In this document: one piece after another, positions 1-46,593 of the stretch
How the letters are laid out: each line of letters starts with the position of its first letter
How positions within the stretch are numbered: the first letter of the stretch is position 1
Made by a program: the position numbers and the translations under genes
Source of the DNA: an uncultured bacterium
GTDB taxonomy: Bacteria; Cyanobacteriota; Vampirovibrionia; Gastranaerophilales; Gastranaerophilaceae
Length of the DNA stretch: 46,593 nt
Assembly: GCA_902774905.1 (NCBI GenBank)
Contig: CACYKF010000008.1
Span: forward strand, 1-46,593
Direction: 5' to 3'
Notes under the pieces: generated by a model
Told to the model about the DNA's origin: nothing
The model's input: the letters and a program-made list of their open reading frames with translations, nothing else
Databases searched by the model: none

Positions 1-49
1 AAGCACGCCGCCAGCGTTCGTCCTGAGCCAGGATCAAACTCTCCATTGT
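1..49 (-). rRNA. rrs: 16S ribosomal RNA, 5' end only (partial)
   Basis: The reverse complement contains the universal 16S start AGAGTTTGATCCTGGCTCAG followed by GACGAACGCTGGCGGCG. By alignment to the E. coli 5' end the mature RNA should start near position 49. The rest of the gene lies beyond the left edge. A short hairpin (CCTATCT/AGATAGG, 67-83) sits just upstream and may belong to the precursor processing stem. Confidence 0.97.
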
Positions 50-335
50 CAGAAAGTTATGTCCTTCCTATCTCTAAGATAGGTTTGACTCGTTTTATCT
101 GAACACTTGCGTGTTCTGTCCTTTTGTGAATCATTTTTACGAAATTAACAAGTATTTTTGTCACTTATGAAAATTTTATTCTTCGCTTGCGCTTGAAATT
201 AAATCCTCATAAATCGTTTTCAGCTATTCTGTTTTCAATGTTCAATTTTTTCGTGTCACCAACGCTTCGGGTTCTTATACAACCCGTCCGCTGTTGGGGC
301 AAACAAAAACCAAGTATTTATACCTCGGTTTCTCT

Positions 336-363
336 ATCCTACTACAACAATTTTTATTGTCAA
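336..363 (-). promoter_or_regulatory. rRNA operon promoter P2 (sigma-70 type)
   Basis: On the minus strand a perfect TTGACA is followed after 16 nt by TAGGAT. It is the promoter closer to the 16S gene and would give a leader of about 280 nt. Confidence 0.5.
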
Positions 364-440
364 GCAGTTTTTTAAATAAATTTTAAAAATTTTGCTATTT
401 ATATTTTCAAAAATTTATTCCATGCCAATGCACATTTACT

Positions 441-469
441 ATTTTAATTCAGAAAAAAATGAAAGTCAA
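441..469 (-). promoter_or_regulatory. rRNA operon promoter P1 (sigma-70 type)
   Basis: On the minus strand TTGACT is followed after exactly 17 nt by TAAAAT. It points at the 16S gene about 390 nt downstream. Its -35 is preceded by GC, as in the second promoter at 336-363 (both read GCTTGAC), which suggests tandem rRNA promoters. Confidence 0.6.
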
Positions 470-512
470 GCATTTTTTTATTTTGTTTATATTAATTATA
501 TTAATATATTTA

Positions 513-521
513 TGCTAAAAT
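513..521 (+). promoter_or_regulatory. purB extended -10 promoter, probably leaderless
   Basis: TGCTAAAAT is an extended -10 element (TG-n-TAAAAT) ending 9 nt before the purB ATG. The -35 region is poor (TTAATT at 18 nt). Transcription would begin at or just before the start codon, and no Shine-Dalgarno sequence is present. Confidence 0.5.
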
Positions 522-530
522 ATTTTCGTT

Positions 531-1823
531 ATGATAGACAGATATTCAAGAAAAGAAATGGCTGAAATTTGGACTTTAGAGTCCAAGTTCCAATATTATT
601 TAAATGTAGAACTTGCAGTTTGTGATGCGTACGCACAAGTCGGGAGCATTTCAAAAGAAATTGCACAGGAAATTCGCAAAAAAGCAAATTTTAGCGTAGA
701 ACGTATTGATGAGATTGAACGTGAAGTAAAGCATGATGTCATAGCGTTTTTAACATGCGTAAACGAAAGTCTTGGAGATTTAGGCAGGTATGTTCATGTC
801 GGAATGACAAGTTCTGATGTTATAGACACTGCTTTTGCTCTGCAAATTCAAGACAGCGCAAAAATTATACTTAAAGATTTGAATACCGTAATCGAAACAT
901 TAAAAAAACTTGCAAATGAACATAAAAATACAATTTGCATAGGCAGAAGTCATGGTATTCATGCCGAAGTCATGACTTTTGGGATAAAACTTTGTAATTG
1001 GATTGACATATTAGAAAGGCAAAAAGAAAATCTTGAACAGGCAACAGAACAAATTCGTGTAGGGCAAATTTCCGGTCCTGTCGGGACATATAGTAATATT
1101 CCCCCTGAAATAGAAGAAATTACATGTAAAAATCTCGGTTTGAAGCCGGCAAGAATTTCAACCCAAATTATTGCCCGTGATTATCACGCACATTTTATGC
1201 AGGCTTTGGCTCTCATTGCAACAGTAATCGAGCAATTTGCAACTGAAATTCGCCACTTGCAAAGAACTGAAGTTCTGGAACTTGAAGAAGGATTTTCTAA
1301 AGGGCAAAAGGGGTCTTCGGCCATGCCTCATAAGAAAAATCCGGTTTTGAGCGAAAATTTATGCGGGCTTTCAAGGGTTGTAAGGTCAAATTCGGTTGCA
1401 GCAATGGAAAATGTTGCACTTTGGCACGAAAGAGATATTTCACACAGTTCGGCAGAAAGAATTATTTTTCCTGACAGCCTGACTTTAGTTGATTTTATGC
1501 TGAACAGATTTAACAACATAATGGAAAATATTGTTGTCCACAAAGACAATATGCTTTTACACAGCGAAGAATTTGGCGGGATTGTATATTCGCAAAAAAT
1601 GTTACTCTCTCTTGTTGCAAAAGGGCTTTCAAGAGAAGATGCTTATAAAATTGTCCAAAAAAATGCACTTAACGCTTTTGAAAATCATGGAAATTTCAAA
1701 CAAAATGTACTTTGTGACAATGAAGTTACAAAATACTTAACACCTGAAGAAATTGAACAAATCTTTAATCCTCAAGAATTTTTGAAAAATATTGACCACA
1801 TTTATAAAAGAGTTTTAGAATAA
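531..1823 (+). CDS. purB: Adenylosuccinate lyase
   Basis: This cytosolic enzyme cleaves SAICAR and adenylosuccinate, releasing fumarate, in purine synthesis. The 430-aa product matches family length and collinear family sequence from MIDRYSRKEM to the C-terminus. The fumarase/aspartase superfamily signature GSSAMPHKKNP is present near residues 263-273, and WHERDISHSSAERI follows, as is typical of the short (B. subtilis-like) PurB type. The start at 531 is favoured because bacterial PurB proteins begin with the same M-I-x-R-Y-S sequence. No Shine-Dalgarno precedes it, and a -10 element lies only 9 nt upstream. The gene is monocistronic, ending in a strong terminator, and diverges from the rRNA promoters. 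Confidence 0.96.
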   Translation: MIDRYSRKEMAEIWTLESKFQYYLNVELAVCDAYAQVGSISKEIAQEIRKKANFSVERIDEIEREVKHDVIAFLTCVNESLGDLGRYVHVGMTSSDVIDTAFALQIQDSAKIILKDLNTVIETLKKLANEHKNTICIGRSHGIHAEVMTFGIKLCNWIDILERQKENLEQATEQIRVGQISGPVGTYSNIPPEIEEITCKNLGLKPARISTQIIARDYHAHFMQALALIATVIEQFATEIRHLQRTEVLELEEGFSKGQKGSSAMPHKKNPVLSENLCGLSRVVRSNSVAAMENVALWHERDISHSSAERIIFPDSLTLVDFMLNRFNNIMENIVVHKDNMLLHSEEFGGIVYSQKMLLSLVAKGLSREDAYKIVQKNALNAFENHGNFKQNVLCDNEVTKYLTPEEIEQIFNPQEFLKNIDHIYKRVLE

Positions 1824-1827
1824 AAAA

Positions 1828-1855
1828 CAGGACAGATAAAATCTGTCCTGCTTTT
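1828..1855. terminator. Bidirectional Rho-independent terminator
   Basis: A perfect 10-bp stem (CAGGACAGAT/ATCTGTCCTG) with a 3-nt loop is flanked by A-rich and T-rich sides. It sits between the convergent ends of purB and the 115-aa gene. Confidence 0.85.
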
Positions 1856-1878
1856 ATAATTTATTCTATTTTTATTTT

Positions 1879-2226
1879 TTAACTTGCGGCATTTGGAGTA
1901 TTGGGACTTTTGTATTCAATCCCCATATCTTTTAGAGTTTTTATAAAGTTTTCCGCACACAATCTTTGCGCTTCAGGAGGCACAATTCTCAATATCTCAA
2001 CCGTTTTTGAAATAACAGGATCCTTATCATACCATCTGTTATTTGCATTAACAGGTTTCACCATTGCATAAAATTTATCTATAGTTTCTTTGGAAACTTT
2101 TTCTTCGATTTTTTGTAAGAATATTTCCGCCTGCGCCTTTAATTCGGTTTGATAATTTCTTAACAAATCGATTACTTCCAACAATAACGGGTCATGATCG
2201 TACCAACGCTTATAAGTAGGACTCAT
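1879..2226 (-). CDS. Hypothetical protein with duplicated RWYDxDP motif
   Basis: I do not recognise this 115-aa cytosolic protein. It contains two copies of a unit: RWYDHDP at residues 7-13 followed by LLLEVIDLLRNY, and RWYDKDP at 64-70 followed by VISKTVEILRIV. The copies are about 57 residues apart, so the protein looks like an internal duplication of a small helical module. The start ATG lies inside the 3' end of murA (17-nt overlap) with GGAGG 9 nt upstream, so translation is probably coupled to murA. It has no signal peptide or membrane segment. Confidence 0.75.
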   Translation of the reverse strand: MSPTYKRWYDHDPLLLEVIDLLRNYQTELKAQAEIFLQKIEEKVSKETIDKFYAMVKPVNANNRWYDKDPVISKTVEILRIVPPEAQRLCAENFIKTLKDMGIEYKSPNTPNAAS

Positions 2227-3526
2227 TATGTTTAGCCTCCGTTAGGTTTAGGGAATTTTCGTCTTTTCTTTCTATCTTCCCTCCCAACAATCTTATCTTA
2301 TTTTCAAAATTTTCGTATCCTCTATCTATATGATGTATTTTTTCAACGATAGATTCGCCATCAGCCATCAATGCCGCAACAACAAGAGCCGCACCTGCAC
2401 GCAAATCGCTGGCTGTCAGATTTGTACCCGATAATTTTTTCACCCCTTTGATAATTGCATGGTTTCTGTCCTGATGAATATCTGCACCCATTCTGTTTAA
2501 ATCCGGAACCTGCATAAAGCGGTTTTCATACAAACTTTCGGTAATAATACCCACTCCGTTTGCAGTTGTCAAAAGCACCATCGCCATTGATTGCAAATCT
2601 GTCGGGAACCCGGGGTAAGGCTGAGTAATATAATTTATTGAACTCAATCTGTTTTTACAACTTACTTCCATTGATGTCGGATCTAAAAGTTTAATATTAG
2701 CACCCATTTTTAACAATTTATTAGTGTAAAAAGTCAAATGCGCAGGATAAATATTTCTTATAATCCCTTTGCCTTTAGTTGCAATAATGGCAGTCATATA
2801 GGTACCCGCTTCAATTCGGTCAGGAATCGTTGTGTATTCAATCGAATGTAAATGGTCGGGTTTGACACCATTAATAATAATTTCAGAAGTACCTGCACCA
2901 TTTACATCTGCACCCATTGTATTTAAAAAGTTTGCCAAATCAATAATTTCAGGTTCTTGTGCAGCATTTTGAATACGAGTTGAACCTTCTGCCAAAACAG
3001 ATGCGAGCATTATGTTTTCGGTTGCACCTACTGACGGGATATCAAGATAAACTTCCGCGCCGACAAGTCTATTCGCCTTTGCTATTACATAGCCGTTTTC
3101 AATTTTTATTTTTGCACCCAAAGCCTCAAGACCTTTGATATGAAAATCAACTCTGCGTTCACCTATTGCACATCCGCCGGGCATTGCAACCTTTGCTTCA
3201 CGGCAACGGGAAACTAATGCACCCAAAACTACAAATGATGCCCTCATTTTGCTGACCAACTCATAAGTTGCAGTTACACTTGTTAATTCACTTGCATCAA
3301 TTACAACCGATTTTTCTTTCCTGTTGTAATCTATTTTTGCACCAAGTTGTTCTACAACCTTAAGCATTATATCAACATCGGTTAATTCCGGTACATTATA
3401 AATTTTAGTCGAACCCTTGACTAACAGAGCCGCTGCAATGAGTTTGAGAACAGAATTTTTTGCTCCGCCTATCTGTACTTCGCCTTTTAATGGGGTTCCA
3501 CCTTTTATATAAAACTTTTGAGCCAA
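2210..3526 (-). CDS. murA: UDP-N-acetylglucosamine 1-carboxyvinyltransferase
   Basis: MurA transfers enolpyruvate from PEP to UDP-GlcNAc, the first committed step of peptidoglycan synthesis in the cytosol. Counting from the TTG start at 3526, the product is 438 aa. The expected residues are present: Lys24 in GGAKNSVLK, the PEP-binding catalytic cysteine (Cys119) in MPGGCAIGERRVDFHI, and the catalytic Asp310 in PGFPTDLQSM. Cysteine at 119 predicts fosfomycin sensitivity at the target. I chose the TTG at 3526 because GGAGG lies 5 nt upstream; an in-frame TTG at 3538 overlaps that Shine-Dalgarno. The downstream 115-aa gene overlaps its stop. Confidence 0.95.
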   Translation of the reverse strand: MAQKFYIKGGTPLKGEVQIGGAKNSVLKLIAAALLVKGSTKIYNVPELTDVDIMLKVVEQLGAKIDYNRKEKSVVIDASELTSVTATYELVSKMRASFVVLGALVSRCREAKVAMPGGCAIGERRVDFHIKGLEALGAKIKIENGYVIAKANRLVGAEVYLDIPSVGATENIMLASVLAEGSTRIQNAAQEPEIIDLANFLNTMGADVNGAGTSEIIINGVKPDHLHSIEYTTIPDRIEAGTYMTAIIATKGKGIIRNIYPAHLTFYTNKLLKMGANIKLLDPTSMEVSCKNRLSSINYITQPYPGFPTDLQSMAMVLLTTANGVGIITESLYENRFMQVPDLNRMGADIHQDRNHAIIKGVKKLSGTNLTASDLRAGAALVVAALMADGESIVEKIHHIDRGYENFENKIRLLGGKIERKDENSLNLTEAKHNESYL

Positions 3527-3666
3527 TTTCGCCTCCAAAAGAAATTATCTACATATCCTACAATATATCATAATACAATCTTATGAGTTTGATGTAAATA
3601 AATTACAATATGTAAAGAAAAAAGACATTAAGACGATGAGTTTTAAAATTATTATCAAGTTATTTG

Positions 3667-3680
3667 TGAATCGTGAGTCG
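3667..3680. repeat. Degenerate heptad repeat (2 units)
   Basis: TGAATCG TGAGTCG lies just outside the 3' end of the GH57 gene. It belongs to the TGARTNG heptad family seen at four other sites in this window. Confidence 0.5.
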
Positions 3681-3683
3681 TAT

Positions 3684-6182
3684 TTAAACACTAACCAACT
3701 TATCAAGTTTCATACGATAAAAGTCTACATTGATGTTAAGTTTTTCTCCGATAGATAAAAGCACATTGACAAAATCCACATCCTTTTGATTTGGTTCATG
3801 AGCATAATTGTCTATAATATCGCCAATTCTGTGGTAAATTTTGTTGTAATAAATATTTTGCGCCTCAGCCATATCAATATTGAGTTCAAGTTTTTCAATA
3901 ATTGAGAACAAGTCAGCAACCGCATCAGCCTGACGGGCTTCAAAACTCTTGGTCAAGCGATTAAGATTCGTAATAACTTTTTTTGCAAAATTCTTATTAG
4001 ATGGCATTTTATCAATATCAATACCCATCTTTTTCGCTTCATAGTTTATAGCCATAATCTGCTGAATAACATTCTCATCAACAAAACCGGAACTGTCTTT
4101 TAAAAGTTCATTGTATCTGTGACTCAATGTATAACCGGCACTGATTTTAAATTCTTTCGGAATTTCAAGCCCCAAACTTTGCATATGATAAATGGAACTC
4201 TTGCCCTGATCATACATTTCTTCATATCTTGTAGCAAATTTCTTTAATTGGTCTTTCAAAAGAATCTGCAAAATTTTCTTTCTTTCTTCGATAAATATAT
4301 CCTTCAAAGTAAAATATTCTTTACCGAATTTTTCGTCTAATGCGCGAATAATTTCTGTTTGAGGATAAAGAACAAATGTTTTTATCAAAGTGTTTTTAAG
4401 TTCGTTATAATCCTCATTGGAAGAAAATTCTTTTATGGCACAGTGAAAATCTCCGTCAGCGTATTGCATAAGCGCAAATACAAGATTTGATTTTTGCAGG
4501 GTAATTTTTGATGTAACCTCAATATTACCCACAACAAGATTTGAATTGCCTTTTTCAACTGTCTGGTAATTATTGCGCTGAACTTTGTAGCAATAAACAT
4601 CTTCTTCATCTTCAAATTCCTGATACAAAGATGAAATAGCCCACAATGCTGCAACTTCTTTCAGACTTACAACAGACGGTTTTACCCATTTTTCGTAAAT
4701 ATCTTTCCCTGTACCGTGTTCTTTTATGTTGCTTTTTGCTTCATCAAGAATATTTAAAAACGGGGTTTCTATATCTTCACTGCTGAAGTTTGATGCAAGT
4801 TGCATTGCTCTTGCCGCATATTTCATAATCTGAACGGTTTCAATTCCGGAAATTTCATTAAAGAACCAACCGCAACTTGTATACATAAGCATTGCTTGTC
4901 TTTGCATTTCCAAAAGTTCCATCCCTCTGACTTTTTCGGTTTCAGTTAAATCCGGACGGAAATTTGCTTTTTGAAAACTTTTTATGACAGAGTTATTACG
5001 GTTTAAAACAACATCAATGTATTTGTTGCGAACTTCCCACGCACTATCATTGAAATACTTTTTACCTTCATTTTCAAAAATAATTGCAAGTTTATCTCTC
5101 AAAAAATCAAGCGCATCTCTTAACGGTTTTCTCCATTTTTGGTTCCACCCCGGCTGACCGCCTGTTGAACATCCGCAGTCTTCCTTCCATCTGCCGACAC
5201 CATGGAAACAACTCCAGGATGATGCCTGTTTTATGTCTGCTTCATAATCGCTTTCATATTTTTCAAGATATTCACCATAATTGGTAATCTTAAATCCTTC
5301 TGATTCAGCCTTAATTTTAAGGACATAAGATAATGCCATATCGCCAAATTTTGTATGATGTCCGTAACTTTCGCCATCCGTTGCAATATTAACTAATTGC
5401 GGATAATTTCTTGATTCTGATATACCCTCTTTTAATCTGCGTATAAATTTGTTTCCGTCTTTTAAAAGTTCATCAAAAGCAACCGAACGGGAGATTGCAC
5501 CGTCATAGAAAAATAAATTTATTGATTTTTCAGGTGCGGATTTGATTATATATTTGTAACTTCTTGCAGGGTCGATATTGCCCCAACTGACATCCTGCCA
5601 GTCTTTATTACCGTTTTTGCGAATTTTTAACGCCTGATACGGAGAAAGTATGGTAAATTTAATTCCGTTATCCGTTAAAATTCTCAATGTATCATCATCT
5701 ACGGCAGTTTCAGCAAGCCACATTCCTTCGGGTTTTCTGCCAAAACGATATTCAAAATCACGAATTCCCCATTTTATTTGAGTTTCTTTGTCATGTTCAT
5801 TTGCAAGAGGCATAATTATATGGTTATAAACCTGCGCAATTGCGTTGCCATGCCCATTGTGCTCGGAAACACTTACGATATCCGCCTTTATAATTCTTTC
5901 ATAAGTCAAAGGTGCATAAATTTCCATCCATGACAAAAGCGTAGGACCGAAATTGAAACTCATTCTTTCATAATTATTAACGATATCAAGAATTTTATTT
6001 CTGCTGTCAACAACTCTTGACACAGAATTAGGCGTGTAGCATTCGCTACAAACCCTTTCATTCCAATCGTGGCAAGGCAACGCGCTTTCCTGCAACTCTA
6101 TTGCTTCAAGCCAGGGATTTTCTCTCGGCGGTTGATAAAAGTGACCATGTATCGTTAAAAATATCTCTTTTTTTTCTTCCAT
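3684..6182 (-). CDS. GH57-family glycoside hydrolase with DUF3536
   Basis: The 832-aa protein has a GH57 (alpha-amylase/alpha-mannosidase-like) fold in its N-terminal half. Seen motifs are HGHFYQPPRENPW near residue 12, the HNGHGNAIAQVYNH segment, MWLAETAVDDDTL with the likely nucleophile Glu158, and ATDGESYGHHT around 268-276 carrying the candidate acid Asp269. These are followed by a cysteine-rich stretch (SCFHGVGRWKEDCGCSTGG, about 324-342) typical of DUF3536 proteins. No signal peptide is visible, so it likely acts on cytosolic alpha-glucan such as glycogen; the exact substrate is unknown. The gene is flanked on both sides by heptad repeats. Confidence 0.85.
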   Translation of the reverse strand: MEEKKEIFLTIHGHFYQPPRENPWLEAIELQESALPCHDWNERVCSECYTPNSVSRVVDSRNKILDIVNNYERMSFNFGPTLLSWMEIYAPLTYERIIKADIVSVSEHNGHGNAIAQVYNHIIMPLANEHDKETQIKWGIRDFEYRFGRKPEGMWLAETAVDDDTLRILTDNGIKFTILSPYQALKIRKNGNKDWQDVSWGNIDPARSYKYIIKSAPEKSINLFFYDGAISRSVAFDELLKDGNKFIRRLKEGISESRNYPQLVNIATDGESYGHHTKFGDMALSYVLKIKAESEGFKITNYGEYLEKYESDYEADIKQASSWSCFHGVGRWKEDCGCSTGGQPGWNQKWRKPLRDALDFLRDKLAIIFENEGKKYFNDSAWEVRNKYIDVVLNRNNSVIKSFQKANFRPDLTETEKVRGMELLEMQRQAMLMYTSCGWFFNEISGIETVQIMKYAARAMQLASNFSSEDIETPFLNILDEAKSNIKEHGTGKDIYEKWVKPSVVSLKEVAALWAISSLYQEFEDEEDVYCYKVQRNNYQTVEKGNSNLVVGNIEVTSKITLQKSNLVFALMQYADGDFHCAIKEFSSNEDYNELKNTLIKTFVLYPQTEIIRALDEKFGKEYFTLKDIFIEERKKILQILLKDQLKKFATRYEEMYDQGKSSIYHMQSLGLEIPKEFKISAGYTLSHRYNELLKDSSGFVDENVIQQIMAINYEAKKMGIDIDKMPSNKNFAKKVITNLNRLTKSFEARQADAVADLFSIIEKLELNIDMAEAQNIYYNKIYHRIGDIIDNYAHEPNQKDVDFVNVLLSIGEKLNINVDFYRMKLDKLVSV

Positions 6183-6197
6183 AATTATTCCATTTCG

Positions 6198-6225
6198 TGA
6201 ATCGTGAGTTGCGAGTTGTGAATTG
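6198..6225. repeat. Degenerate heptad repeat (4 units)
   Basis: Four consecutive heptads TGAATCG, TGAGTTG, CGAGTTG, TGAATTG lie just upstream of the GH57 start codon. They are in phase with no gap. Confidence 0.65.
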
Positions 6226-6286
6226 ACCTTTACAAATTTGTTGGTTGTAAAATGTGAGATAGCACTGATAACTACTATTCACATTT

Positions 6287-6787
6287 TTATTCTAACACAT
6301 TTTCCTCTTTTTTAGGCGGATTTTTCTTTGTAATGACTTTTAAGCCATCAACATCAAGCCACGCATCACCAAGCGCAGTCGAGAATACACGCCCCGTAAA
6401 TTCGATTTCATCACCTGCATCAAGACTTATATTTTTTTCTGCAAGTTCTTTTTTGAGAAAAATTTTCATTTCCGAAAGCGGGATATTGTGATTTTCGACA
6501 TCAGGTCTTTGGATGAGAATAGAAATATACTTATCTGAAGCCCTCAAAGCCGCAGGATAGTCAAGACCTAAGGTTGAAAACTTATCAAATTTTGCTTTTA
6601 TGCGAATATTTCGGTGCAGATATTTGAACGGACTTGCCACAACATCAAGCGCATTGACAGTGGTATATTGTACCGCCGAATTTGCCGCAACTGTTTTTGA
6701 AACAGTTGAAGATGTTGTCTGAGAATAAACTCCCGCACCAACTCCTAAACTTATAACCAATGCTAAAATTATACTGATTTTTTTCAT
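6287..6787 (-). CDS. Secreted/periplasmic hypothetical protein, OB-fold-like
   Basis: The 166-aa product begins with a clear signal peptide (MKKISIILALVISLGVGAGVYS). The mature part has alternating beta segments around FKYLHRNIRIKAKFDKFS, a lysine-rich helix, and DEIEFTGRVFSTALGDAWLDVDGLK. That pattern resembles small OB-fold proteins of the periplasm. This fold guess is an inference; no catalytic motif is visible. A good ribosome binding site (AGAGG, 5 nt before ATG) supports the start. Confidence 0.7.
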   Translation of the reverse strand: MKKISIILALVISLGVGAGVYSQTTSSTVSKTVAANSAVQYTTVNALDVVASPFKYLHRNIRIKAKFDKFSTLGLDYPAALRASDKYISILIQRPDVENHNIPLSEMKIFLKKELAEKNISLDAGDEIEFTGRVFSTALGDAWLDVDGLKVITKKNPPKKEENVLE

Positions 6788-6915
6788 ATTAACCTCTTAT
6801 TTAATGTCTATATCCCACAGTTTAACACACAAATAACAATAATTGTACTGCCTTATTATATATTATCTTTTTTTGTTAAAAAGTCAAAGGGATTAAGAAA
6901 GGGAACGATAAATTC

Positions 6916-6972
6916 GTGAGTTGGGCTTTCAGCCCAACGAAGGACATTGGGATAGGATGAACCCCAACTTAC
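6916..6972. repeat. Palindromic dispersed repeat, copy 1 (diverged)
   Basis: The left hairpin GTTGGGCT/AGCCCAAC is followed by a degraded right hairpin ending CCCCAACTTAC. It matches the better-preserved copies at 26801-26856 and 37489-37544. The outer edges are complementary (GTGAGTTGGG against CCCCAACTTAC). Confidence 0.75.
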
Positions 6973-6991
6973 TTATTAATCTCGTAAAAGT

Positions 6992-7019
6992 CTATTCACT
7001 ATTCACAATTCACTACTCA
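6992..7019. repeat. Degenerate heptad repeat (4 units, inverse orientation)
   Basis: CTATTCA CTATTCA CAATTCA CTACTCA are four in-phase heptads, the complement of the TGAATAG family seen elsewhere. They lie between repeat copy 1 and the SNF2 promoter, so the 360-nt gap 6788-7147 holds two repeats and a promoter but no gene. Confidence 0.65.
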
Positions 7020-7034
7020 CTTAATTTTCCCCTC

Positions 7035-7063
7035 TTGCATTTTATAAAATTTGCATGTATAAT
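7035..7063 (+). promoter_or_regulatory. Sigma-70 promoter of the SNF2 gene
   Basis: TTGCAT and a perfect TATAAT are separated by exactly 17 nt. The predicted start lies about 78 nt before the ATG, so the leader is fairly long. Confidence 0.65.
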
Positions 7064-7147
7064 CGTTGTGAAGGGTGAAGAGATTATAGATTTTTAAGTT
7101 ATCTATTAGGTTATTTACAGCCCTTGGAAAGAGATATACTCCGGTAG

Positions 7148-10100
7148 ATGAGTACAACAGAATTTAATTACAAGTATATTAAAGAAAATTCAAGTGCGGG
7201 AAGTTGGCGCAGAGGCTACGAATACCATTTAAAAGATATGGTATATGACAATTATCCCGAAAAGAATTTTTATATGGGCAAGGTCAAAGGAAACTTTCAA
7301 GACCATTATAATACTGACCTGATTTTTAAGAAAAATAAAGTTGAAGCAAGATGTAACTGTCCTTTAAAGGAAGAATGGTGCAAACACGCCGTTGCGGTAG
7401 CACTAAAAGCTATTGATGCTCACGCTTATGAAGATTGGCTTTCTACAAAATTCGGAATGGAATTTGATTTCCCTGACGAAAACACCGCACTGACAGAACA
7501 ACCGCAGGGAAGTTACATTTTCCATTTTAATTCAAAACGAAAAGCAAACTTTTTCTCTGTTTTGGTTCGCTCAAGAGAAACAGGCAAAATCATAAGACAA
7601 ATCGAACCGCTTTTCAGAGCAATTTTAGAAGCGCAAAGACAGGATAAAAATTTTGAACTGAATGACTCTCAAAAAATCGAATTTTTGATATTCAAAGAAC
7701 TTTTGCAGATTTCAAGACAGGATAAAAAAGCAGGCTGGTATGATGTTCCGATAGCAAAATTCGGCTCAATATTTCCGCTTCTTGCAAAGGCTGACGAAGT
7801 ATTAGACGAACGCACAAAAGAGCGTCTGAAATTTATGGACGAAGAATGGAAACTTGTTCTTTATGTCAATAAATCACAGACTCCGGGAACTTTATTATTG
7901 TCTTTGGAATGGCAAAGACCTGACAGAGATGATGTTTATCCGTTTGAAGAAGTCAGATATTTTTCAAGACATTTAAAATGGGGCAGATACAAAAATGTGA
8001 TGTTTCCGACAAATGTTGCGATTCAGTCTTTACCGCAAAGCATTACAAAAGCATCATTTACAGACTTAAAAGATGCAGAATGCGGAAAATTTATCTATGA
8101 AGATTTGCCAAAACTTCGTGAAGTGATGGATGTTGTAATAGATGATGAAATTTCACAACTCATGCTTGAAGAGCGTCCGCCAATTAATGTTGTGACAATG
8201 GGTATAGATTATGACCAAAGTTTAAAAGCAGAATTGAATTTCGAATATGATGGGGTTAGAGTACCGTATTCAAAGACTGCGCAGGACAAAGCACCGTATA
8301 TTACGGTCAAAAAACCTGATTCTGATGTAATTTATTGGGTAAAGAGAAACTTAAAACACGAAAACGAAGCCTACGCAATGCTTTTGGCATGTAAATTTGT
8401 TCCTATGCAGACAAACAATTTGGCTTTGGAAAAAGAAACTGCGATAGATTTTTATAATTATTATTTAAAACAGGCAGGCGAAGGCTGGAAATTTGAAGAA
8501 AAAGACGATATGTCATTTTTCAAAATTATGGAAAATCCATTCAAACTTTGTGCGCAGATTGATTTTTCAAAGGAACAACCGGACAGTTTTGATGTAAAAA
8601 TATTCGGTCAGGTCGGAGAGGAAATCATTGATTTTGACGAAATTTATGATACCGCTTTAAAAGACGAAAAATATTCAAGAATCAGAAGCAACGGTTTTGT
8701 TGAATATCCTGTTCAGAGTATTTATGCAATGATGCGTACATTCAACTCTTTTGATGTTTACCGCAACGAAGATAACACATTTACAGTAAAAACATTCAGA
8801 GCAGGTTTGATTAACGAACTCAAAAATCTTGGAATTGAACTGATTTTGAGTGACAAATTTAAAGAATTTTGGGATCAGATGTCCACATTCTCAACTTCTG
8901 AAAATCTTGAACTGCCTAAAGGAATTAATGCCGATTTCCGTGAATATCAGTTAAAAGGCTTCGGCTGGTTGTGGTTTATGTATAAATACGGTTTGAATGG
9001 AATTTTGGCTGATGATATGGGTTTGGGTAAAACTTTGCAGGCACTTACTGCCGTACAAAAGGCAAAAGAAGTTGACGGACCAATGCCGACACTTGTAATT
9101 GCACCTACAACGGTTGTATTTAACTGGGAAAACGAAATTCAAAAATTTGCACCCGAACTCACATGTTTAAAACTTCAGGGGGGAGAAAGAAAACAATTTT
9201 TCAAAAAAATTCCTGAGTATGATGTCGTAATTACAAGTTACGCACTTGTCCGACGAGATATTGAAAAATTAAAAGATATCAATTTCAGATATATAATTCT
9301 TGATGAATCGCAAAATATTAAAAATGCGACTTCTCAAACTGCAATAGCGGTAAAACGACTTCAATCAATGCATAAATTGGCACTTTCAGGTACACCGATT
9401 GAAAATAAACTTGAAGAATTGTGGAGTGTATTTGATTTCTTAATGCCGGGATTTTTGTTCTCAATGGCTGATTTTAATTCGCATTATGTCAATCCGATTA
9501 TGGAACGCCATGACAAAGTTGTTGAAAAGCGTCTGAAATTGCAGATTTATCCGTTTATCTTGCGTCGTATGAAACGAGATGTTGCAAAAGATCTTCCTGA
9601 TAAGGTTGAAAATGTTGCGTACTGCGAAATGACAGATGACCAAAGAGATTTCTATCTACAGGTCCTTGATTCAACTAAAGAAGAATTGTTCAAATCTATT
9701 GAGCAAAACGGACTTGAAAAGAGCAGAATGTCTATCTTCTCGGCACTTCTGCGTATGCGTCAGATTTGCTGTCACCCAAGACTTTATGATAAAGACAATG
9801 TTAAAAATATTATTTCATCAGGCAAATTTGAAAAACTTAAATCAATGCTTGAAGAAATTGTATCGGAAGGTCACAGAATTTTGTTATTCTCTCAATTTGT
9901 CAATATGCTTGATATTATTAAGGCTTGGCTTGACAGGGAAGGCATCAAGTATGAATATCTGACGGGTAAAACAAAAGACCGTAAAGAAGCCGTTGACAGA
10001 TTTAATAATGACCCGACAATACCGATATTCTTAATCAGTTTAAAAGCCGGCGGTACAGGTTTGAACCTTACAGGGGCGGATTATGTAATCCATTACGACC

Positions 10101-10330
10101 CGTGGTGGAATCCTGCTGTTGAAGATCAGGCAACAGACCGGGCATATCGTATCGGACAAACCAAAAAAGTATTTGTTTATCGACTTATTACGAAAAATAC
10201 GGTTGAAGAAAAAATTCAGAAACTCAAAGGGGTCAAACGCGATCTTGTTGACAGCGTAATTTCCGTTGACAGAAATATCACCAAATCACTTACAATGGAT
10301 GATATTCGTGAAATCTTCTCAGTTGATTAG
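7148..10330 (+). CDS. SWI2/SNF2-family ATPase with SWIM zinc finger
   Basis: This 1060-aa protein is a double-stranded DNA translocase-type ATPase. A SWIM zinc finger is visible at residues 69-80 ([12 protein letters not shown]). The ATPase core has ADDMGLGKT (Walker A, about 622-629), DESQ as motif II (about 719), [15 protein letters not shown], and the C-terminal helicase block [21 protein letters not shown] with AYRIGQ near 965-995. Bacterial proteins of this layout are usually annotated as DEAD/DEAH SNF2 helicases; their targets are not known. The ribosome binding site is weak. It has its own promoter and appears monocistronic. Confidence 0.92.
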   Translation: [1060 protein letters not shown]

Positions 10331-10429
10331 TGATAAAGTTAAGCGGAGAGAACAACTTACATGTTAGAATAATTTTTTGCGTCAATATCATACTTTTTTA
10401 AGAAATATTAACTTTTTCCAAAAATTTCT

Positions 10430-10455
10430 TAAGTTTTTATATATATTAGCCGTAA
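10430..10455 (+). promoter_or_regulatory. Sigma-28/FliA-like promoter
   Basis: TAAGTTTTTA and GCCGTAA are separated by 9 nt; the known FliA consensus is TAAA-N15-GCCGATAA. The same arrangement with identical spacing precedes the 751-aa gene (32583-32608, minus). The predicted leader of the 386-aa gene is about 43 nt. Confidence 0.55.
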
Positions 10456-10505
10456 GTAAAAACATGGTAAAAGTAGATTTACATTAATTAGAAAGGATTA
10501 AACTA

Positions 10506-11666
10506 ATGGTAGATGGAATCAACAATTTAGGAACAAGTTCTAATATTAGAGCTAAACAGAACATGAAAACGGCAGAATATGAAGCGAAAAAGGCTTCTAT
10601 TTTTGGAAACAATTCAACTAAAGAACTTAAAAGAAAAGTTGATTCAGATGAAAAACATGAAATTCTTGTAGGCAAAAATAAAGATGGTAAGAAAATTCGT
10701 GTTGATGCCGAAACTTTAGAAGAACTTGTAGCCGTTGACACAACAGGTAAAAACAAATATATAACTAAATCTGAATTTGATAAAATGATTCAACAAGTTT
10801 TAGGAGTAAAAGAATTGCCTGAAGGTATGACTGCCGAATTTAAAAATGGAAATTTGGTATTCAAAAGAGGCGGAGATATTTTAACATCTAAAGAAATTAG
10901 AGAAGATGCCGGTCTTATTGCTCAAAAACAAAAGGAAAAAGCAGAAGCTGACAGACAAGCAACCCAAAATCTTCTTGCAGATATAAAACCCGTACCTATA
11001 ACAAATACCGATATACTTGCACAGCAAATACCGGATATAAAAATAGACATAAGACCTACACCTCAAGGAATAGAAAGTGAGCCTAAAGAAACGGTGCCGA
11101 AAGTTAGGACCAAAAAAGCAACAGTTAAAGAAACAACACCAAAACCGGTGGCTGATAATACTCCAAAATCAGATAATACACTTAAACCCGAGAATACACC
11201 TAAGCCAACTCCGACTCCTGTAAGAGCGCAAACAAAACCGAAAAAAATTATTACAACATCTCATAATTATGAAAGAGGACTTAGTTTTGCAAATGGAAAT
11301 TCTATTGAAGCCGAAGATAAAAACAGCGTTTGGGATTCAGATGCTTCTTTCAACATAGGAAACGGTAAATATAATCTGAAACGAAGCAGAAGCGGATTAC
11401 CAACTAATACTCTTGATTATGGGGATTTGAAATCAAATAATCAATACGGGTTCATAAATGGTGAAACCGGAGTATTAAACCCTAATAGCAGATTGTTTGA
11501 ATCGCAACATGACAGAAATCCTGAAAAAATATATTTTGAAGGAAAAGGCGAACTCAACGGTGCACAAGTACTTAAATATAAGAACAAAGTTGCTGTAATG
11601 TTAAATGGTAAATACTATGACTTAAATATTCTTATGCAACAAAATAAAAAAGTAGAAATAAAATAA
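10506..11666 (+). CDS. Hypothetical protein with Thr/Pro/Lys-rich linker
   Basis: I do not recognise this 386-aa protein. It has no signal peptide or membrane segment and begins MVDGINNLGTSSNIRAKQNM. Residues 1-190 are charged and partly helical, with a segment DTTGKNKYITKSEF that only loosely resembles a calcium-binding loop. Residues about 194-247 form a low-complexity Thr-Pro-Lys linker, and a C-terminal domain of about 130 residues follows. AAAGGA precedes the ATG at good distance. The sigma-28-like promoter it shares with the 751-aa gene suggests co-expression with an axial or surface apparatus; that role is an inference. Confidence 0.75.
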   Translation: MVDGINNLGTSSNIRAKQNMKTAEYEAKKASIFGNNSTKELKRKVDSDEKHEILVGKNKDGKKIRVDAETLEELVAVDTTGKNKYITKSEFDKMIQQVLGVKELPEGMTAEFKNGNLVFKRGGDILTSKEIREDAGLIAQKQKEKAEADRQATQNLLADIKPVPITNTDILAQQIPDIKIDIRPTPQGIESEPKETVPKVRTKKATVKETTPKPVADNTPKSDNTLKPENTPKPTPTPVRAQTKPKKIITTSHNYERGLSFANGNSIEAEDKNSVWDSDASFNIGNGKYNLKRSRSGLPTNTLDYGDLKSNNQYGFINGETGVLNPNSRLFESQHDRNPEKIYFEGKGELNGAQVLKYKNKVAVMLNGKYYDLNILMQQNKKVEIK

Positions 11667-11703
11667 TTAATAACGCAACACAATTTTTGTATCTACACAC
11701 AGT

Positions 11704-11732
11704 AAAAAAGCGGGATTTTATCCCGCTTTTTT
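11704..11732. terminator. Bidirectional Rho-independent terminator
   Basis: A stem AGCGGGAT/ATCCCGCT with a 3-nt loop is flanked by six A and six T residues. It serves the convergent 386-aa gene and lpxA, touching the lpxA stop codon. Confidence 0.85.
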
Positions 11733-12543
11733 ATTCTTCTTCATCACTCAGAGATTGATGTCCTGATTTGTGAGTTTTTAGCAAAACTCCTCGTTTTGAA
11801 CTCTGAATAAAATCTATCATTTTTTCAATATATTCATTCGTCGGAATTTCCGCTTTAATCTTTTCTATTGCCTGAGTTGTATTATAGTCTTCACTAATAA
11901 GCAATTTGAACGCTTCATTCAGGTGAGTTCTTGTTTCTAAATCAACCCCTCTGCGTTTCAGGGCAATAACATTAATTGTTCTCGGAACAGGCGGACGACC
12001 TTCACCTTTTGAATACGGTAAAATATCCTGTCTTGAGGCACTAAATCCGCTTACGATAGACATTGTACCGATTCTGATATTTTGGTGGAATACACTCATT
12101 CCGCCAACAAATGCACCAAATTCAACATGAACATGTCCGCCAAGTGTAACAAGGTTTGCCAAAATAACCTGATCTTCAAGCACGCAGTTATGTGCAACAT
12201 GCGCACCTACCATTATTAAACATTTATTACCGATTCTTGTGGTAAAATCACCACAGGCTGCCGCTCTGTGAATGGTTACATTTTCTTTGATAATTGTTTC
12301 ATCACCGATTATAACCTTTGTTTCTTCACCCTTGTAACCCAAATCCTGCGGTTCTGAACCGATTGTTGCAAATGGGGAAATCGTACAATTTTTACCGATT
12401 TCGGCATACTCAATATGAGCGTTTGAAATTACTCTTGTTCCGCTTCCGATTTTTACATTCTTTCCGATTACAACATAAGGTCCGATTATGGCATCATCTG
12501 CAATTTGCGCTGACGGATCAATTATTGCGGTTTTATCTATCAT
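11731..12543 (-). CDS. lpxA: Acyl-ACP--UDP-GlcNAc O-acyltransferase
   Basis: LpxA adds a 3-hydroxyacyl chain to UDP-GlcNAc, the first step of lipid A synthesis in the cytosol. The 270-aa protein has the left-handed beta-helix hexapeptide pattern through about residue 185, then a helical C-terminus with ALKRRGVD. The catalytic histidine is seen in GAHVAHNC (His118, equivalent to E. coli His125), and GGHVHVEFGAFVGGMSVFHQ matches the family. GAGAGGG lies 8 nt before the ATG. The usual neighbours fabZ and lpxB are absent. Its presence implies a lipopolysaccharide-bearing outer membrane. Confidence 0.95.
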   Translation of the reverse strand: MIDKTAIIDPSAQIADDAIIGPYVVIGKNVKIGSGTRVISNAHIEYAEIGKNCTISPFATIGSEPQDLGYKGEETKVIIGDETIIKENVTIHRAAACGDFTTRIGNKCLIMVGAHVAHNCVLEDQVILANLVTLGGHVHVEFGAFVGGMSVFHQNIRIGTMSIVSGFSASRQDILPYSKGEGRPPVPRTINVIALKRRGVDLETRTHLNEAFKLLISEDYNTTQAIEKIKAEIPTNEYIEKMIDFIQSSKRGVLLKTHKSGHQSLSDEEE

Positions 12544-12574
12544 GTTTTATACCCTCTCAATTGTCGGTATCACA

Positions 12575-12618
12575 ACCCTCACCCGCCCTGCGGGCACCCT
12601 CACCCAAAGGTAGAGGGA
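12575..12618. repeat. CCCTCACCCGCCCTGCGGGC-type palindromic repeat
   Basis: This GC-rich patch in the lpxA upstream gap carries a GCCC-TGC-GGGC hairpin and ends in CAAAGGTAGAGGGA. An almost identical copy lies at 39643-39683 inside the ribosomal protein operon. Confidence 0.65.
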
Positions 12619-12723
12619 ATGTTACATTTTAAAATTGGAATACCAACCTACTATCCATTATGTCAATTATAGTATAAAACCCTAGAATATCAGAAAACTT
12701 TATATTATTTTAATATCTGTTAG

Positions 12724-12751
12724 TGAGTAGTGAATTGTAAAAAGTGAATAG
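12724..12751. repeat. Degenerate heptad repeat (4 units)
   Basis: TGAGTAG TGAATTG TAAAAAG TGAATAG lie in phase. They face an inverse array at 12800-12827, so the pair could form an imperfect stem downstream of the GT9 gene. Confidence 0.6.
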
Positions 12752-12799
12752 ATCTTTACGCATTTATATTGATATAACCGTGCGAAGCAATGAAATCAA

Positions 12800-12827
12800 C
12801 TATTCACTACTCCCCTCACACTATTCA
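12800..12827. repeat. Degenerate heptad repeat (4 units) reaching into the GT9 stop codon
   Basis: CTATTCA CTACTCC CCTCACA CTATTCA ends inside the GT9 gene. The last residues and TAG stop of that gene are read from the repeat (AGTGAATAG on the minus strand). Confidence 0.6.
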
Positions 12828-13816
12828 CTTAATACCATCTCCACAATCTTTGACGGTGTAATTTTCAGGCAATCCAATTTTTCGCATGTTGTCATGCGTC
12901 TTGCCCAAAGGCATGGTTTTAATTCACAATTATCATTAGCCTTAATCGGTACAACCTGTGGTGTTTGCGGAACTAATGTTTTATCATTTGTCGGACCGAA
13001 AATCGGATAAGTTTTAACACCTAACGCAACCGCAATATGTAACGGCGCAGAATCAGAACACAAAAACTTTTCTGCGGATGAAATTAATTGCGCCAATTCA
13101 TTTAAATTCTTTGTCGTTCCGTACAAGTTTTCAAAATTTTGGGTACGGACATTTTCAAGGATTTCTTTTATGCAATTCTCATCATCAGGGCCGCCTGTAA
13201 GCATGACTTTTTTACCTTCCGCAACAAGCAAATCAATAACTTTTGCCCATGTTTTCGGCGGAATTGTCTTAATACATTTTTTTTGCACACTCATTTTGCT
13301 CACTCCGGGGTGAATTAGTACGGAATTATATACAACTTCGCGTCTTTCAACCTTGATTTGCGGAAGTTCAGTATTATGCGAAGTTATTGTTCTAATCAAA
13401 TCATGATACATTGAGCATGCATATTGATTTTTGTTTAACGGTACGGCATGAGTTAAAAGTAAGGAACTCAACTTGCCTGTATAATAGCCGTAACGCTCTT
13501 TTATACCAGTTAAAAACAATAAAATACTTATCAATTTATTTCCGCCGGAACTTATTACCATGTCAAAATGACCTTTTCTTGCGGTGAGCAATAGTTTGAA
13601 CATTTCAAAATACTTATTTTGTCCTTTTACATCAACAAGTATTACATCATCAATAATATCAGTCAGGTCTTTAATCCCTTTGCTTCTCGGTTCAACTGCA
13701 AGGGTAATACGGCTGTTTGGATACTCTTTTTTTAAAGACAATAAAGTCGGCAAAAAGAATATCTCATCACCTATCCCGCCAAAATTTATTGCAAGTATTT
13801 TCTTTGTCTTTTCCAT
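12821..13816 (-). CDS. Glycosyltransferase family 9 (heptosyltransferase-like)
   Basis: The 331-aa protein matches ADP-heptose:LPS heptosyltransferases (WaaC/WaaF type), which build the LPS core on the cytosolic face. Seen are the N-terminal ILAINFGGIGDEIFFLPTL glycine-rich start, a central GVSKMSVQKKCIKTIPPKTW segment, LTGGPDDE, and the C-terminal nucleotide-sugar site CSDSAPLHIAVALGVKTYPIFGPT. The precise sugar donor cannot be assigned. There is no Shine-Dalgarno before the ATG; TAAAAT lies 6 nt upstream, suggesting a leaderless mRNA. Together with lpxA it supports an LPS-bearing envelope. Confidence 0.88.
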   Translation of the reverse strand: MEKTKKILAINFGGIGDEIFFLPTLLSLKKEYPNSRITLAVEPRSKGIKDLTDIIDDVILVDVKGQNKYFEMFKLLLTARKGHFDMVISSGGNKLISILLFLTGIKERYGYYTGKLSSLLLTHAVPLNKNQYACSMYHDLIRTITSHNTELPQIKVERREVVYNSVLIHPGVSKMSVQKKCIKTIPPKTWAKVIDLLVAEGKKVMLTGGPDDENCIKEILENVRTQNFENLYGTTKNLNELAQLISSAEKFLCSDSAPLHIAVALGVKTYPIFGPTNDKTLVPQTPQVVPIKANDNCELKPCLWARRMTTCEKLDCLKITPSKIVEMVLSE

Positions 13817-13822
13817 GCTTAT

Positions 13823-13828
13823 ATTTTA
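13823..13828 (-). promoter_or_regulatory. -10 element of the GT9 gene, leaderless candidate
   Basis: TATAGTAAAATA on the minus strand places TAAAAT 6 nt from the ATG. A good -35 is not visible. The motif is nearly the same as those before purB and prfB. Confidence 0.4.
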
Positions 13829-13954
13829 CTATAAATGTATTAGAAAATCTTGAATATTAACCTGCCCTTTTCATACTTTTAAATGATGTTAAAATTTTTC
13901 AATATTATAAAATTAAAATGTAAGAAGGAAGAAAGACAAAAGGGTCGAGGGTTA

Positions 13955-14779
13955 ATGGAACAGGATTTTGATTTTTCCTCATACAGCCACATAAAACGCT
14001 TATCTGAAGAAGAATTAACAAATCTTTGGACAAAATATCTTGCTGATAAAACCGACAAAAAAACAAGAGATTTGCTTATTGTCCAATATATTTATCTTGT
14101 TAGATATGTTGTAGGTCGTGTAAAAGTTTCGCTTCCTGCAACAATTTCAGTTGAAGATATTGCAGGCTACGGGGTTGAAGGTTTGATTAACGCAATAGAA
14201 AGATTTTCCCCACAAAAAAATTCAAGATTTGAAACCTATGCTTTGATTAGAATCCGCGGTTCTATTTTAGACAAAATCCGTTCTCAAGACTTTTTACCAA
14301 GAAGTGTCCGCAAAAAAATTAAAGAAATTAAACAGGCAATAGAAGTTTTAAAACAAGAATACGGCAGAGTTCCGACAACAAACGAAATTGCGCAGTATCT
14401 TGATATGGAGCCTGCAAAGGTTACTCAAATTATGTCTGAAGATGTAACTATAACATCAATTTATGATAAACGCGGAGCATCAGATGACAGCATGGAAATT
14501 ATTGATACCATAGAAGACGAAGATAAATTAAACCCACATGAAGCGGCGGAGGAGAAAAATGTTAAAAGCGAATTGCAGAGGGCTCTTATGAGATTACCGG
14601 AAAGAGAAAGAGTACTGATGGTCTTGTACTATCAGGAAAACATGACAATGAAAGAAATCGGTGAAACTCTTAACATGTCAGAATCAAGAGTTTGCCAACT
14701 ACACGCACAAGGGTTGATGAAACTTAAAAATATTCTTAATGAGAACAGAAGTGAAAGATTAAATAAATCAATTGTTTAA
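13955..14779 (+). CDS. FliA/WhiG-type RNA polymerase sigma factor
   Basis: This 274-aa sigma-70-family group 3 factor directs RNA polymerase to alternative promoters. Region 2 is seen in LLIVQYIYLVRYVVGRVKVSLP with EDIAGYGVEGLINAIERFSP and TYALIRIRGSILDKIRSQDFLPRSVR. That last block is characteristic of FliA/WhiG/SigD factors. Region 3 (YGRVPTTNEIAQYL) and region 4 with its helix-turn-helix (MTMKEIGETLNMSESRVCQLHAQGLMKLK) follow. The ATG at 13955 has GAGG 8 nt upstream; a start at 13883 would add 24 atypical residues. No flagellar gene is nearby, so it may drive other surface structures; two sigma-28-like promoters occur in this window. No anti-sigma gene is adjacent. Confidence 0.92.
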   Translation: MEQDFDFSSYSHIKRLSEEELTNLWTKYLADKTDKKTRDLLIVQYIYLVRYVVGRVKVSLPATISVEDIAGYGVEGLINAIERFSPQKNSRFETYALIRIRGSILDKIRSQDFLPRSVRKKIKEIKQAIEVLKQEYGRVPTTNEIAQYLDMEPAKVTQIMSEDVTITSIYDKRGASDDSMEIIDTIEDEDKLNPHEAAEEKNVKSELQRALMRLPERERVLMVLYYQENMTMKEIGETLNMSESRVCQLHAQGLMKLKNILNENRSERLNKSIV

Positions 14780-14801
14780 TCTTGATTATTTATAAAATTT
14801 A

Positions 14802-14832
14802 AAAGGTGCGTAATAAGTTATTACGCACCTTT
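14802..14832. terminator. Bidirectional Rho-independent terminator
   Basis: A 13-bp stem (AAAGGTGCGTAAT paired with its complement) with a 5-nt loop separates the convergent sigma factor and hsp20 genes. Confidence 0.85.
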
Positions 14833-14852
14833 ATAGTATGTGTGACCAAATT

Positions 14853-15299
14853 TTATTTTACTGTAATTTTCTTAACAGTATCTTTTTCTTTTTCAAGTTT
14901 TGGTGCTTTAATTTTTAATACACCATGTTCAAGTGTTGCATCTATATGCTCTGCATCAACATCTTGAGGAAGATAGATATTTCTTGAAAATTCACCGTAC
15001 TTAAATTCTGATTTTTTATAAGAACCATCTTTTTCTTCTTCATTGTGTTCTTCAACTTTTTTGGCTCTTATGGTCAAATAGTTTTCGTTAAGGTCAATAT
15101 CCAAATCTTCTTTTTTTACTCCCGGCAATTCTGCGCGAATATCATATTCGTCTTTTTTGTCACGAATTTCTACGGGCATAGTCATTTTATCCTCATAATC
15201 AGGATAAATATCGTCAAAATGTCTGTTCAAAATGGTGCTGATTTCATCATTGACTGATTTAATAAAATTGTCCGGTGTTTGTCTAACTAAAAATCTCAT
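14853..15299 (-). CDS. Small heat shock protein (Hsp20/alpha-crystallin family)
   Basis: This 148-aa ATP-independent holdase chaperone prevents aggregation of unfolded proteins in the cytosol. The alpha-crystallin domain runs from about residue 45 to 135: EYDIRAELPGVKKEDLDIDL, FSRNIYLPQDVDAEHIDATL and GVLKIKAPK are canonical. A charged C-terminal tail ends in KKITVK. The Shine-Dalgarno AAGGAG lies 9 nt before ATG. I see no CIRCE element; a weak TTGTTT-N17-TAATAT lies upstream, so the mode of heat control is unclear. Confidence 0.93.
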   Translation of the reverse strand: MRFLVRQTPDNFIKSVNDEISTILNRHFDDIYPDYEDKMTMPVEIRDKKDEYDIRAELPGVKKEDLDIDLNENYLTIRAKKVEEHNEEEKDGSYKKSEFKYGEFSRNIYLPQDVDAEHIDATLEHGVLKIKAPKLEKEKDTVKKITVK

Positions 15300-15495
15300 A
15301 ATTTACACTCCTTTCAATTTTCATATCGGATAACTTTTAACTACATTTATATTATTTATCTGTTTTTCTAAAAACAATGATTTTTTAACAAAAAAATAAC
15401 AATTTAAAAAAGTAATTATTAAGGTAACTATATAAATGTTACAGGAAATATGTCTGTCATTGCTGTACATGCCAAGTAATTAGTTACATGTTTTG

Positions 15496-16034
15496 TACAT
15501 AAAAAATATTATCCGAATATCTCGCTAAGATATTCTAATTATGTTCACTTTTCTTTTTGATTGCGACGCAAAAAGAAAAGTGAACCGAAAAGCGGATTGT
15601 GAGCCGAGTGCGAAGTGCCGGAGTTGGCTTGCGGGAGCAAGACAAGCAGGGCACGAAGTCACATTTAAGGCGAACAACCAAGAAGAAAAACACGCTACGG
15701 TATAATACCGCCTTTGGCGGCATAAGACTGCTAACGCAGTAATATGTGTTTTTGCCTGTCGGCAAAAATCTCTTAGCGCGCCTAAAACTAAGGCGCGCGC
15801 TTGAATAACGACCTTTACGAAGTGAGCAATCATTGTTTGCGACACGACAACAGGGCGGGATTTGTTTGAACGATAGTGAGTTATCCCGCCTGAGTGTGGA
15901 GCAAGTACAAATGATTAGCGAACGAAGTGCAGGTCGTGGTTTTGAGGCACTTTTGCCACCAAAAGTGCCCCTGTCCGGAGGACCCTGCGGAGCAAGATTT
16001 ATTATATTTATATTCGGATAATATTTTTTATGTA
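15496..16034. mobile_element. MITE-like insertion with 25-bp perfect terminal inverted repeats
   Basis: Positions 15496-15520 and 16010-16034 are perfect reverse complements over 25 nt, and an imperfect match continues outward (roughly 15463-15490 against 16030-16055). The enclosed 490 bp is visibly GC-richer than the flanks and full of hairpins: GAATATCT/AGATATTC at 15515-15535, a 17-bp arm pair at 15543-15585, GGCGGGAT/ATCCCGCC near 15853-15890, and GCACTTTTG/CAAAAGTGC near 15950. No coding frame looks real. It fills most of the gene-free gap 15300-16214. I could not identify a target duplication or a matching transposase. Confidence 0.6.
15541..15852 (+). repeat. Multi-hairpin dispersed repeat, copy A
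   Basis: This segment is homologous, in opposite orientation, to 26859-27073. It has a 17-nt perfect inverted repeat (15543-15559 with 15569-15585), then small hairpins CCGCC-TTTG-GCGG, CTGC-TAAC-GCAG, TTGCC/GGCAA and GCGCGCC/GGCGCGC, ending TTTGCGACACGACAA. Copy A carries about 95 bp not found in copy B. Stem differences between copies are partly compensatory. Confidence 0.8.
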
Positions 16035-16115
16035 ATTAATTGCTTGACATGTACAATTGCAAGGCAATCCATTATACTAACGATAGCAAAACACAAACTG
16101 TCGGATTGTCCTCTC

Positions 16116-16140
16116 GAAAAACAATACTTAATTGTTTTTC
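16116..16140. terminator. Possible terminator hairpin downstream of aroC
   Basis: A perfect 10-bp AT-rich stem GAAAAACAAT/ATTGTTTTTC with a 5-nt loop follows aroC on the minus strand. The weak GC content makes it a poor classical terminator. Confidence 0.35.
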
Positions 16141-16214
16141 TCGGCATAGTACTTCGTTCGCAAAGACATGCTACTGTAAAATTGTATATAGTTGCATTAA
16201 ATTTATCTGCTGTA

Positions 16215-17264
16215 CTATATTCTGCTTTTCAGTTCTTCAATCGAATCCGAACCGTATTTTAAAAGAATTTCATTCAAAAGCACCCACGCAACTCTTGATT
16301 CTGCAACTACTGCACAGGATTCAACCGCACAAACATCAGACCTTTCATAATGTGCCTGAGCAGTTTCGTTTGTATTGACATCAACAGAATTTAAAGGCTT
16401 TAACATAGTAGGAATAGGTTTCATTACCGCAGAAACAACCAAATCCTGACCGTTTGTCATTCCGCCTTCAACTCCGCCTGCGTGATTGGTACTCCTGCAA
16501 ACTTCACCATCTTTTATTTCAAATTCGTCATGATATTCACTACCGCAAACCCCCAAAGGATTATCCCCGATTTCAACGGCTTTTATCGCAGGAATACTCA
16601 TCAACACCTGCGCAAGTCTGCCGTCAATTCCTCTGTCCCAATGCACAAATGAACCCAATCCGACAGGAACATTTTTATAAACAACCGTAAATTTTCCCCC
16701 TACACTGTCGCCTTTTTCTTTAGTCAGGTCGATTTCCTGACGAAATTTATCAGGACAACAAGCCGTTCCGATTTGCGTAACTTCACTTGTTCCCGTTATA
16801 CCAAGCGTTTTCAAAACAAGTTTTGCAACCGCTCCGACTGCAACTTCTATTGCGGTTTTTCTTGCACTTGAACGCTCTAAAATATTGCGCAAATCTTTTT
16901 GGTTATATTTTACAGAACCGGCATAATCAGCATGTCCTGGGCGATACACAGAAAATGCCTTATCATCTGTTTGGTCATTTGGCGAAACACTCATAATCTT
17001 TTGCCAATTTTCAAAATCACGATTTTTAACTGACAATGTAATCGGAGAACCCAAAGTTTTACCAAAACGAACCCCTGAAGTGATTTCAACGGTATCACTT
17101 TCAATTTTCATTCTGTCCCCGCGCCCGTATCCTTGCTGTCGGCGGTGAAGTTCCGAGTTTATAAAATCAATATCAATCTCAACTCCCGCAGGGACACCTT
17201 CAATTATCGCAGTCAAACATTTGCCGTGGCTTTCGCCTGCCGTTAAAAATCTGAATTTTTCCAT
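16215..17264 (-). CDS. aroC: Chorismate synthase
   Basis: AroC converts EPSP to chorismate, the last step of the shikimate pathway, using reduced FMN. The 349-aa protein carries the signatures FLTAGESHGKCL near the N-terminus, RPGHADYAGSVKY, and ERSSARKTAIEVAVGAVAK, plus NHAGGVEGGMTNG with DLVVSAVMKPIPT. The start at 17264 is chosen because AAAGG lies about 9 nt upstream and the family begins there; the longer frame from 17318 adds 18 lysine-rich residues. It is third in a prfB / ICMT-like / aroC run on the same strand. Confidence 0.95.
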   Translation of the reverse strand: MEKFRFLTAGESHGKCLTAIIEGVPAGVEIDIDFINSELHRRQQGYGRGDRMKIESDTVEITSGVRFGKTLGSPITLSVKNRDFENWQKIMSVSPNDQTDDKAFSVYRPGHADYAGSVKYNQKDLRNILERSSARKTAIEVAVGAVAKLVLKTLGITGTSEVTQIGTACCPDKFRQEIDLTKEKGDSVGGKFTVVYKNVPVGLGSFVHWDRGIDGRLAQVLMSIPAIKAVEIGDNPLGVCGSEYHDEFEIKDGEVCRSTNHAGGVEGGMTNGQDLVVSAVMKPIPTMLKPLNSVDVNTNETAQAHYERSDVCAVESCAVVAESRVAWVLLNEILLKYGSDSIEELKSRI

Positions 17265-17325
17265 AATTTTACCTTTACAATTATGTTTAAGTTTAACAGT
17301 TTTTTCTATCTTTTTCAATAACCGA

Positions 17326-18414
17326 CTAATACACTTTTGGTATAAATCTGTATTTTACTTTTTGACAATACTTTTTGTATTCATCATCTTTAATGAGATT
17401 TCGTTCTTCCGTAACTGCACGCAATATATAAACCCCAATCCAGAGTAATATTCCGAAAGTTAAAACAATATTGCCTAAGATATTCAAATCTCCTGCTGCA
17501 TACAACGGAACAAAAGTTAGAATTACATAGCATATCTGCATAGCATAATCAGGGTGTCTTACAATATTATACGGAAAGCCCGTTATTATTCCTCTGTTTG
17601 TAAGATTCCCTGCTTTTGTGCCAAGTCTTAAAATCGCAAACATCGAAATAAAATTAACCAAAATCGCAAAAATATAAACGGCTATTCTCAAATATAAATC
17701 TTCTATCGGTACAAGTTCACGCATATTAACAGGGAAAAGTCTTTCCGTTATCAAAGTAAACGGATAAAAACACATTACACAACTCAAAATTCCCAAAGGT
17801 GTTGTATCGGCATATTTTATTCTGTTTTTCAAAAAATCAGCTTCCGTTAAATAACTAAACGCAAAGATAAACGCACTGATTGTAAACATAAAAGTCAGCC
17901 ACATATCGGCGGTATCATCAAGAAACTGCATAATCCCGCCTAATACACCGCTTGTCTGAATATATTGTGCGCTTTGAGAAAACATTTCGCTCAAAAAATC
18001 AAAATTGTAACTCATTTGCGGTAAAAATTTGTTGCACAAAAGATTCAGCGAATACACCCCGAAAAATGTCTTTATAAAAAGAATTACAAATGCCTGTTTT
18101 TCATTGTCTTTTAAATTCATATCCGTCAATTTTTGCTCAATATTTCTGCCTTTAGAAAATTGGCGTTTGAAATAATTAACAATAACAACATTTCTTGATT
18201 CTAAAATTGATTGCGGTCTAAACTTTTTAAAAATCGGATAGGCAAAAATTACATACAAAATATAGTAAATCGCTAAAACAGAAAAATAACTTGTCCAAGG
18301 ATTTTCAATGTTTTGATTAAATAAGGGACTTACAAAAAGAATTAAAAGAATAACCCCGTAAACTAAAACAGATGATAGATAATGTTTTAAAATATCTTTA
18401 TTTGTAACTTCCAT
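17326..18414 (-). CDS. Integral membrane protein, isoprenylcysteine carboxyl methyltransferase-like
   Basis: The 362-aa protein has about eight hydrophobic segments. The C-terminal 110 residues match the ICMT/PEMT/NnrU-type membrane methyltransferase pattern: GFPYNIVRHPDYAMQI, two membrane helices, then RAVTEERNLIKDDEYKKYCQKV. The RHP and EER motifs form the S-adenosylmethionine site in that family. The substrate in bacteria is unknown. The first 240 residues are an additional membrane region. The gene starts 3 nt after the prfB stop and its Shine-Dalgarno (GGAG) lies inside the end of prfB, so the two are likely co-translated. Confidence 0.75.
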   Translation of the reverse strand: MEVTNKDILKHYLSSVLVYGVILLILFVSPLFNQNIENPWTSYFSVLAIYYILYVIFAYPIFKKFRPQSILESRNVVIVNYFKRQFSKGRNIEQKLTDMNLKDNEKQAFVILFIKTFFGVYSLNLLCNKFLPQMSYNFDFLSEMFSQSAQYIQTSGVLGGIMQFLDDTADMWLTFMFTISAFIFAFSYLTEADFLKNRIKYADTTPLGILSCVMCFYPFTLITERLFPVNMRELVPIEDLYLRIAVYIFAILVNFISMFAILRLGTKAGNLTNRGIITGFPYNIVRHPDYAMQICYVILTFVPLYAAGDLNILGNIVLTFGILLWIGVYILRAVTEERNLIKDDEYKKYCQKVKYRFIPKVY

Positions 18415-18417
18415 AAT

Positions 18418-19510
18418 TTATTCTCCAACCTTACTTCTCAGCCAACTTTCAACAAACCCGTCCAAATCACCGTCCATTACACTGTCAACATTCCCGACTT
18501 CAAAACCTGTCCTGTGGTCTTTGACCATTTTATACGGATGAAAAACATAAGAGCGGATTTGCGAGCCAAAATCAATATTTGCGGTTTCTCCTCGCAATTG
18601 CGCCATTTTCTTTTCCTGTTCTTCTTCTTTTATTGCAAGAAGTTTTGAAACAAGAATCTGCATGGCATACTCTTTGTTTTGAAGTTGAGAGCGTTCCTGC
18701 TGACATTTTACAACAATTCCTGACGGCTTATGTAAAATCCGCACCGCAGTTTCAACCTTATTGACATTTTGTCCGCCTGCTCCGCCTGAGCGCATTGTGG
18801 TAATTTCCAAATCTTCAGCAGGGATAACAATTTCTTTTTCAAAATTTTCAACAATAGGCGAAACATCAACTGATGCAAAACTTGTCTGACGCTTTCCGTT
18901 AGCATTGAACGGCGAAATTCTGACCAAACGATGCACCCCTTTTTCTGCTTTTGAATATCCGAAAGCATATTTGCCCGTAATTTTTAGTGTCGCGGATTTA
19001 ATCCCTGCTTCTTCACCGTCAAGCCTGTCTAAAAGTTCACACTTCCAGCCGCGATTTTCCACCCAGCGCATATACATTCGCAAAAGCATACTTGCCCAAT
19101 CCTGCGCATCCGTACCGCCTGCGCCTGAATTTATTGTCAAAATCGCATCTGCACTATCGTATTCTCCTGACAACATCTGCTGAAGTTCAAATTTTTCAAG
19201 TTCTTTAGACAGAGTTTTTAACCCGTCAAAACTCAAAGATATAAGTTCATCGTCACCCAACTCCAAAGAGGTTGAAGCATCATCAATAACCTGTTCCCAG
19301 CCGTTTAATTTATCAAGAATTTCTTTTTTTTCTTTGACTTCCTGACCGATTTTTGAAACCTTTTCGCTATCATTCCAAATATCTGGATTTTGCATCTGGG
19401 AATTTAATTTTTCCAGGTCTTTTTCAAGATTTTTCGGGTCAAAGACACTCCTTGATTTTTTCAAATCGAGGTTTAATTATATTCAATTCCTGTTTCAATT
19501 CCGTTTCCAT
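18418..19510 (-). CDS. prfB: Peptide chain release factor 2, with programmed +1 frameshift
   Basis: RF2 terminates translation at UGA and UAA. Translation starts at ATG 19510, reads 23 codons ([10 protein letters not shown]...KECL), and meets an in-frame UGA at 19441-19439. A +1 shift on CUU-U continues as GAC at 19440, giving about 363 aa in total, the usual RF2 length. The tripeptide specificity motif SPF ([12 protein letters not shown]) and the catalytic GGQ ([19 protein letters not shown]) are present. A frame opening at 19464 is only a shadow of the frameshifted product. There is no Shine-Dalgarno before 19510; TTAACA-N17-TAAAAT ends 6 nt upstream. The gene leads the ICMT-like and aroC genes. 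Confidence 0.95.
19438..19453 (-). promoter_or_regulatory. RF2 programmed frameshift site
   Basis: The minus strand reads AAGGAG-TGT-CTT-TGA-C: an internal Shine-Dalgarno, a 3-nt spacer, the slippery CUU and the UGA stop. This is the classical autoregulatory +1 site, by which low RF2 favours frameshifting into full-length RF2. Confidence 0.95.
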
Positions 19511-19516
19511 AAAATT

Positions 19517-19545
19517 ATTTTAGTATAAAATACAAAATATGTTAA
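19517..19545 (-). promoter_or_regulatory. prfB promoter, leaderless candidate
   Basis: TTAACA and TAAAAT are 17 nt apart on the minus strand. The -10 ends 6 nt before the ATG, so transcription would start on or next to the start codon. Confidence 0.6.
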
Positions 19546-19689
19546 TTTATTTACTAATTTTCACAAGGTAAAAATTTAAAATAAAAAATTTGTTTTGAAT
19601 ATTAGAATATTTTATTTACTTATATTAAATTTTAGCCCTAATTATAAAAAATTTATATAATTTATAAATTGACAATAGGGTAGATAGTA

Positions 19690-22560
19690 ATGAATACAAT
19701 GCCTTTGGAAAAGGATACAGTATATTTAATTAACAGAAGTCTTGAGAATTTAGGTTGGAGATTTGAAGGTAAAGATAAGAATGTTTTTCAAGAACAACCG
19801 AGAACAGAGGCTGAACGTAGGTTATTAGAGCATAAACGACCTGATTATGTTTTGTATTCAAAAGACCATGAACCTTTAATTGTTATTGAGGCAAAGAAAA
19901 AAGGTGAGCGTATTGATTCGGCTCTTGAACAAGGCATATTTTATGCTAAAAAGCTAAAAGCACCTTTAGTTTTTGCAACTGACGGAGTATTTTGCAAATC
20001 TTTCCACACACAAGCAAATAGAACGCCTATGTTGAATGGTGAAGAACTTGACGAGTTTATTCGTGAAGCCATGGCAATGAAGTTTTTAGGCGAATGGAAT
20101 GTAAATACTGTCAGCCAAAAGGTTCAATACGACCGACAAGAACTGATTAAAATATTTGATACAGCCAATAATATGTTACGTAGTGAAGGTTTAAGGGCAG
20201 GCGAAGAACGTTTTGGTGAATTTGCAAATATATTGTTTTTGAAACTCATTAGCGAAAGTGAACAAAATAAACTTGATATGGGTATTCATACTGATTTTAA
20301 TTTTTCGACTTGTAGTTGGGATATAATCAAAAAACAATCGTCAAGTAGCCGTGTTGAATACATAAATAACATGGTTTATAAGAAATTAAATGATTTGTAT
20401 AATACAGAAATTTTTACATCATTAAAAATCAGAGATAATGACGTACTAAAAGAAATTATGGGATTACTTGACCCATTGGTTTTGACAGATATTGATAGTG
20501 ATGTAAAGGGTGATGCCTTTGAATATTTCTTAAAAGCTTCAACTGCGACAAAGAACGATTTAGGTGAATACTTCACGCCAAGACATATTGTAAAAACTAT
20601 GGTGCGTTTGGTTAATCCGCAAATAGGCGAAAAAGTTTATGATCCGTTCTGTGGAACAGGCGGTTTCTTGATTGAAAGTTTTAGGCATATTTACAACAAT
20701 ATGCCACGCAACAAAGAAACTGAAAAAATGTTGAGAGAAAACACTATTTTTGGTAATGAAATCACAAGTACGGCAAGAATTACCAAAATGAATATGATTT
20801 TGGCAGGAGATGGACATAGCGGAATACACATGCAAGATAGTTTAGCAAATCCTGTCGAGGGTAAATATGATGTCGTTTTGGCAAATATGCCATACTCACA
20901 GACAACAAAACATGGTTCATTGTATGATTTGCCATCAACAAATGGTGATAGTATTTGTGTTCAACATTGTATGAAAGCCATAAGCTCTGCTTCTGAAAAT
21001 GGTAGAATGGCTATTGTCGTACCAGAAGGATTTTTATTCCGCAAAGAATTAGCAAAAACAAGAGAATACCTACTTGAAAATAGTGAATTGCAGAGCATTA
21101 TTTCACTTCCTCAAGGGGTGTTTTTGCCATATACAAGTGTTAAAACAAATATTATTTATGCAACCAAAATCAACCAAAAAATTGCAAAATCTAATAAAAG
21201 AAATAATTTTTGGTATTTTGATGTAAAAAGTGATGGATATTCACTTGATAATCACAGACGTAAACTTGAAACTCCGAGCGATTTACAAAAATATGAAGAA
21301 TTTCGCAAATTTGATGAAGAACAAAAAGACGAAATGTTGAAAATAGGTTTTGATGTTATTCCTTTTGAAAAAGTTGTAGAAAATGATTTTAATTTGGTAG
21401 GTAGTCGCTATAAGGAATATGGTAAAAAATATTTCTATCACGAATATGCAATTAGTGAAATTGCAGAAATACAAATTGGAAATTCAGCACCTCAAGATTT
21501 GAAGTATTTTAAAAATGGTGTATACCCATTTCTAAGAGTTTCAGATTTGGCTAAATATCATCAAAATCCCAATGTAGTAGAAGTTAAAGATTATATTAAT
21601 GATGATGCTATAAAAAATATGAATTATATCAAAAAAGGAGCAATTATTTTCCCAAAAAGTGGAGCTTCTTGTTTACTGAATCATCGAGGAATTTTAGGAA
21701 TTGATAGTTATATATCAAGTCATTTAATAGCATTACAATGCAATGAGAAAATTGTCAGTAACAGATTCCTATACTATTATCTTTGCCAATTAGATAGCAA
21801 AGAATTGATATTAAATGAAAGTTATCCGTCTATAAGAAAAGAAGATGTTGCAAACTTAAAAATTCAATTGCCACCTTTAGAAGTGCAAAACAAAATAGTC
21901 GAAGAACTTGATAGTTACCAACAAATCATTGACGGAGCAAAAAGAATTGTAGAAAATTACAAACCAAATATAAATATCAAACCTGAATATAATATGGTAA
22001 AAGTTGAAGATGTTGTTGAGTTTTTAAGCGGGGTAACACTGTCAGTTGGACAATGCGAAGATAAAAACGGCATTCCATTAATAACGATAGCAGATGTCGA
22101 TGAAAATGGATTTATAAATTATGACAATATTCGCAAAGTAAAAACATCAAAAAACACTATAAAACTTCAAAAGGGTGATTTACTTTTTAACTGGCGTAAT
22201 GGAAGTAAGCATTTGGTTGGAAAAACAGCTTTATTTGATAAAGAAGATGAATATATATTTGCATCATTTTTATTAGGATTAAGACCAAATAAATCAATTA
22301 ATAGTAAATTTTTATGGGTAATTCTTAACCAATATAGAAGAAATGGCATATATTTAAATCAAATGAGACAACAAGTTAATGGTTTATTTAATAGAGAAGA
22401 ACTAAAAGATGTACTAATTCCATTACCAAGCATTGAAGAACAAAAAGATATTGTTGCAAAAATTGAAGCAGAACAAGCTTTGATAGAACCCAATAAACAA
22501 ATCATTGAAGTTTTTTCAAAGAAAATTCAAGATAGGATAAATGATATATTTACGACTTAA
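19690..22560 (+). CDS. Single-chain restriction-modification enzyme (nuclease-methylase-specificity fusion)
   Basis: The 956-aa protein joins three parts of a type I/IIG-like system. Residues about 1-135 look like an HsdR N-terminal PD-(D/E)xK nuclease, with RPDYVLYS (Asp52) and IVIEAKK (Glu67, Lys69). Residues about 145-560 are an HsdM-type N6-adenine methylase: LGEYFTPRHIV, the SAM motif DPFCGTGG (318-325) and the catalytic motif as NMPY (399-402) instead of NPPY/F. Residues about 587-950 hold two HsdS-like target recognition domains, each followed by a conserved helix (LPPLEVQNKIVEELD and LPSIEEQKDIVAKIE), predicting a bipartite recognition site. There is no translocase/helicase domain. 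The gene is isolated and very AT-rich, consistent with horizontal transfer. Confidence 0.88.
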   Translation: MNTMPLEKDTVYLINRSLENLGWRFEGKDKNVFQEQPRTEAERRLLEHKRPDYVLYSKDHEPLIVIEAKKKGERIDSALEQGIFYAKKLKAPLVFATDGVFCKSFHTQANRTPMLNGEELDEFIREAMAMKFLGEWNVNTVSQKVQYDRQELIKIFDTANNMLRSEGLRAGEERFGEFANILFLKLISESEQNKLDMGIHTDFNFSTCSWDIIKKQSSSSRVEYINNMVYKKLNDLYNTEIFTSLKIRDNDVLKEIMGLLDPLVLTDIDSDVKGDAFEYFLKASTATKNDLGEYFTPRHIVKTMVRLVNPQIGEKVYDPFCGTGGFLIESFRHIYNNMPRNKETEKMLRENTIFGNEITSTARITKMNMILAGDGHSGIHMQDSLANPVEGKYDVVLANMPYSQTTKHGSLYDLPSTNGDSICVQHCMKAISSASENGRMAIVVPEGFLFRKELAKTREYLLENSELQSIISLPQGVFLPYTSVKTNIIYATKINQKIAKSNKRNNFWYFDVKSDGYSLDNHRRKLETPSDLQKYEEFRKFDEEQKDEMLKIGFDVIPFEKVVENDFNLVGSRYKEYGKKYFYHEYAISEIAEIQIGNSAPQDLKYFKNGVYPFLRVSDLAKYHQNPNVVEVKDYINDDAIKNMNYIKKGAIIFPKSGASCLLNHRGILGIDSYISSHLIALQCNEKIVSNRFLYYYLCQLDSKELILNESYPSIRKEDVANLKIQLPPLEVQNKIVEELDSYQQIIDGAKRIVENYKPNINIKPEYNMVKVEDVVEFLSGVTLSVGQCEDKNGIPLITIADVDENGFINYDNIRKVKTSKNTIKLQKGDLLFNWRNGSKHLVGKTALFDKEDEYIFASFLLGLRPNKSINSKFLWVILNQYRRNGIYLNQMRQQVNGLFNREELKDVLIPLPSIEEQKDIVAKIEAEQALIEPNKQIIEVFSKKIQDRINDIFTT

Positions 22561-22580
22561 TCTTATAAAAGATTCTCCCG

Positions 22581-24929
22581 CTATCCGTAAACAACCTGTT
22601 CCAAATCATCTTCCAGCAAACTTTGGCGGAACATATCACATTCCTGTGCAAGTTCAAATATCTGTTCATATTGGGAACTATTCAAAATCTTTGATGCATT
22701 ATCCAAATTTTTAGCGGAAATAATGCAATAACTGTTCATATTTTGAGAAATTTCTATACACCCAAACTCCACAAACAAATCAAGCAAAGATTTTACAACC
22801 TCAAACGATTTGCCCAAAAAACTTGCGCAACGCACAAATTCAACCTTTCCGTTATTATTATTTATCGCAAATTTTATCATTCCGTTAAAAGTATTTAGCA
22901 AAGTTGTTTCATCAAAAATTTTCGGTTCAAAATTCATAAAATGCAAACCTTTTGGCTTTGCGGTATTTACTATATAATCAAAAGTTTCTCTGTCTGACGG
23001 ATAATCAAAAAACATTACAAAATCATATTCATCCACATTTTCTCTTGTAAAAACTCTTGAACTTATTGCAGGATAAGGTTTTATACTATCTAAAACAGTT
23101 TTACATTCCGCAAAAACACCAATTTTTGAACTCGTATTTTTTAAATAGTCATTTACATTATTCAAAAAATCTGTCTTTTGGCGGTAATCATAAATCTTTA
23201 ATTTTTCTTCAGACGATTCATCTTCAATCAATTTGTCGCTATGAATATCATCAGCAATTAATTGAATTGAAACATTCCCGTTATATTCATTTTTTTGCGG
23301 ATGAAAAGCCAAATCAAGCCTGTCACCGACTCCCAAAGGAACATCGCCCCTGCTCCACCATATAGCAGGGAAAGTGTAACCGTCTTTTGAAACCATAAGT
23401 TTTAAATGTTTGCCATTCTCACCCATAAGCCGTTTTTCAGAAACAACAAAATCATCTGTTTCAAAAACCGGACTGGGGTTATTCGCTCCAAAAGGCTCAA
23501 GTTCTGATAGATGTTCGATAAAATCAAGCGAAATATCAGGAGCTTCAAGTTTCAAATCAATATTTATAAACGGTTTCAAATCCTGTCCCGAAAAATAGTG
23601 TGAAACTGTTTCGTTTAATGCTTTTTTTACATCTGCAAAAGTTGATTTTTCTTCGCTGAAACTTAATCCCGCAGCAAGTTTATGCCCCCCGAAACCGTCT
23701 AATAATTCGGCATTTTCACTTATTACATCATACAAAGGTACACCCTCTATGCTTCTTGCGCTGCAGCGATATACACCGTCTTTTTTGGTCATTAAAAATG
23801 TCGGTTTGTAATATTTTTCAACAAATTTTGAAGCAACAATTCCGATAATCCCGATATGCCAATCTTCGTTATAAAGAATAATTGCAGGTTCTTTTGTCCC
23901 CTCTTTCAGATACATCTGCTCCGCCTGTTCAAATGTATCATCACAAAGCCTTTGGCGTACAGAATTTAATTGGTTCAAATTTTCTATTGCAACTTTTACT
24001 TCCGAAATATTATCAGAAATCAAGACTTTTACGGCATTATCGACATTATCAAGCCTGCCTGATGCGTTAATTCGCGGAGCAACACCAAAAGCGATATTTT
24101 CAGAAGTTATACCCTTTGTTATATCATAATTTGCACTCTCTAAAAGTAATTTCAAACCCTCATGTTTGCCCTGTGAAATCAAATCAAGCCCTTTTGTGAC
24201 AAAATATCTGTTTTCTCCTAAAAGCGGAACAATATCTGCAATAGTTCCGACAGCAGTGAACGGCAAAATTTCATTCACAAATGCACTCTTACCATAGTGC
24301 GTTAAAAGCGCCTGCGCAACTTTTAGCGCAACACCGCACCCTGCAAGATATGTAAGATGTTCAATTTGTTTTGCAGATAATTTTTCATCCAACGCATTCG
24401 GCGCTTTCGGATTAATAATTGCATAAGCGTCAGGCAAAATTTCAGGTGCTTCGTGATGATCAGTAATAATTACATCAATCGTTTTAAAACTGTTTACAAA
24501 TTTAACCTCCGTAACATTAGAAATTCCGCAGTCAACAGTAATAATAACTTTTGGCTTTAATTTTATCATTATCGAAGTCAATGCCTTTGTATCCAAGCCG
24601 TGACCTTGAGTTTCTCGGTCGGGAATAAAGTAATTGACATTTCCGCCTAAATATTTGAAGGTCTTATACAAAACTGAGGTTGAAGTCACTCCGTCAGCAT
24701 CGAAATCTCCGTATATCAAAATCGGCTCATTATTATCAATGGCTTTTGCAAGTCTTTCGACCGTTTTTTCCATATCAATAAATACATTTGGAGAAGTAAG
24801 TTCCATCTCTAAAGGATTAAGAAAATTTTTAATTTCTTCAGGAGTTGAAATTCCTCTTGAAATCAAAAGTTTTTCTATCAAAGAACCCTTTATATCCCCG
24901 TTATTTTTCAAAAACCATTCTTTTTTCAT
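22581..24929 (-). CDS. recJ: Single-stranded-DNA-specific 5'-3' exonuclease RecJ
   Basis: RecJ degrades single-stranded DNA 5' to 3' in recombination and repair. The 782-aa product (start ATG 24929) carries the DHH-family motifs: YGDFDADGVTSTS near residue 75, VDCGIS near 135, ITDHHEAPE near 158, and the DHHA1 block with GRLDN and GFGGHKLAAGLSF. A C-terminal extension of about 230 residues follows the usual OB domain. I prefer ATG 24929 with AAGG at -10 over the upstream TTG at 24935. It converges on the restriction enzyme gene with a 20-nt gap. Confidence 0.93.
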   Translation of the reverse strand: MKKEWFLKNNGDIKGSLIEKLLISRGISTPEEIKNFLNPLEMELTSPNVFIDMEKTVERLAKAIDNNEPILIYGDFDADGVTSTSVLYKTFKYLGGNVNYFIPDRETQGHGLDTKALTSIMIKLKPKVIITVDCGISNVTEVKFVNSFKTIDVIITDHHEAPEILPDAYAIINPKAPNALDEKLSAKQIEHLTYLAGCGVALKVAQALLTHYGKSAFVNEILPFTAVGTIADIVPLLGENRYFVTKGLDLISQGKHEGLKLLLESANYDITKGITSENIAFGVAPRINASGRLDNVDNAVKVLISDNISEVKVAIENLNQLNSVRQRLCDDTFEQAEQMYLKEGTKEPAIILYNEDWHIGIIGIVASKFVEKYYKPTFLMTKKDGVYRCSARSIEGVPLYDVISENAELLDGFGGHKLAAGLSFSEEKSTFADVKKALNETVSHYFSGQDLKPFINIDLKLEAPDISLDFIEHLSELEPFGANNPSPVFETDDFVVSEKRLMGENGKHLKLMVSKDGYTFPAIWWSRGDVPLGVGDRLDLAFHPQKNEYNGNVSIQLIADDIHSDKLIEDESSEEKLKIYDYRQKTDFLNNVNDYLKNTSSKIGVFAECKTVLDSIKPYPAISSRVFTRENVDEYDFVMFFDYPSDRETFDYIVNTAKPKGLHFMNFEPKIFDETTLLNTFNGMIKFAINNNNGKVEFVRCASFLGKSFEVVKSLLDLFVEFGCIEISQNMNSYCIISAKNLDNASKILNSSQYEQIFELAQECDMFRQSLLEDDLEQVVYG

Positions 24930-25036
24930 ACTCAAAATCCTTGTCTAATTACAATGATAGCATAAATTTAAGATGCGTTAAAATTATTAAGGAATTGTGC
25001 CATATTTCATTCAAAATATATATACTTTTTCAATAA

Positions 25037-25065
25037 TTGACATTTACATGTATAAATTATAAAAT
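25037..25065 (+). promoter_or_regulatory. Sigma-70 promoter of the adenylating enzyme gene
   Basis: A perfect TTGACA and TAAAAT are separated by exactly 17 nt. The leader would be about 40 nt, and a Shine-Dalgarno-like TTTGGGG precedes the ATG at 25110. Confidence 0.7.
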
Positions 25066-25109
25066 ATAGGGATAAAAGTATGATTTAGTGAAAGATTTGG
25101 GGTTTATTT

Positions 25110-26786
25110 ATGGAATTACGGAATAGTCACATTTTGTCTCACATTCAAAACAAGACAGCCGACTACGAAGAACGGGTTGCACTTGGTATAAAAGGTCAAT
25201 ACGGCTGGGAAGAATTTACTTACAAAGGACTTGGGCTTTTATCAAGAAAAATTGCAAGACACCTGATTGAAGATGTCGGTATCAAAAAAGGTGAATGCCT
25301 TGCAATTTTATCAGAATCAAAACCCGAATACGGCGCGTGTGTATTTGCATCTGTTTTGACAGGTACAACAACTGTTCCTTTGGATATTAAACTTTCAAAA
25401 TATGAATTAAAATCTATTCTGTCAGATTGTTTACCGACAGTAATGTTTGCATCTCAACATTATTTGCCGACAGCACTCGAATTGCAAAAAATGATTCCGG
25501 AAATTAAATATATTTATGTGATTGATGAACATACAAATGATACAAATGTTCAGAATATTTATGATTTCCCTGACAATTATGACGGCAAATGGCGTCAAAG
25601 AAGTTCAAAATCAACAGCATTTATTATTTACACATCCGGAACAACAGGTGCACCAAAAGGGGTTGAAATTTCGTTCCAGAATGTTAATGCCCAACTTGTT
25701 GATTTGATGGAAGTTGTTGATATTATTCTGCCGAAAAATCAGAAAATTAATATGCTTTCAATATTACCAATGAACCACTTATTTGAAATGACTGTCGGTT
25801 TTTCGACTTTCTTAAATTCGGGATTTTCGGTTTATTATACAAGCAGTTTCAAACCAAAAGACATCACAGGGGTAATGAAAGAAAAAGGTATTCAGTTTAT
25901 GATTGCCGTTCCTGCATTTTTAAAACTTTTAAAAGCAGGGATAGAAAAAGAACTTTCTACCGCACCGAAATTTGTGCAAATTTTATTTAAAATAATGTAT
26001 TTTGCGGCACAATTTATTCCGTCATATAAGATGAGAAGAAAATTATTCAAAAAAATTCATCAAAGTTGGGGCGGAAAATTCTTCGGATGTATATCAGGCG
26101 GTGCGCCGTTAGATGTTGAGGTCGGAGAATTTTTTGAAAGAATTGGTATCAGAGTATATCAAGGCTACGGATTATCAGAAACAAGCCCTGTTGTATCAGT
26201 AAATTACGACAAGCGTGGCGAACTTGCATCAGTTGGTCATCCGTTAAGACACTTTGAAGCAAGAATTGAAGAATCAACGGGTGAATTATGGTTAAGAGGT
26301 CCGTCTGTAATGAAAGGTTATCACAACCAGCCTGAAATGACATCAGAAGTCATTGACCAAGACGGTTGGCTTCACACAGGTGACATTGCAAAAATTGACA
26401 AAGACGGTCATATATATATTACAGGCAGAATTAAAAATATGATTGTTTTACAGGGAGGCAAAAAAGTATTTCCTGAAGAAGTTGAATCAGTACTTGAAAA
26501 CAGTCATTATGTTGCGGAAGTCTGCGTTTTAGGTATTTCAAGAAATTTCGGTGCTAAAGACGGAGCGGAAGAAGTTACTGCTGTTGTTGTTCCAAAAGCA
26601 GAGATGTACAACACATACTCAGATGATGATATTGACAGAATGATTAAACTTGATATCAAAACTCTCTCTCAGCAACTTGCACCGTATAAACGACCGACTT
26701 CGGTTGTAATTTCAAAAGAGCCGTTGCCAAAAACAACAACTTTAAAAGTTAAGCGTAAAAATGTGAGAGAAATGCTCTGCGTATAA
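25110..26786 (+). CDS. AMP-dependent synthetase/ligase (long-chain acyl-CoA synthetase-like)
   Basis: The 558-aa protein belongs to the ANL adenylating superfamily, which activates carboxylates through an acyl-AMP and usually transfers them to CoA. Seen are the P-loop FIIYTSGTTGAPKGVEIS (about 170-186), YQGYGLSETSPVVSVN (about 350), WLHTGDIAKIDKDGHIYITGR (about 420-440), KVFPEEVE and the C-terminal lysine region LPKTTTLKVKRKNVRE. The overall pattern is FadD-like, so a fatty acid is the likely substrate, but an acyl-carrier protein acceptor cannot be excluded. It has its own promoter and is monocistronic. Confidence 0.9.
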   Translation: MELRNSHILSHIQNKTADYEERVALGIKGQYGWEEFTYKGLGLLSRKIARHLIEDVGIKKGECLAILSESKPEYGACVFASVLTGTTTVPLDIKLSKYELKSILSDCLPTVMFASQHYLPTALELQKMIPEIKYIYVIDEHTNDTNVQNIYDFPDNYDGKWRQRSSKSTAFIIYTSGTTGAPKGVEISFQNVNAQLVDLMEVVDIILPKNQKINMLSILPMNHLFEMTVGFSTFLNSGFSVYYTSSFKPKDITGVMKEKGIQFMIAVPAFLKLLKAGIEKELSTAPKFVQILFKIMYFAAQFIPSYKMRRKLFKKIHQSWGGKFFGCISGGAPLDVEVGEFFERIGIRVYQGYGLSETSPVVSVNYDKRGELASVGHPLRHFEARIEESTGELWLRGPSVMKGYHNQPEMTSEVIDQDGWLHTGDIAKIDKDGHIYITGRIKNMIVLQGGKKVFPEEVESVLENSHYVAEVCVLGISRNFGAKDGAEEVTAVVVPKAEMYNTYSDDDIDRMIKLDIKTLSQQLAPYKRPTSVVISKEPLPKTTTLKVKRKNVREMLCV

Positions 26787-26800
26787 TATTATACAAATAA

Positions 26801-26856
26801 GTAAGTTGGGCTTTCAGCCCAACAAAATAAATGTTGGGGTAGAAACCCCAACTTAC
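26801..26856. repeat. Palindromic dispersed repeat, copy 2
   Basis: GTAAGTTGGG at the left end is complementary to the right end CCCCAACTTAC. Inside are two hairpins, GTTGGGCT/AGCCCAAC and GTTGGGGT/ACCCCAAC. It is nearly identical to copy 3 (37489-37544). Confidence 0.85.
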
Positions 26857-26858
26857 GA

Positions 26859-27073
26859 TTGTCGTGTCGCAAACAATGATTGCTCACTGCTTAAAGGTCG
26901 TTATTCAAGCGCGCGCCGTAGTTTTAGACGCGCTAAGAGATTTTTGCCGATAGGCGACACATATTACTGCGTTAGCAGTCTTATGCCGCCGCAGGCGGTA
27001 TTGTAATCAGCGAAGTTTTCTTTTCTTTGGTTCATTTCTTTTGCCTCGCAAACAAAAGAAAAGAAATGAACAT
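26859..27073 (-). repeat. Multi-hairpin dispersed repeat, copy B
   Basis: The reverse complement of this segment aligns with 15541-15852. It keeps CCGCC-TGC-GGCGG, CTGC/GCAG and GCGCG.../...GCGCGC hairpins and an end hairpin (27030-27042 with 27059-27071). It starts 2 nt from palindromic repeat copy 2. Together the two repeats and a terminator fill the gene-free gap 26787-27146. Confidence 0.8.
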
Positions 27074-27092
27074 GCATATAACATATATTATT

Positions 27093-27124
27093 AAAACAGG
27101 AGAGCACTTATACTCTCCTGTTTT
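27093..27124. terminator. Bidirectional Rho-independent terminator
   Basis: AAAACAGGAGAG and CTCTCCTGTTTT form a 12-bp stem with an 8-nt loop. It lies downstream of the TolC fusion gene (minus) and can also stop plus-strand transcription. Confidence 0.85.
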
Positions 27125-27146
27125 TGCGTTTTGATTATTGTTCAAG

Positions 27147-29702
27147 TTATAATGTAAAATCTTCTTCTGCCGGTAAGATTGAAGGAATAGATTTTATCCA
27201 GCGTTTAGCTTCATCACTTGCCTTAGACCAGTTGACTGATAACAAACCTCTCTGTACCCAAATAAGTTCTTTAAAAAACTCATATTGAGAATTCATAGCA
27301 TCAAGTTTTGCATCGTAATAAAGTTTATGAGCATCAGCAATTTGGTTAATCGGAACTTCCCCTCTTAAATATTTAGCCTTAACTATCTGATAATTTTCAC
27401 TTTGAGCAAACATTGCTTTGTAAGATTTTTCAATCATAAAATATTTTGAGATTGCTCTGTTTACAACCGAACGAACCTGCATTTCAATTTCGGTATTAAC
27501 CTCTTCTAAATATGCGTTAAGTTCATTGAGTTCAGCCTTACATCTTGCTATTTCAGCAAACTTGTGACCTCCTTCGATTGGTTTCCATTGAGCACCGATA
27601 AAGAATCTTAAAGATGTTTTATCAAGATTCAAATAAGGTGAACTGTTCCACGCATTCCCAAAAGCCTGTGAACCTGCACCAACACCTGCTGTAGCAGCAG
27701 CAGTCGCATTACCCGTTGCAGCATAAGTTTCAGCAAAAGTCTGTGCCTGAGTAGCACCTGCGGTAGCTGATGCCGTACCGGAACGCAACTGATTATGTGC
27801 AGCATCTTCATAAGGTAATGCCCTGTCATACATTGTCCCGTATTCTAATGACATTTTTGCATTAGGTAATACGAATTTTTGAATATAATTAGCCATTTCT
27901 GCTTTTTTCATCGCAATAGCGGCTTTTAATTTTGTAGTTTCCGGTGACAGATAAATTGCTTCTTCAACCAACATATCGGTAAATTTTCCAAGTTTTTTAG
28001 GATCTCGGACATGATCAATGATATGCAAATCGGTAGTAAAAAATGCTGGGTCACTTGCCGTCAAAGGCACAAATGCGAAATCAGATTTTTGATCTTTATT
28101 TAAAAGTTTATTTATTGTAACTTTTAAATTTTTATAATCTGCCTGCATAGCAAGCAGTCTTTTTTCCTGTTCGCTGACTTCACCTGCCCAACGAAAAACT
28201 TCTTCATAACCGCATTTACCTGTCTTTTCTCTGACTCTTGCCATAGCAAGATTTTCTCTTGTTTCCTGCAAAGATTCTTCCTGAACTTTTATCATATTTT
28301 CAAGCATCAGAGTTTCAATAAACAAATTCCCGACATGATATTCGGTGTTTGCTCTTGTCAAAAGTTCTTCCGCTTTATCAAATTTTAACTTTTTATGTTT
28401 AACAATAATATTTGTGACCAAATCAGGTGAATATAAAATCTGATCCATTGCTACGGTAAACTGCCCTGCATGTGTCGGAACACCTGAATATGAACGGGCA
28501 TAAGCATCATTATAAGACTGATAACCCAAATCCAGTCTTAATGTCGGCAAATATCTTAAATATGCACTTGCAACTGAACGACGAGCCGCACTAATTAAGA
28601 ATTGCTTTCTTTTTATATCCAAGTTCGTTTCATCCAATGCATCAATCAAAGTTCCCAATGAATATTTTGGCAACTGCTTATGCGTAATAGTTACAGAATT
28701 ATTTAAAAGTCTTAAAGGCGGAGTATAATCAACAGCCTCACCTGTATCAGAGTTATAGAAAATTACCTTATCATCATAAAAAGGTATTCTTTCATTCTTA
28801 ACGGCATTACCGTGCAAAACACCATGAATATTGAATGATGTAGCTTCAGCAATCTTTTTATCAACATCCATTGTAGAAGTACCAAGCATTGCACCAAGTT
28901 CAACATCTTCTTTACCTACGATGGAATAAGACGGAAGTTTCCTGCTGATAGCATAATCATAAACTTCTTTTCTCTGCGCAGTTGTAAGGTTGTATAGAGG
29001 TGTAACAAAAATTGCATCAACATCAGATGGTATTTTTGCCAAAGATGCTTTTAAATTTGAATTAACCGGAACAATTACAAAATTCAAATCGCAATTTTTT
29101 TCTTTCAATTTTTGCTGAACACTTGCTTTCCAGTTTGTTTCGGTTTTATAATAATTCTCATTCATCAAAATTGCCGCTTTTTTTATTGACGGAACTAACA
29201 CTTTGAAAGTATAAAAATCATTTGCAGTTTGCTGAATCGGATTAAAAAACTTATTCCCGAAATCTCTTAAACCATACTGTTCAATAGTTACAACATATTT
29301 TTTCTTGTCTTTTTTATCAGAATAATAATTACTTGACATGTAACCTAAAGAAATAATCATTCTTGCTCTTGAATTAAGCGCTTTATCAGATGCCGCCTTT
29401 GCACCTTTTTCAGTCCAATCCCCCACAAAAATTAAATCTTTTGGAAATACCGCTCTGTAATCGGGCAGTAATGATATCGTAATAGTCTGCTGGAAAGTTT
29501 TCAAAACTTCTAAATTTTTGTCTGACGGACCGTCAAAAACAAATGCCAATTCAATAGGCTTAGCATTTTTCAGCATTTGCTCAATTTTTGCTTGTTTCAA
29601 TCGTGCCTGCGCCTGCATAGGCGATTCCTGCACAGCCAAAGCACTTCCGCTAAATATAAAAGCAATCATAAATGCCAAAAATGTGCACAATAATCTCTTC
29701 AT
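27147..29702 (-). CDS. Periplasmic-binding-protein-like domain fused to TolC-family outer membrane protein
   Basis: The 851-aa protein begins with a signal peptide (MKRLLCTFLAFMIAFIFSGSALA). Residues about 50-345 resemble an ABC-transporter substrate-binding fold of the type with alternating Rossmann lobes: IELAFVFDGPSD, RMIISLGYMSS, KKAAILMNENYYKTE, DAIFVTPLYNLT, IVGKEDVELGAML. Residues about 365-840 match the TolC outer membrane factor: repeated long helices such as LRYLPTLRLDLGYQSYND and KMSLEYGTMYD, with an Ala/Thr/Gly-rich stretch near 640-690. No ABC or RND pump gene is next to it. The ribosome binding site AAGGAG lies 9 nt before the ATG. The fusion suggests a ligand-sensing export channel; that function is an inference. 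Confidence 0.78.
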   Translation of the reverse strand: MKRLLCTFLAFMIAFIFSGSALAVQESPMQAQARLKQAKIEQMLKNAKPIELAFVFDGPSDKNLEVLKTFQQTITISLLPDYRAVFPKDLIFVGDWTEKGAKAASDKALNSRARMIISLGYMSSNYYSDKKDKKKYVVTIEQYGLRDFGNKFFNPIQQTANDFYTFKVLVPSIKKAAILMNENYYKTETNWKASVQQKLKEKNCDLNFVIVPVNSNLKASLAKIPSDVDAIFVTPLYNLTTAQRKEVYDYAISRKLPSYSIVGKEDVELGAMLGTSTMDVDKKIAEATSFNIHGVLHGNAVKNERIPFYDDKVIFYNSDTGEAVDYTPPLRLLNNSVTITHKQLPKYSLGTLIDALDETNLDIKRKQFLISAARRSVASAYLRYLPTLRLDLGYQSYNDAYARSYSGVPTHAGQFTVAMDQILYSPDLVTNIIVKHKKLKFDKAEELLTRANTEYHVGNLFIETLMLENMIKVQEESLQETRENLAMARVREKTGKCGYEEVFRWAGEVSEQEKRLLAMQADYKNLKVTINKLLNKDQKSDFAFVPLTASDPAFFTTDLHIIDHVRDPKKLGKFTDMLVEEAIYLSPETTKLKAAIAMKKAEMANYIQKFVLPNAKMSLEYGTMYDRALPYEDAAHNQLRSGTASATAGATQAQTFAETYAATGNATAAATAGVGAGSQAFGNAWNSSPYLNLDKTSLRFFIGAQWKPIEGGHKFAEIARCKAELNELNAYLEEVNTEIEMQVRSVVNRAISKYFMIEKSYKAMFAQSENYQIVKAKYLRGEVPINQIADAHKLYYDAKLDAMNSQYEFFKELIWVQRGLLSVNWSKASDEAKRWIKSIPSILPAEEDFTL

Positions 29703-29746
29703 ATCCCTAAACTCCTTATAAACACCTTATTAAAATAATAATCTAA

Positions 29747-29775
29747 ATTATAACAAAAAAGAATTTTAGTGTCAA
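29747..29775 (-). promoter_or_regulatory. Consensus sigma-70 promoter of the TolC fusion gene
   Basis: Perfect TTGACA and perfect TATAAT are 17 nt apart on the minus strand, about 45 nt before the start codon. This predicts strong constitutive expression. Confidence 0.8.
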
Positions 29776-29848
29776 AAAATATAAGTTGCAAATTTGCTCG
29801 GGTTGATTTACAACTCAATATAAATATTTAATAATTACACAAAAAATA

Positions 29849-29871
29849 GAAAGGGCCTCGTCGGCCCTTTC
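29849..29871 (-). terminator. Rho-independent terminator
   Basis: GAAAGGGCC/GGCCCTTTC forms a 9-bp stem with a 5-nt loop, followed on the minus strand by TATTTTTT. It lies about 400 nt downstream of the 751-aa gene. Confidence 0.7.
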
Positions 29872-30278
29872 CATTCTAAAATGAACAAAAATACAGTATT
29901 TTTAACTGCTATTAATATTATAAACTACCTCTCATGTCATTTCAACCCTTCAAAAGATAAATTTATGTAACAAATTTCCAAAGTAATATTATCCGATTGG
30001 CTAATAGAATTTTAATCAAAATTTTATTATCGTTTATATATCAGAAAGGCGGAAGTTTTAAGGAGAAAAATATAAAAATAAAAAAGTGTATCTTAGTATG
30101 AAAAAGACATATTTTATTCTATTTTTATTTTTTAAATCCGGCATTTTCACTTTTAATATTTTAAAGACACAATAAATGCATTAAACCAACTATAAACTTC
30201 CTATAACTACATAAAGGTTTAATAAGCATATAAACATGCCTGAAAAAATAGAAAATGCCGGTTTCTTCTTTTTAATTA
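29872..30278. other. Gene-free region with a wide inverted repeat and a tiny hydrophobic frame
   Basis: I find no convincing gene here. CCGGCATTTTC (near 30138) and GAAAATGCCGG (near 30249) are complementary and enclose about 100 nt, so a structured 3' region or small RNA is possible. A 25-codon plus-strand frame (30098-30175, MKKTYFILFLFFKSG...) is hydrophobic but lacks a well-spaced Shine-Dalgarno. Confidence 0.4.
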
Positions 30279-32534
30279 TTAGTTAGAAAACATTGAGAAA
30301 GTTTTTTCTATAGATTTTGAAATAATATTCTGAACAGAATTTATTTCAGTATTAAGTTCTGTTATTTCAGCATCTAATTTTTTGGTTTTAATATCAATCT
30401 GGTCTTCTTTAAATGTTATTTGGGATTTTTTAGTCTGAAAATCTGCTTCGGCTCTTGCTATAGCATCTTTATCCTGAACTTCTTCCATATAACCGATTTC
30501 GTTATATCTCATCTGATAGAAATAACCGTCATTATTCAATGCCATAAGTTGATATCTTCCGTCTTTAACAGCACTTTCGAGATATTCACTATCCTGAACC
30601 ATATCATCATATCGCCATCCGTGTTCACAGATATTGTTATACAATTCGTTAAAGAAATCTGCTATTTTTTCATCATTAGTGACACCTTCAATAGTATTGG
30701 TAACATATACATAACCGGTGTCATCCGTAACAAAGATTGTTTTACCATCAGTATTACCTTTACCGACAACATATTGAGAATCAGATGCTCTTAAATAATT
30801 ATCAAAATAAGTCAAAAATGCAGACACCATATTTGAAAGATTAACAGCAGCATAATCCCCGTTTTCATTTGAACCTATACGGTTAAAATTATTACAATTT
30901 GCATAAGCAGAATTATTTAATAATGATTTATCATTTTTTTCTCCGCCATTTTTTACTGCGTTTCCTGCCTTAAGAAATTGTTTTTGAACAGATGCCAACG
31001 CCATCTTTAATGCAGAATCGGATTCAGGGTCTACATTTAAACCTGTACCAATGTGACCATAACCAAATACTGATGCTATATATTCCATCAAATAACCTGC
31101 TGATTCAGAAATACTACTTATCGCTGAAGCACCTTTTGCCATCAAAACAATATTTTGGCTCAATAAGTCAGATATTGTCAATGATTTTAATTCTGCTTCA
31201 TCCCTGCATACAACATCGTTTATAGCAACTGTCAGTTTTTCAATTGTTTTACCATTACTTGAATATGTTCCGCCTGCTATTTCTTGGGCTGATGTTTGGA
31301 ATATATCACTAAATTTGGCAGTATAATTTGCGTTAGACGCCGATGCACTACCATCCCAAGCGATTCCGTTTGCAGATTTTGCACTACTTATTTTTGCCTG
31401 TTCATAAGTCGCCCAATAAAGAGGATATTTATACAAATTCTCGTCTTTTTTATCTACAACTCCATTTGTATCATAACCTTTTTTCAACTTCTCTAATTCG
31501 TTAATAAACTGCATTCTTTGTGCTTCGTTTTGACTTAATTCAATTTGAGCCTCAAGATGTGCAAATTTACCCATTATTAAAAATGCTTCTTTATCAATTG
31601 TATCATTCCCGTCTGAAATTACGGCATTTCCGCTGTTATAACCAAAACTTTTCATGTTGCTAATTTTTTGTCCAATACTATCACCTGAAGCATTAATTGA
31701 TTTCCACTGATCAATTAATACTTGCGCCTGCTTTTCGGCTTCAACAACATAGTTATTAACTTTTAATGAATCCATTTGGACACCGATATTATTATTTATA
31801 TAATTTAATTTTGCCTGTGCTACATTATCTTTGTAACCTTCGATTACATCAGTCATTTGAGCATCGGTCATACCTTCATTTATACCAAGTCCCAACAGAC
31901 CTCTTTCAATCTGAAGCCAATCTAATGCTCTTCCGCCGATAGTACCATCATTCATCAAATCAACCAAATGAGTAGCATCAGCAACTCCTTTATCTTTAGG
32001 AGCCGAACCCATGCCGGCTGCAGAATGCCATGATACATCACCCGATGCAGCAGCCGCTCCGGTTAATATATTATAAGTTGTTGCGGTAATAACATTATCA
32101 TTTTGTTTTACACCATTAACTTCTGTTGACTGCGAAAGCGATTTTAAGAACTTATTTCTTCCTTCTGCAGACGGAGTAGAACCACCCATTGAAATACCTG
32201 CATCTTTTGCAGCCTGTGCATATTTAGAATTTAAGACTATTGCACCTGTTCTTGTTGAAACCATGTAAGGATTGTAATCATTAGCAGCAGAAGGCATCAT
32301 AAGCAAACTGTAAGATAATCCGAAATCTGTCGGATTTCCGAAACTATCGCAAACAGCATCATTATGCCATACCAACTTCGTTGAATTTAAGGCATTAGCA
32401 TATTCCTGAGAAATATCGGTCATTTGGTTCGTTAATTCCAGCCTTTGTTGAGCCAACTCAGTTGACCTGAATTCACAATTGGCTTTTCTTAATGTAATGC
32501 CGAGGAATCTTGCTTGTGATGCGGCTAATCCCAT
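30279..32534 (-). CDS. Large axial-like protein with conserved terminal helices, function unknown
   Basis: The 751-aa protein begins MGLAASQARFLGITLRKANC without a signal peptide, then has a long helix (ELAQQRLELTNQMTDISQEYANALN). The middle is Ser/Ala/Asn-rich. The last 60 residues form a coiled coil (QTKKSQITFKEDQIDIKTKKLD and onward), ending SIEKTFSMFSN. Helical termini around a variable middle recall flagellar hook and filament proteins, which are exported without a cleaved signal. I recall similar N-termini from Gastranaerophilales genomes, without an assigned function. A sigma-28-like promoter precedes it. AAAGGA lies 12 nt before the ATG. Confidence 0.75.
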   Translation of the reverse strand: MGLAASQARFLGITLRKANCEFRSTELAQQRLELTNQMTDISQEYANALNSTKLVWHNDAVCDSFGNPTDFGLSYSLLMMPSAANDYNPYMVSTRTGAIVLNSKYAQAAKDAGISMGGSTPSAEGRNKFLKSLSQSTEVNGVKQNDNVITATTYNILTGAAAASGDVSWHSAAGMGSAPKDKGVADATHLVDLMNDGTIGGRALDWLQIERGLLGLGINEGMTDAQMTDVIEGYKDNVAQAKLNYINNNIGVQMDSLKVNNYVVEAEKQAQVLIDQWKSINASGDSIGQKISNMKSFGYNSGNAVISDGNDTIDKEAFLIMGKFAHLEAQIELSQNEAQRMQFINELEKLKKGYDTNGVVDKKDENLYKYPLYWATYEQAKISSAKSANGIAWDGSASASNANYTAKFSDIFQTSAQEIAGGTYSSNGKTIEKLTVAINDVVCRDEAELKSLTISDLLSQNIVLMAKGASAISSISESAGYLMEYIASVFGYGHIGTGLNVDPESDSALKMALASVQKQFLKAGNAVKNGGEKNDKSLLNNSAYANCNNFNRIGSNENGDYAAVNLSNMVSAFLTYFDNYLRASDSQYVVGKGNTDGKTIFVTDDTGYVYVTNTIEGVTNDEKIADFFNELYNNICEHGWRYDDMVQDSEYLESAVKDGRYQLMALNNDGYFYQMRYNEIGYMEEVQDKDAIARAEADFQTKKSQITFKEDQIDIKTKKLDAEITELNTEINSVQNIISKSIEKTFSMFSN

Positions 32535-32582
32535 TTTTTCGTAAAATCCTTTCGATTATAATAATCCTTTACTTACCCATGT

Positions 32583-32608
32583 TTACGGCATTTTTATTTA
32601 AAAACTTG
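32583..32608 (-). promoter_or_regulatory. Sigma-28/FliA-like promoter of the 751-aa gene
   Basis: On the minus strand AAGTTTTTA (32607-32599), a 9-nt spacer and GCCGTAA (32589-32583) repeat the element at 10430-10455 with identical spacing. The leader would be about 40 nt in both cases. Confidence 0.6.
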
Positions 32609-32648
32609 ATACATGATTTAATTCTCTGTAACAAAAGTTTACATATTA

Positions 32649-32879
32649 TTATTTTGAAATAATTAAACAATCATAAATTTTATCAATTTTTTCTTTAATC
32701 TCACTAAACTGGGATTTTAAGTCTTCGTAACTGTTCAGGGTAACAAAACGGGCTTCAACTTCCTGCAAAATCTGTCTGTGCTTGCGTTCCAATTCTTCGG
32801 GAGTGACAACAATTCTCTGCTGAATAAGAAAAATTACAACTGCAACTATTACAGGGGAATAATAAATTAATGTATCCAT
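32649..32879 (-). CDS. Small membrane-anchored coiled-coil protein
   Basis: The 76-aa protein has one N-terminal membrane segment (IYYSPVIVAVVIFLI), then a charged helical region with heptad character (ELERKHRQILQEVEARF and KSQFSEIKEKIDKIYDCL). Small proteins of this layout are common in tailed phages near packaging or lysis genes, but I cannot name the family. It starts 12 nt after the terminase stop with AAGGAG 6 nt before the ATG, so the two form an operon. Confidence 0.75.
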   Translation of the reverse strand: MDTLIYYSPVIVAVVIFLIQQRIVVTPEELERKHRQILQEVEARFVTLNSYEDLKSQFSEIKEKIDKIYDCLIISK

Positions 32880-32891
32880 GATTTTCTCCTT

Positions 32892-34181
32892 TTATAAAAC
32901 TATCGGCCAATAAAAATCTACAAGATAACTTGCAGCATCAAACGGATGGGATAAAAATTTTAGTTCTTTAGACTGTTTTATTTGTCTGTAATTCGGAACA
33001 TCTATTTTTGATGTCCCTTCAATATATTTAAGATTTCTTATGTTATACAAAAGTTTTTCGCATTTGGGACTGACATACAAACCTATATCTCCGTTTGCAT
33101 TGTGAACTTTTGCGTTAAATGCCGCAACTCTGTTTTTTATAGGGGGATTAAAGGCTTTTATTTTAATATCAACATCATATCCAAACGATAATAATTTTTT
33201 CTTTATTATTACATAATTTGTGTATTCACTTGTGCAACTTCGGTTATCGCCTGAGGCATCACCGTTTATAATTATTTTACCCTTATGCTCCGGATACCTG
33301 CGGTGAAATTCTTCACATGCCTTTGCAGTTGTCGTATTTTCAAGTACTATTTCATCAAAATAAAAAACTTTATCCTCTGTTTTATACGCCAAAACCCAAG
33401 CCATGGGGTCAACATTAAAATCGCAACTTATGTGAACATCAAAATCATCATGATAGGCTATATCTTTTATATTTTCGTCCGTAAAATCTTTGACAACAAG
33501 ATTATCATCATAATTCCCGGTCTGACCGAGGACAAAAGTATTATAATATTTTTCATCATAAAGTTGTTTTAACTCATCACAAAATCCTTTAGGCAGGTAA
33601 ATGTTTTGAGTTGTCGGAGCACAAATTAATCTATAATTAGGATTCGGATTTACGAAAAAAGTTTTATAAATCCAGCCCTGCACAATTTCAGGATTCGTAT
33701 GTCCAAAAATTCTGTATTGAAAATTTTTCCAATTTTTATGTGGCTTTTGCCTTAATCTTGCTAATAACATTTTAAATGTTTCATAAGGGGTATCTGACAT
33801 TTCTTCAATCTCGACAAACCCGACATTTAAAGATTTCAGTCTGTTCGGTTCGTCAAAATGCCTGAAAATAATTTCCGAGCCGTTATAAAAAGAAAGTTTT
33901 TGCTCTGTTGATGACCACCTAAAATCTTTTCCTTCAACAAATCCCATGCCCTCAAGATGCTCAAAATATGTTTGCAAAGTAGTATCTCGCACAAGCGTAT
34001 AAGTTTGCGCTCCAACTAACCCTCTTATCTTTGGATATTTTAAAGCAAGTAAAATTCCCAAAAGTGCACCGGCAAAAGTCTTGCCCGAACCATATCCACC
34101 CTGATATACCGCAACATCAAGAGTATAATCGTGAGGAATTTCCAAAAATTCCCGTTGGGCATCCAACAGTTTATATTTCAT
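32892..34181 (-). CDS. Phage-type terminase large subunit
   Basis: The 429-aa protein is a complete TerL DNA-packaging motor. The ATPase domain has Walker A GGYGSGKT (28-35), Walker B VGFVEIEEM (120-128) and the coupling segment IFGHTNPE (about 158-165). The RNase H-like nuclease has its acidic residues in SCDFNVDP (Asp254), INGDASG (Asp308) and HPFDAASY (Asp415). The family pattern is PBSX-like. No small terminase, portal, capsid or tail gene is in the window, yet every catalytic motif is intact. It has its own promoter and a good ribosome binding site (AGAGGTG). Confidence 0.92.
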   Translation of the reverse strand: MKYKLLDAQREFLEIPHDYTLDVAVYQGGYGSGKTFAGALLGILLALKYPKIRGLVGAQTYTLVRDTTLQTYFEHLEGMGFVEGKDFRWSSTEQKLSFYNGSEIIFRHFDEPNRLKSLNVGFVEIEEMSDTPYETFKMLLARLRQKPHKNWKNFQYRIFGHTNPEIVQGWIYKTFFVNPNPNYRLICAPTTQNIYLPKGFCDELKQLYDEKYYNTFVLGQTGNYDDNLVVKDFTDENIKDIAYHDDFDVHISCDFNVDPMAWVLAYKTEDKVFYFDEIVLENTTTAKACEEFHRRYPEHKGKIIINGDASGDNRSCTSEYTNYVIIKKKLLSFGYDVDIKIKAFNPPIKNRVAAFNAKVHNANGDIGLYVSPKCEKLLYNIRNLKYIEGTSKIDVPNYRQIKQSKELKFLSHPFDAASYLVDFYWPIVL

Positions 34182-34222
34182 AAATCACCTCTTAAAAGAA
34201 CCACGAGTAAATGTATAAAAAA

Positions 34223-34251
34223 ATTATACGATTTTAGAGATGATTTGAAAA
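34223..34251 (-). promoter_or_regulatory. Promoter of the terminase operon
   Basis: TTTTCA and a perfect TATAAT are 17 nt apart on the minus strand, about 42 nt before the terminase ATG. Confidence 0.5.
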
Positions 34252-34284
34252 TTCCTCTTTTCAGTCACTACCATTTGTGGGTAT

Positions 34285-34318
34285 AAAGACAGGGTAAAAT
34301 ATTTAAAACCCTGCCTTT
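34285..34318 (-). terminator. alaS terminator
   Basis: AAAGGCAGGGT and ACCCTGTCTTT on the minus strand form an 11-bp stem with one G-T pair, followed by a short T-rich tail. It separates alaS from the terminase operon. Confidence 0.7.
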
Positions 34319-34338
34319 TAACCTTATTAATTTTATCA

Positions 34339-36948
34339 TTATTTTGCTTTAATATCGCTTTCAATTTTAGCGAGAATTTCGTCTAATTTTGACGGGTCTT
34401 TTACACCGCCCTGTGCAAAATTCGGTCTGCCGCCACCGTTTGCTCCTGTTGCTCTTGCAATTTCACCGACAATAGCACCTGCATTGATTCCTTTAGCAAT
34501 AAAACTATCAGATACTTTTGCAGCAACCATTTTTTCACCCGCAAGAACAACTATATTATCTTTACCTAATTTGCGTGATAACAATTCAAGACCAATCTTA
34601 ATTCCTACGGATGTAAGATTAGAAACTTTAGAAATAAATAATTTACCGCCATCAATATCCTGTGCTCTGTCAACAAATGCGGCAAATTTTGACTTCGCAT
34701 TTTCTTCCTGAAGTTTTTCAACTTCTTTCTGCAAAGATTTATTTTCTTCCTGAATTTTGTCAATTCTGTCAATGACTTCGTCATAATGCGCTTTGAAGCG
34801 ATTTGAAAGACTGTCTGTAACCTCAACCTTTGCATTTACATAGTTAAGAGCAGATTTTGATACAACAACTTCAATTCTTCTTGTACCTGCTGCAATAGCA
34901 CCTTCCGAAACTATTTTAACAAATCTCAAGTCCTTGAGTTCTCTTGCGTGAGTACCTGCACAAAATTCCTTTGAAATTGACTGCCCGTCTTTTTCAATAC
35001 TGACAACACGAACAGTATCGCCGTATTTTTCTCCAAACAATGCCGTTGCACCTGTCAGTTCGGCTTCTTTTATACCCATAACTTTGGTATTAATAGTATA
35101 ACCTTCGCCAATCCATTTATTCATAAGATTTTCTGTCTTTTTGATTTCGTCAGGGGTCATTGCTCTTGAAAAAGTAAAGTCAAATCTCATTCTTTCATTA
35201 TCGACATAAGAACCTGCCTGTTTGACTTCATCTCCGACAACCTTAATCAACGCAGCCTGCAATAAGTGTGCAGATGTATGGTGAACTCTGATTTCTTCAC
35301 GCTTTTCTACATCAATTTTTGCACTGACCTTTGCACCGATTTCTACATCACCATTGAGTATTGAACATCTGTGAACATACAAATCATTAACTTTGAAAGT
35401 CGTCAAAACTTCTGCTTTAAATGTGTCGTTTTCTATATAACCGCAATCACCAATCTGACCGCCACATTCCGCATAGAAAGGAGTTTTGTCTAATACGATA
35501 TCGACATATCCTTCACCCTCAATCTGAGCAAGAATTTTAGCATCATCACATTCATTCTCGCTGTAGCCGATAAAGTTTGTCGAACCGACTTCTTTTTCTA
35601 CCTGTGCATATTTAATGTCACCTGTAACGGAAATCTTTGCGGTTGCGGCTTTTGCTCTGTCTTTTTGTTCCTGCATCGCAATTTTATAACCGTCTTCATC
35701 AACATTTAAACCGTTTTCCTGCGCAATTTCTTTGGTTAATTCAAGCGGAAAACCAAATGTATCATAAAGTTTGAATGCGCTTTCACCGTCAATATCTTTT
35801 TTGCTTTCAATAAATTCTTCCAGCAACTTATACCCTCGGTCAAGAGTTTTATTGAACCTTTCTTCTTCGGCTTTAATCGTATCAATAACTTTTTGTTTGT
35901 TTTTTACAAGTTCAGGGTACGCTTCGCCATAGTTTTCAACAACCGTATCAACCAACTTATACAAAAATGGCAATTCCATACCCAAAATTTTGCCATGCCT
36001 TAATGCGCGTCTTAAAATCATTCTCAAAACATAACTTCTGCCTTCATTTCCCGGAATTACACCGTCAGAAATAAGAAAAGTTACGCATCTTGCGTGGTCT
36101 GTAATAATTCTCAATGAAACATCGGTTTTTTCAGACTGCTTATAAGGAACACCACACATTGAAGAAACTTTGTCTAAAATCGGTCTTAACAAATCTGTTT
36201 CAAATGTCGATGCAACCCCTTGGCAAACCATTGTAATACGCTCTAAACCCATACCTGTATCAACATTTTTCTTGCCCAAAGGTGACTGATTGCCTTCTTC
36301 ATCCTGATAAAGTTCTGTAAATACCAAATTCCAAATTTCAACCCATCTGTCACATTCGCAAGTATCGATACCGCAATTCGGATGACCGCAGGAATATTCT
36401 TCTCCCAAGTCATAATGAATTTCAGAACATGGCCCGCAAGAACCTGATGCCCCCGGAGGTCCCCAAAAGTTGTCTTTTTTACCTTTGCGTTTAATTCTTT
36501 CTGCCGGAACACCAACGCTGCGCCAAATATCAAACGCTTCATCATCAGTTTCAAAAATAGTTATCCAAAGTCTGTCTTTATCTAATTTCAAAACTTCAGT
36601 TACAAATTCCCACGCCCATGGGATAATTTCTTTTTTATAATAATCGCCAAAAGAGAAATTACCGAGCATTTCAAAGAAAGTATGATGGCGCGGAGTTCTG
36701 CCGACATTTTCAATATCGGAATCTTTACCGCCCGCTCTTGCACATTTTTGACATGAAGTTGCTCTTGCCGGTTCATAAGGACAAGGCTGAATTTCCAAAA
36801 ATATCGGCAAAAACTGCAACATACCTGCCGTTGTTAAAAGTACAGTCGGATTATCAGGCACAAGACTTGAACTTTCCACAACAGTATGCTGATGTTTTTC
36901 TTTAAAAAAGTCTAAATATAATTTTCTTATCTCATTTCCTTTTAGCAT
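34339..36948 (-). CDS. alaS: Alanyl-tRNA synthetase
   Basis: AlaRS charges tRNA-Ala and edits mischarged serine and glycine. The 869-aa protein has the class II core near the N-terminus (LTTAGMLQFLPIF, RHHTFFEMLGNFSFGDYY), the editing zinc site as HHTSAHLLQAAL and CAGTHARELKD, and the C-Ala domain ending GANGGGRPNFAQGG. A cysteine-rich insertion CGHPNCGIDTCECDRW near residue 190 is usual in bacterial forms. ATG 36948 is preferred, with AGGA 8 nt upstream; the frame also opens at a TTG six codons earlier. Confidence 0.96.
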   Translation of the reverse strand: MLKGNEIRKLYLDFFKEKHQHTVVESSSLVPDNPTVLLTTAGMLQFLPIFLEIQPCPYEPARATSCQKCARAGGKDSDIENVGRTPRHHTFFEMLGNFSFGDYYKKEIIPWAWEFVTEVLKLDKDRLWITIFETDDEAFDIWRSVGVPAERIKRKGKKDNFWGPPGASGSCGPCSEIHYDLGEEYSCGHPNCGIDTCECDRWVEIWNLVFTELYQDEEGNQSPLGKKNVDTGMGLERITMVCQGVASTFETDLLRPILDKVSSMCGVPYKQSEKTDVSLRIITDHARCVTFLISDGVIPGNEGRSYVLRMILRRALRHGKILGMELPFLYKLVDTVVENYGEAYPELVKNKQKVIDTIKAEEERFNKTLDRGYKLLEEFIESKKDIDGESAFKLYDTFGFPLELTKEIAQENGLNVDEDGYKIAMQEQKDRAKAATAKISVTGDIKYAQVEKEVGSTNFIGYSENECDDAKILAQIEGEGYVDIVLDKTPFYAECGGQIGDCGYIENDTFKAEVLTTFKVNDLYVHRCSILNGDVEIGAKVSAKIDVEKREEIRVHHTSAHLLQAALIKVVGDEVKQAGSYVDNERMRFDFTFSRAMTPDEIKKTENLMNKWIGEGYTINTKVMGIKEAELTGATALFGEKYGDTVRVVSIEKDGQSISKEFCAGTHARELKDLRFVKIVSEGAIAAGTRRIEVVVSKSALNYVNAKVEVTDSLSNRFKAHYDEVIDRIDKIQEENKSLQKEVEKLQEENAKSKFAAFVDRAQDIDGGKLFISKVSNLTSVGIKIGLELLSRKLGKDNIVVLAGEKMVAAKVSDSFIAKGINAGAIVGEIARATGANGGGRPNFAQGGVKDPSKLDEILAKIESDIKAK

Positions 36949-36971
36949 TTCTCTTTTCCTTTGCAATTTTC

Positions 36972-37006
36972 TCCCTCGCCCTTTGGGAGAGGGTTGGGGT
37001 GAGGGT
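36972..37006. repeat. CTCGCCCTTTGGGAGAGG-type repeat, copy 1
   Basis: CTCGCCCTTTGGGAGAGG and its GC-rich flank GGGGTGAGGG occur again at 38709-38743 in the rplE-rplX gap. It lies directly upstream of alaS. Confidence 0.65.
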
Positions 37007-37061
37007 TAAATCCTCTGATAATATCTTTCTTACATCATACCCCAAACATAGAAATTAAAAC

Positions 37062-37091
37062 ATACTAAAAGAATACAAAACTGATTTTCAA
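37062..37091 (-). promoter_or_regulatory. Possible alaS promoter
   Basis: TTGAAA and TAGTAT are 18 nt apart on the minus strand, about 115 nt before the alaS start. Confidence 0.35.
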
Positions 37092-37488
37092 ATTCCTTAT
37101 AAAATATACCTTGTGCCGGACAAGTATGCTCCACCCTCAATTCTTACACCCCTTGAAAATCTTTGATTTTTGGGTAGGGTTGAATAATTGTCAGCGTAAG
37201 TATTAGCCAACCTACCAACTATCGCCCCCTGCGAGGAGAAAAGAATTTTAATGCGAAACGAAGTTGAGCATTAGAAATTCAAGAGAGGGTTTATTATTTT
37301 ACCCTCTCCTGTCAACTTCGTTGACATCCTCTCCGCAGGAGAGGTAGAAATCCTATCTCCCCTGCGGGGTGAGAAACTTGTTCCTCCCCTGAGTAGGGAA
37401 GGTTAGGTGGGGTTTGGGTAATCAGGATGAAAAATCAAATCAAAACCCATCCCTACCCCTTCCCTAACGAGGGAAGGGAAATTAATAT
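37092..37488. repeat. Repeat-dense gene-free region upstream of alaS
   Basis: No gene is seen. The stretch is a string of short GC-rich palindromes: TGTCAAC-TTC-GTTGACA, CCTCTCC-GCA-GGAGAGG, CTCCCC-TGC-GGGGTGAG and CCCTTCCCT/AGGGAAGGG. They resemble the palindromes in the ribosomal operon gaps. With palindromic repeat copy 3 and the rpsN terminator they fill 36949-37849. Confidence 0.6.
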
Positions 37489-37567
37489 GTATGTTGAGCT
37501 TTCAGCCCAACAAATAAAATGTTGGGGTAGAAACCCCAACTTACATATTGGTGCAAATAATTGCACC
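37489..37567. repeat. Palindromic dispersed repeat, copy 3, plus adjoining hairpin
   Basis: 37489-37544 repeats copy 2 with a few changes and keeps both hairpins. A further 7-bp hairpin GGTGCAA-ATAA-TTGCACC (37550-37567) follows directly. The plus-strand frame running through it is not a gene. Confidence 0.8.
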
Positions 37568-37790
37568 CTACTCACTACCTACATGTTTGTAAAAACAAAA
37601 TGGTTAAAATTATTGCCCCACCACATCATATCATATCATATAGCAGATTATAAGAGGGTTTTAGCCATTTTAAATTTGAATTTACAATTCTTAATATTTG
37701 TACAATTTTATATGTTTTATCACTCTGAACTTAGTTCAAAATATAACACTGGACATTTATTAAATAAATTCTGATTTACATGAGACAAAC

Positions 37791-37823
37791 AAAAACAGGC
37801 ATAGAAACCCTATACCTGTTTTT
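37791..37823 (-). terminator. Terminator after rpsN
   Basis: AAAAACAGGCATAG and CTATACCTGTTTTT pair over 14 bp with one mismatch and end in five T on the minus strand. It closes the ribosomal protein operon right after rpsN. Confidence 0.8.
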
Positions 37824-37849
37824 ATCAATTACTAATTATGGCAAGCAAA

Positions 37850-38056
37850 TTACCAACTTGCTTTAGTTACACCCGGCAATAAACCCTGATGTGCCATTTT
37901 TCTTAAACAAATTCTGCAAAGACCGAAATCTCTGTGGTATCCGTGTGGTCTGCCACAAATGCTGCATCTGTTATGTAATCTTACTGCAGGGTATTTGCCT
38001 GCTGCAACAAGTCTTTCGCGTTTTGCTTCTTTGTCTATCATCGCTTTTTTAGCCAT
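37850..38056 (-). CDS. rpsN: 30S ribosomal protein S14, zinc-binding type
   Basis: The 68-aa protein binds 16S rRNA in the small-subunit head. Four zinc-ligand cysteines are seen in CSIC (31, 34) and CRIC (47, 50), and the end reads LPGVTKASW, as in the short zinc-containing S14 class. The Shine-Dalgarno AAGGAG precedes the ATG. It follows rplE as in other spc operons, but rpsH and the genes after it are missing. Confidence 0.95.
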
Positions 38057-38098
38057 GAATTTCTCCTTTATCTTTATTGTGTATTATTTTCTATTTTA

Positions 38099-38656
38099 TT
38101 ATTTGTTCAAACCTTTGAACGGCATGCCCAAAAGTCTTAACAATTCTCTTGCTTCGTCATCAGTTTCAGCAGTTGTAATAACTGAAACATTCATACCCTT
38201 GACTAAATCTACTTCTTCATAAGAGATTTCAGGGAACAAAGCCTGTTCTTTCAAACCTAATGTATAGTTTCCTCTGCCATCGAAACTTTTTGCACTGACG
38301 CCGCGGAAGTCACGGATTCTTGGCAAAACTACACAAATTAGTTTTTGTAAGAAATCATACATTCTTTCGCCTCTTAATGTGGCCATTGCACCAACAGGCA
38401 TACCTTCTCTTAATTTATAAGATGCGATAGATTTTTTAGCCTTTGTTACAACTGCCTTTTGACCGGCAATTTTTGTCAATTGATGTTCAATTGCTTCAGC
38501 AATTTTTGAGTTGTGAGAAGCCTCACCAACACCCATGTTCAAAACTATTTTAACTAATTTTGGTACTTGGTGGATATTTTTATATCCGAATTTTTCTTGC
38601 ATTGCAGGAACTACTTCACTTGAATAGCGTTCCTTTAGATTTTTTGTTACTGTCAT
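38099..38656 (-). CDS. rplE: 50S ribosomal protein L5
   Basis: L5 contacts 5S rRNA and the central protuberance. The 185-aa protein has the family signature [17 protein letters not shown] near the N-terminus, then [24 protein letters not shown] and a C-terminal [20 protein letters not shown]. Length and order (after rplX, before rpsN) are standard. Confidence 0.96.
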
Positions 38657-38708
38657 TTTTTCTTTCCTTTACTATTGGTATTAATGTCGTAAATCACTCG
38701 GAGCGAGA

Positions 38709-38743
38709 ACCCTCACCCCTACCCCTCGCCCTTTGGGAGAGGG
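38709..38743. repeat. CTCGCCCTTTGGGAGAGG-type repeat, copy 2
   Basis: This copy, with an ACCCTCACCCC flank, sits in the 102-nt rplE-rplX gap of the ribosomal operon. It matches 36972-37006. Confidence 0.65.
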
Positions 38744-38758
38744 AAAAAGTTTCACACA

Positions 38759-39097
38759 TTAAGCATCTAGTTGCTCACCGCATTTTTTACAAACGCGTAC
38801 TTTTTTGCCGTCAATAACTTTCATTGCCGGTCTTGTTGCCTTGTCACATGCAGGACAAACAATCATTACATTAGACGAATCAATTGGGGCTTCCAATTTG
38901 ATAAGTCCACCCTGAATACCTGCAGCAGGCTGTGGTTTTTGGGCCTTAGTAATCATATTTGCGCCTTCAACAGTGACTCTGCCTGTTGTACGGTCAACTT
39001 TTTTTATGTTACCGATTTTTCCTTTGTCTTTACCTGCAATAATGATAACTCTGTCACCATTTTTTACATGTAAATCTTTCTTATCTGTGTTTGTCAT
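38759..39097 (-). CDS. rplX: 50S ribosomal protein L24
   Basis: L24 starts assembly of the large subunit at 23S rRNA domain I. The 112-aa protein has the KOW motif (KNGDRVIIIAGKDKGKIGNIKK) and a C-terminal four-cysteine finger (CPACDKAT and CKKCGEQL). The start at 39097 is chosen because AGGA lies about 8 nt upstream; the frame extends 13 codons further without support. Confidence 0.94.
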   Translation of the reverse strand: MTNTDKKDLHVKNGDRVIIIAGKDKGKIGNIKKVDRTTGRVTVEGANMITKAQKPQPAAGIQGGLIKLEAPIDSSNVMIVCPACDKATRPAMKVIDGKKVRVCKKCGEQLDA

Positions 39098-39186
39098 TTT
39101 TCTTTCCTTTTTTGTTTTACTAACCTGTACCCTCATCCCCTCCGGAGAGAGGGTATGGTGAGGGGGGTTCCCTCATTTGCTTGAGA

Positions 39187-39205
39187 TCCCGAAACAAGTT
39201 CGGGA
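39187..39205. repeat. TCCCGAA-n5-TTCGGGA palindrome, copy 1
   Basis: A perfect 7-bp stem with a 5-nt loop lies in the rplX-rplN gap. The same palindrome recurs at 39767-39785 and 43437-43455. Confidence 0.7.
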
Positions 39206-39243
39206 TTATTTATCCCTAAATTCGCCTTACGGCTCATTAAGGG

Positions 39244-39612
39244 CTAAATAACTTCAGGTGCAAGAGAAACAATCTTCATATATCCTTTGTCTCTCAATTC
39301 ACGAGCGACAGGTCCGAATACACGAGTTCCTCTCGGGTTGCCGTCTTTTGCAATAATTACTGCAGCATTTTCGTCAAATCTGATTACTGAACCATCCTGA
39401 CGCTTGATATCTGCTTTAGTTCTTACAATTACTGCACGGACAACTTCACCTTTTTTAACGGTCATATTAGGGGTTGCATCCTTGACTGAAGCAACAATTT
39501 CGTCCCCAACTGCCGCAAATTTTTTATTTGAACTGCCCATAACACGGATACATAATAATTCTTTTGCACCTGTGTTATCAGCAACTACTAATCTGGTCTC
39601 TTGTTGTATCAT
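39244..39612 (-). CDS. rplN: 50S ribosomal protein L14
   Basis: L14 binds 23S rRNA and forms an intersubunit bridge. The 122-aa protein starts [20 protein letters not shown] and contains [23 protein letters not shown], the L14 signature. Length and order are standard. Confidence 0.97.
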
Positions 39613-39642
39613 TTTTCTTTCCTTTTCTTTTGTCGATTTTTA

Positions 39643-39683
39643 CCTCACCCGCCCTGCGGGCACCCTCTCCTAAAAGCAGAGGG
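39643..39683. repeat. CCCTCACCCGCCCTGCGGGC-type repeat in the rplN-rpsQ gap
   Basis: It matches the copy at 12575-12618 near lpxA, including the GCCC-TGC-GGGC hairpin and the AGAGGGA end. Confidence 0.65.
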
Positions 39684-39766
39684 AAAAGTTTTTTTTGAAG
39701 TTTAAACCGACCTACATATACGCCTCTCATTACTCTGTGGTAATGTTGCTTTGTTTGAGGTTGAGG

Positions 39767-39785
39767 TTCCGAATCAAGTTCGGGA
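39767..39785. repeat. TTCCGAA-n5-TTCGGGA palindrome, copy 2
   Basis: This is the second palindromic element in the same 209-nt rplN-rpsQ gap, differing at one outer base from the other copies. Confidence 0.6.
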
Positions 39786-39821
39786 CAAGATACTTGCACA
39801 TTTCGCAAAGCAAAACTACAA

Positions 39822-40067
39822 TTATCTTGCTTTTTCAACCACTTCTGCCACTGCCCATCTTTTATCTTTTGACATTGGCTTTGCTTCTACGATTCTGACT
39901 ATGTCACCTTCATTACAAATATTATTTTCATCATGTGCTTTATAATGTTTGTTAGATTCCATAATCTTTTTGTATCTCGGATGCGGTTCGTAATCTGCAA
40001 CTTTTACAACAACCGTCTTGTCCATTTTATTGCTTATAACCGTTCCTTGTTTTTCTTTTTTAGGCAT
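39822..40067 (-). CDS. rpsQ: 30S ribosomal protein S17
   Basis: S17 is a primary 16S rRNA binder with an OB fold. The 81-aa protein has the signature GTVISNKMDKTVVVKV and ends in GDIVRIVEAKPMSKDKRW. It overlaps the end of rpmC by 8 nt, indicating coupling. Confidence 0.95.
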   Translation of the reverse strand: MPKKEKQGTVISNKMDKTVVVKVADYEPHPRYKKIMESNKHYKAHDENNICNEGDIVRIVEAKPMSKDKRWAVAEVVEKAR

Positions 40068-40257
40068 TTTCTTTACCTTTCTCAGTTATAACTGTCTTTG
40101 CTTGTGCGATAAGTCTTTTTGTTTTTGAAATTGTTGCTGTATTTTCCAATTTATTAGTAGCAAGAGCAACTCTTGATTCTAATAATTGTTTTTTCCAATC
40201 AACAATTGCATTTTGCAACTCATCGACTGTTTTTTCACGCATTTCACTTAATTTCAT
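40060..40257 (-). CDS. rpmC: 50S ribosomal protein L29
   Basis: L29 lies at the peptide exit and helps bind signal recognition factors. The 65-aa helical protein begins MKLSEMREKTVDELQNAI and follows rplP as usual. Confidence 0.94.
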   Translation of the reverse strand: MKLSEMREKTVDELQNAIVDWKKQLLESRVALATNKLENTATISKTKRLIAQAKTVITEKGKENA

Positions 40258-40275
40258 TTTTATTTTCCTTTTTAA

Positions 40276-40689
40276 TTATGCTTCTGTCTTTTCGACTATT
40301 TTGGTTTTGATAGGCAACTTTTGTGCTGCAAGTTCCAAAGCGTGAACTGCAACTGCTCTATCAAAGTATTCAAGTTCAAACATGATTCTGTTTGGTTTTA
40401 CTACTGATACCCAATATTCCACATTACCTTTACCTGAACCCATACGAGTTTCAGCAGGTTTTGCAGTAATAGGTTTATCAGGGAATATTTTAATCCATAC
40501 ATTACCGCCACGTTTGATTTCACGAGTCATTGCACGACGAGCAGCCTCTATCTGACGGCTGGTAATCCAACCCGGCTCTACTGCCTGCAAACCGTAATGA
40601 CCGAATTCAAGTTTTGTACCTCTTGTTTCAGTACCTTTCATTCTGCCTTTCATCATTTTGCGGTATTTTGTTTTTTTAGGCTGTAACAT
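40276..40689 (-). CDS. rplP: 50S ribosomal protein L16
   Basis: L16 shapes the A-site tRNA pocket of the large subunit. The 137-aa protein starts [19 protein letters not shown] and contains [20 protein letters not shown], both diagnostic. Confidence 0.97.
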
Positions 40690-40724
40690 TTTATATTGCT
40701 CCTATTATATTATTTATACCTTAA

Positions 40725-41471
40725 TTACTTAGTTTCTTCAGTTGAAATCGCTGCTTTTGCGCGTCTTGGGCGTCTTGCAGGTCTTTCGGAATTGTTTTCT
40801 CTGTTACCTTTGCTTGATTTGATGTTTTGATCAGCAAGTTCACCCGGCATCAAGTTGCCTTTGAAAATCCAAACCTTAACACCAATCTTACCCATGATTG
40901 TGTCTGCTTCCGCAAAACCGAAATCAACATCTGCTCTTAATGTCTGCAAAGGAATTCTTCCTTCTTTAGCCCATTCTGAACGAGCGATTTCTGCACCACC
41001 CAAACGACCTGATACCATAACTTTGATACCCTGTACGCCTGAACGCATTGTTCTTTGCATTGCTTGTTTCATAGCACGGCGGAATGCAATACGCTTTTCA
41101 AGTTGTTGAGCAATATTTTCTGCAACTAACTGTGCATCAGCGTCAATTCTTGCAACTTCAACAACATTGATGATAACTTCCTTGCCAATGTATTTTGATA
41201 CATCTTTACGAAGATCATCAATACCCTGACCACCTCTGCCTACAACAATACCTGGTTTTGCCGTAACAACCGTGATTGTTATTTTGTCACCTTTTCTTGC
41301 AATCCAGATTTTTGAAATTCCGGCTGCATAAAGTTTTTTCTTAACGAATTTTCTGATTTTAGCGTCTTCCGCTACGAATTCTCTGTAGTCTTTTGCTTTA
41401 GCAAACCAAGTGCTTGCCCATTTTTGAATGATACCTACTCTGAATCCGGTTGGATGTGTTTTTTGTCCCAT
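40725..41471 (-). CDS. rpsC: 30S ribosomal protein S3
   Basis: S3 lines the mRNA entry tunnel and has helicase activity. The 248-aa protein has [18 protein letters not shown], the KH domain ([19 protein letters not shown]) and [16 protein letters not shown]. The C-terminal tail is basic and low in complexity ([12 protein letters not shown]). Confidence 0.97.
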
Positions 41472-41482
41472 ATCATTATTTC

Positions 41483-41815
41483 CTATTTTTCACTTACTAC
41501 CAATGTGAGGTGTGATGTACGCTTCATTCTTGAGTACATACGACCTTGTGCTCTTGTTCTTGCGCGTTTATAAGTTGTACTTTCGTCAGCGAAGATTTGC
41601 GAAATCTTCAATGATTCAGGAGCAACACCATACTGTTCTCTTGCGTTTGCAACTGCGGCTTTCAAATTCTTTTCGACCACTCTTGCTGCAAAGTATGGCA
41701 TAAAACGCAACATATCCTGAGCCTCAATAACAGATTTCCCGCGAACTTCGTTGATTACTCTGCGAAGTTTACGTGCTGTCATTTTTATGTCTGTTTGTTT
41801 TGCTTTTGCTTCCAT
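41483..41815 (-). CDS. rplV: 50S ribosomal protein L22
   Basis: L22 lines the nascent peptide tunnel. The 110-aa protein includes [15 protein letters not shown] and the conserved loop [20 protein letters not shown]. Confidence 0.96.
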
Positions 41816-41860
41816 TGTTTTTATCCTTTTTGTTTAATAAATATTACTTTGGATTTTGTA

Positions 41861-42142
41861 CTAACCTCTTTTTGCAGTTTTATCAGAACCTGCATGACCT
41901 TTGAAAAGTCTTGTCGGAGCGAATTCACCTAATTTGTGTCCGACCATTTCTTCAGTAATATAAACAGGAACGTGAGTTTTTCCGTTGTGTACTGCTATCG
42001 TATGGTTCAACATATCAGGTACTACCATTGATGCTCTTGACCAAGTTTTGATAACTTTCTTTTCAGAGTTAGCATTCATTTTGTCTATTTTCTTTTGTAG
42101 AGATTCTTCTACATATGCACCTTTTTTTAATGAACGTGCCAT
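41861..42142 (-). CDS. rpsS: 30S ribosomal protein S19
   Basis: S19 sits in the 30S head with S13. The 93-aa protein starts [15 protein letters not shown] and has the signature [20 protein letters not shown] followed by [12 protein letters not shown]. Confidence 0.97.
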
Positions 42143-42180
42143 TTATTTCTCCTTTTTGTTTATTGAGTATTTATTGTTTA

Positions 42181-43011
42181 TTAACGCTTGTTGCGTCTTC
42201 TTACGATTAATTTATCAGACGCTTTGCCTTTTTTACGAGTCTTGTAACCAAGTGCCGGTTTACCCCAAGGAGTCTTAGGATTACCACCAGGACCTGTTTT
42301 ACCTTCACCACCACCGTGTGGGTGATCGCAAGGGTTCATTGTTACACCACGAACTGTAGGTCTGACACCCAAATAACGCTTTCTGCCGGCTTTACCGATT
42401 GATAAGTTTTTAAATTCAGCATTACCCAATACACCGATTGTTGCCAAACATTCTTTTCTTATCATTCTCATTTCGCCTGAAGGAAGTTTTACTGTAACAT
42501 AATTTCCTTCTTTTGCCATTACCTGAGCACTGTTACCTGCTGCTCTGACTAAAATTCCGCCACGACCCGGGGTCATTTCAATATTGTGAACAAATGTACC
42601 TAACGGAATAAGTTCAAGCGGAAGTGCATTACCTGTCTGAACAGGCGCTTCAGGACCGCTTATAATTTTATCTCCTACACTTAAACCTTCCGGAGTCAAG
42701 ATATATCTCTTTTCACCGTCAGCGTAAAAACATAATGAAATTCTGACATTTCTGTTCGGATCATATTCAACAGTTTTTACTGTTGCAGGAATACCAAATT
42801 TTTCTCTTTTAAAATCAATAACACGATATGCTTTTTTTACTCCACCGCCTTTGTGACGGCAAGTGATTCTACCTGTGTTATTTCTGCCTGATTTTTTATT
42901 TAATGATCTAAGCAATGATTTTTCAGGAGTTGAAGTAGTGATTTCAGAATAATCACTTCTTGTCATGCCTCTTTGTCCCGGAGACGTCGGATTAATTTTT
43001 CTGATTGCCAT
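42181..43011 (-). CDS. rplB: 50S ribosomal protein L2
   Basis: L2 is essential for subunit joining and the peptidyl transferase centre. The 276-aa protein contains [37 protein letters not shown] and [20 protein letters not shown], which includes the critical His of the HPHGGG loop. Confidence 0.98.
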
Positions 43012-43109
43012 TTTATTTTCTCCTTACGGCTTTCTACTACTTTTCAGGACTTATGCCGTTTACGCCCTGTTATTTGTGAAGATTACACCCTCACACAAAT
43101 TAGAATTTA

Positions 43110-43400
43110 TTACACTTGCATAAATTCTAATGGTTCGCCTTCGATTGTTACGATGGCTTTTTTGGAAGAATCTGTTCTTCCGAATTTATAACCCATTCTC
43201 TTTGAGTGAGATGGCATATAAACTGTATTTACGCTTTTTACCTTTCTGCCCGGAAAAGCCAATTCAACTGCTTGTGCAATTTCTATTTTTGTTGCATTTT
43301 TCTTTACTTCAAACGTATATTGACCGTTTTCGGTTGCTGATACTGACTTTTCTGTTATTAAAGGTTTTTTGATTACATCATATAATTTTTCTTTACTCAT
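43110..43400 (-). CDS. rplW: 50S ribosomal protein L23
   Basis: L23 docks trigger factor and SRP at the exit tunnel. The 96-aa protein has LYDVIKKPLITEKSV, YTFEVKKNATKIEIAQAVE and KSVNTVYMPSHSKRMGYKFG. Confidence 0.96.
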   Translation of the reverse strand: MSKEKLYDVIKKPLITEKSVSATENGQYTFEVKKNATKIEIAQAVELAFPGRKVKSVNTVYMPSHSKRMGYKFGRTDSSKKAIVTIEGEPLEFMQV

Positions 43401-43436
43401 TTTTCTTTCCTTTACAATTTTATTTTTTGTTTGGGA

Positions 43437-43455
43437 TCCCGAATCAAGTTCGGGA
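43437..43455. repeat. TCCCGAA-n5-TTCGGGA palindrome, copy 3
   Basis: It lies in the 89-nt rplW-rplD gap and shares the TCAAG loop with 39767-39785. Confidence 0.7.
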
Positions 43456-43489
43456 TAAGTTATTCGTAAGCCTCATACTTCGGCAACGA

Positions 43490-44116
43490 CTAACTTAGTC
43501 TTTCTGTAATTTCATTAACAGCAGATTCGGTCATTACAACAAAATCGGCTTCAAGTAAATCTTTTACATTCAAATTGTTAGGCAATAAAAGTTTTACACT
43601 TGGAATATTTCTTGCTGATAATTCAAGATTTTTGTTTTCATCAGCAGCAAAATTAGCAACGATTAAAACTTTTCCGCTAACATTTAATGATTTCAATGCA
43701 CTAACCATCAATTTAGTTTTTGGTTCGGAAATAGTTGAAAAATCCTTAACAACAACTAATTGAGATTCTCTTGCACTCAAAGCAGATTTCAAAGCCAACT
43801 TTCTTGCTTTTTGAGGCATATTGAAAGCATAACTTCTCGGCTTGGGCCCAAAGATTACGCCACCACCTGCAAATAGAGGTGATCTTAAAGAACCTGCTCT
43901 TGCACGACCGGTACCTTTTTGTTTCCATGGTTTTCTTCCGCCGCCTGAAACTTCTGCTCTTGTTTTTGTGCAAGCGTTACCTGAACGCGCATTGTTTAAT
44001 TGTCTTCTTAATGCCAAGTGCATTACATGTATATTAGGTTCAACACCAAATACATCTTTGGCTAAGGTAATTTCACCTAATTTTTCACCGTTTGTACTTA
44101 AAATTTCTTTTGACAT
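43490..44116 (-). CDS. rplD: 50S ribosomal protein L4
   Basis: L4 lines the exit tunnel and in E. coli also represses the S10 operon. The 208-aa protein has the tunnel-loop signature RAEVSGGGRKPWKQKGTGRA and FGPKPRSYAFNMPQKARKLA. A 234-nt gap of short palindromes separates it from rplC upstream. Confidence 0.96.
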   Translation of the reverse strand: MSKEILSTNGEKLGEITLAKDVFGVEPNIHVMHLALRRQLNNARSGNACTKTRAEVSGGGRKPWKQKGTGRARAGSLRSPLFAGGGVIFGPKPRSYAFNMPQKARKLALKSALSARESQLVVVKDFSTISEPKTKLMVSALKSLNVSGKVLIVANFAADENKNLELSARNIPSVKLLLPNNLNVKDLLEADFVVMTESAVNEITERLS

Positions 44117-44350
44117 TTTTCTTTCCTTTTCTTTTTACTACTGCCTGTTACCCCTTTCGCAACTTGCGTTTTATATGGCAACTTGAGGATTTTTATAACT
44201 TGTCTGTTAGTGTTATTCCGCCTGTCAAATCAAAGATTTGTTCGTTCATTTCGCTTATGCTTCATTCACAACGGCGGAGATATTATGTTTCGTGCCCTGC
44301 TCGCTTCGCTCTCGCGAACCGACACCGGCACTTCACATCGGCTTAGCCTT
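44117..44350. other. Unusually long rplD-rplC intercistronic gap
   Basis: Most bacteria have only a few nucleotides here. The stretch contains short GC-rich repeat-like pieces (TTCGCTTCGCTCTCGCGAA, ACCGACACCGGCACTTC) and no supported gene. It appears to be another repeat insertion in the operon. Confidence 0.5.
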
Positions 44351-44986
44351 TTAATTCCATTTGGTTCTTGTAGGAACAATTGTAACCAATCTTCCTTCGC
44401 AACCCGGAACTGAACCTTTTACTAAAACTAAACCGTTGTCAGCATCAACTTTAACAAGTTTAAGTTTAGTAATTGTAACTCTTTCATTACCCATGTTACC
44501 TGCCATTCTTTTGCCTTTGATAACACGAGAAGGAGTTGTACCTGCGCCGATTGAACCGGGTTCTCTGTGGTTTTTAGAACCGTGAGCCATAGGTCCTCTG
44601 CCAAAGTTCCATCTCTTTACTGTACCTTGGAAGCCTTTACCTATTGATTTGCCTGTTACATCGACTTTTTCAACATTATCTAATACAGAAAGTTCAACTT
44701 TATCACCTACTTTGAAATCAGCAGGATTATCAACTCTAAACTCTTGTAAGTGTCTGTAATTTGATAAGTTGTTTTTCTTGAAATGACCTAATTGAGCCTT
44801 TGTCAAATGTTTTTCTTTGGCTGCAATCGTTCCTACCTGAATAGCATTGTAACCGTCAGTTTCAACTGTCTTTACCTGAGTAACAACAGTTTCATCAACT
44901 TTGATTACGGTTACCGGAACTGCCAAACCATTTTCGTCAAAGATTTGAGTCATTCCGACTTTTTTACCAATTACACCTATTGTCAT
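44351..44986 (-). CDS. rplC: 50S ribosomal protein L3
   Basis: L3 is an early assembly protein near the peptidyl transferase centre. The 211-aa protein begins MTIGVIGKKVGMTQIFDENG and contains FQGTVKRWNFGRGPMAHGSK and RMAGNMGNERVTI. Confidence 0.97.
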   Translation of the reverse strand: MTIGVIGKKVGMTQIFDENGLAVPVTVIKVDETVVTQVKTVETDGYNAIQVGTIAAKEKHLTKAQLGHFKKNNLSNYRHLQEFRVDNPADFKVGDKVELSVLDNVEKVDVTGKSIGKGFQGTVKRWNFGRGPMAHGSKNHREPGSIGAGTTPSRVIKGKRMAGNMGNERVTITKLKLVKVDADNGLVLVKGSVPGCEGRLVTIVPTRTKWN

Positions 44987-45219
44987 AATTTTTTCCTTTC
45001 CATGCTCATCCTACTTGGTGCAGAATATATCTGCCTCTTGAACCTTACAACCTTTTTGGTTTTCTTTATAAAGTCCGTTTTTTTTCAGAATTGCACATTT
45101 TTCGCTTGTGAGCGCTACCTTTTTCTTTACCTTTTGAGGATTTAACCTCACACCGCTACGGGTGCCGTAGATCACATTATGTTGCATAATGCTATTAAAT
45201 TTTCAATTTCGGCTGTTGA
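44987..45219 (-). other. rpsJ-rplC gap with hairpins
   Basis: The 233-nt gap holds GAGG-ATTTAA-CCTC and CTACGG-GTG-CCGTAG hairpins and no gene. It could attenuate or process the transcript, but no known leader motif is recognised. Confidence 0.4.
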
Positions 45220-45540
45220 TTATAATTTTACTTCAATATCAACGCCTGCAGGTAAATCTAATCTACTTAACTCTTCAGTTGTCTGTTGAGTCGGATCGTA
45301 TATATCAATAATACGCTTATGAGTTCTCATTTCGAAATGTTCACGAGATTTTTTATCTACATGTGGTGAACGCAAAACGCAATATATACGCCTTTTTGTA
45401 GGTAAAGGAATAGGTCCGGCTACTTTAGCGTCTGTTCTTTTCGCTGTTTCTACAATTTTTTCAGCGGATACATCAATAAGTTTGTGGTCATAAGCCTTTA
45501 AACAAACTCTGATTCTTGATTTTTTTGTGCTGTTTGCCAT
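45220..45540 (-). CDS. rpsJ: 30S ribosomal protein S10
   Basis: S10 belongs to the 30S head and doubles as NusE in antitermination. The 106-aa protein has [20 protein letters not shown] and [21 protein letters not shown] chose ATG 45540 with AAAGGA 9 nt upstream; the frame extends 14 codons further, but the in-frame ATG at 45549 lies directly against the Shine-Dalgarno. It is the first gene of the operon; tuf and fusA are not upstream. Confidence 0.96.
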
Positions 45541-45658
45541 CTTTAGCATTCCTTTATATTTTCTATGTACTACTTGAACCAAAAGCCCCGAAAAAGCCTT
45601 TGTTTCGTACCCAAAATTGCTATTTTACATACTTCGGACATTATTTTTGAGTATAACT

Positions 45659-45687
45659 ATACTATGACAAACAAAATTCACTGTCAA
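45659..45687 (-). promoter_or_regulatory. Promoter of the S10 ribosomal protein operon
   Basis: A perfect TTGACA and TAGTAT are 17 nt apart on the minus strand, about 120 nt before rpsJ. No other strong promoter is seen within the operon gaps. Confidence 0.7.
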
Positions 45688-45716
45688 CAAGCATTTTACA
45701 TGATTGTAAAGAATTA

Positions 45717-46061
45717 TTAATTATTATTTATTTTTTGCCAGCCGTAAGCCTGCTTAGAAATTCCGTCAAAAATTTCTATTAATTCAGCATACTTATCAAT
45801 AGAAATTATTTTCAAATCCTTGGACAATCGGAGAAAAAGGTATATTAATTGTATATTTTCAATAATTTTACCAATTTGAACAGATTTATCAACACTTGAA
45901 TTTGCTTTATAAATTAAAACAATAACTTCAATAGCCGCATTTTGTATTCGTTCACCCAAAGAATATTTATATTCACGCGGGAAATGATTAATCATATTAA
46001 CAAGCCTGAAAAAAGCATCGTAAGAAGCCTTATAAATTAATAAATGTTGATATTGAGCCAT
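45717..46061 (-). CDS. avd: Avd-type four-helix-bundle protein of a diversity-generating retroelement
   Basis: In DGRs the Avd protein forms a pentameric basic barrel that binds the reverse transcriptase and template RNA during mutagenic retrohoming. The 114-aa product shows the family pattern: IYKASYDAFFRLVNMINHFP, REYKYSLGERIQNAAIEVI, LIYKANSS, LFLRLSKDLKIISIDKYAEL and a terminal GWQK. It lacks the IPSNIAEG motif typical of the related S23/23S-intervening-sequence proteins. A DGR-like template repeat lies just upstream on the same strand. AGGATG precedes the ATG. No reverse transcriptase follows; the next gene is rpsJ. Confidence 0.82.
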   Translation of the reverse strand: MAQYQHLLIYKASYDAFFRLVNMINHFPREYKYSLGERIQNAAIEVIVLIYKANSSVDKSVQIGKIIENIQLIYLFLRLSKDLKIISIDKYAELIEIFDGISKQAYGWQKINNN

Positions 46062-46074
46062 ATTTACATCCTAT

Positions 46075-46111
46075 AAAAAAAAGCGGTCAAAATTTGTATA
46101 AATTTTGACCG
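46075..46111 (-). terminator. Rho-independent terminator between template repeat and avd
   Basis: CGGTCAAAATTT/AAATTTTGACCG is a perfect 12-bp stem with a 4-nt loop followed by eight T on the minus strand. It would end a template RNA transcript before avd. Confidence 0.88.
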
Positions 46112-46131
46112 TGCGAAAATATATAATAAAA

Positions 46132-46281
46132 ACAAAATTTATCACCGACACAAACAGCCCTAAAGCTCGAATTGTTGCGGTTGTTGTTGTTCCTGTTCGA
46201 GTTCGAACTGTTGAAGTTCCGGTTGTACGCGTTGTTGGCACTTTTCTCACTACCTGACCACAAGTTGTACCAAGAGGAGCA
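46132..46281 (-). ncRNA. DGR template repeat (TR), adenine-rich, boundaries approximate
   Basis: Read on the minus strand from 46281, one frame gives CSSWYNLWSGSEK, then SANNAYNRNFNSSNSNR, then NNNNRNNSSFRAVCVGDKF. Twelve AAC codons and one AAT lie within 46171-46236. AAC runs in a lectin-like W-S-G-S...FRAVCV frame are the hallmark of DGR templates, because adenine mutagenesis of AAC reaches many residues without stops. A TAA directly precedes the frame, so this copy is not part of a protein gene, as expected for a TR rather than a VR. It lies immediately upstream of a terminator and avd. Confidence 0.85.
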
Positions 46282-46304
46282 TTACAATGGTCTAAAATCG
46301 CACA

Positions 46305-46320
46305 TCCCGAATGCTCGGGA
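46305..46320. repeat. TCCCGA-ATGC-TCGGGA palindrome
   Basis: This short relative of the TCCCGAA palindromes in the ribosomal operon lies next to the template repeat. Confidence 0.5.
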
Positions 46321-46593
46321 ATAGCGATGCCTGGCAAAAGCCAAACCTTTAGTTGCTCAAACACAACTGCCATTGACGTGATAAAAAAGGTACACCTTGC
46401 TACACCTTGGCATAAACAAGCTCTGACCTGTTTTTATCAATATTTTCCACATATTACTCCATGAATTTCATCAAACCAAAATATAAAGTATTACAAGCGG
46501 GAGAGGGCGTGATACAAAACCCTCTTTTAAACCCGCCATTTTTATTTTGTCATTGCGAGAAAATCTTTGATTTTCGTGGCAATCCCATTATTT
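46321..46593. other. Right-edge region without a recognised gene
   Basis: On the minus strand this is upstream of the template repeat, so it may hold its promoter; none is obvious. AAGGTGTAGCAAGGTGTA is a short direct repeat near 46395. AGAGGG/CCCTCT near 46502-46525 forms a stem. 46551-46583 is an ATTGCGAGAAAATC/GATTTTCGTGGCAAT palindrome of a type common in dispersed repeats. A reverse transcriptase gene could start beyond the edge. Confidence 0.4.

What the first reader, a model, noticed from the sequence alone, without database searches (positions are those of the whole stretch)
45717..46281. Part of a diversity-generating retroelement next to the S10 operon
A 150-nt adenine-rich segment encodes, in one frame, a C-type-lectin-like tail with 12 AAC codons and one AAT, and an Avd-type gene follows on the same strand. 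DGR template repeats have exactly this AAC bias because adenine-specific mutagenesis diversifies AAC codons. An in-frame stop directly upstream argues it is a template, not the expressed variable repeat. The reverse transcriptase and target gene are not in view, so the system is either cut by the window edge or dispersed. The order TR-terminator-avd differs from the canonical target-avd-TR-RT layout.
Basis: partly seen in the sequence, partly recalled or inferred. Interest (0 to 1): 0.92.

Follow-up and report, generated by a model that had tools for sequence, protein, structure and literature searches.

The report
Retroelement rewriting pilus-like proteins
In a bacterium of the gut order Gastranaerophilales, the window edge holds the template and helper gene of a reverse-transcriptase system that likely rewrites the tips of the cell's own pilus-like surface proteins; the two variable copies found elsewhere in the genome differ from the template mostly at its A letters.

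Summary
The template repeat (TR, window 46141-46278, minus strand) has two near-copies in the same genome. VR1 (contig C36) differs at 19 of 46 template adenines and 5 of 114 other bases; VR2 (C19) at 16 of 42 and 4 of 94. Each ends a gene for a prepilin-like protein with a likely C-type-lectin-like tail. A DGR-type reverse transcriptase lies just upstream of the VR1 gene. In 34 of 42 relatives holding both genes, pgm and rpsJ are neighbours; here pgm lies near the end of C36 and rpsJ near the end of C8, so one cassette, pgm | RT - target - TR - avd | rpsJ, was most likely split by the assembly. Across 38 target proteins, mean body entropy is 0.26 bits against 2.19 at adenine-bearing TR codons. 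One public relative matches the local target at 366 of 367 body residues; 14 VR codons differ, all adenine-bearing. Relative G024 has one TR and 12 adenine-biased VRs. Unexpectedly, the local target has ten Gs after its ATG and is out of frame as assembled, while that same relative is in frame: a possible second, on/off switch. New variant of a known kind.

The parts
46141..46278 (-). Template repeat (TR): 138 nt aligning with VR1 and VR2
   Evidence: adenine-biased mismatches to both VRs
46141..46163 (-). 3' end of the TR (TTAGGGCTGTTTGTGTCGGTGAT), identical in both own VRs; candidate homing-initiation end (inferred)
46279..46465 (-). Conserved leader upstream of the TR, likely the 5' part of the TR RNA (inferred)
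   Evidence: a 749-bp block (leader, TR, avd), about window 45723-46465, is 82% identical to G024 C18:1028-1774
46084..46111 (-). Hairpin followed by a T run between TR and avd (terminator-like)
45717..46061 (-). avd, DGR accessory gene, 114 aa
   Evidence: 84% identical in G024
45718..45721 (.). Right edge of the cassette, at the avd stop codon; the 320 bp beyond it are 99.4% identical to G006, which has other DNA in place of the cassette
45659..45687 (-). Promoter-like site ahead of the S10 operon (TTGACA-17-TAGTAT), outside the cassette
   Evidence: consensus match only
45220..45543 (-). rpsJ (S10), first gene of the flanking operon; used as synteny anchor
46466..46593 (-). Contig end; the DNA continues, most likely, into C36 with target gene and RT

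Best explanation
The segment is the template repeat and avd gene of a diversity-generating retroelement that likely makes mutated copies of the template and pastes them into the 3' ends of prepilin-like genes, one beside the reverse transcriptase and one elsewhere in the genome. The TR RNA would be copied by the reverse transcriptase with Avd, with errors at adenines, and the cDNA would replace the VR (inferred from the DGR family, not shown here). The cassette reads pgm | RT - target(VR1) - TR - avd | rpsJ on one strand; it was most likely split between contigs C36 and C8 (inferred from gene order). The product would be a type-IV-pilin-like protein whose likely C-type-lectin-like tail carries the variable residues.
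Confidence: 0.92

Rival explanations
1. The DGR is truly dispersed: TR and avd sit beside the S10 operon while RT and target sit elsewhere, acting only in trans.
For: They are on separate contigs with no exact end overlap; VR2 on C19 shows that one target is remote anyway.
Against: pgm-rpsJ adjacency in 34 of 42 relatives holding both genes; matching strand of all parts; G024 has a target 3' end, TR and avd together.
Confidence: 0.07
2. The system is decayed: TR and VR are fossils of past activity and nothing is rewritten now.
For: The local target is out of frame as assembled; G006, a close relative by pgm identity (96%), keeps a VR (18/44 A, 5/100 other) but its only RT match in the genus search is a distant one (36%); P0001 keeps the C19 VR unchanged.
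Against: RT, avd and both target bodies have open frames; the body of the local target is 366/367 identical to P0007 while 14 VR codons differ, which slow ordinary mutation would not give.
Confidence: 0.06
3. A low-complexity, asparagine-rich tail of a surface protein beside an S23/IVP-type four-helix-bundle gene.
For: The TR encodes an Asn/Ser-rich tail; the S23/IVP model also matches Avd, at 23.2 bits.
Against: bAvd scores higher and above its cut-off; in-frame stop upstream; VR copies differ at adenines; RT present.
Confidence: 0.01

Closest known systems
Bordetella phage BPP-1 DGR (brt, bavd, TR, VR in mtd)
   Same: RT, Avd, TR, adenine-biased VR at the 3' end of a target gene; the RT profile hits the 8ub7 chain best (that this is the BPP-1 enzyme, and the layout and fold of that system, are recalled)
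   Different: Likely order RT-target-TR-avd instead of target-avd-TR-RT; chromosomal; target is prepilin-like; one remote target
Cyanobacterial DGRs with remote variable proteins (PMC7517822, passages seen)
   Same: Remote VRs at 3' ends of C-type-lectin genes served by one genome's DGR
   Different: There most DGR variable proteins are predicted cytosolic, and the paper's text holds neither 'pilin' nor 'Melainabacteria'; here the targets carry a prepilin motif, in a non-photosynthetic order
Multi-target, trans-acting DGRs of Thiohalocapsa PB-PSB1 (PMC10907252, passages seen)
   Same: Targets at incomplete loci whose VRs match another locus's TR at non-adenine sites
   Different: Targets described there as putative antigen sensors in conflict systems; the text has no 'pilin'
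Multi-VR DGRs of the Yan et al. survey (PMC6642488, passages seen)
   Same: One TR serving many VRs is known (271 of 948 DGRs have multiple VRs); moved VRs and inverted RTs are known; pilin-linked DUF1566 domains are mentioned
   Different: Its text does not hold 'Melainabacteria'
Bacteroides type V pilus tip pilins diversified by DGRs (Macadangdang et al., seen only as a cited sentence in PMC12632263)
   Same: DGR diversification of a pilus protein with a C-terminal binding domain
   Different: Type V pilus lipoproteins, not type-IV-like prepilins
Homopolymer phase-variable surface genes, as in Campylobacter and Neisseria (search listing only)
   Same: Homopolymeric tract in the coding leader, in-frame and out-of-frame forms
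   Different: Here the switched genes also carry DGR variable repeats

Membership tests
Diversity-generating retroelement | Reverse transcriptase of the DGR type | tested here: met
   RVT_1 over cut-off; best PDB match 8ub7, E 5.6e-47 against 5e-13 for a group II RT (that 8ub7 is a DGR enzyme is recalled). GLPIGNLTSQ motif seen; its DGR meaning is recalled. NCBIfam gave only group II, retron and DRT models, all below cut-off.
Diversity-generating retroelement | Template repeat outside an open gene and a near-copy VR in a gene's 3' end | tested here: met
Diversity-generating retroelement | TR/VR differences concentrated at template adenines, to all three other bases | tested here: met
Diversity-generating retroelement | Avd-type accessory protein | tested here: met
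   Pfam bAvd 49.9 bits over cut-off 40; NCBIfam model best match but below its cut-off
Diversity-generating retroelement | Target with C-type-lectin-like fold carrying the variable residues | tested here: inconclusive
Diversity-generating retroelement | Adenine-specific mutagenic retrohoming observed | not testable with these tools
   Needs reads or a bench assay; protein diversity across 38 relatives is consistent
Diversity-generating retroelement | Homing initiation site and hairpin next to the VR | tested here: inconclusive
   VR1 is followed by the palindrome GTCAGGCAATTGCCTGAC; hairpins after the other VRs vary in sequence and may be terminators
Type IV pilin-like (class III signal) proteins | Prepilin N-terminal cleavage/methylation motif | tested here: met
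   TIGR02532 19.6 bits, cut-off 16.3, in the C19 target; Pfam N_methyl 20.5, just under 21.2. The C36 target as called from its first in-frame ATG starts inside the motif and gives no hit.
S23/23S rRNA intervening-sequence proteins | Best match to that family over its cut-off | tested here: not met
   23.2 bits, cut-off 33.8
Homopolymer phase-variable genes | Tract in the coding leader with in-frame and out-of-frame alleles of one gene | tested here: met
   Local target 10 G, out of frame; P0007, same body 366/367, is a protein with the same leader in frame. P0007's DNA was not seen, and both alleles rest on assemblies.
Homopolymer phase-variable genes | Reversible switching within one population | not testable with these tools
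   Needs reads

The most novel reading that the evidence does not exclude
Gastranaerophilales of this genus run a two-layer surface-variation system: one DGR template hypermutates the lectin-like tips of a dispersed family of prepilins (two VR-bearing copies in this genome, 12 in G024), while poly-G tracts between the start codon and the prepilin signal switch individual copies on and off, so that at any time a few of many ever-changing tips are displayed. In G024 all 14 tracts of nine or more G in the assembly sit in this one leader, 3 in frame and 11 not; the local target here is out of frame while a public relative with 366 of 367 identical body residues is in frame.
Probability: 0.55. Interest if true: 0.88.

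Novelty: new variant of a known kind. Interest (0 to 1): 0.74.

Why it matters
It joins a DGR to a type-IV-pilin-like gene family in a little-studied gut lineage and suggests that hypermutation and on/off switching act on the same genes. If so, the bacterium would combine a stream of new binding tips with a choice of which to show, comparable in effect to gonococcal pilin variation (recalled) but by another route. It also shows that a DGR can look incomplete merely because its repeated targets break assemblies, so surveys of short contigs will miss parts; the 2021 Nat Commun survey says itself that it would not detect remote targets (PMC8144416, passage).

Tried and rejected

Poly-G as a DGR-linked feature: tested against the family and NOT specific. 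Tracts of nine or more G occur in 233 of 288 family genomes. Of the 39 RT-bearing genomes, 11 have none and one has 176 (read by hand); I did not compare with the genomes lacking the RT. Of 20 tracts I picked from the listed places of five genomes not among those 39, 2 precede a prepilin motif (not a random sample). So the tract is a wider habit of the family that some DGR targets share. Of 15 prepilin-motif genes near such RTs in other named Gastranaerophilales, 5 have a G tract in the leader (L085, L088, L091, L093, L114); L085 and L114 are in frame, the other three not. The C19 target here has none.

Literature (PMC library only): 0 papers hold 'diversity-generating retroelement' and 'prepilin'. 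10 hold that term and 'pilin'; I saw passages of two of them (PMC6642488, PMC12632263). Of 92 papers with two of four terms, the 30 listed all have zero occurrences of the DGR term. One search gave one general review, not read. 26 papers hold the DGR term and 'phase variation' (20 listed); I searched three for passages on it: one uses the words for DGR diversification itself (PMC8778435), and no passage describes homopolymer switching of a DGR target. Searches were read as listings only, apart from the papers named in this report. bioRxiv was not searchable; the Bacteroides pilin paper was not held.

Kept in counts although they weaken them: P0009, P0016, P0017, P0025, P0027, P0028, P0030, P0032 and P0033 carry tails that align poorly to the TR; they are in the 38 and left out in the second figure. 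One search compared the G006 VR with G024's TR (21/46, 21/115); against the own TR it is 18/44 and 5/100.

Full report
What was found. The window is the whole of contig C8 of a 1.99-Mb, 51-contig genome. On its minus strand, at the right end, lie an AAC-rich segment, a hairpin, an avd gene and then the S10 operon. The segment holds 13 AAC codons in one frame; the next richest 150-nt windows hold 8. An in-frame TAA stands just upstream, so the segment is not the end of an open gene.

The missing parts. The genome has one reverse-transcriptase match, on contig C36 (14546-15667, 373 aa). A profile of it and four relatives matches chain 8ub7 (labelled 'Reverse transcriptase'; recalled as the BPP-1 DGR enzyme) at E 5.6e-47, against 5e-13 for the next, a group II enzyme. 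A DNA search with the TR finds two strong near-copies and 17 short weak ones: VR1 at C36:16899-17041 and VR2 at C19:21125-21260. VR1 ends a gene right after the RT; VR2 ends a 398-aa gene on C19. TR against VR1: 19 of 46 adenines and 5 of 114 other bases differ. TR against VR2: 16 of 42 and 4 of 94. Adenines change to C, G and T.

One cassette, split by the assembly. In 42 of the 45 other genomes of the genus searched, both pgm and rpsJ are found. In 34 of these they are on one contig and one strand, about 0.18 to 3.3 kb apart; in 8 they are on different contigs (tallied by hand). Here pgm ends 2.7 kb from the right end of C36 and rpsJ begins 1.05 kb from the right end of C8. All cassette genes point the same way. 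The simplest reading is pgm | RT - target - TR - avd | rpsJ. The left edge falls within the last codons of pgm (alignment to seven relatives stops at C36:14522-14527), and the RT start codon overlaps the pgm end. The right edge is at the avd stop in the G006 comparison, beyond which 320 bp are 99.4% identical to G006, which has other DNA between pgm and rpsJ. The S10 promoter-like site lies outside the cassette.

Relatives. It has 84% identical RT and Avd. Its C18 carries a target 3' end, TR and avd in that order, with an 82% identical 749-bp block over leader, TR and avd; its neighbour there is not the S10 operon. It has 12 VRs scattered over the genome, all adenine-biased (individual p from 1e-4 to 8e-11); summed, 221 of 502 adenines against 86 of 1292 other bases. 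Eleven of the 12 lie within 1 kb of a contig end, which fits assemblies broken at repeated targets. In the genus search an RT match was found in 6 of 46 genomes at E<=1e-20; two of these (G006, G038) are distant and have a small TR/VR pair of their own nearby, and one (G025) holds a stop. With the five-RT profile at E<=1e-70, 39 of 288 sampled genomes of the family match, in 13 of 41 genera. Named loci (best 80 kept of 138) show target-avd-TR-RT in several (L088, L091, L095, L114) and RT-target-avd-TR in L080 and L081.

Diversity in nature. A protein search gave 3575 relatives of the C19 target among the 8000 candidates scored, 120 listed. In the first 36 plus the two own proteins, mean column entropy is 0.26 bits in the body, 2.19 at VR codons with A at position 1 or 2 and 0.63 at other VR codons. 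Leaving out nine with odd tails, it is 0.26, 2.00 and 0.28. The strongest single case is P0007: 366 of 367 body residues equal the local target. Of the TR codons, 14 of 26 that hold an A differ between the two and 0 of 20 without A. By contrast P0001 is identical to the C19 target in its VR (47 of 47) with 9 body differences.

The poly-G tract. The local target has no in-frame standard start before its prepilin motif. Instead a Shine-Dalgarno-like site and ATG stand 36 nt before ten Gs, out of frame with the rest. P0007, P0035 and P0014 have the leader MLKLNNNNSLHLGGG in frame (their DNA was not seen). In G024 all 14 tracts of nine or more G in the assembly lie 35-50 nt after an ATG in this leader. 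In 9 the prepilin motif follows directly, in 2 (C17, C38) after 77 and 136 residues in the same frame. In the other 3 none was seen: C4's frame stops after 57 residues, and C12 and C33 run into the contig end. Three tracts are in frame with their ATG (C12, C17, C37), 11 not. A further gene with eight Gs (C6) is out of frame but open for 416 residues. In this genome 5 such tracts exist: two in this leader (C36, C11), one in another prepilin gene (C23), two elsewhere. The wider controls in Tried and rejected show that such tracts are common in the family and not tied to DGRs, so the switch is an addition shared by some targets, and its action is untested.

How it likely works. Shown by sequence: RT, avd, TR, two VRs, adenine bias, prepilin motif and diversity among relatives. 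Inferred from the DGR family: TR RNA is copied with adenine errors and the cDNA replaces the VR, in cis next to the RT and in trans on C19. Inferred: the altered tail sits at the exposed end of a pilus-like protein. Untested: ligands, expression, and switching.

Standing. It is a DGR by the tested features. Remote and multiple targets, altered gene orders and pilus targets are each known separately. New, as far as the searches named in Tried and rejected reach, are prepilin targets in this order, the likely RT-target-TR-avd order with TR ahead of avd, and the poly-G tract in DGR target leaders.

Noticed in passing
C36:15790-15799 (L022), C11:259-268 (L230), G024 tracts: Poly-G tracts between ATG and prepilin motif of DGR-target-family genes; the same leader is in frame in some public relatives (P0007, P0014, P0035), out of frame here: candidate phase variation.
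   Followed up: partly
288 family genomes: Tracts of nine or more G number from 0 to 176 per genome in this family; most of the 20 I sampled are not in prepilin leaders (2 are), and I have no explanation for the rest.
   Followed up: partly
G005 (L058, L059, L060): One genome carries three DGR-type RTs at separate places and 85 matches to the prepilin family; one of the RTs lies in a target-avd-TR-RT cassette, and no target was seen directly beside the other two.
   Followed up: no
G006 C36:94689-94828 (L074): Close relative keeps a VR-bearing target (18/44 A, 5/100 other against our TR), while its only RT match is distant and pgm-rpsJ holds other DNA: an orphan VR or an assembly gap.
   Followed up: partly
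G024 C18:2-573 (L062): The target copy next to the TR in G024 looks broken before its VR, while its VR is adenine-diversified (21/44 A, 9/117 other).
   Followed up: no
L077 (G006 C17) and L078 (G038 C7): A second, more distant small DGR type with TR and VR about 200 bp apart beside the RT.
   Followed up: no
pgm-rpsJ interval, loci L189-L195: The interval differs in content and length between relatives (about 0.18-3.3 kb): a variable spot next to the S10 operon.
   Followed up: partly
C19:54258-55336 (L229): A broken prepilin-family copy with internal stops; a 21-nt stretch nearby matches the TR's 3' end: possibly a decayed target.
   Followed up: no
L090: Several prepilin targets around one RT and TR, two of them with identical tails: local target multiplication.
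   Followed up: no
P0105: A predicted protein's tail holds RNNNNRNNDNPRVVCVGDKIRFYQIF, as if a TR were read in frame with a target.
   Followed up: no
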